Positions 1-64,000 of a DNA stretch of 64,000 nt are shown here, one piece after another (the first letter of the stretch is position 1; each line of letters starts with the position of its first letter). This stretch comes from Nioella sp. MMSF_3534. GTDB taxonomy: Bacteria; Pseudomonadota; Alphaproteobacteria; Rhodobacterales; Rhodobacteraceae. The stretch spans positions 62,001 through 126,000 of the forward strand of contig NZ_JASHJX010000004.1 in assembly GCF_030732985.1 (NCBI RefSeq), in the 5' to 3' direction. Made by a program: the position numbers and the translations under genes. Under the pieces are notes generated by a model. That model searched no databases. It was not told where the DNA came from and worked only from the letters and a program-made list of their open reading frames with translations.

Positions 1-1
1 C

Positions 2-1234
2 CTGGCCATCGGAACGTCGGTCCTGTCCAACATGATCGCGATGACGGTGTTTCCGCCGAACCAGCGGCTGGCGGATTGGGACGCGATGCTGACGCTGCTG
101 TTCGATTTGACGCAGTTGTCTTTCCTGCTGTTTCTGACTGGCGGGCTGAACAATCCCTTCGCGCTGCTGATCCTCGCTCCGGTGACGATCTCGGCCACGG
201 CCCTGACCATGCGGTCGACGGTGATCCTGGGGCTGGCGGCCATCGTGCTGATCACGCTTGTGGCGTTCTACCATGTGCCGCTGACAACCCGTGCGGGCGA
301 GGTGATCGAACTGCCCGCCTTGTTCCTGGCCGGGTTCTGGGCAGCCATCGTCATCGGCATCGTCTTCCTGTCGGGCTATGCCCGCCGCGTGACGTTGGAG
401 ATCCACTCCATGAGCCAGGCGCTGCTGGCCACGCAGGAAGCGCTGGCGCGCGAACAGAAGCTGACCGATCTGGGGGGCGTGGTGGCCGCCGCCGCGCATG
501 AGTTGGGCACGCCTCTGGCCACGATCAAGCTGGTGTCCACCGAACTGGCGGAGGAGCTGGAGGACAACCCCGATCTGGCCGCGGATGCCCGCCTGATCCG
601 CGAACAGGCCGACCGTTGCCGCGATATCATGCGCGACATGGGACGCGCCGGGAAGGATGACCTGCACATGCACTCCGCCCCGTTCGGGGCCGTGGTGCGT
701 GAAGCGGCGGAACCGCATGTGGATCGCGGTGTCGAGGTACATTTCGAGTTCGCCCCGATGCCCGGAGCCGATGAGGCTCAACCGGCGATCTATCGTCGCC
801 CCGAGATCATCCATGGCATCCGCAATCTTGTGCAGAACGCAGTGGATTTCGCCAATGACGATGTCTGGGTCGATGGGTTGTGGGACGGGCAGAACATCTA
901 TCTGCGGCTGACCGATGACGGGGCGGGCTTCCCCCCGGATCTGATCGGGCGGCTGGGCGACCCGTTTCTGAGGCGGCGCAAATCGCCGCGCGATGAGCAA
1001 CAGCGGCCGGGATACGAGGGCATGGGTCTGGGGCTGTTCATCGCCAAGACGCTGCTGGAGCGGTCCGGTGCCCGTGTCGCTTTCCGCAACGCCACCGATC
1101 CGTTCCTGCTGGCCGAGGAAAGCGGCGAGAGGCGCGGCGCGATGGTCGAGGTGACCTGGCCCGCCGCGGCGATCCAGCTGGCCGAGGGCGTGGCCCACGC
1201 GCCGCTGGGCGAGAACCGTCCGATTCAGGCTTAA
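2..1234 (+). CDS. regB: Redox sensor histidine kinase RegB/PrrB (5' end outside window)
   Basis: Membrane sensor kinase of the RegB/RegA (PrrB/PrrA) global redox two-component system, which in photosynthetic and related alphaproteobacteria adjusts respiration, carbon and nitrogen metabolism to the ubiquinone pool. The frame is open to the left edge, so the first transmembrane helices are missing. Visible: the GGLNNPF motif of the membrane quinone-site loop, more transmembrane segments, the H-box AHELGTPLATIKL (His codon at 497-499), the redox-active Cys in DRCRDI (codon 617-619), and the N, G1 and G2 ATP-binding motifs (NLVQNAVDFA, DDGAGFP, GMGLGLFIAKTL). These together are specific for RegB. 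The response regulator is not in the window. Confidence 0.95.
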   Translation: MAIGTSVLSNMIAMTVFPPNQRLADWDAMLTLLFDLTQLSFLLFLTGGLNNPFALLILAPVTISATALTMRSTVILGLAAIVLITLVAFYHVPLTTRAGEVIELPALFLAGFWAAIVIGIVFLSGYARRVTLEIHSMSQALLATQEALAREQKLTDLGGVVAAAAHELGTPLATIKLVSTELAEELEDNPDLAADARLIREQADRCRDIMRDMGRAGKDDLHMHSAPFGAVVREAAEPHVDRGVEVHFEFAPMPGADEAQPAIYRRPEIIHGIRNLVQNAVDFANDDVWVDGLWDGQNIYLRLTDDGAGFPPDLIGRLGDPFLRRRKSPRDEQQRPGYEGMGLGLFIAKTLLERSGARVAFRNATDPFLLAEESGERRGAMVEVTWPAAAIQLAEGVAHAPLGENRPIQA

Positions 1235-1259
1235 CCCCGTCTTAACCATTCATCTGTTG

Positions 1260-1268
1260 TTATCCACA
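1260..1268 (+). promoter_or_regulatory. Consensus DnaA box between regB and the PAS gene
   Basis: The nine bases TTATCCACA match the strict DnaA-box consensus. It is a single box in a 57-base gap, with no AT-rich unwinding region or further boxes, so it is not an origin. It may have arisen by chance or may bind DnaA as a regulator. Confidence 0.3.
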
Positions 1269-1291
1269 GGCCATGCGGTGTTGGGGGCGAA

Positions 1292-2863
1292 ATGACATTG
1301 ACCGATCCGACGACGATTCTGTTTCTGGTGGGGATAAGCCTGGCCGCGGGTGGATTTTCCGCCGTGCTGGGCATGTCGCTGACTCGCGGCGGGGGCGGAT
1401 TTCGCCACGTCATGCTGCGCGGGCTGGATCTGCCCCGAAGCTATGCCTTCCGCGATGGCTATCTGCTGTCGGATCTCGACGATACCGACGCGATGTTGAC
1501 CGACCCGAGCGACCGGGTGGGTGCCTGGGCGGAACTGCGCGAAAGCCTGTCGGCGCTGAACCCCGATGTGGCCGCGAAGATGGAGGCGCTGCGCGACCGG
1601 GGTGACGGGTTCGTGCTGATTGGCCGGATCGGCGGGGATGAGCTGTCGATCAGTGGCCGCGTTTCCGAGGGGCGATGCCTGATCACCGTCGCCTCGCTGG
1701 AGCCGGGGCAGGACCGCAAGATGATCGACCAGGCCGGGCTGGACGCGCTGGAGTCGGAGCTGGACCTGCTGCGCCACGGTCTGGACGCCGGACAGATGCT
1801 GCTATGGCAACAGGATTCGGCGGGACAGATCATCTGGGCCAACAAAGCGTATTTCGACATGCTTCAGCGGGTCGAAGGCAGCGATGGGGGGCTGGTCTGG
1901 CCGATTCGCAACCTGTTCGACCCGGACGATCCTTTGACCGAAGGCCAGACCCGGCGGATGTCGCTGGACGCGGACGATCTGCTCTGGTTCGACCTGACAT
2001 GCCGCGGCTATCGCAATGGTCAGCTCTTTTCGGCGCAGCCCATCGACCGGGTCGTGGCCGCTGAAATCGCGCTGCGCGACTTCGTGCAGACCCTGTCGCG
2101 CACCTTTGCCCATCTGCCCATCGGGCTGGCGATTTTCGACAAGCAGCGGCAGCTGGTGCTGTTCAACCCGGCGCTCGTGTCGCTGTCGACGCTGCCCGTG
2201 GACTGGCTGTCGGCCCGGCCCGATCTGTTCGCCTTCCTCGACAAGCTGCGCGAAAAGCAGCGGATGCCGGAGCCGAAGAATTACCAGGCCTGGCGCGCCG
2301 GGCTGGGAGAATTGGAACAGGCCGCGCGCGATGGCACCTACCAGGAGATGTGGAACCTGCCCAACGGCCAGACCTTCCGGGTCATCGGGCGGCCCCATGC
2401 GGACGGGGCGGTGGCCTTCCTTTTCGAGGATATCAGCCAGGAAATGACCCTGACCCGCAAGTTTCGCGGCGATCTGGACCTCTATCAATCGGTTCTCGAC
2501 GACAATGCCGAGGCGATGGCGGTGTTTTCCCGCGATGGCCGCTTTGTCATGGGAAACCGTGCCTATGGGGCGCTATGGCAGGGTGAACCCGCAACAGTGT
2601 CGGAGGCAACGGGCCATTGGCAGGCGGCCTGCGCGCCCACGCCCCTATGGGGCGAGATTCGCGACTTCGTCGGCGGTTATGCCGACCGCAGCGCCTGGAC
2701 CGAACGGGTGGTGCTGAAGGATGGCGGATGCCTTGTCTGCCGGTTGGCCCCGTTGAAAGGCGGGGCGAGCCTTGTGGCCTTCCAGACAGGCGCCGCGCCG
2801 TTGCCGTTGCCCGGCCCGGACCCGGAGGCCGAAACAGAGACGGTGCTGATTTCCTCGGGCTGA
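1292..2863 (+). CDS. Membrane-anchored PAS-domain protein without output domain
   Basis: 523 residues. An N-terminal hydrophobic segment (about residues 8-30) is followed by PAS-like repeats; the clearest begin near residues 170 (IIWANKAYFDML), 275 (AIFDKQRQLVLFNPAL) and 400 (AMAVFSRDGRFVMGNRAY). No histidine-kinase, GGDEF, EAL or effector domain follows; the C-terminus is a short Pro/Glu-rich tail. It probably senses a signal and acts through a partner. It lies 57 bases behind regB in the same direction and may be co-transcribed with it, but the sequence does not prove a functional link. The exact function is unknown to me. Confidence 0.8.
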   Translation: MTLTDPTTILFLVGISLAAGGFSAVLGMSLTRGGGGFRHVMLRGLDLPRSYAFRDGYLLSDLDDTDAMLTDPSDRVGAWAELRESLSALNPDVAAKMEALRDRGDGFVLIGRIGGDELSISGRVSEGRCLITVASLEPGQDRKMIDQAGLDALESELDLLRHGLDAGQMLLWQQDSAGQIIWANKAYFDMLQRVEGSDGGLVWPIRNLFDPDDPLTEGQTRRMSLDADDLLWFDLTCRGYRNGQLFSAQPIDRVVAAEIALRDFVQTLSRTFAHLPIGLAIFDKQRQLVLFNPALVSLSTLPVDWLSARPDLFAFLDKLREKQRMPEPKNYQAWRAGLGELEQAARDGTYQEMWNLPNGQTFRVIGRPHADGAVAFLFEDISQEMTLTRKFRGDLDLYQSVLDDNAEAMAVFSRDGRFVMGNRAYGALWQGEPATVSEATGHWQAACAPTPLWGEIRDFVGGYADRSAWTERVVLKDGGCLVCRLAPLKGGASLVAFQTGAAPLPLPGPDPEAETETVLISSG

Positions 2864-2911
2864 GCGCGCGGGCGCGGTTGCGGCCCGGCGGGGCCTTGAT
2901 AAACTCGCATC

Positions 2912-3415
2912 ATGTCGAACCAAGTCCGCCCCATAATCGCCGGAACAACCCTGACCTCGCCAGAGGCCACGTCGCGGCTGGCTCAGCATCTGGCGGACCG
3001 GCTTGCTCCGGGAGATATCCTTTGTCTCGATGGTGATCTCGGGGCCGGGAAGACCCATTTTGCCCGATCGCTGATCCAGCACCTGCAAGCGGCCGAGGGC
3101 CGGGTGGAGGACGTGCCGTCGCCCACCTTCACGCTTGTCCAGACCTATGAGGCCGCGGGCCAAGAGATCTGGCATGCCGACCTGTATCGCCTGAGCGATC
3201 CGCAAGAGGTCGATGAACTGGGCCTGACCGATGCCTTTGACACGGCCATCTGCCTTGTGGAATGGCCCGACCGGTTGGGCGATGAAATGCCCGACCGCGC
3301 CCTTTGGCTGTCGCTGCGGATGGTGCCGGGGCAAGACGATGCGCGGGCGCTGACGATCTCCTCCGCCCGCCCCGATCTTTGGGCCGACCGGCTCAGCCTG
3401 GTGGTGCCCGCATGA
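2912..3415 (+). CDS. tsaE: tRNA threonylcarbamoyladenosine biosynthesis ATPase TsaE
   Basis: P-loop ATPase subunit of the TsaB-TsaD-TsaE machine that makes t6A37 on ANN-decoding tRNAs. The 167-residue length is typical. Seen: Walker A GDLGAGKTHFARSL near residue 45, the family motif PSPTFTLVQTY near residue 70, and the C-terminal EWPDRLG. It is the first gene of a tightly packed rightward operon; its stop overlaps the next start (ATGA at 3412-3415). Confidence 0.95.
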   Translation: MSNQVRPIIAGTTLTSPEATSRLAQHLADRLAPGDILCLDGDLGAGKTHFARSLIQHLQAAEGRVEDVPSPTFTLVQTYEAAGQEIWHADLYRLSDPQEVDELGLTDAFDTAICLVEWPDRLGDEMPDRALWLSLRMVPGQDDARALTISSARPDLWADRLSLVVPA

Positions 3416-4335
3416 GTGCCCCCGTACAGGAGTTTCTCGACGCCAATGGCTGGGGCAACGCGACGCGCGTGCCGCTGGCGGGTGATGCATCGGCCCGGCG
3501 CTATGAACGCCTGACCCTGGGCGATGCGCGCGCGGTGCTGATGCTGGCCCCCCCAGAGGACCGTGCCGCCTTTGACGCGTTCCTCAGCATTGCTGCCAAG
3601 CTGCGGGCCATGGCGCTGTCCACGCCGCTGATCATCGGGTCCGACAAGGACAGGGGCCTGATGTTGCTGGAAGATTTTGGCGACCGAAGCTTTGCCACCC
3701 TGGGGCCGGATCTGATGGAGGCGGGCCTTGCCGCTGCGGATGTGCTGATCCATCTGGCCCGCCATCCAGAGGGGTGGAGCCTGCCCGCCCTGACCCCGCA
3801 TGTGATGGCCGAGATGACCCGGATCGCGCTGCCGGATGGCACCGATGCGGACGCGGCGCTGACGGAAATGCAGGCGCAATTCGCCCGCGTCTTCACTGCG
3901 CCGCTGGTGCCCACCCTGCGCGACGTTCATGCGGAGAATCTGCTCTGGCTGCCCGACAGGCTCGGGCTGACCCGCGTTGGCCTGCTCGATTTCCAGGACG
4001 CGGTGCTTGCCCCGCCGGGCTATGATCTCGTGTCCTTCATCAAGGATGCCCGCCGCGAAATTCCTGCCGATATCGCCGCTGCCATGACTGCCCGGTACAT
4101 AAACGCGCTGGCAATCGACGAAGACGGTTTTGCCGAGCAAAGCGCGCTGCTCAGCTTCCAGAGAAACCTGCGCATTCTTGGCGTCTTCCGCCGTCTGGCG
4201 CGGAACCGGGGCAAACCGGTGTACCTGATCCACCTGCCGCGCGTTTTTGCCCATGTCACCGACGCGCTGGAGCACCCGGCGCTGACGGATCTTGCCGGGG
4301 CGATGGGGCCGCTTTTGCCGGGGCTTAGGCCATGA
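3412..4335 (+). CDS. amgK: Amino-sugar kinase AmgK (aminoglycoside phosphotransferase fold)
   Basis: 307-residue kinase of the aminoglycoside phosphotransferase family. AmgK phosphorylates N-acetylmuramate/N-acetylglucosamine at C1 in the peptidoglycan recycling route that bypasses de novo UDP-MurNAc synthesis. Seen: the catalytic-loop motif RDVHAENLLWL and the metal-binding LLDFQDAVLAPPGYDLVS, plus an N-terminal GDASARRYERL segment. The start was chosen at the ATGA overlap with tsaE; a longer reading frame upstream lies inside tsaE. The amgK assignment rests on the adjacent murU gene and on the typical alphaproteobacterial order tsaE-amgK-murU-addB-addA. Confidence 0.88.
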   Translation: MSAPVQEFLDANGWGNATRVPLAGDASARRYERLTLGDARAVLMLAPPEDRAAFDAFLSIAAKLRAMALSTPLIIGSDKDRGLMLLEDFGDRSFATLGPDLMEAGLAAADVLIHLARHPEGWSLPALTPHVMAEMTRIALPDGTDADAALTEMQAQFARVFTAPLVPTLRDVHAENLLWLPDRLGLTRVGLLDFQDAVLAPPGYDLVSFIKDARREIPADIAAAMTARYINALAIDEDGFAEQSALLSFQRNLRILGVFRRLARNRGKPVYLIHLPRVFAHVTDALEHPALTDLAGAMGPLLPGLRP

Positions 4336-5018
4336 CCCCACCCGCCTGCATGATCCTTGCCGCCGGGTTCGGCACAAGGATGGGCCCACTGACGCAGACC
4401 CGGCCAAAACCGCTGATCCCGGTCGCGGGGCGGCCCCTGATCGACCACGCGCTAGGGCAGGCGCGCGGTGCGGGTGTGGGGCGGATCGTTGTGAACGGCC
4501 ACCACCACGCCGACCAGATGCGCGCCCATCTGCGCGGCATGGCGGATGTGGCGTTTTCCGAGGAACAGCCGGTCATTCTCGACAGTGCCGGCGGCATCCG
4601 CCACGCCCTGCCGCTGTTGGCGGCTGACACGATTTTCACACTCAACGCCGATGCGGTCTGGTCCGGCCCCAATGCTCTGGCCACGCTGGCCGCCGCATGG
4701 GACCCGGAGCGGATGGACGTACTGGCCCTGATGGTCCCGCAATCGCGCGCCGTGGGGCGGCAGGGGGGCGGGGATTTCGCGCGCGATGCGGACGGGCGGC
4801 TTGGCTGGGACAAGGCGGGCGAGGTCTATACCGGCGCGCAGATTCTGAAAGCGGGGCTTCTGGACGGCTATCCCGAGGGGCCATTTTCGCTGCATGACGT
4901 CTGGCGTGCGGCGATGGCGCAGGGCCGGATGTTCGGCACGCCCTATAAGGGGTATTGGGCCGATGTGGGCCACCCGGACGGGATCGCGCTGGCCGAGGAA
5001 ATGGTGACCGATGTTTGA
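4332..5018 (+). CDS. murU: N-acetylmuramate-1-phosphate uridylyltransferase MurU
   Basis: 228-residue sugar-phosphate nucleotidyltransferase that should convert MurNAc-1-phosphate and UTP to UDP-MurNAc, the step after AmgK in cell-wall recycling. Seen: the nucleotide-binding signature MILAAGFGTRMGPLTQTRPK with the activating Lys, then the metal-site region FTLNADAVW. It overlaps amgK and addB by a few bases, so it is translationally coupled to both. A general nucleotidyltransferase label would also fit the fold; the neighbour decides for MurU. Confidence 0.88.
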   Translation: MTPPACMILAAGFGTRMGPLTQTRPKPLIPVAGRPLIDHALGQARGAGVGRIVVNGHHHADQMRAHLRGMADVAFSEEQPVILDSAGGIRHALPLLAADTIFTLNADAVWSGPNALATLAAAWDPERMDVLALMVPQSRAVGRQGGGDFARDADGRLGWDKAGEVYTGAQILKAGLLDGYPEGPFSLHDVWRAAMAQGRMFGTPYKGYWADVGHPDGIALAEEMVTDV

Positions 5019-7965
5019 AGCCACCCCCACCCCCCGCGTCTTCGCCACGCCCCTGGGCGTCGATTTCACCGCCGCGCTGGTCGAGGGCATCGCCGCGCGC
5101 CTGAAAGACCAGCCGCCCGATGCGCTGGCGCGGGTGGAGATCTACGTCAACACCGCCCGCACGCAACGCCGCCTGCGGGCGATCTATGCGGAAAAGGGCG
5201 CGGGCTTCCTGCCGCGGATCAAGCTGGTGACGGACCTCGCTCGCCGCCCCGACATGACCGGCCTGCCGCCCGCGATCTCTCCCTTGCGGTTGCGGTTGCA
5301 GCTATCGCAGACCGTCTCGGCGCTGCTCGACCGCGAACCCGATCTTGCGCCCCGGTCCTCACTCTATGGCCTGTCCGACAGCCTCGCCGATCTCATGGGC
5401 GAAATGCAGGAGGAGATGGTCACGCCGGACACGGTCGCGGGGCTCGACGTCGGCAACCATTCCGCCCATTGGCAGCGCTCGCAAAAGTTTCTCGGCATCG
5501 TCGCGCCCTATTTCGCGGGCAGCGAGGATCACATGTCGGTCGAGGCGCGGCAGGCCGCCGTCGTGGACCGGCTGGTGTCGCTGTGGTCCGTGGCGCCGCC
5601 CGATCACCCGATCATCGTTGCAGGCTCCACCGGGTCGCGCGGGCCAACGGCGCGGTTCATGGAACTGGTCGCCGGGCTGCCGCAGGGCGCGGTGATCCTG
5701 CCGGGTTTCGATTTCGACCAGCCGCGTGCGGTCTGGGACCGGTTGACCGATCAGATGGGCGACAGCCTCAGCGGTGGCGAGGATCACCCTCAGTTCCGCT
5801 TCGCCAGCTTCGCCGCACGGGTGGGGATGCACCCCTGCGACGTGCAGGTCTGGGGCCATGATGCCCCCGCGAATCCCGCCCGCAACCGGTTGATTTCGCT
5901 GGCCATGCGTCCCGCACCGGTCACCGATCAGTGGTTGGAGGAGGGACCGAAGCTGACAGAGGTCTCGCAGGCCGCGCAATCCCTCACCCTAATCGAGGCC
6001 GCCAGCCCGCAGCTGGAGGCCGCCGTCATCGCCCTGCGCCTGCGCCGCGCCATCGACGAGGGCAAGCGCGCCGCGCTGATCAGCCCCGACCGGGCGCTGA
6101 CCCGGCAGGTTACCGCGGCGCTGGACCGTTGGCGGATCGAGCCGGATGATTCCGCCGGCGAACCCCTGTCGCAGACCGCGCCGGGGCGGCTGCTGCTGCA
6201 TGTGGCGGGCGGTCTGGCCGAGCGGATGACGGCAGAGGATCTGCTGGTTCTGCTGAAGCACCCCCTGACCCATTCGGGCCGCGACGACCGGGGTGATCAC
6301 CTGCGCCGCACCCGTGATCTGGAACTGCAAAGGCTGCGCGGCAAGCTGCCCTTCCCGACCCGCGCCGATCTGGTGGACTGGGCGGCGAAGCGCGACACTG
6401 ATCCCGGCGCGATGGACTGGGCCGCCTGGGTCGCCGATGCGGCGCTGAGCCTGCACGCGCCGGGGCCGCAACCGCTGGCCGATCATGTCGCGCGGCATCT
6501 GGCGGCGGCTCAGCTTCTGGCCGCTGGACCGGGGGCGGAGGACGCAGGGGCGCTCTGGCAGAAGGACGAGGGCGAAAAGGCCCTTGCCCAGATGCAGGCA
6601 CTGGAGCGGGAGGCCGACGCGGGCGGCACCATGACCGCCGCTGAATACCGCGATTTCGTCGGTGCGGTGCTGCGCGAGGAAGAGGCACGCGACCCGCTGG
6701 CCCCGCATCCCGACATCATGATCTGGGGCACGCTGGAGGCGCGGGTTCAGGGCGCCGATCTGGTCATTCTGGCGGGGCTGAACGAAGGTTCCTGGCCGTC
6801 GGCCCCCGGCGCCGATCCGTGGCTCAATCGCTGGATGCGGGCCAAGGCGGGGCTGCGGCTGCCCGACCGGGTGATCGGTCTCTCGGCCCATGACTTCCAG
6901 CAATCGGTGACGGGGGCCGAGGTCTGGCTTTGCCGTGCGAAACGCGATGCGGAAACCGAAACCGTGCCATCGCGTTGGCTCAATCGGATCGTGAACCTGA
7001 TGAAGGGGGCAAGCGCGGAAAGCGCGGCGGCGCTGGAGGCGATGACCGCGCGGGGCCGCGACTGGCTGAAATTGGCCGACAGGCTGGACGACCCCGCCGC
7101 CCGCGTTGCACCTGCCACCCGGCCCGCGCCCGCGCCGCCCGCCGAACAACGCCCCGATGGCCTGTCGGTCACGCAGGTCGAAAAGCTGATCCGTGATCCT
7201 TACTGGGTCTATGCCCGCAAGGTTCTGGACCTGCGGCCGCTCGACCCGCTGCGCCAATCCCCCGATGCGCCCCTGCGCGGCACCATCTTGCATGACGTGC
7301 TGCACGATTTCATCGAGGCCACATGGGACGGCCTGCCCGACCAGCCCGAGGCGCTGCTGTTGCAGATTGCCGACGAGGTGCTGGAGGATGCCGCCCCCTG
7401 GCCCGCCGCCCGCCGCCTCTGGCGCGCACGGATCGAGAAGATCGCCCCGTGGTTCATTGCAACCGAGCGGGAGCGCCGCGCCCTGGGCACCCCGTGGCGG
7501 CTGGAGGCTGAAGGCAAGGCAGAGCTTGGCGCGCCCGGTTTCACCCTGACCGGCACCGCCGACCGGATCGACAAGGCCCCGGACGGGCGCATTCTTATAT
7601 ATGATTACAAGACCGGCAGCGCGCCCTCGAAGGATCAGGAAAAGGCGTTCAACAAACAGCTCTGGCTGGAGGCCGCGATGGCTGCGAAAGGCGCGTTCGG
7701 AGAGCTGATGGACACCGCGCTCATCGCCTATGTGGCGCTCGGGTCCGGGGGGGATGTGCGCGACCACCCCGTGACGCCGGCAGAGGTCGCCGAAATCACC
7801 GAAGGCTTTGGCAAGCTTCTCGACCATTATCTGAATGAAAGCAACGGCTTCACTTCCCGCCGCGCGATGGAAAAGGTGCTGTTCGAGGGCGACTATGATC
7901 ACCTTGCTCGGTTCGGGGAATGGGATGAAACCATGGCTGCCGTAACCGTGAAGGTGGGGCAATGA
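5011..7965 (+). CDS. addB: AddB subunit of the AddAB helicase-nuclease
   Basis: 984-residue alphaproteobacterial AddB, partner of AddA in end resection for RecA-dependent double-strand-break repair. The N-terminal two-thirds is the inactivated helicase-like part; the C-terminal PD-(D/E)XK nuclease is visible as TGTADRIDKAPDGRILIYDY followed by KTG and the KQLWLEA motif. The four-cysteine iron-sulfur cluster known from Bacillus AddB is not visible near the nuclease domain. It overlaps murU by 8 bases and addA by 4, so the subunits are made from one transcript. Confidence 0.95.
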   Translation: MFEATPTPRVFATPLGVDFTAALVEGIAARLKDQPPDALARVEIYVNTARTQRRLRAIYAEKGAGFLPRIKLVTDLARRPDMTGLPPAISPLRLRLQLSQTVSALLDREPDLAPRSSLYGLSDSLADLMGEMQEEMVTPDTVAGLDVGNHSAHWQRSQKFLGIVAPYFAGSEDHMSVEARQAAVVDRLVSLWSVAPPDHPIIVAGSTGSRGPTARFMELVAGLPQGAVILPGFDFDQPRAVWDRLTDQMGDSLSGGEDHPQFRFASFAARVGMHPCDVQVWGHDAPANPARNRLISLAMRPAPVTDQWLEEGPKLTEVSQAAQSLTLIEAASPQLEAAVIALRLRRAIDEGKRAALISPDRALTRQVTAALDRWRIEPDDSAGEPLSQTAPGRLLLHVAGGLAERMTAEDLLVLLKHPLTHSGRDDRGDHLRRTRDLELQRLRGKLPFPTRADLVDWAAKRDTDPGAMDWAAWVADAALSLHAPGPQPLADHVARHLAAAQLLAAGPGAEDAGALWQKDEGEKALAQMQALEREADAGGTMTAAEYRDFVGAVLREEEARDPLAPHPDIMIWGTLEARVQGADLVILAGLNEGSWPSAPGADPWLNRWMRAKAGLRLPDRVIGLSAHDFQQSVTGAEVWLCRAKRDAETETVPSRWLNRIVNLMKGASAESAAALEAMTARGRDWLKLADRLDDPAARVAPATRPAPAPPAEQRPDGLSVTQVEKLIRDPYWVYARKVLDLRPLDPLRQSPDAPLRGTILHDVLHDFIEATWDGLPDQPEALLLQIADEVLEDAAPWPAARRLWRARIEKIAPWFIATERERRALGTPWRLEAEGKAELGAPGFTLTGTADRIDKAPDGRILIYDYKTGSAPSKDQEKAFNKQLWLEAAMAAKGAFGELMDTALIAYVALGSGGDVRDHPVTPAEVAEITEGFGKLLDHYLNESNGFTSRRAMEKVLFEGDYDHLARFGEWDETMAAVTVKVGQ

Positions 7966-10900
7966 GCATCCAGTTCGATGAGGCGACTACGGCCCAGATC
8001 ACAGCCGCCGATCCGTCTGCCTCCACCTGGCTGTCGGCCAATGCAGGCAGCGGCAAGACGCGGGTGTTGACCGACCGCGTTGCGCGACTTCTTCTACAAG
8101 ATGTTCCGCCCGAACGCATCCTCTGCCTCACCTATACCAAGGCCGCCGCGTCCGAGATGCAGAACCGCCTGTTCAAGCGGCTTGGCGAATGGGCAATGAA
8201 GCCCGATGCGGATTTGCGAGACGACCTGTTGAAGCTTGGCATGGACGCGGGCACCCTGACCCCTGCGCTTCTGTCCCATGCCCGCACGCTCTTCGCCCGC
8301 GCGATCGAGACACCCGGCGGGTTGAAAATCCAGACCATCCACTCCTTCTGTTCCGCCGTCCTGCGCCGCTTCCCGCTGGAGGCCGGGGTCGCCCCGAACT
8401 TCACCGAAATGGACGAACGCGCGCAGGCGATGCTCTGTGCCGATGTGCTGGACGGGCTGGCCGAGGGCGACGGGCAGGGCGCGGTCGATGCGCTGGCTGC
8501 CCATGTCTCGGGCGACGACCCGATGCCGCTGATCCGGGCGCTTCTGGGCAAGCGGCTGGCGTTCGAGAACGACTGGCCGGATGCCGATATCATGGCCTGG
8601 TTCGACCTGCCCACGGGCTATTCCGCCACCGACCTGATCGCCCATGTCTTCCACGGCGACGAGCGTGACATGTGTCAGATCGTTCGCCAGAACCTCGACC
8701 CCGACAACCGCAATCAGGGCGCCAATCACCGGCGGCTCGGGGCCGTCAACTGGGACGCGCCGGGGCTGTCCGATATCGCAACGCTGGAAGATGTCTTCCT
8801 GACCGGCTCCAGAACCAAGACCCCCGACAGCCCCAAGATCGGCAACTTCCCCACGAAACCCATCTGGGCGCAGATGTCCGCGATCCATGAGCCGCTTGAG
8901 GCGCTGATGCTGCGCCTTGCAGAGGCCCGCCCGATCCGCCGCGCTCTCCTCGCCGCCGAAAAAACCCGCGCGCTGCACCGTTTCGCCCAAGGCTTCCTGC
9001 CCGCCTATGACGCCGCCAAATCTGCGCTTGGCTGGCTCGATTTCGACGACCTGATCCTCGCCACCCGACGCTTGCTGGCCGATAGCAGCGTTGCGCAATG
9101 GGTGCTCTTCCGCCTCGACGGCGGCATCGACCACATTCTTGTGGACGAGGCGCAGGATACCTCGCCCGCGCAATGGGATATCGTCGCCCAACTGGCCGAG
9201 GAATTCGCCGCCGGGTCCGGGGCGCGGGCCGATGTGGACCGGACGATCTTCGTCGTCGGCGACAAGAAACAGTCGATCTATTCCTTCCAGGGCGCCGACC
9301 CCGACGGGTTCGACCGGATGCGAGAGCATTTCGCCGCGCGCCTGCACGATGCCGAGGCGCTGTTTCAGTCCCGCGTGCTGGCCCATTCCTTCCGCTCCGC
9401 CCCGCCGATCCTGCGCCTTGTGGACGAGGTCTTCAAAGGGGCGGCCAGCGCCGGTGTCGGGCAGGACGTCGAACATATCGCCTTCAAGCAGGACCTGCCG
9501 GGCCGCGTCGATATCTGGCCCGTGGTCGAAAAGGCGGATAGCGAAGAGAAACCCGACTGGGACGATCCCGTCGATCAACGCGCCGATCACCATCATTCGG
9601 TGGTGCTGGCCCGCGCCGTGGCGGCAGAGATCAAGCGCATGATCCAGACCGCCACGCCCGTCACCGTCGAGGGCCAGCGCCGCCCGGTCACTGCGGGCGA
9701 TATCCTGATCCTCGTTCAGCGCCGGTCAGACCTGTTTCATGAACTCATCGCCGCGATCAAGGAACAGGGTCTGCCCATTGCCGGGGCCGACCGGATGCGG
9801 CTGGCGGCGGAACTGGCGGTCAAGGATCTGACGGCGCTTCTGTCCTTTCTGGCGACGCCAGAGGATGACCTGTCGCTCGCCGCCGTTCTGCGCTCGCCTC
9901 TCTGCGGCTGGTCGGAACCGGCCTTGCACGATCTGGCCCATGGGCGCGGAAAGACCTTCCTCTGGCGCGCCCTGCAACAGCGCCGAGAGATGGACCCCGA
10001 CACCGTTTCCATGCTGGAGGATCTGCGCAATCACGCCGATTTCCTGCGCCCCTATGACCTGCTGGAACGTATCCTGATCCGCCATCACGGTCGCCGCAAC
10101 CTGCTTGCCCGGATGGGGAACGAGGCCGAGGACGGCATCGACGCAATGCTGGCACAGGCGCTGGCCTATGAACGGATGGAGGTGCCCAGCCTGACCGGCT
10201 TCACCGGCTGGCTTCAGGCCGATGACGTGCAGATCAAGCGCGATCCCGGCAGCGCCGGCGACCAGATCCGCGTCATGTCAGTCCATGGCGCCAAGGGGCT
10301 GGAGGCCCCCGTCGTCATCCTGCCCGACACCGCCTACCGGCAAAGCAACCACAGCGCGCCCAAGCTTTTCACGCCCGAAAGCGGACCGGTCTGTTGGGCC
10401 GGTCGCAAGGATGACAGCCCCGAGATGATGCGCGACCTCTTCGATGAGGCCACCGCGCGCGAGGTAGAGGAGCGTAACCGCCTGCTCTATGTCGCCATGA
10501 CCCGCGCCGAAAGCTGGCTGATCGTGGCGGCGGCAGGCGAGATCGCCAAGGGCGAAAACGAAGGCTGGTATCCGCATATCCTCGCCGCTGCGCAGGCCTG
10601 CAACGCCACGCCCTGCGCAACGCCCACCGGGCAGGGCTGGCGTCTGGAAACCGGCGACTGGACGGCGATGGATCACGGCAAGCAGCCCGCGCGCGTGCCA
10701 TCTGCGCTGCCCGACTGGCTCGCCAACCGGCCCACCACCCGCCCACGCGACACGAAACCCCTGTCGCCGTCTGACCTCGGCGGGGCCAAGGCGCTGCCCG
10801 GCGATGGCGCGGGCCTCGATGAAGACGCCGCCAAACTGCGCGGCCGCCGCCTGCACCTGCTGCTGGAACATCTGCCGGACCTGCCGCAATCGGGCTGGTA

Positions 10901-11345
10901 CGCCGCCGCGCCCGGCATTCTGGCGGTGGAGGGGGACCTCCCCGACGCCGACCTCGCGGAGCTTTTCGAGGAGGCCACAACCTGCCTCACCACCCCGGCC
11001 CTCGCGGCCCTCTTCACCCCCGACGCGCTGGCCGAGGTCACCCTGACCGCCCCCAGCCCGACCCTGAACCGCACCCTCCTGGGCCAGATCGACCGGCTGA
11101 TCCTCGCCCCGGATCACGTGCTCGCCGTCGATTTCAAATCCAACGCCACCGCGCCCGACCGGCCCGAGGACACGCCCGACGGCATCCTCCGCCAGATGGG
11201 CGCCTATGCCGAAATGCTCGCCGCCATCTACCCCGACAAACGCATCGACACCGCCATCCTCTGGACCCGCCCCGCGCAGCTCATGCCGCTCCCCGCCGAC
11301 CTCACGACCCCCGCGCTGATCCGCGCCCGCGACGATCTGAAGTGA
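7962..11345 (+). CDS. addA: AddA subunit of the AddAB helicase-nuclease
   Basis: 1127-residue UvrD-type superfamily 1 helicase with a C-terminal nuclease domain. Seen: Walker A NAGSGKTRVLTDRVA near residue 28, motif Ia LTYTKAAASEMQNRL, Walker B DEAQDTSPAQWDI, motif III VVGDKKQSIYSFQGADP, motif V SVHGAKGLEAPVVILPD, motif VI VAMTRAE, and the C-terminal nuclease motif GQIDRLI...VDFKSN. It is the last gene of the tsaE operon in this reading; a 412-base gap follows. Confidence 0.97.
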   Translation: MSIQFDEATTAQITAADPSASTWLSANAGSGKTRVLTDRVARLLLQDVPPERILCLTYTKAAASEMQNRLFKRLGEWAMKPDADLRDDLLKLGMDAGTLTPALLSHARTLFARAIETPGGLKIQTIHSFCSAVLRRFPLEAGVAPNFTEMDERAQAMLCADVLDGLAEGDGQGAVDALAAHVSGDDPMPLIRALLGKRLAFENDWPDADIMAWFDLPTGYSATDLIAHVFHGDERDMCQIVRQNLDPDNRNQGANHRRLGAVNWDAPGLSDIATLEDVFLTGSRTKTPDSPKIGNFPTKPIWAQMSAIHEPLEALMLRLAEARPIRRALLAAEKTRALHRFAQGFLPAYDAAKSALGWLDFDDLILATRRLLADSSVAQWVLFRLDGGIDHILVDEAQDTSPAQWDIVAQLAEEFAAGSGARADVDRTIFVVGDKKQSIYSFQGADPDGFDRMREHFAARLHDAEALFQSRVLAHSFRSAPPILRLVDEVFKGAASAGVGQDVEHIAFKQDLPGRVDIWPVVEKADSEEKPDWDDPVDQRADHHHSVVLARAVAAEIKRMIQTATPVTVEGQRRPVTAGDILILVQRRSDLFHELIAAIKEQGLPIAGADRMRLAAELAVKDLTALLSFLATPEDDLSLAAVLRSPLCGWSEPALHDLAHGRGKTFLWRALQQRREMDPDTVSMLEDLRNHADFLRPYDLLERILIRHHGRRNLLARMGNEAEDGIDAMLAQALAYERMEVPSLTGFTGWLQADDVQIKRDPGSAGDQIRVMSVHGAKGLEAPVVILPDTAYRQSNHSAPKLFTPESGPVCWAGRKDDSPEMMRDLFDEATAREVEERNRLLYVAMTRAESWLIVAAAGEIAKGENEGWYPHILAAAQACNATPCATPTGQGWRLETGDWTAMDHGKQPARVPSALPDWLANRPTTRPRDTKPLSPSDLGGAKALPGDGAGLDEDAAKLRGRRLHLLLEHLPDLPQSGWYAAAPGILAVEGDLPDADLAELFEEATTCLTTPALAALFTPDALAEVTLTAPSPTLNRTLLGQIDRLILAPDHVLAVDFKSNATAPDRPEDTPDGILRQMGAYAEMLAAIYPDKRIDTAILWTRPAQLMPLPADLTTPALIRARDDLK

Positions 11346-11383
11346 CACAGGCCAAGCGCACTTATCGCTCCCGCACAACGCCC

Positions 11384-11565
11384 CTTTCATCTTGGCGAAA
11401 AATACCTCCGCCGGAGGCATCCCGCACTCTCAACCAGAGATCCGCGTGGTCCGGCTCACTGTCCTCTCCGATGTCCCGTGGCAACGCGGACCGACGAGGC
11501 CTCCGGCGTCAGCCGGGGGTTGAGGAGGGCCGCTCCCCGGTCGACGTGCGATGCGCGGCGAAACC
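11384..11565 (-). repeat. Dispersed intergenic repeat, copy A (182 bases)
   Basis: Read on the minus strand it begins with a 27-base block (11539-11565) that matches 21067-21093 at 26 of 27 positions, and ends with a 35-base block (11384-11418) that matches 21213-21246 apart from a few central bases. The inner 120 bases are more diverged but alignable, including a short GC hairpin in each copy. The element lies just behind addA. No open reading frame, terminal inverted repeat or target duplication was seen, so it is not an insertion sequence. Confidence 0.8.
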
Positions 11566-11586
11566 GCGTTTCATATGCACGCCCGG

Positions 11587-11619
11587 TGTACAGGGGGTGT
11601 ACAGGGGGTGTACGGGGGG
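11587..11619 (+). repeat. Three tandem copies of an 11-base unit
   Basis: The unit TGTACAGGGGG occurs at 11587-11597 and 11598-11608, and as TGTACGGGGGG at 11609-11619, followed by a C-rich stretch that pairs with the last G-run. Each unit carries a GTAC core. Confidence 0.75.
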
Positions 11620-11757
11620 CACCCCCCTCAATCCCGTGCGAAATGTGCCGCGCCGATCACATGATTGCGCTTGGGTGTTTCAGTCGCTTGACCTTGTCCA
11701 TCGCCGCCCATAGGTTTCGCCCCTGACTCGTGAAAATTCTCTCCAGGAGGGCTAGAT

Positions 11758-12078
11758 ATGGCCACCACCGCCGTCACCGACGCAACATTTGACGCTGAAG
11801 TCAAACAATCCGATATCCCCGTCGTGGTGGATTTCTGGGCCGAATGGTGCGGCCCCTGCCGCCAGATCGGCCCCGCGCTGGAAGAGATCTCGGAAGAGAT
11901 GGCCGGCAAGGTGAAAATCGTCAAGATCAACGTAGACGAGAACCCGAATTCCCCCATGCAACTGGGTGTCAGAGGGATTCCCGCCCTGTTTCTCTTCAAG
12001 GGTGGTGAAGTCGTGTCGAACAAGATCGGCGCAGCCCCGAAAGCCGCCCTGCAAAGCTGGATCGAAGGCGAAATCTAA
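11758..12078 (+). CDS. trxA: Thioredoxin
   Basis: 106-residue cytoplasmic thioredoxin, general protein disulfide reductase. Seen: active site WCGPC in [18 protein letters not shown], the cis-Pro loop [11 protein letters not shown], and the normal length. A strong ribosome-binding site (AGGAGG) precedes the start and an intrinsic terminator follows at 12103-12133. Its place behind addA is common in alphaproteobacteria, but the 412-base gap suggests its own promoter. Confidence 0.97.
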
Positions 12079-12102
12079 GCGCTTTCCGGTTTTCCAAACA
12101 AT

Positions 12103-12133
12103 CCTGCCACGCCCAGGCGCGGCGGGGTTTTTT
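12103..12133 (+). terminator. Intrinsic terminator of trxA
   Basis: Imperfect GC-rich stem (CCTGCCACGCC with GGCGCGGCGGGG, two-base loop) followed directly by six T residues. Confidence 0.8.
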
Positions 12134-12157
12134 GTGTGCTGATAGGACCTTACAAGA

Positions 12158-12186
12158 AAAGCGGCGCCCGCATGGGACGCCGCTTT
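12158..12186 (-). terminator. Intrinsic terminator of amtB
   Basis: Perfect nine-base arms AAAGCGGCG (12158-12166) and CGCCGCTTT (12178-12186), with an inner CCC/GGG extension. It lies beyond the amtB stop on the minus strand; the A/T ends would let it work in both directions. Confidence 0.8.
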
Positions 12187-12239
12187 CCGCTCTGCCGGTC
12201 CGGGAGGCAGGGAGAGCCCGGACCAGCCATGTTACCGGT

Positions 12240-13604
12240 TCAGCCCTTGGAGAACTCCGGGTAGGCTTCCATCCCCAGTTCCGACATGTCGAGGCCCATC
12301 ATCTCGTCCTCTTCGCTGACACGGATGCCAACGGTCATTTTCAGAACGTACCAGATGACCGCGCTGCCGACGAAGGTGAACACGCCATAGGCGGCAATGC
12401 CCGTCAGCTGCGTCGCAAGGCTTGCACCCTCATTGTAGAAGACCACGGCGATGGTGCCCCAGATCCCGGCGAAGAGGTGCACCGGAATGGCGCCGACCAC
12501 GTCGTCGATCTTGAGCTTGTCGAGGAAGGGCACCGCGAAGACCACGATGACACCGCCCACGGCACCGATCCAGAGCGCGCCGAACAGGGTGGGGGCGAGA
12601 GGCTCTGCGGTGATCGACACGAGGCCAGCCAGGGCGCCGTTCAGCACCATGGTCAGGTCGACCTTGCCGAACATCACCTGCGTCAGGATCATTGCGGCAA
12701 CGGCACCCGCTGCAGCGGCCATGTTGGTGTTGGCGAAGATGCGGCTGACGTCAGAGATGTCGCCGACGGTGCCCATGGCCAGCTGCGAGCCGCCATTGAA
12801 GCCGAACCAGCCGAGCCACAGGATGAACGTGCCGAGCGTGGCAAGCGCCAGGTTGGAGCCGGGGATCGGGTTCACGCGGCCATCCTTGCCGTATTTGCCA
12901 AGGCGCGGCCCGAGGATCAGGGCACCGGCCAGAGCGGCCCAGCCACCCACGGAGTGCACGATGGTCGACCCGGCGAAATCGGAGAAGCCAGCCTGGGCCA
13001 GCCACCCGGTGCCCCACTGCCAGGAGCCGGAGATCGGGTACATGACACCGGTCAGGACCACGACGAAAGCCAGGAACGGCCACAGCTTGATCCGCTCCGC
13101 CAGGGCACCCGAAACGATCGAGGCGGTGGCGGCAACGAAGACCAGCTGGAAGAAGAAGTCCGACCCGACCGACGCGTAGTCGAGCGCTGCATCGGCTGCG
13201 GCGACGCCGACGGGATCAAGCACCGTCGTGTTGAAGAAGCCGCCGACATATCCCGCGATGATCCAGCCATCGGGATATGCGCCAGTGGCCTCGTCAAAGG
13301 CCCCGGGGTACATCAGGTTGAAGCCCATCAGCCAGTACATGATGGCGGCGATGGAAAACAGCGCGATGTTCTTGGTCATCTGCATGGTGACGTTCTTGGA
13401 CCGCACGAGCCCGCCTTCCAGCATGGCAAAGCCAGCCGCCATGAAGAAGACAAGGAACCCCGCCATGCAGAACAGCAGGGTGGTCATGATGTAGGGGCCG
13501 ATCTCGTCAAAGGTCGGCGCGGCGTCGGCCTCTTGGGCGAGGCCCATGGTGGGCAGCAGGACTGCCGCTAGGGCAACTGCCGGAAGAAACTTTCTGACTT
13601 GCAT
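12240..13604 (-). CDS. amtB: Ammonium transporter AmtB
   Basis: 454-residue ammonium channel of the inner membrane. An N-terminal signal sequence (MQVRKFLPAVALAAVLLPTM, cleaved after a GLAQ-type site) precedes the transmembrane helices. Seen: the Amt signature region around DFAGSTIVHSVGGWAALAGA, the pore-lining histidine segments, and FNGGSQLAMG. The ATG at 13604 was chosen because the upstream extension overlaps glnK and is not hydrophobic. It is 28 bases downstream of glnK on the same strand, the classical glnK-amtB nitrogen-limitation operon. Confidence 0.95.
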   Translation of the reverse strand: MQVRKFLPAVALAAVLLPTMGLAQEADAAPTFDEIGPYIMTTLLFCMAGFLVFFMAAGFAMLEGGLVRSKNVTMQMTKNIALFSIAAIMYWLMGFNLMYPGAFDEATGAYPDGWIIAGYVGGFFNTTVLDPVGVAAADAALDYASVGSDFFFQLVFVAATASIVSGALAERIKLWPFLAFVVVLTGVMYPISGSWQWGTGWLAQAGFSDFAGSTIVHSVGGWAALAGALILGPRLGKYGKDGRVNPIPGSNLALATLGTFILWLGWFGFNGGSQLAMGTVGDISDVSRIFANTNMAAAAGAVAAMILTQVMFGKVDLTMVLNGALAGLVSITAEPLAPTLFGALWIGAVGGVIVVFAVPFLDKLKIDDVVGAIPVHLFAGIWGTIAVVFYNEGASLATQLTGIAAYGVFTFVGSAVIWYVLKMTVGIRVSEEDEMMGLDMSELGMEAYPEFSKG

Positions 13605-13632
13605 GGTATTTATCCCTGGTTCTGACAGTTGC

Positions 13633-13971
13633 TTAGAGGGCGTCGTCATTGGTCTCGCCGGTGCGGACGCGCACGGCAGCAGAGACGTCGAGGACGAAGA
13701 TCTTGCCGTCACCGATCTTGTCGGTCTTGGCTGTGGTCTGGATGGTTTCGACCACCTGATCGGCCATGGCATCGGCCACCACGATCTCCAGCTTGACTTT
13801 GGGAACGAAGTTCACGGCATATTCCGCGCCGCGATAGATTTCGGTGTGCCCGGACTGAGAGCCGAAGCCCTTGATCTCGGTCACCATCATGCCCCGCACG
13901 CCGATAGAGGTCAGAGCTTCGCGGACCTCCTCCAGCTTGAACGGCTTGATTGCTGCAATGATGAGTTTCAC
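13633..13971 (-). CDS. glnK: PII signal protein GlnK
   Basis: 112-residue PII protein that reports nitrogen/energy status and blocks AmtB. It starts with GTG at 13971: the protein then begins (M)KLIIAAIKPFKLEEV, the exact family N-terminus, and an upstream extension would be unsupported. Seen: the T-loop Tyr51 (RGAEYAVNF), the target of GlnD uridylylation; the B-loop TAKTDKIGDGKIFV; and the C-loop VRVRTGETNDDAL. It is co-transcribed with amtB, so GlnK rather than GlnB. I could not find a convincing sigma-54 promoter in the 244 bases upstream. Confidence 0.95.
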   Translation of the reverse strand: MKLIIAAIKPFKLEEVREALTSIGVRGMMVTEIKGFGSQSGHTEIYRGAEYAVNFVPKVKLEIVVADAMADQVVETIQTTAKTDKIGDGKIFVLDVSAAVRVRTGETNDDAL

Positions 13972-14215
13972 GGTTTTACCCTTCCGTCGTTTTGGGTTCT
14001 GCGACCCGGACGTTGCCAATGCAGACCTCGCAGGCGGGAAGAGCAACGAAGGGAGGGGAGTTGGAGGGCCGCATTTGAGGGGGGTCGCAAAATTTTTGCA
14101 TGAAATCGGGCAAACGGTTAATAATTGGGCGCAATGGAATTTCGGCAGTGCGGCGAGAACCCTCCACAAACGACTCGAAATCCCCTATGTTGCGATCAAA
14201 AGAGCAGGATCAGGC

Positions 14216-16396
14216 ATGAGCGCATCAGGAAACAGAGGCGGGCGGAACGCCCGTTCGGGCCGCAGGCTTGTCGCGGAGCGCAGGAATGCTGCACCTGCGA
14301 AATCTTCACGGTCGTCTGGCTCCGGCGGCTCTGGTCGAAAATCAGGCAGATCGCGCCGCCGCACGCAGCAACGGCGACGGGGCGGGATACGGGGCGCCAT
14401 CGGGGCCTTCTTCCGATTCATCTGGCGGATCGTTTTCGGGATCGTCTGGCGCGCGACGCTGGCCCTTGTGCTGATCCTCGCGGGTGCGACCGCTTATATC
14501 TACTCCACCCTGCCGCCAATGACCGAACTTGTGGACGGGCGCGCGCGCGGGTCGGTGACGATGCTCGACCGGGACGGCAATGTCTTTGCGTGGCGGGGCG
14601 AGCAATATGGCGGGCTGATCGACACGGAAACGGTGTCGGAACATGTGGTCAACGCCATTGTGGCAACCGAAGACCGGCGCTTTTTCCGCCACTGGGGGAT
14701 TTCCCCGCGCGGTATCGCCTCGGCCATCCGCATCAACCTGCGGGAAGGGCGCGGCCCGCTGGAGGGCCATGGCGGGTCCACCATCACGCAGCAGGTGGCC
14801 AAGCTGTTATGCCTTGGGGTGGCCTTCGACCCCGATGAATGGGAAACCGAAGCGGAATACGAGGCCGATTGCCGACGCGGCAGCCTGTGGCGCAAGATCC
14901 AGGAACTGCCGTTCTCTCTGGCGATGGAGCTGCGCTATACCAAGCAGGAAATCCTGACCATCTACCTCAACCGCGCCTATATGGGCGCTGGCGCCTTCGG
15001 GGTCGAAGCGGCCTCTCAGCGCTATTTCGGGCATTCCGCGGCTGAGCTCAATCCGCAGGAAAGCGCCATTATTGCCGGTCTGTTGACCGCCCCCTCGCGC
15101 TATGCGCCGACATCCAGCCTGCAACGTTCGCAGGACCGGGCGGCCGTGGTGCTGGGACTGATGGAGGAACAGGGCTATCTGACCGCCGCCGAGGCCGCCG
15201 AAGCCCGCGCAAACCCCGCGACCCTGTCAGAGGCCGCCGAGGCGCGTGCGGGCGGCTATTTCGCCGATTGGGTGATGACGCAAGGCCCGGATTTCCTGCT
15301 GCGGGAAACGACGGAAGACGTGATCATCCGCACCACATTTGACCCGCGCATGCAGGAGGCCGCAGAGGCCGCCCTGGTGGATGTGTTCGAAAACCAGGTG
15401 CGCGAAGGGTCCGAGGCCGAGGCCGCGATCATCGTCATGTCGGCGGATGGGGCCGTGCGTGCCATGGTGGGTGGCAGGCAGGAGGGCACCGGCCTGTTCA
15501 ACCGTGCCACGATGGCGATGCGGCAGACCGGGTCGGCGTTCAAACCCTTTGTCTATGCCACCGCGCTCGATCTGGGTTGGCGTTTCGACGATCTGGTCGA
15601 GGATGCGCCACTGACGATCAACGTGCCGGGGTCGGGGCCTTATTCCCCCCGCAACTATACCGGCGAGTTTTATGGCACGGTGACACTGACCGAGGCGCTG
15701 CGGGCCTCGCTGAACACGCCCGCCGTGCGACTGTCAGAGGAGGTGGGCCGCGATCTGGTGCGCACGGTTGCCGCCGAGTTCGGCATCGAAAGCGATCTGG
15801 CGCTTGGCCCGGCCTTGGCGCTTGGCGCGTCCGAAAGCACCCTCATAGAGATGACAGGCGCCTATGCGGGTATCCTGAACGGCGGCTCTGCCGTGACGCC
15901 CTATGGCCTCGTCGATCTGCGGTTGGTGGGGGACACGGAACCGATGATGGGGCAGGGCGGCGGTATCCGCGAACGGGTGATCTCGGAATTTGCGGCGCGG
16001 CAGCTGACCTACATGATGGCGCAGGTTGTCGCCAATGGCACCGGCCAGCGGGCGCAACTGCCCGACCGGCCCGTCGCGGGCAAGACCGGCACCACCACAT
16101 CGGCACGCGATGCGTGGTTCATCGGCTTCACGGCGGATTATGTGGCCGGGGTCTGGATGGGGTATGACGACAACTCGCCCATGTCGGGGGTGACGGGCGG
16201 TGGCTTGCCGGCCGAGATCTGGCGGCAGACCATGGAAGCCATTCATGACGGCATCCCGCCCCGCCCCTTGCCGATGATCGACCCGGCGGAAGAGGCGCGT
16301 CCCGAACCGATCGAGGAAGCGCCGGGCCGCAGACCGGATATTGCGGAACAGATCCTGATGGAGGTTCTGGGGCTGCTAGGCGCGAACCGGAACTGA
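14216..16396 (+). CDS. Class A penicillin-binding protein (PBP1A family)
   Basis: 726-residue bifunctional peptidoglycan synthase. The N-terminus is a basic cytoplasmic tail (Arg/Ser-rich, residues 1-60), then a single membrane anchor (FRFIWRIVFGIVWRATLALV). Glycosyltransferase 51 motifs: EDRRFFRHWG, GHGGSTITQQVAKLL and the LNRAYMGAGAFG region. Transpeptidase motifs: GSAFKPFVYA (SxxK), SLNTPAV (SxN) and KTGTT. The start at 14216 was chosen because an in-frame extension upstream covers the glnK promoter region and has no ribosome-binding site. A short C-terminal Glu/Pro/Arg tail follows the transpeptidase domain. Confidence 0.93.
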   Translation: MSASGNRGGRNARSGRRLVAERRNAAPAKSSRSSGSGGSGRKSGRSRRRTQQRRRGGIRGAIGAFFRFIWRIVFGIVWRATLALVLILAGATAYIYSTLPPMTELVDGRARGSVTMLDRDGNVFAWRGEQYGGLIDTETVSEHVVNAIVATEDRRFFRHWGISPRGIASAIRINLREGRGPLEGHGGSTITQQVAKLLCLGVAFDPDEWETEAEYEADCRRGSLWRKIQELPFSLAMELRYTKQEILTIYLNRAYMGAGAFGVEAASQRYFGHSAAELNPQESAIIAGLLTAPSRYAPTSSLQRSQDRAAVVLGLMEEQGYLTAAEAAEARANPATLSEAAEARAGGYFADWVMTQGPDFLLRETTEDVIIRTTFDPRMQEAAEAALVDVFENQVREGSEAEAAIIVMSADGAVRAMVGGRQEGTGLFNRATMAMRQTGSAFKPFVYATALDLGWRFDDLVEDAPLTINVPGSGPYSPRNYTGEFYGTVTLTEALRASLNTPAVRLSEEVGRDLVRTVAAEFGIESDLALGPALALGASESTLIEMTGAYAGILNGGSAVTPYGLVDLRLVGDTEPMMGQGGGIRERVISEFAARQLTYMMAQVVANGTGQRAQLPDRPVAGKTGTTTSARDAWFIGFTADYVAGVWMGYDDNSPMSGVTGGGLPAEIWRQTMEAIHDGIPPRPLPMIDPAEEARPEPIEEAPGRRPDIAEQILMEVLGLLGANRN

Positions 16397-16406
16397 CCGA
16401 CCTGAA

Positions 16407-16434
16407 CGGGGTTGCCGCCCAATCGGCAGCCCCG
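16407..16434. terminator. Hairpin between converging PBP and mlaC genes
   Basis: Arms GGGGTTGCCG (16408-16417) and CGGCAGCCCC (16424-16433) pair with one G-T wobble around a six-base loop. It lies in the 46-base gap between two converging genes and probably serves both directions, though no long T-run follows. Confidence 0.6.
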
Positions 16435-16442
16435 GTTCTCGA

Positions 16443-17054
16443 TCAGCTCGCGTTGCGCAAATCGGCGATCATCGCGTCAAGGTCGCCGCGGTTTCGGTCC
16501 AGCATCGCGCCGACCTCTTCCGCTTCGGTGGTGCGCAGGTTGATGCCCTGAATGATCAGGTTGAACACCCGCGCCTGACCGGAGCCATCCGAGACCAGCC
16601 AGATCACGTCGAAGGGCGCTTCGCCACGCAGGCGCGCGACCGATGTCACCTCGAAGAAATTGCGGATCGCACGTGCGCCTGTCACTTCGATCTGTCCGCC
16701 GATCAACTCTCGGAAACGGCTGCCGTATTTGCGCGAGATATATCCGCTGAAGGCGTCCACGAATGCGCTGCGCTGCGCGTTCGATGCGCGCCGCCAATCG
16801 ACGCCCAGAACCGATTGCGCGATGATCGGCATATCTGCATAGCGGTCCAGCAAGCCCGCGAAATCACTGAACATGCGCGCTTCGCTGCCGCCGGAATTTA
16901 TGGCGTCGTAGAGGTCGCTTACCAAGCGCTCGACCAGAGTCTGAGCGGCTCCGACGGTCAGCGCCCAAGCACGTCCGGGCAGGGCAAGGGCGGCGGCGCT
17001 GGCGCCTGTCAGTCCAAGGAAGGCCCGCCGGGTGAGGCTGAACTTACTGGGCAT
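16443..17054 (-). CDS. mlaC: Periplasmic phospholipid-binding protein MlaC, Tat signal
   Basis: 203-residue MlaC/Ttg2 family protein that shuttles phospholipids between the outer-membrane MlaA complex and the inner-membrane MlaFEDB transporter. The N-terminus carries a twin-arginine signal (SLTRRAFLGLTGASAAALAL) ending in an AWA cleavage site, so export is by the Tat route. The body matches MlaC: the YISRKYGSRFRELIG region and the GQARVFNLIIQGINL strand. The start at 17054 overlaps the end of mlaA by 11 bases; longer starts lie inside mlaA. The rest of the Mla system is not in the window. Confidence 0.85.
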   Translation of the reverse strand: MPSKFSLTRRAFLGLTGASAAALALPGRAWALTVGAAQTLVERLVSDLYDAINSGGSEARMFSDFAGLLDRYADMPIIAQSVLGVDWRRASNAQRSAFVDAFSGYISRKYGSRFRELIGGQIEVTGARAIRNFFEVTSVARLRGEAPFDVIWLVSDGSGQARVFNLIIQGINLRTTEAEEVGAMLDRNRGDLDAMIADLRNAS

Positions 17055-17862
17055 ATGGATCCTCGTAGGGGTCAAAATAGGAATCATCATAGGGATCGGC
17101 ATACGGGTCAGCGTAATCCGTCGGCTGATTGCCTCGCAACTCGTAGCGGCGGTTTTGCAGGTAGATCAGCCGCGCCTGCGCATAGCCATCGGCACTTTCG
17201 TAATAGAGCCGGTCGATTTCATCCCCTAGTTCATGGCGGGTGTTCAGAGCATCCGCCACATTGGCCCCGGTGATGTAGTCGCTTTCGGGCCGGGCGAAGG
17301 CCAGCCGCGTGGGGTTCATGACGCTGTCGACGATCAGCCCGGCGGTGTCGCGGCTGGTCGAGGGGCCAAGCAGCGGCAGCACCACATAAGCCCCTTCCGA
17401 CACGCCCCAGACATGCAGGGTTTCACCGAAATCGGTTTCATCCGCGTAAAGCCCGCCTTCCGACGCCGGGTCCAGCAGGCCGCCGAGGCCGAAGGTGCTG
17501 TTCATCAGGAAGCGGAACGTGTTGCGAAGGGCATCGTCCAGACGCAGTTGCAGGATGTCGTTCACGACATAGAGCGGCTGGTTGAGATTGGACGAGAAAT
17601 TGCCAAGCCCGTTGCGCACCGGTTCCGGAACGGCGGTACCATAGCCAAGCGCCACGGGGCGCAGCACGGCCCGGTCGACCGCAACGTTCAGGTCGTGCAT
17701 CGCCCGATTCGACGCCTCGGTCGGGTCGTTGATTTCAGATGCGCCGGGCAGCACCGCTGGCCCGCAGGCCATCAAGACGAGCAGAGGTGCTGCGCATAGG
17801 GCGGCGCGAATTCGGGATGTGGATGCGGCAGCGGTCAATGGGATTCTCGTCAAGGCTTTCAT
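17044..17862 (-). CDS. mlaA: Outer-membrane lipoprotein MlaA (VacJ)
   Basis: 272-residue lipoprotein that removes phospholipids from the outer leaflet of the outer membrane. The lipobox is LMAC near residue 33 after a basic-hydrophobic signal. Family motifs: INDPTEASNRAMHDLN, a region of amphipathic helices, and LPLLGPSTSRDTAGL. An odd feature is the C-terminal tail, about 30 residues of Asp-Pro-Tyr-rich repeats (DPYADPYDDSYFDPYEDPY). It is the upstream gene of mlaC, with overlapping ends. Confidence 0.92.
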   Translation of the reverse strand: MKALTRIPLTAAASTSRIRAALCAAPLLVLMACGPAVLPGASEINDPTEASNRAMHDLNVAVDRAVLRPVALGYGTAVPEPVRNGLGNFSSNLNQPLYVVNDILQLRLDDALRNTFRFLMNSTFGLGGLLDPASEGGLYADETDFGETLHVWGVSEGAYVVLPLLGPSTSRDTAGLIVDSVMNPTRLAFARPESDYITGANVADALNTRHELGDEIDRLYYESADGYAQARLIYLQNRRYELRGNQPTDYADPYADPYDDSYFDPYEDPYAQ

Positions 17863-18015
17863 AGGCTATACATGATAATAAGGTCTCTCACCTCAAAACA
17901 AAGGTGGGGGCCAGAGGGCAATGGCAGATTTCCCGTTTTTGATGGATTATGTGGCAAGGCAGTCAACAATTAGTGGAACCGCAAAAGCGGATTCACCAGC
18001 GAGGCAGACACCAAG

Positions 18016-19754
18016 ATGACGAGACAGGCACAATCCAGCCGAAACGCCTCTGCGGATGAGCTGCGGCTTGCCAGTGGCGGCAATGGACGGCTGATCGGGG
18101 CGGTCTTCCTGTTCAGCATGTTCACCAATGCGCTGATGCTGACCGGCCCGCTTTACATGCTGCAGGTCTATGACCGTGTCCTTGGCAGCCGGTCAGAGGA
18201 AACGCTGCTGGCACTGTCCATTCTGGTGACGTTCCTGTTCCTGATCATGGGTATTCTCGACTACGCCCGTGGCCGGGTCGCGGCGCGCGTTGGCGCGCGG
18301 TTGCAGGATCGGCTGGATGAACGTGTGTTCAGGGCCACGCTGGCGCGGGCCGGGCGCACAGGACAGCAGCATACCGGCCTGACGGATCTGGAGGCGATCC
18401 AGCGGTTCTTGTCCTCGCCCGTGTTCCTGGCGGTGTTCGACATGCCGTGGACGCCGCTTTTCGTGCTGGCGATTTTCGTGTTTCACCCGTGGCTTGGCTG
18501 GCTGGCGGGGCGACGCTTGTGCTGATTACGCTTCTCAACAAGGCGCGGTCATCGGGGCCCCTCAGCCAGGCCGGAGGGGCGTCGCTGATGGCGGACCGGA
18601 TGGCCGGGCAGTTGCAGACCGAGTCAGAGCTTGTGCGCAGCCTTGGCATGCAGGGGCGGGCTTTGGCGCGCTGGAAGATTGTGCGTGAACAGGCGCTTGG
18701 GCAAGGGATGTCCGCCTCTGACAAGGTGGGCGGTTTTGCCACCCTGACCAAGACCCTGCGCCTGTTCCTGCAATCGGCCATGCTGGGGCTTGGGGCCTAT
18801 CTGGTGCTGCAGGAGGAACTGACCGCAGGGGCGATGATTGCGGGCTCGATCCTGATGGGCCGGGCCTTGGCCCCGATTGAACTGGTCATTGGCCAATGGC
18901 AGGTCATCGCCAGAGCCCGTGAGGGGCGTCAGCGCCTACAGGAATTGCTGACCGAGGAACGGCCGGACCCGGTGCGCCTGCCGCTGCCACGGCCCAAGGC
19001 GCTGCTTGAGGTCAACCAGCTTTCGGTCGTGCCACCGGGGCATGCACAAGCGACGCTGCGCGGCGTGACCTTCAAGGTGGAGCCGGGGCAGGCCGTCGGG
19101 ATCATCGGGCCTTCGGGGGCAGGGAAATCAACCCTCGCAAAGGCCCTGACCGGTGTCTGGAAACCGGCAGGCGGACAGATCCGCCTGGATGGCGCGACGC
19201 TGGACCAGTACGACCCTGACACGCTTGGCCAGCTGATCGGCTACCTGCCGCAAACGGTGACGCTGTTTGATGGCACGCTGGCTGAAAACATCGCAAGGCT
19301 GGAGGCGGAGCCGGACCCCGCCAAGGTGGTGGAGGCGGCACAGCGCGCGGATGCCGATGCGCTGATCCGACGCCAGAGCGAAGGCTACGACACGCGGATG
19401 ATCAGCGGCGCCAACCGGTTGTCGGGCGGGCAGATCCAGCGGATCGGTCTGGCGCGGGCGCTCTATGGCGATCCGGTGCTGATGGTGCTGGATGAACCCA
19501 ATTCCAACCTCGACAATGACGGGGCAGAGGCGCTGAACCGGGCGATCAAGGCGATGAAGGCGGCAGGAAACGGCGTTCTGATCATGGCGCACCGCCCGGC
19601 GGCCATCCGCGAATGCGACATGTTGCTGGTTCTGGACAATGGCGGCGCACGGGCCTTCGGTCCGCGCGACGAGATCCTTCAGAAGGTGCTGCGCAACGCC
19701 GATCAGGTGCTTGGGGCCGCGAAAATGCCGGTTGTGCAGGGAGGGATCAGCTGA
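18016..19754 (+). pseudogene. Type I secretion ABC transporter, PrtD-like, interrupted by one frameshift
   Basis: Two frames together encode a complete type I secretion permease/ATPase of about 579 residues. Frame one (18016-18525) gives the transmembrane part (ALMLTGPLYMLQVYDRVLGS, MPWTPLFVLAIFVFHPW). Frame two carries the rest: Walker A GPSGAGKSTLAKALTG, signature LSGGQIQRIGLARALYG and Walker [16 protein letters not shown]. The frames meet at the G-run 18507-18510; one extra G there would restore GWLAGATLVLITLL, the expected continuation. Either the gene is inactivated, or the base is a sequencing error. The HlyD partner directly downstream is intact. The exported substrate is not recognisable nearby. 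Confidence 0.85.
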
Positions 19755-21064
19755 TGTCCGACGATACCGCAAGCAAGGCTTGGTCCGTCCGGGGGCCGAT
19801 CGCCTTGGGTATGCTGGCGCTTGTCGCCCTGGTCGGTGGCTTCGGGGCCTGGGCGGCCCTGTCGAACATCGCGGGGGCTGTCGTTGCCTCGGGCCAGATC
19901 GAGGTCGATCGAAACCGGCAGGCGGTGCAGCATCCCGATGGCGGCGTGGTTCTGACGCTCGACGTGATCGAGGGGCAGCGCGTGGCGGAAGGCGATGTGT
20001 TGTTGCGGCTGGATCCGTCCGATCTGCAATCGGGCCTGTCCGTGGCCAATGCGCAACTGAACGAATGGCGTGCCCGGCAGGCCCGGCTGGAAGCGGAGCG
20101 CGATCTCGCGACCGAGATCACCTTTCCGCCCGACCTGCTGGAAGCCGCCGCTGAAAATGCGGATCTGGCGGAGCTTCTGGAAGGCCAGCGCAACCTCTTT
20201 GCCGCACGCGTCGAAACCCTGACCCAGTCCACCGACCAGCTGAACCGGCGCGCCGAGCAGATCGGTGCGCAGCTGGACGGCATCGCGGCCCAGAGGGCCG
20301 CCCTGACCGATCAGCGAGAGCTGGTGGAGCTGGAACTGGTCAGCGTCCAGGACCTGATCGACCGGGGGCTGGCCGAGGCCTCTCGCGGGTTGGCCCTGCG
20401 CCGGGAAAGCGCGCGCCTGCTTGGCACGATCGGGGAGCTGGAGGCGAGCGCGGCGGAAGCGGCGGGCCGGATCACGGAGATCGACCTGCAGATCCTGCAG
20501 CTGGAAACCGAACGCCGGGAGGAGGCCATCGCGCAGCTGCGCGAAGTGCGGGTGGAGCAGGCGGAACTGGCCGAGCGGGCCCGTGCCCTGAGCCGGCAAC
20601 TGGCACAGACGGAGATTCGCGCACCGGTTGACGGGGTGGTCTACGGGCTTGCCGTGTTCGGTGCCCGGTCGGTCGTGCAGGCGGCACAGCCGGTGCTCTT
20701 CCTCGTGCCGCAGGACCGGCCACTGATCATTTCGACCCGGATCGCGCCGACGAATGTCGACGAGGTCTTTGTCGGCCAGGAGGTTGTGCTGCGGTTCCCC
20801 GCCTTCAATGCGCGCACCACGCCCGAACTGTTCGGTCAGGTGCGGCAGGTGTCTGCGGATGCCTTCGTGGATGAAAACACCGGCGTCAGCTACTACGCGG
20901 CCGAGATCGTGCTGAACGAGGGTGAGGCCACGCGGCTGGAGGACGAGACGCTGCTGCCGGGGATGCCGGTCGAGGCCTTCATCCTCACCGAGGACCGCAC
21001 GCCAATGGCCTACCTCCTGCGTCCGCTCTCGGATTACTTCAACCGGGCCTTCCGCGAGGGATAA
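19754..21064 (+). CDS. HlyD-family type I secretion periplasmic adaptor
   Basis: 436-residue membrane-fusion protein that bridges the ABC transporter and an outer-membrane TolC-type channel. One transmembrane segment (residues 14-40), the first biotinyl-lipoyl half-motif ([19 protein letters not shown]), a long coiled-coil hairpin (about residues 90-280, rich in Leu/Glu/Ala/Arg/Gln), the second half-motif ([15 protein letters not shown]), and a C-terminal beta-barrel region. Its ATG overlaps the transporter stop (TGATG), so translation is coupled. This gene being intact argues that the upstream frameshift may be recent or a sequencing artefact. Confidence 0.93.
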
Positions 21065-21066
21065 GG

Positions 21067-21246
21067 GGTTTCGCCGCGCATCGCGCGTCGACCCGCGAAC
21101 GCGCCTCGTCACCCCCCGCTTGCGCGGGGACCTCCTCGGCGCGTGCTGCCGCGGAGGCGTGGACCGGGCGGTTCACCGGTGCGGGGGCTGTTCGGCGTGG
21201 TTGAGGCTGGACGCCTCCGGCGGAGGTATTTGGTCCAAGATGAAAG
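21067..21246 (+). repeat. Dispersed intergenic repeat, copy B (180 bases)
   Basis: Same element as 11384-11565, in the opposite orientation. The left block 21067-21093 and right block 21213-21246 are nearly identical to copy A, and the total lengths are 180 and 182 bases. It starts three bases after the HlyD stop codon. An internal hairpin CCCCGC/GCGGGG lies at about 21115-21130. The rest of the gap up to ridA (21247-21351) shows no gene. Confidence 0.8.
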
Positions 21247-21351
21247 AGAAGGTCGCATTCAGGCCCTTTGCGGCGTGTTCGGATGCTTGCCGGGGCTGCG
21301 GGAGACCCCTAGGGTGCGGCGCGACGGAAACTCAGCGCGAAGAGGTGCGAG

Positions 21352-21813
21352 ATGAGCAATTTTGAGGCCAGACTGGCCGAGATGGGGATCACCCTGCCCG
21401 ATGCCCCGGCCCCGGCGGCCAATTACGTGCCCTTCGTGGTGGTGGGCGACATCGTCTATGTTTCGGGGCAGATTTCCACCGACGAGAACGGTTTGATCAC
21501 TGGCAAGGTCGGTGATGACATGGCAACCGAAGAAGGGGCTGCCGCCGCGCGGCGTTGCGCGATCAGCCTTCTTGCGCAGGTCAAGGCGGCCTGTGGCGGA
21601 GATCTGGACCGGTTGGTGCGGGTGATCAAGCTGACCGGCTTCGTCAATTCCACCGCCGACTACACCGACCAGCCCAAGGTGGTGAACGGGGCCTCTGACT
21701 TTCTCGTGGAGGCCTTGGGGGATGCCGGTCGTCATAGTCGATCCGCCGTTTCCGCCGCGTCCTTGCCGCTTGGCGTGGCGGTGGAGATCGAGGGGATCTT
21801 CCAGATCGCATGA
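21352..21813 (+). CDS. RidA/YjgF-family protein
   Basis: 153 residues, of the longer RidA-like subfamily (COG0251). RidA proteins hydrolyse reactive enamine/imine intermediates of amino-acid metabolism. Seen: NYVPFVVVGDIVYVSGQIS near the N-terminus and the C-terminal SRSAVSAASLPLGVAVEIEG, which aligns with the family signature; the catalytic Arg equivalent is the R of HSRSAV. The gene overlaps the next by four bases. Confidence 0.85.
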   Translation: MSNFEARLAEMGITLPDAPAPAANYVPFVVVGDIVYVSGQISTDENGLITGKVGDDMATEEGAAAARRCAISLLAQVKAACGGDLDRLVRVIKLTGFVNSTADYTDQPKVVNGASDFLVEALGDAGRHSRSAVSAASLPLGVAVEIEGIFQIA

Positions 21814-22562
21814 GCTTGCACCCTGCCTTCCTGGCTGCGCCGATCGCGCATCGGGGGCTGCATGACGTGACCAAGGGGCGCCCGGAAAACGGGCTTTCCG
21901 CGGTGCGGGCGGCGCTCGATGCGGGCTATGGGCTGGAGCTTGACCTGCAGATTTCGTCGGACGGCGTGGCCATGGTCTTTCACGACTATGAACTGGACCG
22001 CGTGACCGGAGAAACCGGACAGGTGAAGCGGCGCAGCGCGGAGGAGCTGGGACGGATTGCGTTGACTGGCAGCGAGGATCGCATCCCGCGCCTGTCCGAG
22101 GTGCTGGCATTGGTTTCAGGCCGCACGCCTCTCCTGCTGGAGATCAAGGAGCAATCGCGATTCATGGGGCCGGTGGATGGCGTGCTGGAACGGGCCGTGG
22201 CCGCCGATCTGGCAGGCTATGATGGCCCGGTTGCGGTCATGAGCTTCAACCCCGCCTCGGTTGCGGCCTTGGCGAAAGCCGCCCCCGATGTCCCGCGCGG
22301 ATTGACCAGCGGCAGTTACGGCGACCCGGAATGGGCGCCGCTTGGGCCGGAAATTCTGGACCGGTTTCGGGCCCTCGACGGATTTGACGCGACAGGCTGC
22401 TGTTTCATAAGCCACTATCACAAGGATCTGTCCGACCCGGCGGTGACAGCACTGAAGGCGCGTGGCATCCCGGTTCTGTGCTGGACGATCCGCTCGCCGG
22501 AGGCGGAGGCCGAGACGCGACGGATCGCGGACAATGTGACATTTGAGGGGTATCTTCCATGA
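21810..22562 (+). CDS. Glycerophosphodiester phosphodiesterase
   Basis: 250-residue TIM-barrel phosphodiesterase, cytoplasmic (no signal peptide). It hydrolyses glycerophosphodiesters to glycerol-3-phosphate and an alcohol. Seen: the HRG motif (APIAHRGLHD), PENGLSAVRAALDAGYGLEL, the metal/acid pair ELDLQISSDGVAMVFHDYEL, and the C-terminal GIPVLCWTIRSPEAE. It is coupled to ridA (ATGA) and to the next small gene. Confidence 0.9.
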   Translation: MSLHPAFLAAPIAHRGLHDVTKGRPENGLSAVRAALDAGYGLELDLQISSDGVAMVFHDYELDRVTGETGQVKRRSAEELGRIALTGSEDRIPRLSEVLALVSGRTPLLLEIKEQSRFMGPVDGVLERAVAADLAGYDGPVAVMSFNPASVAALAKAAPDVPRGLTSGSYGDPEWAPLGPEILDRFRALDGFDATGCCFISHYHKDLSDPAVTALKARGIPVLCWTIRSPEAEAETRRIADNVTFEGYLP

Positions 22563-22894
22563 CCATCCTGCGCACGACCCACAGCCTTGTTGCGGTGCTG
22601 ACCTTTGTGCTGCTTTTGTCGGCGTTCCGGGGGGAGTTGCGGGTTGCCCTGAATGCCGTGGACGGGCCGTCCCTCGCGCTGGTGATCCCGGTTCTGGCCT
22701 TCGCGGCGCTTGTCACGGCGCTGAGCTCTGCGGCGACCGCCCTGACGCTGGATATGGCGGCGCTTATCCTGCTTGGCCTTTACATGGCGGAGGACGGTAT
22801 CAGTGCCCTGCCACTGGCCGGGGCCGTTGGTCTGGTGATCATGGCCGGGCTGTGCTTTGGCCTGATTCGGATGTCGCCCGACCTTGATGATTGA
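22559..22894 (+). CDS. Small integral membrane protein, unknown
   Basis: 111 residues with about three hydrophobic segments (residues 8-25, 40-70, 80-105). No family recognised. It starts inside the stop of the phosphodiesterase gene (ATGA), so it is probably translated from that operon. Confidence 0.65.
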   Translation: MTILRTTHSLVAVLTFVLLLSAFRGELRVALNAVDGPSLALVIPVLAFAALVTALSSAATALTLDMAALILLGLYMAEDGISALPLAGAVGLVIMAGLCFGLIRMSPDLDD

Positions 22895-22944
22895 TCTTCG
22901 CGCGCCCAGGCCCATCTTCTGAGGGGACATAGGACAGGGCAATC

Positions 22945-24135
22945 ATGGACGGCGACACCGCAATCGAGATCACGGCCTTTGCCAGCCTGTCGGATATTCC
23001 GGCAGAAGAGTGGGATGCCTGCGCCTGCCCGGAAGCCAGTGAGGGCGGCCCGCCCGCCGATCCCTTCACCACGCACCGGTTCCTGAAGGCACTGGAAGAC
23101 AGCGGGTCTGTCGGACCCGGCACGGGGTGGCAGCCGCGATATCTGATGGCGCGGGCAGCGGGGCAGGTGATCGCCGCCGCGCCGCTTTATGCCAAGGGGC
23201 ACAGCCAGGGCGAATACATCTTCGATCACAACTGGGCCCATGCCTTTGATCGGGCGGGAGGGCGCTATTACCCCAAGCTGCAAATGGCAGTGCCATTTAC
23301 CCCCGCCACCGGGCGGCGCTTTCTGACCCGACCGGGATGGGAGGATGTGGGCCGTGCCGCGCTGGTGCAGGGGGCGGTGCAGGTGGCCGAGGATAGCGGC
23401 CTGTCCTCGCTACACATCACCTTTTGTACTCAGGAGGAGGCAGAGGCGGGTGGGCGGATCGGTTTGCTGCGCCGGACCACGCAGCAGTTCCACTGGGAAA
23501 ACGCGGGCTATGGCAGTTTCGACGATTTCCTGGGCTCGCTCTCGTCACGCAAGCGCAAGACGATCCGCAAGGAACGCGCGCAGGCGCAGGGGTTCGGCGG
23601 GCAGATCGTGTCGCTGACCGGTGATGATCTGCGGCCGGAGCATTGGGATGCGTTCTGGCACTTCTATCAGGATACCGGCGCGCGCAAATGGGGCAGCCCC
23701 TATCTGACGCGCAGCTTCTTCGACCTCGTGCAGGAAACCATGCGCGATGACGTTCTGTTGGTGCTGGCAGTTCGGGAGGGCGTGCCGGTGGCGGGGGCGC
23801 TCAACTTCATCGGGCGCGACGTGCTGTTCGGGCGCTACTGGGGCTGCATGGAACATCACCCCTGCCTGCATTTTGAACTGTGCTATTATCAGGCCATAGA
23901 CGCCGCGATTGAACGGGGGCTTGCCCGTGTCGAGGCTGGCGCGCAGGGCGAACACAAGCTGGCGCGGGGCTATTTGCCGGTGCCCACCCATTCCCTGCAC
24001 TGGATCGCCGATCCCGGCTTTTCCGAGGCGGTCGAGAACTATCTGGAGGCCGAACGCGCCGCGGTCGAAGAGGATATCGAGATCCTCACCGCCTATGGGC
24101 CGTTTCGCAAAGCGCAGGTGGAGGAACAGGAATGA
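22945..24135 (+). CDS. DUF482/FemAB-like GNAT acyltransferase
   Basis: 396-residue protein of the COG3146 (DUF482) family, a GNAT-fold group related to the FemAB peptidyltransferases; the substrate is not established. Seen: the conserved motif [30 protein letters not shown] near residue 285, and the C-terminal [18 protein letters not shown]. It is 50 bases behind the membrane-protein gene and overlaps the next by four bases. Confidence 0.82.
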
Positions 24136-24428
24136 CCGACAAATTGACCGAAGAGGACCGGGAGGCCGCCCTTGCGCCGCTGCTGGAAAGCGGCTGGCAC
24201 ATGGTCGAGGGCCGAGATGCCATCGCCAAGACCTACACCTTCCGCAATTTCATAGAGGCCTTCGGCTTCATGACGCGCGCCGCGCTCTGGGCCGAGAAAT
24301 GGAACCACCACCCGGAATGGTCTAATGTCTACAAGACGGTGGAGGTCACGCTCACCAGCCATGACGTGGAGGGACTGAGCGAGCGCGATGTGAAACTGGC
24401 AAAGAAGATGGATGCGCTGGCCGGGTGA
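24132..24428 (+). CDS. phhB: 4a-hydroxytetrahydrobiopterin dehydratase
   Basis: 98-residue pterin-4-alpha-carbinolamine dehydratase, which regenerates the pterin cofactor after aromatic amino-acid hydroxylation. Seen: [20 protein letters not shown], with the catalytic His pair in [11 protein letters not shown], and the C-terminal [19 protein letters not shown]. No phenylalanine hydroxylase gene is in the window. Coupled to the upstream gene (ATGA). Confidence 0.92.
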
Positions 24429-24509
24429 CCAAATGACCGGGTCAGTGCAGGACCCCGACCGCGCCATGCGCGCAAGGCGTGGCCCCGACAATCGCCGGGG
24501 CTGCTTTTC

Positions 24510-25622
24510 TCAGGCCCGACCCAGCAGCCGCAGCTTGCTGTCGAAATCGCCCCGGTCCACATAGCACCCATGCAGATGCCGGAAACCGCTGTCGGGGTTG
24601 AAGGCGCTGCGCCCGTGCAGCACGCGGCGATTGTCGAAGACGACCATCTCTCCTGCCCGCAGTTTCAGCGACACCGCATAGGACGGGTCACGGATCAGCC
24701 GCATGAGGTTCAGATAGGCCGGGTAGAACGCCACCAGCTGCTCGGGCTCCAGGTCCACCACATCGCCGATATGGGCGTTGAAGCAGATCTCGGCGATCTC
24801 GCCATCCGTGTCCGTCACAAGGATTGGATGCCGGCTGCGGATATCGTCCTTGTCATCGTGGTAGCGGAAGGGGATCGCGACGCGCGTCAGCAGGTCGAAC
24901 TGTTCCGGGTGGCGGGCCTTGAAATCCTCGGCCACGGCGAAGCCGTCACAGAAGACCGACTCGCCGCCCTCGGCCTCGTTGGCAATGCAATGCAGGAACT
25001 GGTAGCCCGGCGGACATTCCTGATAGGGCAGGTCCGTATGCAGCGGCAATGCCAGCGCCGTGAAAGCCAGGTTGGTCGGGTTTGGCATCGACTTCACCTC
25101 GAACCCGTCCCCGAAATTGGTGATGCGCAGATAGGCGATGCGGGCGGCGATCTTCCACCCGGCATCGGCGTTGTCGTCCAGCCCCTCGATGATCGACAGC
25201 CCATATTTGCGGGTATCGGTCATCCAGCCCTTCAGCGCCTCGTCAGAGGTGGCGATGTCCTCGGCGCGCCAGCGGGGCACCCCATCGGCCCCGAGGTCGG
25301 ACCGCCAGGTTTCGGCAGCCACGATCGCGGGATCCGCCCGCCGCTGGCCCGGGCGATGTTCGCGCAGCCAGTCGAGGTCCAGCTCGCTCTGACCGGGCGT
25401 GCCGGACCAGGACACGGACAGCGTGTTCCCGACAATCTGCACATCCGTTGGCACCGTATCGTCGCTGACCGTGGTCAGGTCGAAGGCCCGTTCCTTGGTA
25501 TCCGGGTGGAACCCGGCAGGGTCATTGTCGATCAGCCAGATGTAGGGAAACACGGCGTCGAGCCCGTCGTTCCACGACACCTGAACCATGCGCTTCTCAG
25601 CGCAGTCTACAGCATGAGTCAT
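24510..25622 (-). CDS. Gamma-butyrobetaine hydroxylase-like 2-oxoglutarate dioxygenase
   Basis: 370-residue Fe(II)/2-oxoglutarate dioxygenase of the gamma-butyrobetaine/trimethyllysine hydroxylase family. Seen: the iron-binding HxD in PLHTDLPYQECPPGYQ, the distal His in NRRVLHGRSAFN with the 2-oxoglutarate-binding Arg, and the N-terminal DUF971-type domain (VSWNDGLDAVFPYIWLIDND). The N-terminal zinc cysteines found in animal enzymes are absent: the usual DNC.C stretch reads DNDPAGFHP. The start at 25622 (ATG) is used; a GTG lies three codons upstream. Carnitine biosynthesis or breakdown is the likely role. Confidence 0.85.
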   Translation of the reverse strand: MTHAVDCAEKRMVQVSWNDGLDAVFPYIWLIDNDPAGFHPDTKERAFDLTTVSDDTVPTDVQIVGNTLSVSWSGTPGQSELDLDWLREHRPGQRRADPAIVAAETWRSDLGADGVPRWRAEDIATSDEALKGWMTDTRKYGLSIIEGLDDNADAGWKIAARIAYLRITNFGDGFEVKSMPNPTNLAFTALALPLHTDLPYQECPPGYQFLHCIANEAEGGESVFCDGFAVAEDFKARHPEQFDLLTRVAIPFRYHDDKDDIRSRHPILVTDTDGEIAEICFNAHIGDVVDLEPEQLVAFYPAYLNLMRLIRDPSYAVSLKLRAGEMVVFDNRRVLHGRSAFNPDSGFRHLHGCYVDRGDFDSKLRLLGRA

Positions 25623-25752
25623 TGTGATCACTCACTTGAATTGATTTTGGAATTCGGATGGTCTGACGCGTTTTTTCAACACGCCCCGTTTTCAGTGCGG
25701 GGGTGGCCAGTACACATGCGCCTTGGCATGTGGGTGTCCGGGGCTGCGTCCG

Positions 25753-25816
25753 ATCACAACAATCATTGCGACATGATTCTCTCTATGGTGACGAAACTAG
25801 AGATGCATGTTGTGAT
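25753..25816. promoter_or_regulatory. Inverted repeat upstream of the dioxygenase gene
   Basis: The arms ATCACAACA (25753-25761) and TGTTGTGAT (25808-25816) are exact inverse complements 46 bases apart. A third similar site, ATTGTGATCAC (25621-25631), overlaps the start codon. This is a possible operator set. The 299-base gap otherwise shows no gene. Confidence 0.35.
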
Positions 25817-25866
25817 TCTGGCAAGTGTTTCCGTCACCTACGCATTCGGGTTCATACAAGAAACGA

Positions 25867-25891
25867 CGGCCCCGGGGGTGACCCGAGGCCG
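25867..25891 (-). terminator. Probable terminator of the peroxiredoxin gene
   Basis: GC-rich hairpin with arms CGGCCCCGGG and CCCGAGGCCG (one mismatch, five-base loop), 30 bases after the stop on the minus strand and followed by a T-rich stretch. Confidence 0.55.
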
Positions 25892-25921
25892 ACAGGGAAA
25901 GCCGGAAGCTTGTCGCCGGAC

Positions 25922-26410
25922 TCAGATCTTTTCCAGCAGTTCCTCGCCCACGGTCAGCTTGCAGGCGCCGCCTTCCTCTTCGAGGTTCAGCACCTTCACG
26001 ACTCCGTCTTCGGCCAGCAGCGCAAAGCGCTGGCAGCGGTCCAGAAGCCCGATTGCCGGTACGCTGAAGTCCAGCCCGATGGCCTTGGTGAATTCTGCCG
26101 ACGGATCGCCGAGCATGGTGATGCCCGCCTCGGTCGCGCCGCTCGACTCGCCCCAGGCCGCCATGACGAAGGGATCGTTGACCGACACACAGATCACCTC
26201 GTCTACCCCCTTTTCGGCAAAGCCCGCGCGGGTGCGGATGAAGCTGGGCAGGTGGGTGGCGTCGCAAGTGCGGGTGAATGCACCGGGAAGCCCGAAGATC
26301 ACCACTTTGCGGCCCTTCAGTTTCGGGGCCAGCTCGACGGCCTCGGGGCCGTTTTCACCGAAGATCAGAAAGGTGGTTTCCGGCAGTTTGTCACCGACAC
26401 TAATCGCCAT
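25922..26410 (-). CDS. Peroxiredoxin (Prx5/AHP type)
   Basis: 162-residue thiol peroxidase of the Prx5 subfamily, which reduces H2O2 and alkyl hydroperoxides in the cytoplasm. Seen: the peroxidatic site VVIFGLPGAFTRTCDATHLP (Cys near residue 49; TRTC rather than the commoner TPTC) and the conserved DPFVMAAWG region. A second cysteine (near residue 121) lies in LLDRCQRFALL and a third in GGACKL, so a resolving role for one of them is possible. It diverges from the ferredoxin reductase gene. Confidence 0.92.
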   Translation of the reverse strand: MAISVGDKLPETTFLIFGENGPEAVELAPKLKGRKVVIFGLPGAFTRTCDATHLPSFIRTRAGFAEKGVDEVICVSVNDPFVMAAWGESSGATEAGITMLGDPSAEFTKAIGLDFSVPAIGLLDRCQRFALLAEDGVVKVLNLEEEGGACKLTVGEELLEKI

Positions 26411-26490
26411 GGTTTTCCTCGTGGGCTGATTGGTTTACGCAAGCGATATAGATCAATGGCTGGCTGGTGCCAGAGCGCGGGAGGAATTTC

Positions 26491-27696
26491 ATGTCACATG
26501 TCGTCGTGATCGGGGCCGGTCAGGCCGGATCGTCGCTGGTGGCGAAGCTGCGGTCCTCGGGGTTCGAGGGTCAAATCACCCTGATCGGCGCGGAAGAGGC
26601 CCCGCCCTATCAGCGCCCGCCGCTGTCCAAGGCCTACCTTCTGGGTGAGATGGAGAAGGAGCGCCTGTTCCTGCGGCCAGAGGCCTATTACGCCGATAAT
26701 GGTATTACCCTGAAACTCGGCCAGCCGGTGACGGCGATTGATGCGGCGGCCAAGACCGTGACGGCCGGGGGTGAAACCCTGTCCTATGATCATCTGGCCC
26801 TGACCACAGGATCCGTCCCGCGCCGCCTGCCCGCCAGCATCGGCGGCGATTTGGAGGGCGTCTTTACCGTGCGCGACCTGAAGGACGTGGACGCCATGGC
26901 CCCCGAAGTGACCGGGGGCCGTCGGGTGCTGATCGTAGGCGGCGGCTATATCGGGCTGGAGGCCGCTGCCGTCTGCGCCAAGAAGGGCATGCAGGTGACG
27001 CTTGTCGAAATGGCCGACCGCATCCTGCAACGCGTGGCCTCGCCCCAGACCTCGGATTACTTCCGCGACCTGCACAAATCCCACGGCGTCGACATCCGCG
27101 AGGGCGTGGGCCTGTCGCACCTGACCGGTGAGGGCCGCGTGTCTGGCGCGGTTCTGTCCGATGGGTCCGAACTGGCGCTCGATATGGTGATCGTGGGCGT
27201 CGGCATCGTCCCCGCCACCGGCCCCGCCGAAATGGCCGGGGTCGAGTTGGAAAATGGCATCAAGACAGATGCCCATGGCCGCACCTCCGACCCGTCCATC
27301 TGGGCGGCGGGCGACTGTGCGTCCTTCCCCTACAAGGGCGCGCGCATCCGGCTGGAAAGCGTGCAGAACGCCATTGATCAGGCCGAATGCGTGGCGGCGA
27401 ATATCATGGGCGCGGGCAAGGACTACGTGCCAGAGCCGTGGTTCTGGTCCGACCAGTACGACACCAAGCTGCAAATCGCGGGGCTGAATACCGGCTACGA
27501 CGAGATCGTGACGCGGCAAACCGACGACACCCTGTCCTTCTGGTACTACAAGGGCGACCAGTTTTTGGCCGTCGATGCCATCAACGACCCGCGTGGCTAC
27601 ATGGTGGGCAAGCGGCTGTTGTCCATGGGCAAATCGCCCGACAAATCCGCCGTGGCCGATCCGGCGACCGAGTTGAAGGCACTGCTGAAAGCGTGA
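26491..27696 (+). CDS. FAD-dependent ferredoxin/rubredoxin reductase
   Basis: 401-residue class-A-type ferredoxin reductase (putidaredoxin-reductase family). Seen: the N-terminal FAD Rossmann motif VVVIGAGQAGSSLVAKL, PPYQRPPLSKAYLLG, the NAD-binding GGGYIGLEAAAVCAKKG, the FAD motif IWAAGDCASFP, and the C-terminal reductase domain. ATG at 26491 was chosen because GGGAGGAATTT lies directly before it. No P450 or ring hydroxylase that would take the electrons is adjacent. Confidence 0.9.
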   Translation: MSHVVVIGAGQAGSSLVAKLRSSGFEGQITLIGAEEAPPYQRPPLSKAYLLGEMEKERLFLRPEAYYADNGITLKLGQPVTAIDAAAKTVTAGGETLSYDHLALTTGSVPRRLPASIGGDLEGVFTVRDLKDVDAMAPEVTGGRRVLIVGGGYIGLEAAAVCAKKGMQVTLVEMADRILQRVASPQTSDYFRDLHKSHGVDIREGVGLSHLTGEGRVSGAVLSDGSELALDMVIVGVGIVPATGPAEMAGVELENGIKTDAHGRTSDPSIWAAGDCASFPYKGARIRLESVQNAIDQAECVAANIMGAGKDYVPEPWFWSDQYDTKLQIAGLNTGYDEIVTRQTDDTLSFWYYKGDQFLAVDAINDPRGYMVGKRLLSMGKSPDKSAVADPATELKALLKA

Positions 27697-28265
27697 GGAT
27701 CATCGCGGGCAAGAACAAGGGCAAGCGGCTCGCCTCTGTCGGCAAGGGTGATGCGGGTGCGCATCTACGCCCCACGTCGGACCGGGTGCGGGAAAGCCTG
27801 TTCAACCTGCTGGTGAATGGCGGCTATGGCGACCCGCTGACCGGCGCCCGCGTGCTGGACCTTTTCGCAGGGACCGGCGCGCTCGGGCTGGAGGCGCTGT
27901 CGCGCGGGGCGGCGTTTGCCTGTTTCGTCGATGACGGCACCACGGCACGGGCGCTTCTGCGCGAGAATATCGGGCTGTGTTCCGCGCAGGGCACGTCCAA
28001 GGTGTTCCGCCGCGATGCCACCAAACTGGGCGACGCGCAGCAACCGCCCTTCGACCTGATCTTCCTCGACCCGCCCTATGGCAAGGGGCTGGGGGAAAAG
28101 GCGCTGGCGGCGGCGATCGCGGGCGGCTGGCTGGCCCCCGATACGCTGATCGTGTGGGAAGAAAACACCGCCCCCATCCCGCCCGAAGGGTATGAGCAGC
28201 TGGACCAGCGCCGCTATGGCGACACGCTGATCACCATCCTGCGCCGTGAAGGAGCCCCCGAATGA
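27693..28265 (+). CDS. rsmD: 16S rRNA (guanine966-N2)-methyltransferase RsmD
   Basis: 190 residues, starting with GTG at 27693, which overlaps the reductase stop (GTGA) and gives the family N-terminus RIIAGKNKGKRL. Seen: PTSDRVRESLFNLL, the S-adenosylmethionine site VLDLFAGTGALGLEALSRGA and the catalytic motif DLIFLDPPYGKGL. Coupled to the following HAD gene. Confidence 0.95.
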   Translation: MRIIAGKNKGKRLASVGKGDAGAHLRPTSDRVRESLFNLLVNGGYGDPLTGARVLDLFAGTGALGLEALSRGAAFACFVDDGTTARALLRENIGLCSAQGTSKVFRRDATKLGDAQQPPFDLIFLDPPYGKGLGEKALAAAIAGGWLAPDTLIVWEENTAPIPPEGYEQLDQRRYGDTLITILRREGAPE

Positions 28266-28924
28266 CCCGCCCCGAATTGGTGATCTTCGACTGCGACGGT
28301 GTGCTGGTGGACAGCGAGACCGTGTCGAACCGGGTTCTGGCCGAAAACCTGACCCGGCACGGGCTGCCGATGACCCTGGAACGCAGCATGGAACTGTTCG
28401 TCGGCGGCACCATGCGTGGGGTGGGGGAGCAGGCGCGCCGGATGGGGGCCGACCTTCCGCCTGACTGGGTCGATGAAATATATGCCGAAACCTATGCGGC
28501 CCTGCGCGCAGGGGTCGACGTGATCGCCGGCATCCCGGAATTGCTGGACCATCTCGACGCCGCGCGCATCCCCTATGCCGTCGGATCGAACGGCAGTGAG
28601 GACAAGATGCAGATCACGCTTGGCCAGAATGGTTTGATAGAACGGTTCAAGGGGGCGATATTCTCTGCCCATACCCTGAAGACAGCCAAGCCCGACCCCG
28701 ACCTCTACCTCGCCGCCGCCGCCCATTTCGGCGTAACCCCCGACCGCGCGGTGGTGTTGGAAGACAGCGCCACCGGGGCGACCGCCGCCGCCCGCGCCGG
28801 TATGCGCTGCCTCGGCTATGCGCCCCATGGCGACGGTGCTGCGCTGAAGGCCAAGGGGGCAGAGATTTTCGACAGCATGTACGCCGTGCCGGTGCTGATT
28901 GGCCTGCAAGAGGCCGCAGAATGA
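28262..28924 (+). CDS. HAD-superfamily phosphatase/phosphomutase
   Basis: 220-residue HAD subfamily IA enzyme. Seen: motif I VIFDCDGVLVDSE, a helical cap, motif II VGSNGSEDK, motif III TAKPDPDLYL and motif IV VVLEDSATGATAAARAGM. The substrate cannot be told from sequence; phosphoglycolate, beta-phosphoglucose and other sugar phosphates are all possible. Overlaps both neighbours by four bases. Confidence 0.88.
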   Translation: MTRPELVIFDCDGVLVDSETVSNRVLAENLTRHGLPMTLERSMELFVGGTMRGVGEQARRMGADLPPDWVDEIYAETYAALRAGVDVIAGIPELLDHLDAARIPYAVGSNGSEDKMQITLGQNGLIERFKGAIFSAHTLKTAKPDPDLYLAAAAHFGVTPDRAVVLEDSATGATAAARAGMRCLGYAPHGDGAALKAKGAEIFDSMYAVPVLIGLQEAAE

Positions 28925-29250
28925 TCCTGCCCGAGCATCACTGCCCCGGCTGCGGCGCGGCGCAGAAGGCCTTCCCCCGCTACCCCTGGCATTTCTGTCA
29001 GGGCTGTCTGCAAATGGCCCGCACTGGCAAAGGGCAAGCGCTGGAGTTCGCCAACGCGTCCCTCGGCGGCGGGCTGGTCTGGCGCGCCACAGGGCAGGAG
29101 GAATGGCAAGACGCAACCCGCGTTCTGTGCCTGATCCATGACCGCCCGGTTCTGGTGCACGAGGCACGATTTGGCGGCGTGGTGGCCGAACCCGTGCCGG
29201 AATTGCCGCTGACCCATCTGCACGGGCTGGTTGACCTGCGGAAAGCCTAG
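28921..29250 (+). CDS. Zinc-ribbon-like protein, unknown
   Basis: 109 residues. The N-terminus has two CxxC knuckles (CPGCG at residue 8 and CQGC at residue 27) that could bind zinc; the rest is beta-rich. Family not recognised. Coupled to the HAD gene and 90 bases ahead of recQ on the same strand. Confidence 0.65.
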   Translation: MILPEHHCPGCGAAQKAFPRYPWHFCQGCLQMARTGKGQALEFANASLGGGLVWRATGQEEWQDATRVLCLIHDRPVLVHEARFGGVVAEPVPELPLTHLHGLVDLRKA

Positions 29251-29340
29251 GCAACCACCCCTAGCGGTCCTTGTCCCCCGGCCCACAATATGCGACCGTC
29301 CGGCGCAATCAGAACACAGCAGAGCAGTCCGACCGACCCC

Positions 29341-31395
29341 ATGCCGGCCCCTTCCGATTTGCTATCTTCCGTCTTCGGGTTTTCCGCCTTCCGCCCCGGG
29401 CAGGAGGAGATCGTAGAGGCCGTGACCGCTGGCCGCGACGTGCTGGCGATCATGCCGACGGGCGGGGGCAAGTCGCTGTGTTTCCAGCTGCCTGCTCTGT
29501 GTCGCGAAGGGCTGACCGTCGTCATCTCCCCCCTCATCGCGCTGATGCGCGACCAGGTGCGGGGCCTGCGCGAGGCCGGGGTAGAGGCCGGGGCGCTGAC
29601 CTCCGGCAATACCGAGGAAGAAACCGATGCGGTCTGGCGAGGGCTGGAAGAGGGCACGCTGAAGCTTCTCTACCTCGCGCCCGAACGGCTGGCATCCGGC
29701 GGGACGGAACGGATGCTGTCGCGCGCGGGCGTCAGCCTGATCGCGGTGGACGAGGCCCATTGCGTCAGCCAGTGGGGCCACGATTTCCGCCCCGACTACC
29801 TGCGTATCGGCGACCTGCGCCGGGCATTGGATGTGCCGCTTGCCGCCTTCACCGCGACGGCGGATGCCGAAACGCGGGCCGAAATCGTCACCCGCCTCTT
29901 CAGCGAGGCAAACCCGCCCGAAACCTTCCTGCGTGGCTTCGACAGGCCCAATCTCAGCCTCGCCTTTGACGTGAAGAACCAGCCGCGTAACCAAATCCTC
30001 GCCTTCGCCGCCGCCCGCAAGGGGCAGTCCGGCATCGTCTATTGCGGCACGCGGGCCAAGACCGAGACGCTGGCGCAGGCGCTGCGCGAGGCGGGGCACA
30101 ATGCCTGCCACTACCATGGCGGGATGGAGGCCGGGGACCGGCGCCACGTGGAAACCCGTTTCGCGCAGGAGGATGGGCTGATCGTGGTGGCGACGATTGC
30201 CTTCGGCATGGGCGTGGACAAGCCCGATATCAGGTGGGTGGCCCATGCGGACCTGCCCAAATCCATCGAAGCCTACTACCAGGAAATCGGTCGCGCGGGC
30301 CGCGACGGGGCGCCTGCCGATACACTGACGCTATTCGGCCCCGACGACATCCGCTTCCGCCGCAGCCAGATCGACGAGGGGCTGGCCCCGCCGGACCGCA
30401 AATCCGCCGATCATGCCCGGCTGAACGCGCTCCTTGGGTTGGCCGAGGCCACCGGCTGCCGTCGTCAGGTTCTGCTTGGCTATTTCGGAGAAGACCCGGA
30501 GCCCTGCGGCAATTGCGACATGTGCAACGACCCGCCGGACCTGTTCGAGGGCGGCGTCGCGGTGCAAAAGGCGCTCTCGGCCATGCTGCGCACCGGGGAA
30601 AGCTTCGGCGCGGGGCACCTCATCGACATCCTGATCGGGGCCGATACCGACAAGATCCGCCAGCGGGGCCACGATGCGCTGCCCACCTTCGGCGTCGGCA
30701 CGGAGTTTGACCGGCGCGGCTGGCAGGCAGTGTTCCGGCAGATGGCGGCCCATGACCTCGTGCGCCCCGACCCCGACCGCCACGGCGCGCTGTTCATGAC
30801 CGACAAGGCCCGCCCCATCCTGCGCGGCGAGGAAGGGATTACGCTGCGGCGCGACACGATCCGCAAGGCCGCGCGCCGCCCTGCCGTCAAGATGCTGGTC
30901 AGCGAGGAGGACGCGCCGCTGCTGTCGGCGCTGAAGGCCAAGCGCCGGGCCTTGGCGGAGGAGGCTGGGGTGCCCGCCTATGTAATCTTCACCGACAAGA
31001 CGCTGATCGAGATGGCCGAAACCCGGCCCGCGACGCTCGACCAGATGGCAAAGGTGGGCGGCGTCGGCGCAACCAAGCTCGACCGCTACGGCACGACATT
31101 TCTGGAGGTCATCACCGGCGAAACGCCGCAGGAGGCCCATCCGCAGCGCCGCAAGCTGGCCGGGCGCGATGCGGGCCCTATATTTGACCAACTGATGCAG
31201 GCGCAGGTGGGACTGGCGCGGGGCGAGATGGGGACGGAGAAATACCTCTCCTGCACCCACTCCACGATCCGCCAGATCGCCGAACGCCGCCCGGATACGC
31301 TGGAAGAGCTCGCGCGGATCCAGGGCATGGGGGATTTGAAGTTGGAACGCTTCGGACCGGCGTTTCTCGACGTGATAAGGGGAAGCGAATGCTGA
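29341..31395 (+). CDS. recQ: ATP-dependent DNA helicase RecQ
   Basis: 684-residue 3'-5' helicase. Seen: FRPGQEEIVEAVTAGRDVLA, Walker A PTGGGKSLCFQLP, VDEAHCVSQWGHDFRPDYL, motif VI EIGRAGRDGAP, the Cys4 zinc site around CRRQVLLGYFGEDPEPCGNC, the winged helix, and two HRDC-type repeats at the C-terminus (about residues 520-595 and 605-680). The start at 29341 gives MPAPSDLLSSVFGF; an upstream ATG at 29290 is possible. It overlaps yaaA by seven bases. Confidence 0.95.
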   Translation: MPAPSDLLSSVFGFSAFRPGQEEIVEAVTAGRDVLAIMPTGGGKSLCFQLPALCREGLTVVISPLIALMRDQVRGLREAGVEAGALTSGNTEEETDAVWRGLEEGTLKLLYLAPERLASGGTERMLSRAGVSLIAVDEAHCVSQWGHDFRPDYLRIGDLRRALDVPLAAFTATADAETRAEIVTRLFSEANPPETFLRGFDRPNLSLAFDVKNQPRNQILAFAAARKGQSGIVYCGTRAKTETLAQALREAGHNACHYHGGMEAGDRRHVETRFAQEDGLIVVATIAFGMGVDKPDIRWVAHADLPKSIEAYYQEIGRAGRDGAPADTLTLFGPDDIRFRRSQIDEGLAPPDRKSADHARLNALLGLAEATGCRRQVLLGYFGEDPEPCGNCDMCNDPPDLFEGGVAVQKALSAMLRTGESFGAGHLIDILIGADTDKIRQRGHDALPTFGVGTEFDRRGWQAVFRQMAAHDLVRPDPDRHGALFMTDKARPILRGEEGITLRRDTIRKAARRPAVKMLVSEEDAPLLSALKAKRRALAEEAGVPAYVIFTDKTLIEMAETRPATLDQMAKVGGVGATKLDRYGTTFLEVITGETPQEAHPQRRKLAGRDAGPIFDQLMQAQVGLARGEMGTEKYLSCTHSTIRQIAERRPDTLEELARIQGMGDLKLERFGPAFLDVIRGSEC

Positions 31396-32156
31396 TCGTG
31401 ATTTCACCGGCGAAGAAGCTGGACTGGACCGCGCGGGATGTGGAAATGACCGCGCCCATGTTTCAGGAGGATGCCGACCGGTTGGCAGAGGTCGCGCAGG
31501 GCCTGTCCGTGGCCGAGTTGCAAAAGCTCATGCATATCAGCGAAAGCCTTGGCAAACTGAACCGCGACCGCTTTGCCCGGTTCCATGAACACGCCGAAAA
31601 GCGCCCCGCTGTTCTGGCCTTTGCGGGCGACACCTATACGGGGCTGGAGGCGGGCAGCCTCGACGCCGAAGAACTGGCCTATGCCCAGGATCACCTACGT
31701 ATTCTTTCGGGCCTCTACGGGCTGCTGCGCCCATTGGATGCGATGCAGGAATACCGGCTGGAGATGGGCAGCCGGTTGAAGACCGACCGGGGCCGGTCGC
31801 TCTATGACTATTGGGGTGGCCAGATCGCCGAGGCGCTGAATGTCGAGGCGGACCGGCTGAACACTGAGACGTTGATCAACTGCGCCTCGGTGGAATACTT
31901 CACCGCCGTGAAGCCGGATGTTCTGCGCCCCCGCGTGATCACGCCCCAGTTCCTGGAGGAAAAGCCCGGCGGACCCAAGGTGGTCAGCTTCTTTGCCAAG
32001 AAAGCGCGCGGCGCGATGGCCCGCTTCATTATCCAGAACCGGCTGCGAGACCCCGAGGCGATGCTCGACTTCGACACCGGTGGCTATCGGTACGCACCGG
32101 AGCTGAGCGCGCCCGACAAGCCCGCCTTCTACCGGCCCGCGATGGCGGAAGTGTAG
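31389..32156 (+). CDS. yaaA: Peroxide stress protein YaaA
   Basis: 255-residue YaaA/DUF328 protein. In E. coli it lowers the intracellular free-iron level under H2O2 stress. Seen: the N-terminal MLIVISPAKKLDW, the RFARFHEHAEKRPAVLAFAG region, and LSGLYGLLRPLDAMQEYRLE with the downstream LINCASVEYF. Its first bases overlap recQ, and three palindromes follow the stop. Confidence 0.95.
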   Translation: MLIVISPAKKLDWTARDVEMTAPMFQEDADRLAEVAQGLSVAELQKLMHISESLGKLNRDRFARFHEHAEKRPAVLAFAGDTYTGLEAGSLDAEELAYAQDHLRILSGLYGLLRPLDAMQEYRLEMGSRLKTDRGRSLYDYWGGQIAEALNVEADRLNTETLINCASVEYFTAVKPDVLRPRVITPQFLEEKPGGPKVVSFFAKKARGAMARFIIQNRLRDPEAMLDFDTGGYRYAPELSAPDKPAFYRPAMAEV

Positions 32157-32163
32157 GGCGACA

Positions 32164-32225
32164 AAGCGGTTTGCAAACCGCTTGGAAGGGCCTTGCAAGG
32201 CCCTTTAACGCGCTTCAAGCGCGTT
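32164..32225. terminator. Three consecutive perfect palindromes between converging genes
   Basis: Three perfect palindromes stand 2 and 1 bases apart: 32164-32183 (20 bases, core GCGGTTTGCAAACCGC), 32186-32205 (20 bases, AAGGGCCTTGCAAGGCCCTT) and 32207-32225 (19 bases, AACGCGCTTCAAGCGCGTT). They fill the gap between yaaA and the rhodanese gene, both of which end here. A bidirectional terminator or transcript-stabilising element is the simplest reading. Confidence 0.75.
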
Positions 32226-32232
32226 GGCGCCC

Positions 32233-32679
32233 TCAACAGACCGTGCAGCCCATATCCCGCGTTGGCGCCACGGGGCTGTAGCCCTCGCGCAGAACCCGCA
32301 CCATGCCGCCCGCCACGTCAATGACCGGCGCGTCAACCGCCTCCGCAATCTGCCGCGTGGCGCGCGACGTGCGGTTCCCCGTCCGGCAGATGAGCGCCAG
32401 GCTCTGCCCGTCCTGCAAATGCGGACGCAGGGCGGAAAGAAAGCTGTCGCGATCCGCATAGGTGATCAACAGCGCGCCGTCGATCACGCCGGTCTGCTGC
32501 CATTCCTCGGGGCGGCGGATATCGACCAGCAGGACCGAATCGTCCTGGGCCAGCGCATCGCCCGACAGGGCCGCAAGGGTCAGGTTTTCCGGCTCTCGCC
32601 CACGCCCGAAGAGAAAGCCCGCGGCGGCAAGGGCCAAGGCGGCGGCGGAGCCGAAGGCGAGGAAAAGGCGTCTGTCCAT
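32233..32679 (-). CDS. Membrane-anchored rhodanese-like protein
   Basis: 148-residue single-domain rhodanese. An N-terminal signal/anchor (MDRRLFLAFGSAAALALAAA) directs it to the membrane or periplasm. Seen: LLVDIRRPEEWQQTGVIDGA and the active-site loop LICRTGNRTSRA with the catalytic Cys. The C-terminus ends MGCTVC, adding a CxxC pair. Thiosulfate or persulfide sulfur transfer is likely. In-frame upstream ATG codons are possible starts; 32679 was chosen because it puts the anchor first. Confidence 0.82.
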   Translation of the reverse strand: MDRRLFLAFGSAAALALAAAGFLFGRGREPENLTLAALSGDALAQDDSVLLVDIRRPEEWQQTGVIDGALLITYADRDSFLSALRPHLQDGQSLALICRTGNRTSRATRQIAEAVDAPVIDVAGGMVRVLREGYSPVAPTRDMGCTVC

Positions 32680-32818
32680 GGCGCGTCTCATGCAATGAGG
32701 ACTGTCAATGCGGCGCATTTAGTCCTGGGGGGCGATGTCTTCAACCGCACGGATCAGGTGGCATTGTCGCAGCGCCTGTGATCTGCTCTGCACCCGTGAG
32801 ACCAGCGAGAGGAACGCG

Positions 32819-33508
32819 ATGACATTGATCCCATTTGGCCCTGGCCTCTGGCTGGTCGAGGGACCGGATATCCGGGCGGCGGCGGGGTTTCACTATCCCA
32901 CGCGCATGGCCGTCGTGCAGCTAGCCGATGGCGGCCTCTGGCTCTGGTCGCCTGTGCGCCTGACCCCCGCCCTGCTGGAGGCGCTGGAGCCGCTCGGCCC
33001 CGTTCGGCACATCGTCGCGCCCAACCGGCTGCATCACATGGCGCTTTCGGATTGGGTGCATTTCAGTCCCGGAGTCCGGCTGCACGCCGCGCCGGGGCTG
33101 CGGGCGAAGCGGGGGGATCTGCACTTCTCCAGCGATCTGGGCGACACTCCGCATCCCGACTGGTCAGGCCAGATTGATCAGGTGATCTTCCCCAATGCCA
33201 TCGCCGATGAGGTCGTGTTCTTCCACCGCGACAGCGGCACGGTCCTCTTCACCGACCTGCTGCAACAGATGCCGAAGGGCTGGTATCGCGGCTGGCGGCG
33301 GCTGATGGCGTGGCTGGACTTGATGACCGGGGGCGAGCCACAGGTGCCCCGCAAGTTCCGTATGGCCACGCGGGACAAAACCGCCGCCCGCGTCGCTCTC
33401 GAACAGATCAGGACGTGGCAGCCGAAACAGGTGGTCATGGCCCATGGCACGCCCGTCACGGACAAGGCCGATACGTTCCTGTCCCGCGCCTTTTCCTGGC
33501 TTGGCTAG
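32819..33508 (+). CDS. DUF4336 protein (metallo-beta-lactamase-like)
   Basis: 229-residue member of the DUF4336 family, distantly related to metallo-beta-lactamases. Seen: FGPGLWLVEGPDIRAAAGFH, IVAPNRLHHMALSDW near residue 70, a central IDQVIFPNAIADEVVFFHRD, and the C-terminal KQVVMAHGTPV. Biochemical role unknown. The upstream gene diverges. A ribosome-binding site GAGAGGAAC precedes the ATG. Confidence 0.8.
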   Translation: MTLIPFGPGLWLVEGPDIRAAAGFHYPTRMAVVQLADGGLWLWSPVRLTPALLEALEPLGPVRHIVAPNRLHHMALSDWVHFSPGVRLHAAPGLRAKRGDLHFSSDLGDTPHPDWSGQIDQVIFPNAIADEVVFFHRDSGTVLFTDLLQQMPKGWYRGWRRLMAWLDLMTGGEPQVPRKFRMATRDKTAARVALEQIRTWQPKQVVMAHGTPVTDKADTFLSRAFSWLG

Positions 33509-33514
33509 AGGGCT

Positions 33515-33829
33515 TCAGCCCTTCTTCAGCACATTCTCGGCAAAGGCCTTCTCGAAGGCGGCCTGCTTCTCGGGACTGGCCTCAGACTGGTTGCGGGTCT
33601 TCCACTCGTCATAGGGCATGCCGTAATAGGCCTCGCGCCCCTCGTCCTTGGTCATTTCGATGCCACGCTCATTCGCGGCTTCCTGATACCAGCGGGACAG
33701 GCAGTTGCGGCAGAACCCGGCGAGGTTCATCAGGTCGATATTCTGCACGTCCGGGCGGTCGTCCATCAGGTGCTGACGCAGGCGGCGGAAGGCGGCGGCC
33801 TCGATCTCGATACGGGTCTGGTCGTCCAT
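33515..33829 (-). CDS. DUF1244 protein
   Basis: 104-residue conserved small protein (DUF1244). Seen: AAAFRRLRQHLMDDRPDVQN, DLMNLAGFCRNCLSRWYQEA, and the DEGREAYYGMPYDEWK signature. The start at 33829 fits the family N-terminus and has a GGAGATC ribosome-binding site. Function unknown. First of three leftward genes ending against DUF4336. Confidence 0.85.
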   Translation of the reverse strand: MDDQTRIEIEAAAFRRLRQHLMDDRPDVQNIDLMNLAGFCRNCLSRWYQEAANERGIEMTKDEGREAYYGMPYDEWKTRNQSEASPEKQAAFEKAFAENVLKKG

Positions 33830-33843
33830 CTCTGATCTCCTTC

Positions 33844-34176
33844 TCACAAGACGCGCTTGGTATAGGCGGCACTCAGGTCCTTCACGTCGACCGACAAAGA
33901 ACCAACCTCGGGCAGGTGCGATTCCAGCACGGTCAGCACGCATCGTGCAAGGGCGGCCTTGGTCGGATCATCCCGGCCCGGCAGCAGCGACAGGTCCGCA
34001 TGGGCGAAGCTCTGCGGCTCGGTCCCGATGCGCCAATGGGGGCAGGGCAGGGTTCTGATTTTCAGGCTTTCGGGATGCGGAATGGCATCATAGGCGGCCA
34101 GTGCCTGAAACAGGGCCTCACACAGCGCCTGATCCACGGCGACATTGGCAGAATGTTGAAGTGTCAGATGGGGCAA
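33844..34176 (-). CDS. 5-carboxymethyl-2-hydroxymuconate isomerase-like tautomerase
   Basis: 110 residues of the CHMI (HpaF-like) family of the tautomerase superfamily. Pro1 after Met (MPHLTLQHSANV) would be the catalytic general base. Seen: LPCPHWRIG and FAHADLSLLPGRD, as in the family. No other homoprotocatechuate genes are near, so the physiological substrate is open. It lies in line with the amidohydrolase and DUF1244 genes. Confidence 0.82.
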   Translation of the reverse strand: MPHLTLQHSANVAVDQALCEALFQALAAYDAIPHPESLKIRTLPCPHWRIGTEPQSFAHADLSLLPGRDDPTKAALARCVLTVLESHLPEVGSLSVDVKDLSAAYTKRVL

Positions 34177-34188
34177 TTCAAGCTCCTC

Positions 34189-34926
34189 TCAGCAACCGGC
34201 ATCGGTCAGGGCTCCTTCCAGAATCGGGGCCAGACGCTGACCCCAATGTTCCTGCTGTTCCGGCGTTGCGATCAGATCGTTGCGCAGCTCGATCAGCACA
34301 TGCGGGCGGCCCGGTTCCACCCCGTGGCGGTCCATGCTGTCGCCGGGCAGGTGGCCGGAATAGGGTTCGTTGTCTCCCACATAGATGTCGGCCTCAGCCC
34401 GCAGGCGGTCCAGCAGCGGGGCCGCCAACCGCTCATCCTCGGCATAGAGCACCCCCACATGCCACGGCCGCATCTCGCGCCCCTTGAATTGCGGGGTAAA
34501 GCTGTGGACGGCCAGCAAGACCGTATCATCGCGCCGCGCGGCCAGCTCTGTCAGCGCGTTGTGATAGGGCCGGTGAAAGGCCGCGAGCCGCCGCTCCTGC
34601 TCCGCCGCATCGGCCCCCCGGTTCGCCGGGATGATCGACCCGTCATAAAGCTTCATCAGCACAGTCGGGTCATGCTCCCCCCGGTTGGGGTCGATCACCA
34701 GACGCGAGAAATCCGACAGGATCACCGGCGCGCCCATTTCCCGCGCCAAGGCCCGGGACAGCCCCGCCGCGCCGATATCGTAGGCGATATGGCGGTTCAT
34801 ATCCGCCTCCGGCAGACCCAGGTCGCCGCCACTCACGCAATCGGGCACCCGGTTCGAGGCATGGTCGCAGGTGATCAGCCAACGAGAGGCGCGGTCTTGC
34901 CCTTCGATGTGGAAAGGGGCTGTCAT
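34189..34926 (-). CDS. N-formylglutamate amidohydrolase family protein
   Basis: 245 residues. Seen: LITCDHASNRVP near the N-terminus, MNRHIAYDIGAAGLSRALAR, LIDPNRGEHDPTVL, LLAVHSFTPQFKGR, and the C-terminal VLIELRNDLIATPEQ. HutG-type enzymes release formate from N-formylglutamate in histidine degradation, but the hut genes are not here, so a related deacylase role is also possible. ATG at 34926 was preferred because AAGGA lies ahead of it; another ATG is at 34944. Confidence 0.85.
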   Translation of the reverse strand: MTAPFHIEGQDRASRWLITCDHASNRVPDCVSGGDLGLPEADMNRHIAYDIGAAGLSRALAREMGAPVILSDFSRLVIDPNRGEHDPTVLMKLYDGSIIPANRGADAAEQERRLAAFHRPYHNALTELAARRDDTVLLAVHSFTPQFKGREMRPWHVGVLYAEDERLAAPLLDRLRAEADIYVGDNEPYSGHLPGDSMDRHGVEPGRPHVLIELRNDLIATPEQQEHWGQRLAPILEGALTDAGC

Positions 34927-35024
34927 TTCCGTGTTATCCTTCATAGACAAAAGGGACATATGACAGGTTAGACGCGAGTGCCAGTTGTCATGTTCCGCGA
35001 ATTGGGACATAAGGGCCGCAACCG

Positions 35025-35044
35025 AAATGCTAGCGCTAACATTT
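35025..35044. promoter_or_regulatory. LacI-type palindromic operator upstream of pyruvate kinase
   Basis: The 20-base site AAATGCTAGCGCTAACATTT is palindromic at 18 of 20 positions (one mismatched pair) around a central GC. It ends 26 bases before the pyruvate kinase start. LacI-family regulators bind such sites; the alphaproteobacterial central-carbon regulator CceR/PckR recognises TGTTARCGYTAACA-like palindromes as far as I recall. Confidence 0.65.
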
Positions 35045-35070
35045 GTCGAAGGCGAAACGAGGGACCGATC

Positions 35071-36516
35071 ATGAAACACCTGCGCAACGTGAAGATCGTG
35101 GCAACCCTCGGGCCTGCCTCCAACGACTACAAGATGATCCGCGCGCTGTTCGAGGCCGGGGCCAACGTGTTCCGCCTGAACATGAGCCATGGCGACCACG
35201 AGGAAATCCGCGCACGCCATACGATCATCCGTCAGGTGGAAAAGGACACAGGTCGCCCGATTGCCATCCTGGCCGATCTCCAGGGCCCGAAACTGCGCTG
35301 CGGTGTCTTCGCAAATGGCCCCTATGAACTGGAAGACGGTGCCCCCTTCCGCTTCGATCTGGATGAGGCCGAGGGCGACCATACCCGCGTGCAGCTGCCC
35401 CACCCCGAAATCTTCGCGGCGCTGGAACCGGGCTCGACCCTTCTGGTCAATGACGGCAAGATCAAGCTGCAGGTGGAAGATTGCGGCGCGGATTTCGCCA
35501 ATTGCAAGGTCATCGCAGGCGGGTCCATCTCCAACCGCAAGGGCGTGAACGTGCCCGATGTGGTGCTGCCGCTGGCGGCCCTGTCCGACAAGGACCGCAA
35601 GGACCTGGAGTTTGTCTGCCAGCTTGGCGTCGACTGGCTGGCACTCAGTTTCGTGCAGCGCGCCGCAGATGTCGAGGAGGCCCGCGGGCTGGCCAAAGGC
35701 CGCGCCGCGATCCTGTCCAAGATCGAGAAACCGGCGGCGGTGAAGGCATTTGACGAGATCCTCGCCGCTTCTGACGGGATCATGGTGGCGCGGGGCGATC
35801 TGGGTGTGGAACTGCCCGTGCAGGCGGTGCCGCCGATCCAGAAACGGCTTGTCCGGGCCTGTCGTGCCGCCGCCAAACCGGTGATCGTGGCGACCCAGAT
35901 GCTCGAGTCGATGATCGAAAGCCCGGTTCCGACCCGCGCCGAAGTGACCGACGTGGCCAACGCCATCTATGAAGGTGCCGATGCAGTGATGCTCTCTGCC
36001 GAAAGTGCTGCGGGCGGTTATCCGATCGAGGCGGTGACGACCATGAACAATGTCGCGGTAGAGGTCGAGGCCGACTCGACCTATCGCGACATCATCGAAT
36101 CAAGCCGCAAGGTCACTCGATCCACCGTGGCCGATGGCATCGTTTCCTCCGCCCGCGAAATCGCGGAAACCACCGATATCAAGGCGATCTGCTGTTTCAC
36201 CCAATCGGGTGGCACGGCGTCCCTTGTTGCCCGTGAACGTCCGCGCGTGCCGATCATCGTCATGACCCCCATCGTCGATGTGGCCCGCCGCATGTGCCTG
36301 ACCTGGGGCACGAACTGCTACCTGACGGGCGAACTCACGCGCTTCAAGATGGCCGTGACTTCTGCGGCGCGTGCCGCGCGGGACGCTGGTTTTGCCACGG
36401 AAACCGATTTTATCGTCGTCACCGCCGGTGTCCCCTTCAATGTGCAGGGAACAACGAATATCATCCGCGTCGCCCCCTGTGACGAGCGGTTGATCATGTC
36501 GACCGATATGGAATGA
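35071..36516 (+). CDS. pyk: Pyruvate kinase
   Basis: 481-residue type II pyruvate kinase: phosphoenolpyruvate + ADP to pyruvate + ATP, the last step of glycolysis/Entner-Doudoroff. Seen: the N-terminal VKIVATLGPASNDYKMIRAL and FRLNMSHGDHEEI, the active-site SKIEKPAAVKAFDEIL and MVARGDLGVELP, and TQMLESMIESPVPTRAEVTD with LSAESAAGGYPIEAV. The start at 35071 gives the family N-terminus. A palindromic operator (35025-35044) lies directly upstream, and a small membrane-protein gene overlaps the stop. Confidence 0.96.
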   Translation: MKHLRNVKIVATLGPASNDYKMIRALFEAGANVFRLNMSHGDHEEIRARHTIIRQVEKDTGRPIAILADLQGPKLRCGVFANGPYELEDGAPFRFDLDEAEGDHTRVQLPHPEIFAALEPGSTLLVNDGKIKLQVEDCGADFANCKVIAGGSISNRKGVNVPDVVLPLAALSDKDRKDLEFVCQLGVDWLALSFVQRAADVEEARGLAKGRAAILSKIEKPAAVKAFDEILAASDGIMVARGDLGVELPVQAVPPIQKRLVRACRAAAKPVIVATQMLESMIESPVPTRAEVTDVANAIYEGADAVMLSAESAAGGYPIEAVTTMNNVAVEVEADSTYRDIIESSRKVTRSTVADGIVSSAREIAETTDIKAICCFTQSGGTASLVARERPRVPIIVMTPIVDVARRMCLTWGTNCYLTGELTRFKMAVTSAARAARDAGFATETDFIVVTAGVPFNVQGTTNIIRVAPCDERLIMSTDME

Positions 36517-36743
36517 TCCTGAGCCCCGACATCCTGCTGACCCTCTCGACCCTGGTGATCCTCTTTTCGATCGCCTCGGCCCTGTCGGTCTGGTCGGACG
36601 GGGAGTTTCCGACCATCGCGATTGGGGCGCTGGCGGCGGGTGTTGGCGTGTTCGTCTATGCCTACTGGTCGCTCGACGACCCGAGTGGCTGGCGTGAAGT
36701 GCCCGATGCGTTCATCTCGGTCCTGTCACGAGTGATGAACTGA
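36513..36743 (+). CDS. Small membrane protein, unknown
   Basis: 76 residues with two hydrophobic helices (about residues 8-26 and 33-52). Starts within the pyk stop (ATGA), so likely co-translated. No family recognised. Confidence 0.6.
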   Translation: MILSPDILLTLSTLVILFSIASALSVWSDGEFPTIAIGALAAGVGVFVYAYWSLDDPSGWREVPDAFISVLSRVMN

Positions 36744-36854
36744 CCCCCTTGCCTTGTCCCCGGATTGTCGGTAACAGACGCGCTCCAACCGGTGCGGCCG
36801 GCCGAGAGGCATGCCGAGTCGCGCCAGAACGTAGCCAATGAACTGGAGACGAAA

Positions 36855-37055
36855 ATGCCCAAGATGAAGACCAAGTCGAGCGCCAAGAAGCGCTTCAAGG
36901 TCACGGCTTCCGGCCGTGTCAAAGCAGGCCAGGCGGGTAAGCGCCACGGCATGATCAAACGGACCACCAAGTTCATCCGCACCGCGCGGGGAACCACGAT
37001 CCTGTCCGCCCCTGACGAAAAGATCGTCAAGGGTTACATGCCCTACGCACGCTAA
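36855..37055 (+). CDS. rpmI: 50S ribosomal protein L35
   Basis: 66-residue L35. Seen: [20 protein letters not shown] and the basic [15 protein letters not shown]. The start was set by the conserved MPKMK N-terminus; a frame extends upstream but is not L35. It forms the usual pair with rplT. infC is not adjacent. Confidence 0.97.
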
Positions 37056-37067
37056 GGAGGCCTGACA

Positions 37068-37430
37068 ATGTCCCGAGTTAAAGGCGGCACCACCACCCAC
37101 GCCCGTCACCGCAAGATCGTCAAGGCCGCCAAGGGTTACTACGGTGCCCGCAGCCGCAACTTCCGCACCGCGACGCAGGCCGTCGACAAGGCCAACCAGT
37201 ACGCGACCCGCGACCGCAAGGCCCGCAAGCGTCAGTTCCGCGCCCTGTGGATTCAGCGCATCAACGCGGCTGTTCGCGCCCATGACGAATCGCTGACCTA
37301 TTCGCGCTTCATCAACGGTCTGGCGCTGGCCGGTATCGAAGTGGACCGCAAGGTTCTGGCCGATCTCGCCGTGCACGAGCCCGAAGCATTCGGCGCCATC
37401 GTCGACCAGGCGAAAGGCGCGCTGGCCTAA
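37068..37430 (+). CDS. rplT: 50S ribosomal protein L20
   Basis: 120-residue L20. Seen: [40 protein letters not shown] and the [16 protein letters not shown] signature. The start follows a strong ribosome-binding site (AAGGAGG). The strong terminator at 37458-37488 ends the unit. Confidence 0.98.
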
Positions 37431-37457
37431 GCTGGCCTATAGCTGAGAAACAGAAAG

Positions 37458-37488
37458 CCCCGGCAGGTTCGATCCCGCCGGGGTTTTT
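37458..37488 (+). terminator. Intrinsic terminator after rplT
   Basis: Seven-base GC arms CCCCGGC (37458-37464) and GCCGGGG (37477-37483) with a 12-base loop, followed by five T residues. Confidence 0.9.
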
Positions 37489-37553
37489 CTTTGCCATGTT
37501 CGCTATCCCGCGCCTAGACTTGCCACCCAAGGTTGCATGGGAAGGGGCGTATC

Positions 37554-38573
37554 ATGGGCAAGGTGCTGGTGACCGGGGCGAATGGTCATGTCGGGTTCAA
37601 TCTGGTGAAGGAACTGGTCAGCCGTGGCACGGACCTGCGGGTTTCGGTCCGCGATGCGGATGATCCGGCCAAGTCAGCCCCGCTCCGGGCGCTTGGGGTG
37701 CAGGATATCGTGTCGCTCGACGTGCAGGATGCCGATGGGTTCCGCACTGCCACTGAGGGCATAGACCTGCTCTACCATGTCGCCGCGACCTATCGCTATG
37801 TCACCTCCGGCGCGGACGCGGATGCGCAAATGGTGCGCGACGCGGTCGAGGGCGCAACGGCTGCGATCCGGGCGGCTGCTGCCAGTGGCGTGCGCAAGGT
37901 TGTGCTGACCTCATCCACCGTCACCCTGCCGCTCGGCACCTCGCCCGAGGACAGGAAGAGCGAAGCCGACTGGACCGAAGACCTGAGCGTTCCCTATATC
38001 CGCGCCAAGACCCTGGCCGAGAAACGGGCCTGGGACTTGGCGGCGGAGCTTGGCGTGAACATGGTCTCTGTCCTGCCTGCGGGCATCTTCGGCGGTACCT
38101 TCCACAAACCCACGCAATCCACCGATTTCATCGAGGCCATCGCCAAGGGGGCCCTGCGTATGGGCTCGTTCAAGGGCGTCATGCCCTTTGTCGATGTGCG
38201 TGACGTTGTGGACGGGCATATCCGGGCGGCGGAACAGGATGTGTCGGGCCGGTTCATCCTCTGCAATGACCGGTTCCCGAGCTTTGATGAGATCATCGAC
38301 ATCCTGCGCGCTCAGGGAATGCGCGTTGGTCGCCCGCTGATGACCGTGCCCCTGTTCATGTACCCGATCGCCCCGCTGATGAACCGCATGACCAGCCGCC
38401 TGATCGGGGCACCGCCCTTGATCACGCCAGAGTTTGCGGTGCTGAACCGGGGGCGCTACTTTGCCTCGTCCAACCAGCGGGCGAAAGATGTGCTCGGCTG
38501 GCAGCCGACCGTCAGCACCGAGACCAGCATCCGCGATACGGTCGAGGAACTCCGGCGCATCGGGCGGCTCTGA
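37554..38573 (+). CDS. NAD-dependent epimerase/dehydratase (extended SDR)
   Basis: 339-residue extended short-chain dehydrogenase. Seen: the nucleotide-binding GxxGxxG (VLVTGANGHVGFNLVKEL), the catalytic YxxxK in VPYIRAKTLAEKR, and ILPAGIFGGT-like substrate-domain residues. It resembles dihydroflavonol-4-reductase or hopanoid-associated epimerase subfamilies; substrate unknown. ATG at 37554 was preferred over 37533 because it starts the Rossmann strand and has a GGAAGGGG ribosome-binding site. Confidence 0.85.
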   Translation: MGKVLVTGANGHVGFNLVKELVSRGTDLRVSVRDADDPAKSAPLRALGVQDIVSLDVQDADGFRTATEGIDLLYHVAATYRYVTSGADADAQMVRDAVEGATAAIRAAAASGVRKVVLTSSTVTLPLGTSPEDRKSEADWTEDLSVPYIRAKTLAEKRAWDLAAELGVNMVSVLPAGIFGGTFHKPTQSTDFIEAIAKGALRMGSFKGVMPFVDVRDVVDGHIRAAEQDVSGRFILCNDRFPSFDEIIDILRAQGMRVGRPLMTVPLFMYPIAPLMNRMTSRLIGAPPLITPEFAVLNRGRYFASSNQRAKDVLGWQPTVSTETSIRDTVEELRRIGRL

Positions 38574-38579
38574 GATCTG

Positions 38580-39116
38580 TCACCAATAATCGGGCTTGTT
38601 CAGGGCTGCCACGCAGGAGGATGGCCCCTTCAGAGGTGAGAGATCCGCCCCAGACAGCGACTGACCGATCCAGCCTTCGGGGTGGCTCAGTGGCAGGGGC
38701 GGCGGGGCCATCTCTTCTGTAAGGGCTTTGAACCCGACCCGTCCGTAAAACGCCGGATCGCCATAGGTGATGGCCATGTCGACCCCCTCGGCCCGAAGTG
38801 CGTTCAGCCCATGCGTGATCAATGCCTGCCCCGCGCCTTTGCCCTGCGCCGCCGTTGCCACCGCGACCGGGGACAGCAGCATCACGTGGCGTGGGTCTTC
38901 GGGGTAGGTCAGCCGGGTAAAGCAGATGCAGCCGATCAGCTGACCCGCGTCAGCGGCCGTGAAGACGCGCAACTCCTGCGCCGGTGTCTTCAGCAACTGT
39001 TCCACCAGCCCCCCGATCAGCGCGCCTTCCTCCGCCCCTTCCGAGGCGGCAAAGGTGTCTGTGAACAGCGCCACAATGGTATCCGCGCTGAACGCGCGTC
39101 CGTCCGACAGGTCCAT
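38580..39116 (-). CDS. GNAT family N-acetyltransferase
   Basis: 178-residue GNAT-fold protein of the YhbS-like group. Seen: the acetyl-CoA motif VAVATAAQGKGAGQALITHG and the C-terminal DPAFYGRVGF. The acceptor is unknown. It converges on the epimerase gene (6-base gap) and is 20 bases from the DUF1992 gene. Confidence 0.85.
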   Translation of the reverse strand: MDLSDGRAFSADTIVALFTDTFAASEGAEEGALIGGLVEQLLKTPAQELRVFTAADAGQLIGCICFTRLTYPEDPRHVMLLSPVAVATAAQGKGAGQALITHGLNALRAEGVDMAITYGDPAFYGRVGFKALTEEMAPPPLPLSHPEGWIGQSLSGADLSPLKGPSSCVAALNKPDYW

Positions 39117-39136
39117 GTCAGCCCTCTTTCCTGCTG

Positions 39137-39457
39137 CTAGTCATGGCGCATGTATTTGCGCCGCGCTTCCTGCTCGATGTCGAGCCTCAGTTGAACACCC
39201 GCCAGTTCCCGGACGATCGTCTCGCGCTCCGCGCCCGCCGGGGTTTCCCTCAGCTTCGCTGTCAGAGCCTCCACCTGTTTGCGCAACTCGATCTCTCGCG
39301 GGACAACGCCCGCTTCATGCATGATCCGAAATCCTGCCGCATCGGCGCTCTCGCCCGTCTCCGGCTTCAGGGGCTTGCCCGCCCCTTTCAGGTCATCGAG
39401 TTGCCCCTCGGCCTCGGCCTTGCGGATCTGATGCTCGGCCAGCTTGTCCCATCTCAT
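39137..39457 (-). CDS. DUF1992 (DnaJ-homologue subfamily C member 28-like) protein
   Basis: 106 residues matching the DUF1992 domain: LAEHQIRKAEAEGQLDDLKG, then GKPLKPE, VPREIELRKQVEAL and a Glu/Arg-rich C-terminal helix. It lacks the DnaJ domain. Function unknown. It overlaps the sulfotransferase-like gene by four bases. Confidence 0.85.
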   Translation of the reverse strand: MRWDKLAEHQIRKAEAEGQLDDLKGAGKPLKPETGESADAAGFRIMHEAGVVPREIELRKQVEALTAKLRETPAGAERETIVRELAGVQLRLDIEQEARRKYMRHD

Positions 39458-40092
39458 GACGGGCTGTCTTTCAGGGCCGTCGCCTCAGCGGTGATGAGCG
39501 TCGGGTTGCATTCCTGCGCATGGGCGGCGCGCAGCCTGTTGCGATCCACGCCGTATCGCCTTTCCAGCTCTGCGCCGAGCACCCGGTCGAAATAGTCAAC
39601 ATCCCTGGCAAAGCGCGGGAAGGACAGCGTCACAACCGGCACTTCAGCCGCAACCAGCGGTTCCAGCGTGCGGTAAAACTGCTCGGCCAGAACCCAGTGC
39701 TGGTTCTCGGCCTGATCGGTCTTCCAAAGTCCGCCCGGTGCCATGTCCGGGTCTTCGCCCGCCGCGATTGCCCGCTCGCGGACCTGTCGGCGGCTGTTGG
39801 CGGCAGAGCCAAGCTCTCGCATCGGGATGATGGCCAGTCCGACCGGAAACCAGCTTTCGGCCAGAAGCTGCGGCAGCACATCCACGATCTGAGGCGATTT
39901 CACCACCATCGGCAGCTTGTCCACGTTGTGCCGCCTGACAGGCCTTTCCAGCCCGGCGCGACCGAGGTTCTCTTCCACGCCTTTGAATCGGCGCGGTTTA
40001 AAGCCGGTATCCATCCCCGCCACGGTCAGAATGCGCACCAGCAGGGTCGTACCCGCGCGGCCAGTGCCACAGATGATGATCTTGGGGTCCAT
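39454..40092 (-). CDS. Sulfotransferase-like protein
   Basis: 212-residue P-loop protein. The N-terminal IIICGTGRAGTTLLVRIL matches the 5'-phosphosulfate-binding loop of PAPS-dependent sulfotransferases, followed by a second-site region MVVKSPQIVDVLPQ. The start at 40092 places the loop at the N-terminus; the longer frame upstream lacks support. Acceptor unknown. Overlaps DUF1992 by four bases. Confidence 0.72.
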   Translation of the reverse strand: MDPKIIICGTGRAGTTLLVRILTVAGMDTGFKPRRFKGVEENLGRAGLERPVRRHNVDKLPMVVKSPQIVDVLPQLLAESWFPVGLAIIPMRELGSAANSRRQVRERAIAAGEDPDMAPGGLWKTDQAENQHWVLAEQFYRTLEPLVAAEVPVVTLSFPRFARDVDYFDRVLGAELERRYGVDRNRLRAAHAQECNPTLITAEATALKDSPS

Positions 40093-40397
40093 ACCATGCC
40101 CTTCTGCCTGTCGGAGCCGATGGTGCGAAATTCCGTGCGCCCCTGCAATCGCCAAACCTGTCACGACGCCGGGGATTTGCGCAAAGGGCACAGTCGGGCG
40201 CACCAGCATGGCTTGCAGCCAGAGCGCGGAGCACGGTCATCATCCCCCCCGGTGGCGGCGTTCACCCCGGAAGGTTGCCCTGTTTTGTTGACAAGTTGCA
40301 TTTGGTATTTCTATGAAAGTCCAGCAAGCATACGCAAAATGACTTGATCATGGCAGCGTCCCTTGCAATCGCTGTTGCCAGATACAGGACCCAAGAC
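40093..40397. other. 305-base divergent intergenic region, sulfotransferase and lysR
   Basis: No gene seen. It holds a good candidate sigma-70-type promoter toward lysR (listed separately) and the upstream region of the leftward sulfotransferase gene. Confidence 0.6.
40288..40317 (+). promoter_or_regulatory. Candidate sigma-70 promoter of the lysR gene
   Basis: TTGACA at 40288-40293 and TATGAA at 40312-40317, separated by 18 bases. The first hexamer matches the -35 consensus exactly, and the transcript would begin about 70 bases before the LysR start. Confidence 0.5.
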
Positions 40398-41318
40398 ATG
40401 AATCTGCGCCAACTCGAGGCATTTCGGGCCACCATCCGTTGCGGGTCCATCACCGGAGCCGCCGAGATGATGCATGTCTCGCAACCGAGCGTCAGCCGGC
40501 TGATCGCGGATCTGGAACGGTCCGTCGGCTTTGCCCTCTTCCAGAGAAACGGACGAGGGCTGATCCCGACGGTAGAGGCGCGGACGTTCTATCAGGCCGT
40601 GGAAGGCATGTTCGTGGGGGTCGACCGGCTTCAGGATCTGGCAGACAGCATCCGCACGACAAGCGGGGGCGTCGTTTCGGTTGGCACGATTCAATCGATT
40701 TCCACGATTGAACTGCCGCGCGCCGTCAACAGCCTGATCCAGAGATACCCAGACATCCGTGTGATGATCCACGCCCGCAATACCCCGGCCATTCTGGACG
40801 CGGTGCAGCTGCATCAGTTCGATCTGGGCGTGGTCGGGCGGCAACCGCCCTATGACGGTGTGGAAACCCTTTTCCAGACGGCCGCACCCTATGTTTGCCT
40901 CATGCCCGAAGATCATCCTTTGGTGGGTCTGGCCGGTCCCGTCGACCTGGAAATCCTGGCCGAGCAGGAGGATTTCGTGACCTTCGGCGGCGCCTTCCCC
41001 GATGCCATGATGTCGATGGACAGCAGCCTGTCGCAAAAGCTGCAATCCCGATCCCGACTGTCTTCGACCAACATGCCCGTGGCGGCGGCTCTGGTACGCG
41101 AAACCGGTGTTCTGGCGATTGCCGATCCGTTTTCGGCGGAACAGGCGGTGCGCATGGGCGGGGTGGCCTTCCGCCCGATCCTGCAAAACCTGACCTATTA
41201 CGTCTCGATTGTCTGCGGGGGCCGCGCGCGGCTGTCCCGCCAGGCCGCCGAGTTCTCCGAGATTCTGGCCGAACAGCTTGATCAGCGGGTCAAGCTGGCC
41301 AACAGCTTTGCAAGCTGA
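40398..41318 (+). CDS. LysR-family transcriptional regulator
   Basis: 306 residues. N-terminal winged helix-turn-helix: MNLRQLEAFRATIRCGSITG with SQPSVSRLIADLERSVG, then a LysR substrate-binding domain. ATG at 40398 was chosen by the family N-terminus and an AGGAC ribosome-binding site. It converges on the demethylase gene with only two bases between stops, so it is a candidate regulator of the leftward cluster, though it does not sit in the classical divergent position. Confidence 0.92.
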   Translation: MNLRQLEAFRATIRCGSITGAAEMMHVSQPSVSRLIADLERSVGFALFQRNGRGLIPTVEARTFYQAVEGMFVGVDRLQDLADSIRTTSGGVVSVGTIQSISTIELPRAVNSLIQRYPDIRVMIHARNTPAILDAVQLHQFDLGVVGRQPPYDGVETLFQTAAPYVCLMPEDHPLVGLAGPVDLEILAEQEDFVTFGGAFPDAMMSMDSSLSQKLQSRSRLSSTNMPVAAALVRETGVLAIADPFSAEQAVRMGGVAFRPILQNLTYYVSIVCGGRARLSRQAAEFSEILAEQLDQRVKLANSFAS

Positions 41319-41320
41319 TC

Positions 41321-42433
41321 CTAGACCATCGGCAGCGGAACGATCTCGCCCTCGCGGTCCATACCGTCAGGCGTGAGCACGCGCACCGGCTGGCCGATGT
41401 CCCAATAGTCTCTGTCAATCAGGGACAGGCCCACGTTCTGGCCAAAGCGCGGCGACCAGATGCCCGACGTGATCTGACCGACCTGCCTGTCGCCCACCAT
41501 CACCGGCCACGGGGTGGAACAGGTGGGAACCGGCCCGCCGTCAAAGCGCAGCCCGCGGATTTCCCGTGAAACGCCCTTGTGCGCAAGGTCTTGCAATGCC
41601 GCCAACCCCAGGCAGTTCACGGACCCGTCCAGCTTGCAGAACTTGGCCAGCCCCAGTTCCAGCGGAGAATTCTCGCGTGTCATCTCGTTGCCGTAGGAAA
41701 ACAGCCCACCCTCGATCCGCTCGATCAGGTTGGGGCAGCCAGGGGTGATGTTGAATGCCTGACCCGCCTGCCAGATCCGATCCCACAGGGCCGGGCCAAG
41801 ATGCCCGCCTTCAAGGTAGATCTCGAAGCCGCCCTGCCGGGAATAGCCGGATCGGGCAATGATCTGAGACGTGCCTTCAACATCGAACCGGGCGAATTTG
41901 AAGAACCCGACCTCGCGGATGCTGTCCCCGAAGATACGGGCCATCAAGTCTTCGGCCTTCGGCCCCTGCACCGCCAGCGGCGACACGTCGGGTTCCTCGA
42001 TCTCCACCTTCATCCCCGCACCAAGCGCCAGCCCGAGCGCGTAAAGCAGCACATCGCTGTCGGCGATGGACAGCCAGAACCGGTCCCCGGCCAGTTTCAG
42101 CAGCACCGGGTCATTGACCAGCCCGCCCTTGTGATCGACCAGCGGCACATAGAGGCAATCACCGACCTTCGCCTTCGAGATATCGCGCGGGGTCATCCAT
42201 TGCACCAGCCGTGCGGCATCCGGGCCGTTGATCTGTACCTGCCGCTGGCAGGACACGTCCCAGATCTGCACGTGCTCTCGCAGGTGCCAGTAATCCTCCT
42301 CGACGCTCGGTTGGAACGCCTTGGGCAACAGCATGTGGTTGACCACGGAAAAGCCGCGAACCCCGGCGGCTTCGACGCGATCCGTGTAGGGGGTGCGCCG
42401 GATGCGGCGCGACATGTTCAGACCGTCGGACAT
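41321..42433 (-). CDS. DmdA/GcvT-family tetrahydrofolate-dependent demethylase
   Basis: 370-residue aminomethyltransferase-fold protein. From memory it resembles dimethylsulfoniopropionate demethylase DmdA: RRTPYTDRVEAAGVRGFSVV, then VNHMLLPKAFQPS, HVQIWDVSCQRQVQINGPD, DVSPLAVQGPKAEDLMARIF and IARSGYSRQGGFEIYLEG, with a length near the 369 residues of DmdA. Such enzymes move a methyl group to tetrahydrofolate. Whether the substrate is DMSP, a betaine or another methylated compound cannot be told. Last gene of a leftward run that starts with the peptide-type transporter. Confidence 0.75.
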   Translation of the reverse strand: MSDGLNMSRRIRRTPYTDRVEAAGVRGFSVVNHMLLPKAFQPSVEEDYWHLREHVQIWDVSCQRQVQINGPDAARLVQWMTPRDISKAKVGDCLYVPLVDHKGGLVNDPVLLKLAGDRFWLSIADSDVLLYALGLALGAGMKVEIEEPDVSPLAVQGPKAEDLMARIFGDSIREVGFFKFARFDVEGTSQIIARSGYSRQGGFEIYLEGGHLGPALWDRIWQAGQAFNITPGCPNLIERIEGGLFSYGNEMTRENSPLELGLAKFCKLDGSVNCLGLAALQDLAHKGVSREIRGLRFDGGPVPTCSTPWPVMVGDRQVGQITSGIWSPRFGQNVGLSLIDRDYWDIGQPVRVLTPDGMDREGEIVPLPMV

Positions 42434-42450
42434 TGAATTGGCCTTGTTGA

Positions 42451-42792
42451 TCAGCGCGACCACCAATGGGCGCTGCTGTTGGGGGACAGGATGACCGGAA
42501 GGTGATAGCGCCCGTCCGGGTCGGGCATATGAAGGCGCAGGGCAATCTGCTGCACAAGCGGCGATGCGCCCCTGTCGGCCCAATAGGGGCCGGTTGCAAA
42601 GCTGAGCTCATAGAGATCGCCGGGATCGGCACCCGCCAGATCAACCTGCTGGCTCAGCCGCCCGCCCTCGTCGGTATCGACGCTGAACAGCTGCTCTGGC
42701 GTGCCGGTGATCCGGGTCAGCGTCACCCGAACGCCGCCCGCATGGGTGCCGTCAAGACCGCTGAGCGTATGGGTGGACACAGTCGCGCTCAT
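42451..42792 (-). CDS. Transthyretin / 5-hydroxyisourate hydrolase-like protein, altered C-terminus
   Basis: 113-residue transthyretin-family protein, similar to 5-hydroxyisourate hydrolase. It keeps the N-terminal His (VSTHTLSGLDGTHAGGVRVT), an Arg in the DEGGRL position, and the second His in RYHLPVILSP. The C-terminal YRGS tetrapeptide that completes the HIU hydrolase active site is replaced by an ending in WWSR. So the fold is present but HIU hydrolysis is doubtful. ATG overlaps the ThDP gene stop (ATGA). Confidence 0.78.
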   Translation of the reverse strand: MSATVSTHTLSGLDGTHAGGVRVTLTRITGTPEQLFSVDTDEGGRLSQQVDLAGADPGDLYELSFATGPYWADRGASPLVQQIALRLHMPDPDGRYHLPVILSPNSSAHWWSR

Positions 42793-44531
42793 TCGATCGA
42801 CGCCTTGTCGCGTTTGTCGGATGTGGCGGCAACGATCGGGCTGATCACACCCCGGCATTTCACGTTGACACAGGCCGTCTTGCCGCTGGCGATGGCGCGT
42901 CTCAGGGCCGGGGCCAGCTCTTCGCGCCGCGTGACCAGTTCGCCATGCCCGCCCAACCCCTCGAACATCGCGTGGAACGGAATGTCGCGGAAATCGGTGG
43001 CGAAATGGCGGCCATTCGCAAAGAGACGCTCCTGCTGCTGCGAAATGCAGTCCAGCCCGCCATTGTTGTCGATCACCACCACGATGGGGCGGTTTTCCTG
43101 AAAGCAGGCCTCGATGGACAGGCCGCCCGACAGGAACGCACCGTCGCCCGAGACCAGAACCACCGTCTTGTCGGGATGCACGCTTTTGGCCGACATTGCA
43201 AAGGACACGCCGACCCCGAGCAGGCTGTAATTGCCCGGATGCAGGATGCCGCCCAGTTTCCGGCCGCGCTTGGCGGCGATATTGGTGGCGATCTCGTTCC
43301 AGAAATGCGTGTTGCCGCCATCGAAGACCAGCCAATCGCCATCCGCCATTTCGGCCTGAACATCGACGGCCAGTTGCAGAGGGTGCATCTTGCGGCCCTC
43401 AGTAATGTCGCGGGCGCGCTCTTCCTCCAGATGGTTGGTCCATTCCTGCACCCAGTCCGCGCGACGCTGCTGTTGCAGGGCAAACCAGCTGTCCCAGCTT
43501 TGATCAATCCCCGCCAGGGCGTCGAGAAACGCGCCGGGATCGGAGAGCAGCGGCATGTCTGCGCCGTGGTTGTAGTCCAGTTCCTCATGGCTGCCATTCA
43601 CGCAGATCAGCGTGGTTCCCGCCGGAATGAAAGGCGGGTTTCCGAAATTCATCTGGTTGTCCAGCCGGCAGCCGACCATGACCACCACATCCGCCTCGTG
43701 GATTGCGGGCTTTGACGGGTGAAACTGGTGGAAATCGGCCAGCCCGATATAGCACTCGGTTTCCTCGCCCAAATTTTTGGTGTGGTAGGGCACGTTATAG
43801 ACCGGAATGCGCAGCTTGTTGCCCGACGCGGCCAGGTTCCTTTCGGATTTCGACCACCAGACGCCGTGCCCGGCGATGATCACCGGGCGTTCGGCACGCC
43901 TGATTGTGTCCAGCACCGGCGCAAGCGCCGCAGGGTCTGGCCAGGCGCGCGGCACAGGCTGTGCGGTGCGATTGAAAGGGCGCTCGTCGCGGCCCGCATC
44001 CTCGTCGAAAGACGAGAACATGATATCGACCGGCAGGCTCAGATGGACCGGGCCGGGATAGCCGGTGGTTGCGGCCTTCCAGGCACGGTCCACGAATTCG
44101 CTGATGCGGTTGCCGTCGACGATCTGTTCGGAATACTTGGTCAGCGGCGCGGCAATCGCGACATCGTCGATTTCCTTGAACCCGCCCGCGCCTTGTCGCT
44201 TCAGCGTGGAGGACCCGGTCACGAAGATGACCGGAGACCGCTCTCCCCACGCTTCCAGCATCGCTGGAACCGCGTTGGCAAAGCCTTCCGGCCCCACGAG
44301 GCAGAGCGTCGGTTTGCGGGTGATCCGCGCGTGCCCGTCCGCCAGATGACCGGCGATCTGTTCATGCGGGCAGTTGATCACCGGCATCTGGCATTCCATG
44401 AAGCCCTCCAGCGCCGGGTTGCAGAACCCGCCCGCAAGGGTAAAGGCGTGCTCCACCCCCTTTTCCTTGAATGCCCGGGCCAGCAACGCGCCGCCCCTGA
44501 TCTGATGCTTGGCTGTCATGTGCTGTTCCAT
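42789..44531 (-). CDS. Thiamine diphosphate-dependent enzyme (acetolactate synthase/decarboxylase family)
   Basis: 580-residue three-domain ThDP enzyme. Seen: the catalytic Glu in NCPHEQIAGHLADGHARI, the central domain, and the ThDP/Mg motif VLVSGDGAFLSGGLSIEACF with NN after the usual spacing (VVVIDNNGG). This family includes acetolactate synthase, benzoylformate, oxalyl-CoA and sulfopyruvate decarboxylases. The neighbouring hydroxy-acid oxidase would supply a 2-oxo acid for decarboxylation. Start 44531 is used; 44519 is also possible. Cofactor family sure, substrate unknown. Confidence 0.85.
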   Translation of the reverse strand: MEQHMTAKHQIRGGALLARAFKEKGVEHAFTLAGGFCNPALEGFMECQMPVINCPHEQIAGHLADGHARITRKPTLCLVGPEGFANAVPAMLEAWGERSPVIFVTGSSTLKRQGAGGFKEIDDVAIAAPLTKYSEQIVDGNRISEFVDRAWKAATTGYPGPVHLSLPVDIMFSSFDEDAGRDERPFNRTAQPVPRAWPDPAALAPVLDTIRRAERPVIIAGHGVWWSKSERNLAASGNKLRIPVYNVPYHTKNLGEETECYIGLADFHQFHPSKPAIHEADVVVMVGCRLDNQMNFGNPPFIPAGTTLICVNGSHEELDYNHGADMPLLSDPGAFLDALAGIDQSWDSWFALQQQRRADWVQEWTNHLEEERARDITEGRKMHPLQLAVDVQAEMADGDWLVFDGGNTHFWNEIATNIAAKRGRKLGGILHPGNYSLLGVGVSFAMSAKSVHPDKTVVLVSGDGAFLSGGLSIEACFQENRPIVVVIDNNGGLDCISQQQERLFANGRHFATDFRDIPFHAMFEGLGGHGELVTRREELAPALRRAIASGKTACVNVKCRGVISPIVAATSDKRDKASIE

Positions 44532-44536
44532 GTCTT

Positions 44537-45742
44537 TCAATAGGCTGTCAGGGCGGTCCGCGCCGCCGGTTTTGGCTTGGGCATGTCTGAAGCGTCGGCA
44601 AGGATCCCGGCGCTGACCGAACCGATATCGGTCAGTCCCACTTGCGCCAGCGTCAGGCTGGTTTCCTCGGCCAATATGCGGATCAGGGCCGTGAGGCCGC
44701 GCGCGCCTTCGGCCCCGAGCGCATAGAGCAGCGGGCGACCCAGCATCACGAAATCCGCCCCACGCGCCAAGGCTTTGACGATGTCTTCGCCATTGCGCAG
44801 GCCGCTGTCGAAGATCAGCGGATAATCCGGGCCGACTGCGGCGCGAATGCGCGGCAGCAGGTCGATGGCGGCAGGCACGCTGTCCAATTGCCGCCCGCCA
44901 TGGTTCGAGACCTGGATCGCATCCACCCCCGCCGCCTGGATGCGCCGCGCATCCGGGGGGGAACCGACGCCCTTGACGATCAGCCGGCCCGGCCACAGGT
45001 CGCGCAAACGATCCAGAAACGCCCAATCCGCCCCGGCGCGGCTGGCGCTGCGGTCAAACCTTGTGGCCGTCGCGCTGGTCGAGAAATTGCGCGGCTCTGG
45101 CGCGCCGTTCCGCAGCATCGAGAGGGACCAACTCGGATGGCTGGCAAAATCCCACAAAAGCCGGGGCGTCATGCGAAACGGCATCTGGAACCCGTTGCGC
45201 AGGTCGCGGGTGCGGCGTGCCACCTGCGGGACATCCACGGTCAGGATCAGCGTGTCATAGCCCGCCACCTTCGCTCGATGGACCATATCCAGCGATTGCT
45301 CCATCGACGCGCCGACATAAAGCTGAAACCACGCATGATCCCCGGCCCAGGACCGCATCTCCTCGATAGAGCTTGATGCCGCCGAAGACAGGCAGAGCGG
45401 AATGTCGAAGCGGCTTGCCGCGCGGGCCAGTGCCCGGTCGGCGTCGGGATGGGTCAGGTTGCACATGCCCATGGGCGCGATCCCGAAGGGAAGGCCATGC
45501 CTCCGCCCCAGAAACCGGGTTTCCAGACGACGCGCGCCGACATTTTCAAGCACACGCGGTTGCAGGGTGATCTCGTCAAAGCGGGTCTGGTTGCGGGCGG
45601 TCGCCACCTCGCGCCCCGCCGCGCCTTCGATGAAATCGAAGATGACGCGCGGCAGGCGTTTCTGCGCGATCCTGCGGGCATCCTCGGTGCAGAAGATGCG
45701 AGATCGGTCGGTGTTGGTCGGACGGGCGATGGCGGCCCCCTG
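44537..45742 (-). CDS. FMN-dependent alpha-hydroxy-acid oxidase, start unclear
   Basis: About 400 residues in an open frame that begins after TGA at 45743-45745. Seen: the conserved N-terminal region TEDARRIAQKRLPRVIFDFI (in frame, upstream of GTG 45607), FGIAPMGMCNL, the FMN motif DAIQVSNHGGRQLDS with the catalytic His, and DSGLRNGEDIVKALARGAD. Family members oxidise lactate, mandelate or glycolate to 2-oxo acids. No ATG, GTG or TTG precedes the conserved N-terminus inside the frame; the only well-placed ATG (45760, with an AAGG ribosome-binding site) is followed by the in-frame TGA at codon 6. Confidence 0.8.
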   Translation of the reverse strand, partial: QGAAIARPTNTDRSRIFCTEDARRIAQKRLPRVIFDFIEGAAGREVATARNQTRFDEITLQPRVLENVGARRLETRFLGRRHGLPFGIAPMGMCNLTHPDADRALARAASRFDIPLCLSSAASSSIEEMRSWAGDHAWFQLYVGASMEQSLDMVHRAKVAGYDTLILTVDVPQVARRTRDLRNGFQMPFRMTPRLLWDFASHPSWSLSMLRNGAPEPRNFSTSATATRFDRSASRAGADWAFLDRLRDLWPGRLIVKGVGSPPDARRIQAAGVDAIQVSNHGGRQLDSVPAAIDLLPRIRAAVGPDYPLIFDSGLRNGEDIVKALARGADFVMLGRPLLYALGAEGARGLTALIRILAEETSLTLAQVGLTDIGSVSAGILADASDMPKPKPAARTALTAY

Positions 45743-45828
45743 TCAGCTCTGCGGTTTCATGCCAACACCTTAGACCGGCTGCAAAATTCCGGGCCAATCG
45801 AAATTGATCCGGCACCTATTCAGGCAGG

Positions 45829-47862
45829 CTATGAATCGGCCTGTTGCTGCCGGTGCAAGTCGTCCAGCGGGATGTGGCAACGGATTGCGTGGCCGTCGTC
45901 GCGGGTCTGCCACGGGGGGGTGTCGGTGTCGCATCTTGCGCCGATCTTGCGCGGGCAGCGGCGCTGGAACGGGCAGCCCTTCGCGGGCGGCGACAACTCG
46001 ATCACGTCATCGGCGGTCAGCTTGGGCGCGGTGTCGGGGTCGGGCTCCAGCACGGCACCAAGCAGCACCTCGGTATAGGGATGCGAGGGCAGCGCGTAGA
46101 CTTCAGCCGACGGCCCGATTTCGCACAGCCGCCCCTGGTAGAGAACGGCAACCCGGTCCGACAGCGCCCGCACCACCGCCAGATCGTGCGAGACGAAGAC
46201 ATAGGTCGTGCCCTGCGCGGCCTTGAGGTCGTTCAGAAGTTCCAGCACCGCCGCCTGAACCGACACGTCGAGCGCCGATGTCACCTCGTCACACAGCACC
46301 AGATCGGGGTTTGCCGCAAAGGCGCGGGCAACGGCGACGCGCTGCTTCTCGCCGCCCGACAACTGGCTCGGCAGTCGGTCGAGGTAGTGGCCGCCAAGGC
46401 GGACCCGTTCGAGGATCTCGACGCAACGATCCTGCAGGGCGGTGCCAGACAGGCCGAAATAGAGCTTCAGCGGCTGTTCGAGGATCTCCGCGATGGTGTG
46501 GCGCGGGTTGAGGCTGTCATCGGGGTTCTGGAAGATCAATTGGATGCGGCGCAGGTGATCGGGCCCGCGCTGTTCGACGGATCGCGGCAGCGGCGCGTCG
46601 CCGTCGAAGCGGATCTCGCCACCCGCGGGCGGCAGAAGCCCGGCAATGGTTTTCAGGATCGTCGACTTGCCACTGCCGGACTCGCCCACCAGCCCAAGCG
46701 TCTCGCCCTTCGCGATACTGATCGTGATGTCATCGACGGTGGCAGGCCGCGTATCCTCGCGCCCGCGCAGCCGGTCCAGAAGGCCGGGTCTGGAATAGCG
46801 GATCTCCAGATCCTGAAGGGACAGGACGGGGGCGGTTCCCGCCTCGGCCCGCGCGGCGTGATCGCCTTGCGAGCTCATCGGCAGGGTATCGGCCCGGTCG
46901 GCATGGTGGCAGCGCACCGGCGCGCCCCCCGGTCCGGGGGCAAGCATCGGTCGGGTGGCGCGGCAGAGGTCGCTGGCCAGCGCGCAGCGATCCACGAAGG
47001 CGCAGCCATCGCCCGCCCCGCCCGGGGCCGGGGGACGGCCGCCAAGGGCCATGGGCAGATGTGGATCGCTGAGTTTGGGGATCGAGGCCAGAAGGCCGCG
47101 CGCATAGGGATGCGTCGGCGCGGTCAGCACCTGCCGGGCGCTGCCCTCCATCACCACCTCGCCCGCATACATCACCACCACCCGGTCACAGACCCGCGCA
47201 ATCGCGCCAAGGTCATGGCTGACATAGACCATGGCCATGCCGGTTTCGCGCGCCAGATCGCGCAGAAGTTCGAGGATATGGGCCTGCGTGGTGACGTCCA
47301 ATCCCGTGGTCGGCTCATCGAGCAGCAGGGCGCGCGGCTCGCCCGCCAGCGCCATGGCGATGGCAACCCGCTGCTGTTGCCCGCCCGACAGCTCATGCGG
47401 ATAGCGGCGGGTGATCGTCTGCGGATCGGGCAGGCGCACCTGCCCCAGAAGCTCCAGCACACGGTCGGGAAACTGCGCCGGGTCAAGGCGGCTGTGCAGG
47501 CGCAGCGCCTCGGTCAGTTGCGCGCCGATGCGCAGGGTGGGCGTCAGCGACTGGCCCGAATTCTGCGGGATCAGCGCCAGTTGGCCACCGCGAAGCGTCT
47601 CAAGCTCCCGGCGTTTCAGGGCGAACATGTCGTGGCCTTCGAAACGCGCGGTGCCGCCAAGCACCCGAAGCCCGCGTTTGAGATAGCCCATGGCCGCCAG
47701 CGCCACGGTGCTCTTGCCCGATCCGCTTTCGCCGACAAGACCGATGCTTTCGCCGGGCCGCACCGTCAGGTCGATGTTGCGCAGCACCGGCAGGGTGTGC
47801 CCGGCGCGGCCGGTGAAGCCGATGGACAGGTCGGACAATTGGATGACGGGAGTATCGGTCAT
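45829..47862 (-). CDS. Peptide/nickel-type ABC transporter, fused double ATPase (DppD-DppF)
   Basis: 677 residues with two complete ABC domains. First: Walker A GLVGESGSGKSTVALAAMGY and signature YPHELSGGQQQRVAIAMALA; second: GESGSGKSTILKTIAGLLPP, LSGGEKQRVAVARAFA, each followed by the oligopeptide C-terminal region with a cysteine cluster (DGCAFVDRCALASDLCRAT; CPFQRRCPRKIGARC). The ATG at 47862 lies one base from the permease stop. Part of the leftward transporter operon. Confidence 0.93.
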   Translation of the reverse strand: MTDTPVIQLSDLSIGFTGRAGHTLPVLRNIDLTVRPGESIGLVGESGSGKSTVALAAMGYLKRGLRVLGGTARFEGHDMFALKRRELETLRGGQLALIPQNSGQSLTPTLRIGAQLTEALRLHSRLDPAQFPDRVLELLGQVRLPDPQTITRRYPHELSGGQQQRVAIAMALAGEPRALLLDEPTTGLDVTTQAHILELLRDLARETGMAMVYVSHDLGAIARVCDRVVVMYAGEVVMEGSARQVLTAPTHPYARGLLASIPKLSDPHLPMALGGRPPAPGGAGDGCAFVDRCALASDLCRATRPMLAPGPGGAPVRCHHADRADTLPMSSQGDHAARAEAGTAPVLSLQDLEIRYSRPGLLDRLRGREDTRPATVDDITISIAKGETLGLVGESGSGKSTILKTIAGLLPPAGGEIRFDGDAPLPRSVEQRGPDHLRRIQLIFQNPDDSLNPRHTIAEILEQPLKLYFGLSGTALQDRCVEILERVRLGGHYLDRLPSQLSGGEKQRVAVARAFAANPDLVLCDEVTSALDVSVQAAVLELLNDLKAAQGTTYVFVSHDLAVVRALSDRVAVLYQGRLCEIGPSAEVYALPSHPYTEVLLGAVLEPDPDTAPKLTADDVIELSPPAKGCPFQRRCPRKIGARCDTDTPPWQTRDDGHAIRCHIPLDDLHRQQQADS

Positions 47863-47863
47863 G

Positions 47864-48757
47864 TCACACCGGGGCCTTCTGTGCGCGGTCGATGCCAAGC
47901 GCCTTGGCCAGCGCGTCCGCCGTGAGGTTGATGCCGATGATCAGCGTCGACAGCGCGATGACCGGCCCCAGAACGCCCCAGGGCGCGAAGGACATGAAAC
48001 CGCGCGCATCGGCGATCATCAGGCCCCAGTCGGGCGTCGGCGGTGAAACCCCGAAGCCGAGAAACGACAGCGACGAGAAGGCCAGCAGCATCCAAGACCA
48101 GCGCATCGCGCCTTCCACCATCAGCGCGTCGAGCACATTGGGCAGGAGTTCCTTGCGCATGATCGTCATGCGGCTCTGCCCGCGCGCCCGCGCGGCGGCG
48201 ACGAAATCGCGCGCCACCACGTCATGGGTCGCGGCACGGGCGATGCGGATCACGGGGATGCCGTAGAAGAAGGCGAGCGTGGGGATCAGCACCTCGATCC
48301 CGGTGCCGAAGGTCACGATCAGGACCAGCATCTTCAGGATCCATGGCAGCGACAGGAAAGCATCGACGAAGCGCATCATGACCTCGTCCACCCGTCCGCC
48401 GATGAGGCCGAAGAAGATGCCCACCAGGCCACCCCAGGCCACGGCAATGGGGGTGGCGATACCGGTGACCAGAATGGCCTCGCGCCCGCCTTGAATGGTG
48501 CGGCTGAACACATCGCGGCCCAGGTGGTCGGTGCCCAGCCAATGCACCCCGTCGGGGCCCGTCAGCATCATCGCGGCATTCATCGTGCGATAGTCGAAGG
48601 GCGCGATATAGGGGCTGATGACGGCCAGAATCAGGTGAAACAGCACGAGGCTCAGCCCCACCGCCCCCGAGGGGCGGGAGGTCACGTCGCGCAGCACCGA
48701 CAGGGTGCGGCCAAGGTGCGAATTCTGCGGGATCGAGGCAAGGCTCATGTCCGTCAT
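47864..48757 (-). CDS. Peptide-type ABC transporter permease (DppC-like)
   Basis: 297-residue inner-membrane permease. Seen: five or six hydrophobic segments, TDHLGRDVFSRTIQGGREAI and the EAA loop near VARDFVAAARARGQSRMTI. Overlaps the DppB-like gene by four bases. Confidence 0.92.
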   Translation of the reverse strand: MTDMSLASIPQNSHLGRTLSVLRDVTSRPSGAVGLSLVLFHLILAVISPYIAPFDYRTMNAAMMLTGPDGVHWLGTDHLGRDVFSRTIQGGREAILVTGIATPIAVAWGGLVGIFFGLIGGRVDEVMMRFVDAFLSLPWILKMLVLIVTFGTGIEVLIPTLAFFYGIPVIRIARAATHDVVARDFVAAARARGQSRMTIMRKELLPNVLDALMVEGAMRWSWMLLAFSSLSFLGFGVSPPTPDWGLMIADARGFMSFAPWGVLGPVIALSTLIIGINLTADALAKALGIDRAQKAPV

Positions 48758-49710
48758 TTCCTCGTGTAAAGGGTGCGCAGGCGCGGATTGGCGACCATGG
48801 TCAGAAGGTCGGCGGTCAGGTTCACGCCGACGTAGACCGTGGCCACGATCAGGGCGATGGCCTGCACAACCGGCAGATCACGGTCGGAGATCGCGTCGAT
48901 CATCATCCGGCCAAGACCCGGATAGTTGAACACCACCTCGATCACCACGACCCCGCCCAGTAGCCAGGCGATGGTCAGCGCCACGACGTTGATTGCAGGA
49001 AGCAGCGCATTGGGCAGGGCATGGCGAAATACGATGCGCCAGTAAGGCACGCCCTTCAGCGTGGCCATCTGCACGTAATCGCTGTTCATCACCTCGATGA
49101 CCGAGGAGCGGACGGTGCGCAGGATATGGGCTGTCATCACCATGGCCAGCACCACCACCGGCAGGATAATTTCGGGGAAAAACTCGGATGCGGGCGCATT
49201 GGCCGAGGTCAAAACAATCCCCGGCAGCCAGCCAAGCCAGACAGAGAAGACAAGGATCAGCACGGTGGCGGATACGAATTCGGGGATGGTCATGGCGAAG
49301 ATTGCGCCGGTCGACAGCACAAGGTCGACGGGCCGGTCGCGCCAGAGGCCCGACACGACACCAAGGAAGATGGCGGTCGGCACGCCCACGATCAGCGCGC
49401 AGGCGGCCAGCAGCAACGAATTCTGTAGCCGTGCGCCAACCATCTCGGCAATGGACCGCTGGCCATTTGCGGACACGCCAAGATCGCCACGCAGCGCATC
49501 TGACGCCCAATCGAGGTATCGCACGACGGCGGGACGGTTGAGGTCCAGTTCCTCGCGGCAGTTTTCCAGCACCCGCCCCTGCGCTTCGCGTTCGAGGAAG
49601 GCGGTGCAGGCGTCGCCGGGTAGGATCTCGACCCCCGCGAAGATGATCATGGACACGATGGCCACCGTGATCGCACCCAGAAACAGGCGCCGAAGAAACA
49701 TCTGCAGCAT
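48754..49710 (-). CDS. Peptide-type ABC transporter permease (DppB-like)
   Basis: 318-residue permease. Seen: the N-terminal LRRLFLGAITVAIVSMIIFA, the EAA loop (YVQMATLKGVPYWRIVFRHA) and multiple transmembrane segments. Translated with the DppC-like partner. Confidence 0.92.
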   Translation of the reverse strand: MLQMFLRRLFLGAITVAIVSMIIFAGVEILPGDACTAFLEREAQGRVLENCREELDLNRPAVVRYLDWASDALRGDLGVSANGQRSIAEMVGARLQNSLLLAACALIVGVPTAIFLGVVSGLWRDRPVDLVLSTGAIFAMTIPEFVSATVLILVFSVWLGWLPGIVLTSANAPASEFFPEIILPVVVLAMVMTAHILRTVRSSVIEVMNSDYVQMATLKGVPYWRIVFRHALPNALLPAINVVALTIAWLLGGVVVIEVVFNYPGLGRMMIDAISDRDLPVVQAIALIVATVYVGVNLTADLLTMVANPRLRTLYTRK

Positions 49711-49742
49711 CGTTGTGCCACCCGCCCTTTAAAGAAAGAAGC

Positions 49743-49772
49743 CCCTCCGCCCCGGTCTGGCGGGGCGGAGGG
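49743..49772 (-). terminator. Hairpin between binding-protein and permease genes (attenuator)
   Basis: Eleven-base perfect stem (49743-49753 with 49762-49772, GC-rich, eight-base loop), followed on the minus strand by a T-rich stretch. It lies 16 bases beyond the binding-protein stop. Partial termination here would lower permease expression relative to the binding protein. Confidence 0.75.
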
Positions 49773-49787
49773 CATGGTTTCAGCCGA

Positions 49788-51269
49788 TCACTCGTCGACC
49801 GTGATCAGATGCCACCGCACGGCATCGTTCTTGACCTCGTCAAGATTGTGCACGCGAGAGGACACACCGACCAGACGGGTCACGTGATAGGGGATCAGCG
49901 TGCCTGCGGTTTCCTGAAGATGCTCCTGCGCCTGAACATAGAGCGCGCGACGGGCTTCGAAATCCAGCTCGCGGCGGGCAGCGGCCAGCAGGGCGTCGAA
50001 AGCTTCGTCCTGATAGAAGGACTCGTTCCAGCGCGCCGTGGACAGGTAGATTTCATGCAGGGCCTGATCCGCGGGGCGTTCGTTCCAGCGGGTGGCCGAC
50101 ACATCTTCATGCATCCAGACCTCGGACCAATAGCCATCGGTCGGGGCCTGAACCACATTCACGCGGATGCCGGCAGCGGCGGCCTGCTGCTGATAGGCGA
50201 CAGCCAGCGTCGGCCAAGTGGGTTCCAGCGTGGCGACATGCACGTCGATGTCGATGCCGTCGGGATAGCCCGCCTCGGCCAGCAACGCACGGGCGCCCTC
50301 GATATCCTGCGGGCAGGACAGGTCGGCGCGATACTGGTCGTTGGGTTCCACCGGCGTGTCACAGGCAACGATGCCGCCACCGCCAAGCACCAGATCCACC
50401 AGTTCCTGGCGATCCGCGACCATCCGCACCGCCTGGCGCACGCGCAGGTCGTTGAAGGGTTCCACATCGGTGCGGAACACCAGACCGCGCCAGTTGCCGG
50501 TCGGGATTTCCTGAATGGTGAACCGGTCAGAGTTCTGGAACATCACGCTTTGCTGTGCGGTGATCCCGCGTTCCATGTCGATCTGACCGCCAAGCAGCGC
50601 CTGCAGGCGGGCCTGACCATCGGGAATGCCGATGATCTCCATCCGGGCGACGCCCGGCGCGCCTTCCCAGTAGTCGGGGTTGGCGACCAGAACGGTGGTG
50701 CCTTCCGCGTCGAAGGTTTCGACCATGAAGGGGCCGGTGCCGATGCCGGTGGTGGCGATCGTATCGCCGGACCCTTCGGGGATCATCCGCAGCCGGTAGT
50801 CCATCAGCTGCAAGGGCAGGTCGGCGAAGGGCGTGTCCAGCGTGATCTGAACGGTCATGTCGTCCAGCGCCTCGACCGCTTCGATCATGGCGATGGCGGA
50901 CCGGGCGGGGCTGTCCATCTCGGGGTCCAGCACGCGGTTCAGCGAATAGAGAACATCGGCGGCTTCAAAGGTGGAGCCATCATGGAACGTCACGCCGTCG
51001 CGCAGGCTGAGAGTCCAGACCGTGGCGTCCTCGTTCGCCGACCATTCAGTTGCCAGATCGGGGCTTGGGCGGCCATCAAGGCCGGGGCGGACCAGGCGGC
51101 TCATGATCTTTTCGGTGATCTGGAAAATCCGCCCATTCGAAATCGGGTCGAGGCTGGATTGTGCGCCAAAGCCATATTCATGCGCCTGACGGAAGGTTCC
51201 GCTTTGCGCCATGGCCATGGGGCTGGCCAGCAGCACGGCCGCCGTCGCTAGTGCAATTATTCGTTTCAT
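49788..51269 (-). CDS. Peptide-type ABC transporter substrate-binding protein
   Basis: 493-residue SBP_bac_5 periplasmic binding protein. Signal peptide MKRIIALATAAVLLASPMAM with AMAQ cleavage. Seen: TEWSANEDATVWTLSLRDGV, VTFHDGSTFEAADVLYSLNR, and the IMDY-like lobes. ATG 51269 was chosen by the signal peptide and AGGGAGGAAG ribosome-binding site. First gene of the leftward transporter operon. Confidence 0.92.
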   Translation of the reverse strand: MKRIIALATAAVLLASPMAMAQSGTFRQAHEYGFGAQSSLDPISNGRIFQITEKIMSRLVRPGLDGRPSPDLATEWSANEDATVWTLSLRDGVTFHDGSTFEAADVLYSLNRVLDPEMDSPARSAIAMIEAVEALDDMTVQITLDTPFADLPLQLMDYRLRMIPEGSGDTIATTGIGTGPFMVETFDAEGTTVLVANPDYWEGAPGVARMEIIGIPDGQARLQALLGGQIDMERGITAQQSVMFQNSDRFTIQEIPTGNWRGLVFRTDVEPFNDLRVRQAVRMVADRQELVDLVLGGGGIVACDTPVEPNDQYRADLSCPQDIEGARALLAEAGYPDGIDIDVHVATLEPTWPTLAVAYQQQAAAAGIRVNVVQAPTDGYWSEVWMHEDVSATRWNERPADQALHEIYLSTARWNESFYQDEAFDALLAAARRELDFEARRALYVQAQEHLQETAGTLIPYHVTRLVGVSSRVHNLDEVKNDAVRWHLITVDE

Positions 51270-51459
51270 GTCTTCCTCCCTTGTGCGGCATTTGATCGGG
51301 TCCGGCGCCGCCAGGCCGAATAAGCGATTGTTCTTGTCAGTGCTGTTTTCCGTCAAACCGAAAGAAAAGCGGTCATGGATACAGAAAACTTCATCTATCG
51401 TCGAAGTCATCGCCGGTGGTCCCGACCGAAAGTGTCAAAGGCCGGGCGGGATCAGACAA

Positions 51460-51495
51460 ATTCGTTTTTCTCGGGAACGTATGTGTCAAACGAAT
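51460..51495. promoter_or_regulatory. Inverted repeat in the divergent promoter region
   Basis: Arms ATTCGTTT (51460-51467) and AAACGAAT (51488-51495) are exact inverse complements around a 20-base spacer. It lies between the binding-protein gene and the peptidase gene. The 280-base gap (51270-51549) otherwise shows no gene. Confidence 0.35.
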
Positions 51496-51549
51496 ACATG
51501 CGTAGACCAAGCCGTGCTAAACCGGGTCTGGCAACCGAAAAGGGGCAAC

Positions 51550-52197
51550 ATGCACGGCGGCTATCATGTCATAGCAATAGGCGGTGGCGGCTTCACCCAT
51601 GGCGCGGATCCAGAGCTCGATCTGTTCTGCCTGAAGGGTCTGCCGGAACGGCCACACCTCGGATTCATCGGGGCCGCATCACGGGACGACCCGGTCAAGA
51701 TTGCCCGGTTCCACACGCGGTTTGCAGATCTGGCGGGGTCTCTGTCGCATCTGCCTATGGGCGCCGGTTCGGCACAGGCCGCTGCATGGGCCGCTTCGCT
51801 GGACCTGATCTATGTCGGCGGAGGAAACACCGCCCGGCTTGTCAGCCATCTGCGGGAAACGGGCATCGCAGACGTGCTGGCGGAGGCTACGGTGAAGGGC
51901 ACGGTGCTGGCCGGGGTCAGTGCAGGAGCGGCCTGCTGGTTCGACAAGGTGCTGACGGATTCGCTTGGAAACGGATTGCGCCCGATGGACGGTTTGGGAA
52001 TCGTGCCGGGATCCTGCTGTCCGCACTATTCCACGGAACCCCTTCGACAAACCGCGTTTCCCGAGGCCATCGCGCGGGGCGATCTGCCCGCGGGATATGC
52101 CATTGATGACGGTGCAGCCATCCGCCTGATCTCGTCAGGGGAAGCGGAGGTATTCTCCGCCCGCATGAACGCCGGCGCAAGGCGGCTGCCCAAGTAG
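51550..52197 (+). CDS. Peptidase E-like (S51 family) hydrolase
   Basis: 215-residue S51 peptidase, class I glutamine amidotransferase fold. Seen: VIAIGGGGFTHGADPELD, IYVGGGNTARLVSHLRE, the nucleophile Ser in VLAGVSAGAACWF and the CPHYST region with the His. Peptidase E cleaves Asp-X dipeptides. It diverges from the peptide-type transporter. Confidence 0.85.
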   Translation: MHGGYHVIAIGGGGFTHGADPELDLFCLKGLPERPHLGFIGAASRDDPVKIARFHTRFADLAGSLSHLPMGAGSAQAAAWAASLDLIYVGGGNTARLVSHLRETGIADVLAEATVKGTVLAGVSAGAACWFDKVLTDSLGNGLRPMDGLGIVPGSCCPHYSTEPLRQTAFPEAIARGDLPAGYAIDDGAAIRLISSGEAEVFSARMNAGARRLPK

Positions 52198-52221
52198 GCA
52201 CCGATGAAGGGCCGCCTTGCG
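52176..52221. terminator. Hairpin spanning the peptidase stop codon
   Basis: Eleven-base arms CGCAAGGCGGC (52176-52186) and GCCGCCTTGCG (52211-52221) are exact inverse complements, with a nested TGCC/GGCA stem in the loop. It may end transcription of both converging genes, but no T-run follows. Confidence 0.45.
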
Positions 52222-52303
52222 GGATGATCCTGCACTTCCGGAAAAAACGGCGTCGCGCTTTGCGACACTTGCCAGGCAATCACTGCAGCGGGCCAGCCAG
52301 ATG

Positions 52304-53317
52304 TTAGCTGCCGTAGATTGGCTGAACCGCAACACCGTCCCGCGCCGACTGCGCACAGGCCAGCGCGATGGCAAGCGCGGCGCGCCCGTCCTCGGCAGTG
52401 CTGGAGGGTTCGCGCCCCTCGGTTACTGCCGCATGGAACTCGTCCAGCGCGTTGTAGAAGGACTGGTCATAGCGTTCGAGGAAGAAGTGTTTCAGCGGCT
52501 TCCTCGCTTCGGTCGCGGTGCCGTCCCACCGGACAAGCGAGTCGTCGCGGTGATTGCGGGTCTGGACCATGCCCTTTTCGCCAAACGCCTCCAGCCGCTG
52601 GTCGAACCCGTAGGAACAGGCGCGCGAGTTGTTGATATGGACCAATGCGCCCGAAGGCATGGTCAGCGTCGTCATGGTCAGGTCGAAATCGCCTTCCGCC
52701 CCGATCTGGGGGTCGAATTTGCAGCTTCCGGCGGCATAGACCTGAACGGGCCTCTCTCCCGCGATCCAGCACAGAAGGTCGATATCGTGGATCGTGGCGT
52801 CGACGAAGTAGCCGCCCGAGGCACGGACGTAGTCGATCGGCGGGGGGCTTGGCTCGCGGCTCCAGCTCATCAGCATGTTCAGTGGCCCGACCTCGCCCGC
52901 GCGCACCGCCTGTTGCAGCATCGCGTTGTCGGGGTCGAACCGGCGGTTGAATCCGAGCATGAAGGGCACAGGGTGCGATTTCAGCGCCTGCATGGCGCGG
53001 TCCACCCGTTCCAGCGATTGATCGAGCGGTTTCTCGCAATAGATCGGTTTGCCCGCTGCCGCGACACGCTCGATATACTCCACGTGGGTATCGGTCGGCG
53101 TGGCAATCACCACCGCATGGACGCCCGGATCGGCCAGCACCGCGTCGAGATCATCCATCGGTCGCCCGCCATAAAGCGCAGCGGTCTTTTGGGCGGATGA
53201 CATGCGCGGGTTAAAGATCACCTCCAGCCGCAGGCCGGGATGGGCGTTGATCTTGGGTCCGTAGACATGGGCCATGCGACCCGTGCCCATCAGGGCGATG
53301 CCAAGTTCCCGTGTCAT
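52304..53317 (-). CDS. Gfo/Idh/MocA oxidoreductase, inositol-2-dehydrogenase-like
   Basis: 337-residue NAD(P)-dependent dehydrogenase. Seen: the N-terminal GIALMGTGRMAHVYGPKI, the EKP motif in IYCEKPLDQSLERV, FMLGFNRRFDPDN and the IolG-like GGYFVDATIHDIDLLCWIAG. Its resemblance is to myo-inositol 2-dehydrogenase, but the substrate is not proven. It overlaps the GMC gene by four bases (ATGA), forming a leftward pair. Confidence 0.9.
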   Translation of the reverse strand: MTRELGIALMGTGRMAHVYGPKINAHPGLRLEVIFNPRMSSAQKTAALYGGRPMDDLDAVLADPGVHAVVIATPTDTHVEYIERVAAAGKPIYCEKPLDQSLERVDRAMQALKSHPVPFMLGFNRRFDPDNAMLQQAVRAGEVGPLNMLMSWSREPSPPPIDYVRASGGYFVDATIHDIDLLCWIAGERPVQVYAAGSCKFDPQIGAEGDFDLTMTTLTMPSGALVHINNSRACSYGFDQRLEAFGEKGMVQTRNHRDDSLVRWDGTATEARKPLKHFFLERYDQSFYNALDEFHAAVTEGREPSSTAEDGRAALAIALACAQSARDGVAVQPIYGS

Positions 53318-54915
53318 GCGCGCCCCCTGAGGTCTGCCAGAATGATCGCCGCCGCCTTTTCCCCGATCATGATCGAGGCCGCGTTGGTGTTGCCCGTCAC
53401 GATGCGCGGCATGATCGAGGCATCGGCCACGCGCAGCCCCTCGATACCGTGCACTTTCAGGCGCGGATCAACCACCGCCGTGTCGTCCACCCCCATCTTG
53501 CAGGTGCCCACGGGGTGCAGCAGCGACAGCCCGTTCTGACGGCAATAGGCAAGCAGGTCTTCGTCCGACTGCACGTCCTTGCCGGGGGACAGTTCGTATT
53601 CCACACAGTCCGACATCGGCGCGGTCTGCGCAATCCTGCGCCCGAACTTCAGCCCCGCCAGCGCGGCGCGGTGGTCGGCCTCGTCCGCGAAGAAATTGAA
53701 CTGGATTTCCGGTGCTTTCGCGGGGTCCGGCGCGGTCAGGCGCACATGCCCGCGAGAGTTTGGCCGCATATGTTCGGCCAGGATCGTGAAGCCGGGGAAC
53801 GGGTGCGGCTTCAGCTGCTCGTCCGTGCACCAGGCCATGAAAGTCACCATCATGTCGGGGCGGTCGACCTCCGGCCCTGAACAGATGAAGGTATTGGAAT
53901 AATTGCCATTATCAGCGAACGGTCCGGTGCGGAACAACAGCCAGCGCAGCAGTTGCAGCCCGCCCTTCAGCTTGTTGTTGTAAAGGTCGTTCACCGTCAT
54001 CCGCACGGTAGACCGATACTCCGCCCCGATGCCGAAATGGTCTTGCAGGTTCTCGCCCACGCCTTGCAGGTCGTGCTGCGTCTCAACGCCATGCGCCTGC
54101 AACAGCGCCCCCGGACCGATGCCCGAGAGTTGCAGAAGTTGCGGGGAATTGAAGGTGCCGCCCGACAGGATGATTTCGTGCCGCGCTTTGGCTGTGTGGG
54201 TGCCGGACCTGTCCGTCCACGTCACGCCGGTCGCGCGCTTTCCGTCCAGGTCCACCCGCTGCACCAGCGCATGCAGGCGCAGGTCGATATTGCGCTTGGC
54301 GGCGCCCCGCAGGTAGCCCGCTGCCGTGCTCCACCGCCGACCATTCCGTGTCGTGGTCTGGACGTAGCCGGTGCCCTCTTGCTGTGCGCCGTTGAAATCG
54401 TCGTTGCGGGGCACGCCCAAAGCCTCTGACGCCGCGTGGAACGCCTCGCCAAGCGCATGCTCGGTGCGGATGTCCGAAACGGAGACCGGGCCGCCAGCGC
54501 CGTGGAAATCGTCCGCGCCCCGTTCCTGATCCTCGCAGGATTTGAAATAGGGCAGCACCCCGTCCCAGCCCCATCCGGTGCAGCCCGCCGCTTCCCATCC
54601 GTCGAAATCCTGAGGCTGGCCGCGCATGTAGATCATGCCGTTGATCGCGCCCGTGCCGCCCAGAACCTTGCCGCGCGGCTGGAAGAGTTGCCGCCCGTTC
54701 AGATGTGGTTCCGGCGCACTGGTGTAGCACCAGTTCACGGACGGGTTTGCATAGAGCAAAGAATAGCCAAGCGGGATGTGAATGAAGGGATTGCGATCCT
54801 TGCCGCCCGCTTCCAGCAGCAACACGCTGTGCCCCGCCTCTGCCAGCCGCCCGGCCACGGCACACCCGGCAGAGCCAGCGCCCACAACGATGAAATCATA
54901 GCTCTCAGCGGTCAT
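53314..54915 (-). CDS. GMC-family FAD oxidoreductase (choline dehydrogenase-like)
   Basis: 533-residue glucose-methanol-choline oxidoreductase. Seen: the FAD-binding FIVVGAGSAGCAVAGRLAEA, GKVLGGTGAINGMIYMRG, the second GMC motif ILSGGTFNSPQLLQLSGIGP, and the C-terminal catalytic His in HPVGTCKMG with GNTNAASIMIGEKA. It oxidises an alcohol with FAD. Choline is one option; with the adjoining dehydrogenase a polyol or sugar is as likely. It diverges from the HTH-SBP regulator. Confidence 0.92.
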   Translation of the reverse strand: MTAESYDFIVVGAGSAGCAVAGRLAEAGHSVLLLEAGGKDRNPFIHIPLGYSLLYANPSVNWCYTSAPEPHLNGRQLFQPRGKVLGGTGAINGMIYMRGQPQDFDGWEAAGCTGWGWDGVLPYFKSCEDQERGADDFHGAGGPVSVSDIRTEHALGEAFHAASEALGVPRNDDFNGAQQEGTGYVQTTTRNGRRWSTAAGYLRGAAKRNIDLRLHALVQRVDLDGKRATGVTWTDRSGTHTAKARHEIILSGGTFNSPQLLQLSGIGPGALLQAHGVETQHDLQGVGENLQDHFGIGAEYRSTVRMTVNDLYNNKLKGGLQLLRWLLFRTGPFADNGNYSNTFICSGPEVDRPDMMVTFMAWCTDEQLKPHPFPGFTILAEHMRPNSRGHVRLTAPDPAKAPEIQFNFFADEADHRAALAGLKFGRRIAQTAPMSDCVEYELSPGKDVQSDEDLLAYCRQNGLSLLHPVGTCKMGVDDTAVVDPRLKVHGIEGLRVADASIMPRIVTGNTNAASIMIGEKAAAIILADLRGRA

Positions 54916-54994
54916 TCGGTCCTCCCCGACCGCGCATTTGACGGCCCTTGGCCCAACTGTGTCACAGGGGCCGGTCTGGCCGGAACGTCACAAA

Positions 54995-55058
54995 TGTCAG
55001 GATTGGACAAAACTCCTGTGCCGCGAGAGGGCGGAGTGTGTTTTGTCAGAATTGGATA
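54995..55058. promoter_or_regulatory. Paired 15-base motif between the GMC gene and the HTH-SBP regulator
   Basis: TGTCAGGATTGGACA (54995-55009) and TGTCAGAATTGGATA (55044-55058) agree at 13 of 15 positions and start 49 bases apart. An inverted ACAAAACTCC/GGAGT...TTTTGT pair lies between and partly over them. The site sits in the divergent promoter region and is a candidate operator. Confidence 0.5.
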
Positions 55059-55079
55059 TTTCGCAAGGAGGGACCTGGC

Positions 55080-56783
55080 GTGACCCGGCAGGAGATGCTG
55101 CGCATTCTGTCCTTCATGGACGAAACCCGCGCGATCACGGAAAAACGGACAGAGCTTTCGGCGACGGATGCGCGCTGGAACATCATCGCCTATGCCATGC
55201 GACGGCATCTGGAAGGCAAGCTACTGACCATCACCTCGGCCGCGATGGCCGCCGATGTGCCCTATGGCACTGCGATGCGTCGGGTAAACGAGTTGCTGGA
55301 CACCGGCTTTCTGCTCAAGCGGCCACGGTCGAAGACAGGCAAGTCCTTCTCGCTTCACCCCACCCGCAAGCTGATCGAGGAGTTCGAAAGCTTCGCCATG
55401 CAGCTCAAGGCAATGGTGGGCAACACCTTCGGCTTTGCAAATGGCGATGGCGCGATGGAGGATTTCTATTTCGGCGGCTACTATATGGCCTCTCGCATCC
55501 TGCCTTATCCGAACGCGATGCGCGAAGGGGTGGGCTATGACCGCACGATCCGGCTGGCGGTGCCCGTCGATCCCACATTCGAGACCATCCGCCAACGCGC
55601 GCAGGAGCTTGGCGGATTTCTGGGCACCAAGCTGGAGGTGGTGAATCTCACGCTGGACGATCTTCACACCGAGATCATGGCCAATGCGGGGCGCGAGGCC
55701 TCGGATTACGACGTGGTGGCCGTGGATCTGCCGTGGATTGGGCAACTCGCGGAAGAACGCGTGATTCAGCCGCTTGACGAGATCATCGCCCGCAACCGGT
55801 TCAACCCGTCCGATTTCCATCCGGCGGCCTACAAGGGATCGTCCTGGGCGGGCAGCCAATACGCCTTGCCGATCCAGCCCACGGCAGAGCTTCTGTTCTG
55901 CCGGTCCGATCTGTTTGCCGATGCCGGCCTGTCGATCCCCGAGACGACAGAGGAGGTTCTGTTCGCCGCGAAACTGCTGCACCGGTCGCGGATGAACCTG
56001 TCTGGCATCGTGATGAATTTCAAACGCGGCACGCCGGTCGCGCATACCTTCATTCAGACACTGGCCAGCTATGGCCAGCCCGTGATTGACTTGCCACGGG
56101 TGGGGGAGGATTTCGATTTCGGGACGCTGTCGGGCGAAAACTATCGCCCGCTTCTGACCAGCGACGCGGCGCGTGCAACAGCCGAATTCCTGCTGGAACT
56201 GCGCAGTTATGCCCATCCTGACAGCCTGAAATGCGACTGGGACAGGCGGATTCGAATCTTTACCGAAGGCCACGCCGCCATGTGCTATGGCTGGAGCGTC
56301 CGGGCCCGCGCCTTTGAACTGGACGAAACCTCGCCCGCGCATCAGAACGTGGCCTTCGCGCCGCACCCGCACGGGCCGGGCGCGCGCACCGTGTCACCGA
56401 TCGGGGGGTTCTCGCTGGCGTTGCCGCAGGGGCTTTCTCCCGCAAGGGAACGGGCGGCATGGCGGGTCATGGAATACCTGACCCGGCCCGAGGTGTTGAA
56501 ATGGTATGTCCAGCACGGCAACCTCAGCAGCCCGCGGTTTTCCACCAGCGCCGACCCCGAGGTGCAGGCGAAAAGCAGCCTTCTGGGCCGGGTGGACGCG
56601 ATGGAGCGGCGCGGTGAGTTGCAGACATGGCCGCGCCCGCCGATCCCGGAATTTAGTGACATGCTGAGCGTTCTGGGGGACGAGATCTACCGGATGCTGC
56701 ACGGAGACAGCAGCGTAGAGGAAACGCTGACCCGCGCGCAGAACCGGGTGGATGCCATCATGCGGGAAAACGGGCGCTACTGA
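55080..56783 (+). CDS. Winged-HTH fused to a cytoplasmic family-1 solute-binding domain (regulator)
   Basis: 567 residues, starting at GTG 55080 behind GCAAGGAGGGACC. About residues 20-105 look like a winged helix-turn-helix (LTITSAAMAADVPYGTAMRR, then VNELLDTGFLLKRPRSKTGK). The rest is a full SBP_bac_1-type binding domain: IRLAVPVDPTFETIRQRAQE, SDYDVVAVDLPWIGQLAEE, YALPIQPTAELLFCRSDLFA, and the QTWPRPPIPEF ending. No signal peptide or membrane segment is present, so it should be cytoplasmic: a transcription factor sensing a sugar-like ligand. SgrR of E. coli is a precedent with another binding-protein family. Confidence 0.82.
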   Translation: MTRQEMLRILSFMDETRAITEKRTELSATDARWNIIAYAMRRHLEGKLLTITSAAMAADVPYGTAMRRVNELLDTGFLLKRPRSKTGKSFSLHPTRKLIEEFESFAMQLKAMVGNTFGFANGDGAMEDFYFGGYYMASRILPYPNAMREGVGYDRTIRLAVPVDPTFETIRQRAQELGGFLGTKLEVVNLTLDDLHTEIMANAGREASDYDVVAVDLPWIGQLAEERVIQPLDEIIARNRFNPSDFHPAAYKGSSWAGSQYALPIQPTAELLFCRSDLFADAGLSIPETTEEVLFAAKLLHRSRMNLSGIVMNFKRGTPVAHTFIQTLASYGQPVIDLPRVGEDFDFGTLSGENYRPLLTSDAARATAEFLLELRSYAHPDSLKCDWDRRIRIFTEGHAAMCYGWSVRARAFELDETSPAHQNVAFAPHPHGPGARTVSPIGGFSLALPQGLSPARERAAWRVMEYLTRPEVLKWYVQHGNLSSPRFSTSADPEVQAKSSLLGRVDAMERRGELQTWPRPPIPEFSDMLSVLGDEIYRMLHGDSSVEETLTRAQNRVDAIMRENGRY

Positions 56784-56796
56784 GGCGCATGAAAAA

Positions 56797-56824
56797 GGGC
56801 GCGCGGCCTGATCGCCGCGCGCCC
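56797..56824. terminator. Terminator between the HTH-SBP and binding-protein genes
   Basis: Eleven-base perfect stem GGGCGCGCGGC (56797-56807) and GCCGCGCGCCC (56814-56824) with a six-base loop, in the 61-base gap between two converging genes. A- and T-rich flanks fit termination in both directions. Confidence 0.85.
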
Positions 56825-56844
56825 CGTCTTTCATTTCTGTCAGA

Positions 56845-57837
56845 TTACCAGGTCGGGCGTTCGAACTCGGTCACGTTCTCGGGCGTCACCATCGGGGTCT
56901 CGATCCCCTGAAGCGCCGGAACCTCGATGCCATTGGCCACGCGGATCGCCGTCTGAATGGCGAGGATCGCGTCATCGATGGGCGACTGCTTGTTCGACCC
57001 CTGATGCCAGCCTTCCTGCATCGCGTCCCAGCCTTCGCCGAACTGGTTGCAGGTCACGACCGCGACTTCGCCCGGCTCCAGGCCCGCGCCTTGCAGCGCG
57101 CTGATCACGCCAAGGCCCATGCCATCGTCGAAGGCATAGACGCCGTCGATCTGGTCGCCATACTGGGTCAGGAAGGTTTCCATCACGGTCTGGGCGCGTT
57201 CGCGGTTCCATTCCGCTGTCTGGCTGTCGAGAATGGTGATGCCGGGATATTCATCGGCGATCCGGTCGAGGAAGCAGTTGCCGCGCAGGATCGACACCGT
57301 GTACCCCGGCGTGCCTTCGACGACCACGATATTGCCTTCGCCGCCAAGCGCTTCGGCCAGCATGTCTGCGGACTGTTCGGCTTGCAGGCAGTCATCGGGG
57401 CCGGTGTGACCGACGATGTAGCGCCGCCCCGCTTCGCCAATGGGCGAGTTCGAGGTGACCACCGGGATACCCGCGCGATAGGCCGAGCGGATCGCCGGAA
57501 TCAGCGCGTTCTGCGAGGTGGGCCAGACCACGATCGCGTCGGGGTTCTGGGAAATCATGTCCTGGATCTGGTCGAACTGCACGGCCGGGTCGCCCTGCGG
57601 GTCCATCACGGTGGCCTGAATGCCAAGCTCTGCCGCGTATTCCTCGGCTGCCTGTGCATACATCGCCTGATAGGCGTTGGACCCCGGATACAGAACGGTG
57701 ATGCCGATCCGCGTTTCCGAAAGCGGCTGCTGAAGGTCGCCTCCCAGCCAGTCCGGTGCATCCTGCGCCATCGCCATGCCCGCGGTCATCGCCGCTGTCA
57801 CCGCAAGGCCAAAGCCCCTTGTCATCAGTCTTGTCAT
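56845..57837 (-). CDS. Ribose-type ABC transporter substrate-binding protein
   Basis: 330-residue periplasmic binding protein, Peripla_BP_4 type. Signal peptide MTRLMTRGFGLAVTAAMTAG with MAMAQ cleavage. Seen: IGITVLYPGSNAYQAMYAQA, DPAVQFDQIQDMISQNPDAI and VYAFDDGMGLGVISALQGAG. The start at 57837 has an AGGGAGGAAAG ribosome-binding site. It diverges from the permease/ATPase genes. A monosaccharide or cyclitol ligand is likely. Confidence 0.9.
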   Translation of the reverse strand: MTRLMTRGFGLAVTAAMTAGMAMAQDAPDWLGGDLQQPLSETRIGITVLYPGSNAYQAMYAQAAEEYAAELGIQATVMDPQGDPAVQFDQIQDMISQNPDAIVVWPTSQNALIPAIRSAYRAGIPVVTSNSPIGEAGRRYIVGHTGPDDCLQAEQSADMLAEALGGEGNIVVVEGTPGYTVSILRGNCFLDRIADEYPGITILDSQTAEWNRERAQTVMETFLTQYGDQIDGVYAFDDGMGLGVISALQGAGLEPGEVAVVTCNQFGEGWDAMQEGWHQGSNKQSPIDDAILAIQTAIRVANGIEVPALQGIETPMVTPENVTEFERPTW

Positions 57838-57956
57838 CTCTTTCCTCCCTTTTCGCGCCGCATCTCGGTTTGCCCTTTGGCAACGGGGCGTCGCGGCCTG
57901 CGCCCTTTCAACACCCCTGATCATGAGCCGCGGGCGCAAGCGTTCAACGCGCGACA

Positions 57957-58049
57957 TGTCCAAATCTGATTTTCTTGACCGCCCCTACGGGGGCTTCACG
58001 GGGACTTCATCGCGCCGCAGATCGGGGCCGAATAACCAGATTGGATTTA
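57957..58049. promoter_or_regulatory. Two motif copies similar to those at 54995-55058
   Basis: TGTCCAAATCTGATT (57957-57971) matches the inverse complement of the 54995 motif at 11 of 15 positions. CCAGATTGGATTTA (58036-58049) shares the CAG.ATTGGAT core. Both lie in the 267-base divergent gap between the binding-protein and permease genes. Possible operators of the HTH-SBP regulators. Confidence 0.35.
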
Positions 58050-58104
58050 TTGGCGCTGTCTGCGGGCCAAGCCCTTCGCCTACCGTTTGGGACAGGGAGG
58101 AATC

Positions 58105-59064
58105 GTGACAATGCAGACAGAGGTGAAGGCGTTCCTGCGTCGGCATGGGCTTTTGGCGGGGTTCGGGCTGTTCCTGATCTCGGTCGCCCTCAGCGCCGAT
58201 GCGTTCCTGACGCCGGGCAACATTTTCGATGTCCTGAGACAGGTGTCGATCACGGGCGTCATGGCGGTCGGCGTCACCTTCGTGGTGATCACCGGGCGGC
58301 TGGATCTCTCGGTCGGATCGCTTCTGACCCTGCTGACGGTGATCGTGGTCGACCAACACAACACGTCCGGCCCGGCTATGGCCATCCTGATCACGCTCGC
58401 GGCGGGGATCGGGGTTGGCATGTTCAACGGCGTTCTTGTCGGGCTTGTCGGGCTGAACGCCCTGATCGTGACACTGGCGATGCTGTCCTTCCTGCAAGGG
58501 CTTGTCCTGTTCTATTCCGGCGGGTCGAACGTGAATGTCCAGAATGCGCAGACCACGTGGTTCGCGGTATTCGGGCGGCACGACCTGCTCGGCGTCCCGG
58601 TGCCCGCGCTGATCTTCCTCGTGACGGCAGTGATCGCGGCCTTCGTCCTGAACCGCACGGTTTTCGGCCGCCAGGTCTTTGCCGTGGGCGGCAATGAAAC
58701 CGCCAGCCGCTTTTCCGGCATCGCGTCGCGCTGGACGGTGTTCTGGGCCTACGCGCTTTCCGGGCTGACCACGGCCATTGCCGCAGTCATCATGGGCAGC
58801 CGCGTGATGGGCGCGCAGAACACCATCGGTCAGGGATATGAGCTGACGGTTCTGGCGGGTGTGATCCTTGGCGGCACGTCGCTGCTTGGCGGGTCGGGCA
58901 GTATCTGGCGCACGGTTCTGGGCATCACCATGCTCGGATTTATCCAGAACGGACTGCTTCTGCTCGGCTTTCCCTATTACGTTCAGTGGCTCGTCACCTG
59001 GGCGGTCATCATCCTGGCGGTCTGGATCGACCTGGGCGCCAAACGCGGGAGGATCCTGGCATGA
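58105..59064 (+). CDS. Ribose-type ABC transporter permease 1
   Basis: 319-residue RbsC-like permease (BPD_transp_2). Seen: VGVTFVVITGRLDLSVGSLL and LAGVILGGTSLLGGSGSIWR with about eight transmembrane segments. The start was taken at GTG 58105, five bases after GGGAGG; ATG 58111 is the alternative. Overlaps permease 2 by four bases. Confidence 0.9.
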   Translation: MTMQTEVKAFLRRHGLLAGFGLFLISVALSADAFLTPGNIFDVLRQVSITGVMAVGVTFVVITGRLDLSVGSLLTLLTVIVVDQHNTSGPAMAILITLAAGIGVGMFNGVLVGLVGLNALIVTLAMLSFLQGLVLFYSGGSNVNVQNAQTTWFAVFGRHDLLGVPVPALIFLVTAVIAAFVLNRTVFGRQVFAVGGNETASRFSGIASRWTVFWAYALSGLTTAIAAVIMGSRVMGAQNTIGQGYELTVLAGVILGGTSLLGGSGSIWRTVLGITMLGFIQNGLLLLGFPYYVQWLVTWAVIILAVWIDLGAKRGRILA

Positions 59065-60032
59065 GCGCGACCACATCCATCACCAAGGCAGGCGGTCACA
59101 GCAGCGTCGCACGCCTGTTGATGCGCAACCACATCTGGGTGTTCCTGGCCCTGACCGTCGTGGTGTTTTCCGCCTCCAGCCCGTATTTTCTGACGGTCAA
59201 CAACCTTGGCAACGTGCTGACGCAGGCGGCCTTCATCGGCATTCTAGCCATCGGCATGACCATGGTGATGATCGACGGGGAAATCGACCTGTCGGTCGGC
59301 GCGATCCTTGCGCTGGCCTCGGCGCTGGCCATCGGGTTGCAGGACCATATCGGCATTTGGCCCGCTGTCTTCGTGGGCTTGCTGTCGGGTGCCGCGCTTG
59401 GCTTTCTCAACGGGACTCTGGTGGCGCTGTCGGGGATGCATTCCTTCATCGTCACGCTTGGCGGGCTGATCGGCATCCGGGGGCTGGTCTTCATCTATAC
59501 CGGCGAAGACGCCCTGATGGTCAGCGATTTCAGCTATACGGACTACCCCGAGATCTACCTTGGCCCGGTGTCCCTGACTGCGATGATCTTCATCGCACTG
59601 GCCCTGTTCTTCCAGTGGATTCTGTCCAGCACCCGCCACGGGCGTGAAACCTACGCCATCGGTGACAATATCGACGCGGCCCATGACGCAGGCATCAACA
59701 TCAAGCGTCACAAGATCATCAACTTCACCCTCTGCGGCGCGCTTGCCGCCATCGCGGGTATTCTTCTGTCGATGCGCCTTGGCACGGCGGAGCCGAACGC
59801 GGGCAAGGTGTGGGAGCTGTGGACCATCATCGCCGTGGTGCTTGGCGGTACCCGGTTGCAGGGCGGCTATGGCAGCATGTGGATGACCATCGGAGGTGTG
59901 CTGACGCTGGCCGTTCTGCGCAACGGGCTCAGGCTGCTTAACACCCCGAATTACGTCGAGCTGATGGTGATGGGCACGGTCCTTGTCCTCGCGCTGCTGA
60001 TCGACAAGCTTCTCAGCCGGCAGGAGGCATGA
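59061..60032 (+). CDS. Ribose-type ABC transporter permease 2
   Basis: 323-residue RbsC-like permease. Seen: IGMTMVMIDGEIDLSVGAIL and IIAVVLGGTRLQGGYGSMW. The ATGA overlap with permease 1 fixes the start. Its presence beside permease 1 suggests a heterodimeric channel. Confidence 0.92.
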   Translation: MSATTSITKAGGHSSVARLLMRNHIWVFLALTVVVFSASSPYFLTVNNLGNVLTQAAFIGILAIGMTMVMIDGEIDLSVGAILALASALAIGLQDHIGIWPAVFVGLLSGAALGFLNGTLVALSGMHSFIVTLGGLIGIRGLVFIYTGEDALMVSDFSYTDYPEIYLGPVSLTAMIFIALALFFQWILSSTRHGRETYAIGDNIDAAHDAGINIKRHKIINFTLCGALAAIAGILLSMRLGTAEPNAGKVWELWTIIAVVLGGTRLQGGYGSMWMTIGGVLTLAVLRNGLRLLNTPNYVELMVMGTVLVLALLIDKLLSRQEA

Positions 60033-61543
60033 CCATGGCGGACCCGATCCTGACCCTATCCGGCATCACCAAGACCTTCCCCGGCGTGATCGCGCTGGAC
60101 AAGGTCAGCTTCGATGTGCGCCCCGGTGAAGTCCACGCGCTTGTGGGGGAAAACGGCGCGGGCAAGTCCACGCTGATGAAGGTGCTGGCCGGGCTCTATC
60201 ACCCCGATGCGGGTGCAATCATCTACCAGGGCCAGCCCGTCCAGATCGACAATCCTTTGGCCGCGCGCGAAAAGGGCATCCTGCTGATCCATCAGGAACT
60301 GTCGCTGTCGCCGGAACTGTCGGTTGCCGAGAACATCTATCTGGGCGCGTGGCCGACAAATGCGCTTGGTGTGCTGAACAAACGCAAGCTGCGCCGCGAT
60401 GCGCAGGCGGCGCTGGATGCAATGGGATGCAGCTTCGGCCCCGATGACCGCGTCGGCACGCTTTCGGTCGCCATGCAGCAGATGGTGGAAATCGCCCGGT
60501 CGCAGGCGTTCAGCGCCAATGTGGTGATCTTCGACGAACCCACGGCCTCGCTGACCGACACGGAAAAGGACCAGCTTTTCACCACCATCCGCGGGCTTCA
60601 GCGCCAAGGGGTGGGGATCGTCTATATCTCTCACAAGATGGATGAAATCTTCGAACTGACCGACCGCATCACGGTGCTGCGCGACGGCCAGGTGCAGGGC
60701 ACCGTGACCACGAAAGAGACCGACGCCACCGCCGTCACCCGCATGATGATCGGCCGAACATTGGAGGCCTATTTTCACAAGGCCGACAGCACCTTCCGCG
60801 ACGAGGTGCTGCGCGTCGAGGGCCTCAGCCTGAAAGGCCAGTTCGGGGATGTGAGCTTCTCCGTCCGGCAGGGCGAAGTGCTTGGCTTTTACGGGCTCGT
60901 CGGCGCGGGCCGGTCCGAGGTGGTCGAAACCCTCTTCGGTATCCGCAAGGCCGACCGGGGCACGTTGCGCTGGCAAGGCGCGGAAATCCCGCTGCCGACG
61001 CCCCGGCAGGCCATCGACCTGGGCATGGCGCTGGTCCCCGAAAGCCGCAAGGAACAGGGGCTTGTCCTGATGATGGGCGGGATGGAAAACACCACCCTGC
61101 CGCATCTGGCCAGCTACGCCCGCAGAACCGTCATGGACCGGGGCAAGGAACGTGCCACGTTCGATGAATACAAGGATGCGCTCTCGATCAAGACCACGGG
61201 GCCGGAGCAGCCGGTCTCCACGCTGTCCGGCGGCAACCAACAGAAATTCGTTCTGGCCAAATGGCTGTGTGCAGGGCCCAAGCTGATCATTCTCGATGAA
61301 CCCACGCGGGGGATCGACGTGGGGTCGAAATCGGCCATCCACACGCTGATCGCGAACCTCGCGGAACGGGGTCTTGCCGTGATCGTGATCTCGTCCGAAA
61401 TGCCCGAGGTCCTTGGCGTCAGCCACCGGGTGCTGGCCATGGCCGAGGGGCGATTGGTCGGTGAATTCGAGGGCGAGGAGATGACCGAGGAAAACCTGAT
61501 CGACGCGGTGTCGCATCACCTGGCACGGCCAGCGGCGGAATAG
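60029..61543 (+). CDS. Ribose-type ABC transporter ATPase (two ABC domains)
   Basis: 504-residue RbsA-like double ATPase. First domain: ALVGENGAGKSTLMKVLAGL with the signature LSVAMQQMVEIARSQAFSAN; second: GFYGLVGAGRSEVVETLFGI with LSGGNQQKFVLAKWLC. It overlaps permease 2 by four bases and is nine bases from the dehydrogenase gene. Confidence 0.93.
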   Translation: MTMADPILTLSGITKTFPGVIALDKVSFDVRPGEVHALVGENGAGKSTLMKVLAGLYHPDAGAIIYQGQPVQIDNPLAAREKGILLIHQELSLSPELSVAENIYLGAWPTNALGVLNKRKLRRDAQAALDAMGCSFGPDDRVGTLSVAMQQMVEIARSQAFSANVVIFDEPTASLTDTEKDQLFTTIRGLQRQGVGIVYISHKMDEIFELTDRITVLRDGQVQGTVTTKETDATAVTRMMIGRTLEAYFHKADSTFRDEVLRVEGLSLKGQFGDVSFSVRQGEVLGFYGLVGAGRSEVVETLFGIRKADRGTLRWQGAEIPLPTPRQAIDLGMALVPESRKEQGLVLMMGGMENTTLPHLASYARRTVMDRGKERATFDEYKDALSIKTTGPEQPVSTLSGGNQQKFVLAKWLCAGPKLIILDEPTRGIDVGSKSAIHTLIANLAERGLAVIVISSEMPEVLGVSHRVLAMAEGRLVGEFEGEEMTEENLIDAVSHHLARPAAE

Positions 61544-61552
61544 GAGACCAAT

Positions 61553-62668
61553 ATGGGTAAGCAGGAGATTGGGATCGGTTTGGTCGGGTCCGGCTTCATG
61601 GGGCGCTGTCACGCCAATGCCTTCCGGGCCGTGGGCGGGCTTTTCGACCTGCCGCTGGACCCGAAGCTGAGCATTCTGGCGGACGCGACCGATGACCTCG
61701 CGCAGCGGGGCGCGGCGGCGCTTGGGTTCGCACGATCGACGTCCGACTGGCAGGCCCTTGTCGATGACCCCGAGGTCGGCATCGTGGCGATCACCGCGCC
61801 CAATGTGCTGCACGCGCCGATTGCGCTGGCGGCCATCGCGGCGGGCAAGACCGTCTATTGCGAAAAGCCGCTTTCGACCACCGCTGCCTCGGCGCTGGAG
61901 ATGACCAAGGCCGCCGAGGCCGCAGGTGTCACCACGCTGGTCGGCTTCAACTTCCTGCGCAACCCGATGATACGCTTGGCACGGGACATCATCGCAAGCG
62001 GAGAGATCGGCGAGGTCACCGGCTTTCGCGGGCGTCACGCGGAAAACTACATGGCCAGTCCCGACGCGCCGCATTCCTTCCGCACCGATCCGGCGGGTGG
62101 CGGGGCGCTGGCCGATATCGGCAGCCATATCACCTCCATGGCGCGATTCCTCATTGGCCCGATCAGCGAAGTGCAGGCCGATTGCCGGACGATCTTCCCT
62201 ACGCGCCCCGTTTCCCCGGGCAGCGCCGAACGCGCGCCCGTGAAGGTCGATGACATGACCCACGCCCTTCTGCGGTTTGAGAACGGCGCGGCGGGCAGCA
62301 TCGAGGCGAACTGGGCCGCCACCGCCCGCACGATGGACCTGTCATGGGAGATCACCGGCACAAAAGGCGCGCTCGCCTTCAGCCAGGAAAACATGAACGA
62401 GCTTCTGCTCTGGTCCGGTGCGGCGGGGCGCAGCGGTTACACCCGGATCGAATCCGGCCCCGCGCATCCGCCATATGGCGCGTTCTGCCCCGCGCCGGGC
62501 CATCACCTCGGCTTCAACGATCTCAAGGTCATCGAAGTGGCGGAGCTGATCGCGGCCCATGCGGGGCAGGGTACTTGCGGTCCCGATTTCCGCGAAGCCT
62601 ATGAGGTGCAACGCACCATCGAGGCGATGCAGGAAAGCGACCGGACGCGGGGTTGGGTCAGTCTCTGA
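61553..62668 (+). CDS. Gfo/Idh/MocA family dehydrogenase
   Basis: 371-residue NAD(P)-dependent dehydrogenase. Seen: GIGLVGSGFMGRCHANAFRA, the EKP motif CEKPLSTTAASALEM, LVGFNFLRNPMIRLARD and GALADIGSHITSMARFL. Operon position after the transporter suggests it acts on the imported sugar or cyclitol. Its end overlaps the converging HTH-SBP paralog by 11 bases. Confidence 0.92.
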   Translation: MGKQEIGIGLVGSGFMGRCHANAFRAVGGLFDLPLDPKLSILADATDDLAQRGAAALGFARSTSDWQALVDDPEVGIVAITAPNVLHAPIALAAIAAGKTVYCEKPLSTTAASALEMTKAAEAAGVTTLVGFNFLRNPMIRLARDIIASGEIGEVTGFRGRHAENYMASPDAPHSFRTDPAGGGALADIGSHITSMARFLIGPISEVQADCRTIFPTRPVSPGSAERAPVKVDDMTHALLRFENGAAGSIEANWAATARTMDLSWEITGTKGALAFSQENMNELLLWSGAAGRSGYTRIESGPAHPPYGAFCPAPGHHLGFNDLKVIEVAELIAAHAGQGTCGPDFREAYEVQRTIEAMQESDRTRGWVSL

Positions 62669-64000
62669 CAGCCTGATCCCGCACCATCGTCCTTTCACAT
62701 CTGGCCTGCGCATCGCGCAACGCGGCACCCGGCTTCTTGTTGCGCAGCAGCATCGTGTGAATCTCTTCGCCAAGAATACGCACCAACGTGTTGAGCTGGG
62801 GCACCGCAGGCCGCGGCCATGTCTGCAACTGGCCCGCACGGGCCAGCTTGTCCACCGTGGCAATGACCGGGCGGTCATGGGCGACGGCGGGGTCGTTGCA
62901 GACGCTGAAACGCGAACTGACAAGGCTGCCATTCTCGATATAAAGCTTGGTCGCAGCGGCTGACGTCAGGGTCTGCGCTGCCTGCTTGACCGCCGCGAAC
63001 CGGCTGTCCTTGAGGTTCGCGGGCAAACAGATATTCCACCCCCCAAGCGGCGCAATCGGGCGTTGGCCGGGGCCAGAGGGATGCGGCAGATACCCGGTCC
63101 GCCCACAGGCGGGCGAGGTCGGGTCGTTCTCGATGATCGGCAGGATCTGGGTGTAGCAATAGCCCATGGCCGCCTGTCCCTGAGCATAGCATTTGGCACG
63201 TTCATACCATGACATCTGCAAGACACTCGGGGGCGAATAGGTCAACAGCTCCACCAGAAACTCCGCAGCCTCCAGCGCCTTGGGCGCGGTCAGCATGGGG
63301 ACGAGGTGTTCAGGCCCCAGATCCTGCCCGCGAAACCCGTCCCCCATTGGCGGCAGGTTCAGCACCGGCTGGCCGAAATCGGCCATCAGCATCATGAAGG
63401 TGGTGCCCACGGGCGTCCCCCGCGCGCCGTTCCAGCAAATGCCGCTGCGGTCAATCTCGGGGCGGTGAAGGGCGCGGGCACAATCGAGCATTTCAGCCAG
63501 CGTCGCGGGTGGGGCCAGGCCGGCCTCTGCGAACAGGTCGCTGCGATAGATGAACAGCTCTGGCGTGGTCTGCACCGGAAGACCGTAGAGCGTTTCGCCC
63601 CGTAGCGCGGTGGACAGCGCCTCGGGATGGAAATCCATGTACTCAAGGGAACTTCCCGGCCCCATCTGGTCTATCGGCCGGATTGCCCCGGCGCGGATCA
63701 GCTCTTCCATCCAGCACAGGTCGCAGGTGACGATGTCATAGCGCGACACCGGCCGCGTCATGTCTTCGAGGATTTCCTCGTGCAGCCGGTCGATGGACAA
63801 CGCGCGCACCGAAAGCTCCACCCCGAAATGAAGCTCGAACTGGCGTTTGAGCTTCTGCATCGCCATGAAGGTGGCGTCGGCATGCAGCAGCACCCGCAAC
63901 CCGCCGGGAAGGTCCAGCTTTTCCGACAGAACCGGTAAAGGGGCAACAGCGGCAGAGGACAGGTAGGAGGCACCGAAGAAATAGTCGGTATCCTCCTCCA
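62658..64000 (-). CDS. Second HTH-SBP regulator paralog (5' end outside window)
   Basis: About 447 residues visible; the frame stays open to the right edge. It is paralogous to 55080-56783: DYFFGASYLSS matches EDFYFGGYYMAS, then VLLHADATFMAMQKLKRQFE, SRYDIVTCDLCWMEEL, YGLPVQTTPELFIYRSDLFA and LQTWPRPAVPQLNTLVRILG. A helix-turn-helix is expected beyond the window because the visible part starts after the point where it lies in the paralog; this is inferred, not seen. No signal peptide is visible in this part. Confidence 0.8.
   Translation of the reverse strand, partial: EEDTDYFFGASYLSSAAVAPLPVLSEKLDLPGGLRVLLHADATFMAMQKLKRQFELHFGVELSVRALSIDRLHEEILEDMTRPVSRYDIVTCDLCWMEELIRAGAIRPIDQMGPGSSLEYMDFHPEALSTALRGETLYGLPVQTTPELFIYRSDLFAEAGLAPPATLAEMLDCARALHRPEIDRSGICWNGARGTPVGTTFMMLMADFGQPVLNLPPMGDGFRGQDLGPEHLVPMLTAPKALEAAEFLVELLTYSPPSVLQMSWYERAKCYAQGQAAMGYCYTQILPIIENDPTSPACGRTGYLPHPSGPGQRPIAPLGGWNICLPANLKDSRFAAVKQAAQTLTSAAATKLYIENGSLVSSRFSVCNDPAVAHDRPVIATVDKLARAGQLQTWPRPAVPQLNTLVRILGEEIHTMLLRNKKPGAALRDAQARCERTMVRDQAVRD

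Follow-up and report, generated by a model that had tools for sequence, protein, structure and literature searches.

What is a row of three perfect palindromes doing between two converging genes? The window, a stretch of 64,000 nucleotides from the genome of Nioella sp. MMSF_3534 (here G000), holds such a row at 32164-32225. An earlier note, made from the letters alone, had described palindromes of 20, 20 and 19 bases with spacers of one or two bases between converging genes, and this description was confirmed.

The window array and its neighbours

The features of the locus, in order, are:

31389-32156, plus strand: yaaA-family gene (peroxide stress protein), first convergent partner; Pfam PF03883, E 3.5e-85
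32155-32160, no strand: left half of an outer inverted repeat, AGGGCG; overlaps the yaaA stop codon
32164-32183, no strand: palindrome module 1, AAGCGGTTTGCAAACCGCTT; 10+10, perfect
32186-32205, no strand: palindrome module 2, AAGGGCCTTGCAAGGCCCTT; 10+10, perfect
32207-32225, no strand: palindrome module 3, AACGCGCTTCAAGCGCGTT; 19 bp, 9+1+9, with a 1-base centre
32228-32233, no strand: right half of the outer inverted repeat, CGCCCT; reaches the stop codon of the rhodanese gene
32233-32718, minus strand: rhodanese-domain gene, second convergent partner; Pfam PF00581, E 2.2e-9

As yaaA stops at 32156 and the rhodanese gene ends at 32233, the array occupies 62 bases of the 76-bp gap. It starts 7 nt after yaaA, with GG between modules 1 and 2 and T between modules 2 and 3. 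The outer repeat, which the earlier note does not mention, encloses all three palindromes, and its halves pair in the minimum-energy RNA fold of both strands. That predicted fold is a four-way junction of a 6-bp outer stem and three hairpins, with energies of -46.9 and -44.8 kcal/mol on the two strands (z -5.05 and -5.14). A single module is predicted to fold as a hairpin with a stem of 8-9 bp and a loop of 3-4 bases.

The array is the sole run of at least two adjacent palindromes (arm of at least 7, loop of at most 5) in the 64 kb; in each of 20 first-order Markov sequences such runs numbered 0-2. The pattern AA-N5-TT-NN-AA-N5-TT has three matches in the window: module 1, module 2 and the overlap between them, module 3 being one base too short. 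A hundred dinucleotide shuffles averaged 0.13 matches and never reached three. Rfam families searched over 31389-32800 at E of at most 1 gave the array no match; the sole match, below threshold, lies at 32402-32441. Plasmids and phages likewise held no match to the window array in a search by sequence, which is blind to architecture. The string CGCGTTGGCGCC occurs twice, 38 nt apart, at 32220-32231 on the edge of the array and at 32258-32269 within the rhodanese gene.

Modules across the genome and their placement

The earlier note took the row for a modular element and proposed searching the genome for similar palindrome clusters. That search found many arrays, mainly at convergent junctions, and bore the reading out: the same module architecture recurs in tandem across the genome with many different cores. 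A blastn search of the 4.15-Mb genome (105 contigs) with a 131-bp query gave 12 matches at eight places including the window locus, and the other seven held tandem palindromes wherever they were read. The general pattern matched 197 times, with overlaps of neighbouring modules counted in, as against 20 times for its reversed control.

We collected 33 arrays. Array 3 (the same locus as array 4) and array 27 (outside the class) were omitted from the module analysis, which covered 63 modules in 31 arrays, about half of them found via the GGGCC core; the 19-bp module 3 of the window was excluded from these counts of 20-mers. Modules are mostly 20 bp long, with the half-block AA-N5-TT and a 2-base centre, and the 33 spacers measure 1-6 bases. 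Where the spacer is 2 nt, AA and TT repeat every 11 bp. All nine pairs are present in 61 of the 63 modules, in a collection for which at least eight of the nine were required. Fifty-eight modules have AA..TT ends and the other five AC..GT ends; the centre dinucleotide is CG in 40 and GC in 18. There are 27 cores among the 63 modules, which suggests that symmetry is maintained rather than one sequence. The same core occurred twice within an array once, against 4.7 expected (permutation 0.021).

The module AAGGGCCTTNNAAGGCCCTT, with the arms of module 2, has 17 exact copies in the genome and no copy with one mismatch. Allowing up to two mismatches gives 33 copies in G000, 32 in G003 and 31 in G001, and of the two-mismatch variants listed for G003 and G001, 27 of 29 were again perfect in their arms. 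G003 has a single one-mismatch copy, and there the mismatch breaks a pair.

A tally over 494 kb of G000 put arrays at 12 of its 407 gene junctions. Nine of the 12 are among the 71 convergent junctions, three among the 264 co-directional ones and none among the 72 divergent ones, and no array lies inside a gene. The enrichment at convergent junctions over the rest (p = 1.3e-5) rests on home-made gene calls, from a codon-usage script that was trained on G000 and misses some small genes, such as the rhodanese gene in G003. Extrapolating from these 12 junctions, a genome of this kind would carry about a hundred arrays. The palindrome class also stands out in an unselected scan of 464 kb, where 17 of 21 class modules were convergent, four co-directional and none inside genes, while 24 of 42 other palindromes (including a few near-members of the class) lay inside genes. 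For 17 of the 21 modules the distance to a stop codon is at most 60 nt; for the remaining four it is 100-336 nt. By the crude gene calls, co-directional modules make up 9 of 16 in G003 and 6 of 14 in G001, a higher share that arises at least partly because small genes were missed. Loci from other genera gave 30 convergent, 21 co-directional and two divergent modules, with 10 inside genes and six at an edge.

Conservation and distribution among relatives

The closest comparisons are with G003, G001, G004 and G002, which we take to be N. ostreopsis, N. sediminis, N. nitratireducens and strain W635; their yaaA genes are 96%, 93%, 84% and 85% identical to that of the window. The earlier note had named, as evidence that would go against its reading, the conservation of just one palindrome in close relatives. 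This was not what the comparison showed: all three persist in both N. sediminis and N. ostreopsis, the latter having a single arm base changed in module 3. No palindromes were found 3' of yaaA in N. nitratireducens or W635, and in the former the sequence after yaaA is unrelated to the array.

Of the 33 arrays, 12 had no orthologous sequence, and arrays 3 and 32 (misaligned) were left out of the other 21. Two of the 36 possible comparisons were set aside because their 40-nt flanks were below 50% identical. In the remaining 34, all with two close relatives, 6 of 1440 arm positions had changed (0.4%), against 36 of 147 spacer positions (24%), 281 of 2720 positions in the 40-nt flanks and 2304 of 27005 (8.5%) in the wider flanks. 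Because many orthologues had been fetched via the GGGCC pattern, modules unlike GGGCC were counted separately; in these, which played no role in the choice of orthologues, 4 of 828 arm positions had changed. Set against the diverging flanks, these counts place the arms under strong constraint. With 3 of 160 positions changed, the module centre seems to be conserved too. Mild conservation extends to the 8 nt adjoining the arrays, where 36 of 544 positions had changed; beyond them the count was 245 of 2176 (p = 0.001). Among the three species, none of the six changed pairs, two of which are alignment gaps, was a compensating double change: four break pairing in the relative and two restore pairing that is broken in G000.

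Within the genus, three genomes are rich in arrays (pattern matches against control: G000 197/20, G001 193/14, G003 188/13) and three are not enriched (G002 14/11, G004 9/15, G005 11/15). Outside G000 these counts cover 16 hand-chosen genomes, which also include enriched members of other genera (G007 122/14, G046 194/19, G163 109/2, G273 101/3, G340 188/13, G366 168/4, G297 129/30, G083 67/5) and three further genomes (G008 51/49, G012 28/25, G010 96/36). When genomes were drawn evenly from the family, seven of 159 (G000, G007, G046, G056, G083, G142, G163) passed a cut-off of 60 or more pattern matches at three or more times the control count. The other 152 were not clearly enriched; among them G153 (30/8) and G089 (19/1) may carry a weaker form. 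The exact GGGCC module occurs in 15 of 394 family genomes, and the yaaA neighbourhoods of 15 further genomes, array-bearing G007 included, hold no class palindrome. In an even draw of the taxonomic class, two of 142 genomes passed the cut-off, G000 and G480. The second (169/15) was a false alarm: the matches listed for it come from an AT-rich repeat that is not palindromic, a dispersed 20-mer near AATTAAATTAAAAAGAAATT with many copies in a 2.0-Mb genome from another family of the class.

The array-less sister shows what can stand in the same places. At one orthologous junction G004 has no array, and its two stop codons, as we read them, are separated by nothing more than a short gap of about 13 bp. 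Elsewhere a loopless 20-bp palindrome in G003 (C47:223395-223414) is matched in G004 (C84, about 64121-64150) by an ordinary looped hairpin, and CCTCCGGCGGGAGTATTT follows in both. A 180-kb sample of G004 contained no class palindromes at equal GC (0.642, against 0.640-0.643).

This patchiness, with arrays present in one lineage and absent from the matching place in its sister, is what a mobile or selfish repeat would leave, one resembling REP/BIME elements or MITEs, spread by a transposase and lacking a cellular role. Identical modules are dispersed (17 exact copies with AAGGGCC), and G000 has one RAYT-like gene. REPs likewise lie mainly between convergent and unidirectional genes (PMC3733652), and like the REP/BIME elements described there the arrays are small multicopy extragenic palindromes, often clustered downstream of coding regions. 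Against such an origin, the arrays have an architecture in common rather than a sequence, with their 27 cores, and their arms are frozen on a diverging background. Unlike the REPs of that account, they carry no shared sequence and no GTAG/CGTC tag, and almost none of the G-T pairing of REP stems. RAYT (PF01797) was found in two of 17 genomes, G000 and array-less G012, and in none of ten array-bearing relatives (G001, G003, G007, G046, G163, G273, G340, G366, G297, G083), so we rejected it as the cause of the arrays. We regard a mobile repeat as quite improbable. The RAYT-like domain at G000:C58:16377-16667 is the sole Y1 transposase match in that genome, and none was found in its two nearest relatives.

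A probable role at transcript ends and the symmetry of the modules

The earlier note argued that three palindromes in a row set the element apart from terminators, which rarely come so. This was not supported. The arrays sit 3' of genes, mainly convergent ones, a place in which one would expect two-way terminators, and clusters of hairpins are a described form of terminator. Gupta and Pal (2021, PMC8355165) report intrinsic terminators of hairpins less than 15 bases apart, with 98% of sites within 80 bases of the stop codon and two-hairpin clusters the commonest. The arrays resemble these in having at least two closely spaced hairpins shortly 3' of a stop codon, and their spacers of 1-6 nt fall within that distance; by our crude gene calls, some arrays lie more than 80 bases from a stop. 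They differ in their near-fixed-length, almost always perfect palindromes, the AA-N5-TT rule, the preference for converging genes, the frozen arms and the restriction to a lineage. The E. coli inverted repeats of at least 8 bp with short spacers, enriched just 3' of stop codons and at mRNA ends (PMC6060812), have cruciform potential and are alike in size and position; most of those are described as parts of intrinsic terminators, whereas the arrays are tandem perfect palindromes with a half-block rule. Searches of an open-access library turned up no title or abstract opening on such arrays in Rhodobacteraceae.

Could the arrays then be ordinary intrinsic terminators, symmetric by accident? They follow stop codons and would form hairpins of 8 bp with a 4-base loop, and hairpins followed by T-runs also exist in G000. 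But a U-tract is missing: over 8 nt, 41 of 60 outer flanks lack T altogether and no flank has more than three. Outward flanks open with CCCC in 26 of 60, and arrays are often G-rich before and C-rich after. The missing U-tract means that the arrays are not classic terminators either. Accidental symmetry would hardly leave imperfect modules at 2 of 63, nor a class that three genomes of the genus have in abundance, that shows no enrichment in the three others and that is missing from 180 kb of G004 at equal GC. We consider this explanation very improbable.

Bidirectional intrinsic terminators of convergent genes consist of an A-tract, a stem and a U-tract. The arrays share with them a single symmetric element that would serve both strands; they differ in that the A- and U-tracts are cut to two bases, in having two to four tandem modules and often in an outer C-run. 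It seems probable, on balance, that the arrays are tandem, bidirectional hairpins lacking U-tracts that set the 3' ends of mRNAs from converging genes, through either termination or protection. We prefer this two-way 3'-end element for its placement 3' of converging genes, its perfect pairing and its symmetry, and because published work links clusters of hairpins to the ends of transcripts. In bacteria studied elsewhere, hairpin sites predicted close to stop codons match 72% of comparable RNA-seq-derived ends, two-thirds of the predicted sites are clusters, and two tandem hairpins downstream of M. smegmatis gyrA terminate better than one (PMC8355165).

We infer that either converging transcript would enter two or three perfectly self-complementary tandem modules soon after its stop codon. 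Every module would then fold into a hairpin, and in the window the outer stem would close the hairpins into the four-way junction. The hairpins may jointly pause or release RNA polymerase; alternatively, they may cap the RNA against 3' exonucleases once Rho has acted. Each transcript would thereby be kept from running into the opposing gene, perfect symmetry would give the same action from both sides, and unlike cores within one array might reduce mispairing between hairpins.

Several observations stand against a 3'-end element. There is no U-tract, and module stems, with a median stability of -10.9 kcal/mol, include AT-rich ones of about -3 kcal/mol. Nor is there visible replacement of U-tract terminators. 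These are also present at 2 of 11 array-bearing convergent 3' ends. In array-less G004, 4 of 56 convergent ends carry one, compared with 20 of 142 in G000; at co-directional ends G004 has more (9 of 98, against 9 of 264), and at the orthologous junction described above it has nothing but the short gap. The arrays as substitutes for U-tract terminators were thus not seen at convergent ends. Pairing of the outer stem is no better within than between arrays (own flanks 16.7, swapped flanks 16.3, 30 arrays, p = 0.30), and the outer stem is kept solely as a property of the window array. Loss of Rho was rejected as the cause of the arrays, since the Rho RNA-binding domain occurs both with and without arrays: 16 of 17 genomes have it, including all six of the genus, and the exception, G163, is 84% complete.

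Two-way use alone does not predict that co-directional arrays should be about as symmetric as convergent ones, yet centres are self-complementary in 35 of 44 co-directional and 58 of 66 convergent modules (p = 0.29). This likeness would suit an element that works as DNA, either a cruciform or a symmetric site for a protein that is dimeric or reads structure; it would insulate converging transcription or take up supercoils, and RNA hairpins would be a by-product. Self-complementarity that spans the centre (CG or GC in 58 of 63), the low rate of change there relative to the wider flanks, the 11-bp recurrence of AA and TT across 2-nt spacers, and weak AT-rich modules as perfect as GC-rich ones all point the same way. 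On the other side, the 27 different cores of the 63 modules speak against a sequence-specific protein, the 3' placement and the empty divergent junctions fit transcripts better, and the positive supercoils that arise between converging genes would oppose cruciform extrusion. A DNA-level role keeps some credit because the centre is symmetric and seemingly conserved and co-directional arrays are about equally symmetric; we think it unlikely, though far from negligible.

A broader idea, which we hold only tentatively, is that the arrays are a lineage-specific punctuation in which symmetry rather than sequence is read. Free-core tandem palindromes between converging genes, with 0-2 unpaired centre bases and no U-tracts, might be recognised as multi-hairpin RNA or DNA junctions by a patchily inherited trans factor or a modified termination machinery.

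With three array-rich and three array-poor genomes, the genus offers a natural experiment on the ending of converging transcripts in the absence of U-tracts, and on RNA as against DNA reasons for perfect symmetry. If the modules work as proposed for a 3'-end element, they would be short two-way terminators with free cores, useful in Roseobacter-group genetics.

Variants of the arrays were also seen. At G000:C17:95498-95586, convergent genes flank three AT-rich palindromes of 24 bp with the centre TTC-NN-GAA or TTCCGGAA, which follow the same design at greater length. Related arrays in G083 (L102), G163 (L117) and G366 (L092) have longer palindromes of 22-30 bp. In some of these the centre is not TTNNAA but, for example, TGCGCA, and G163 has a 243-bp repeat of an entire array. 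In G056 identical palindromes, mostly AAGCGGTTTCGAAACCGCTT, are paired 112-152 bp apart, with ten pairs among about 50 listed sites; these pairs break the rule that modules within one array differ. At one G056 locus (L227), one such palindrome stands beside each of two convergent stop codons.
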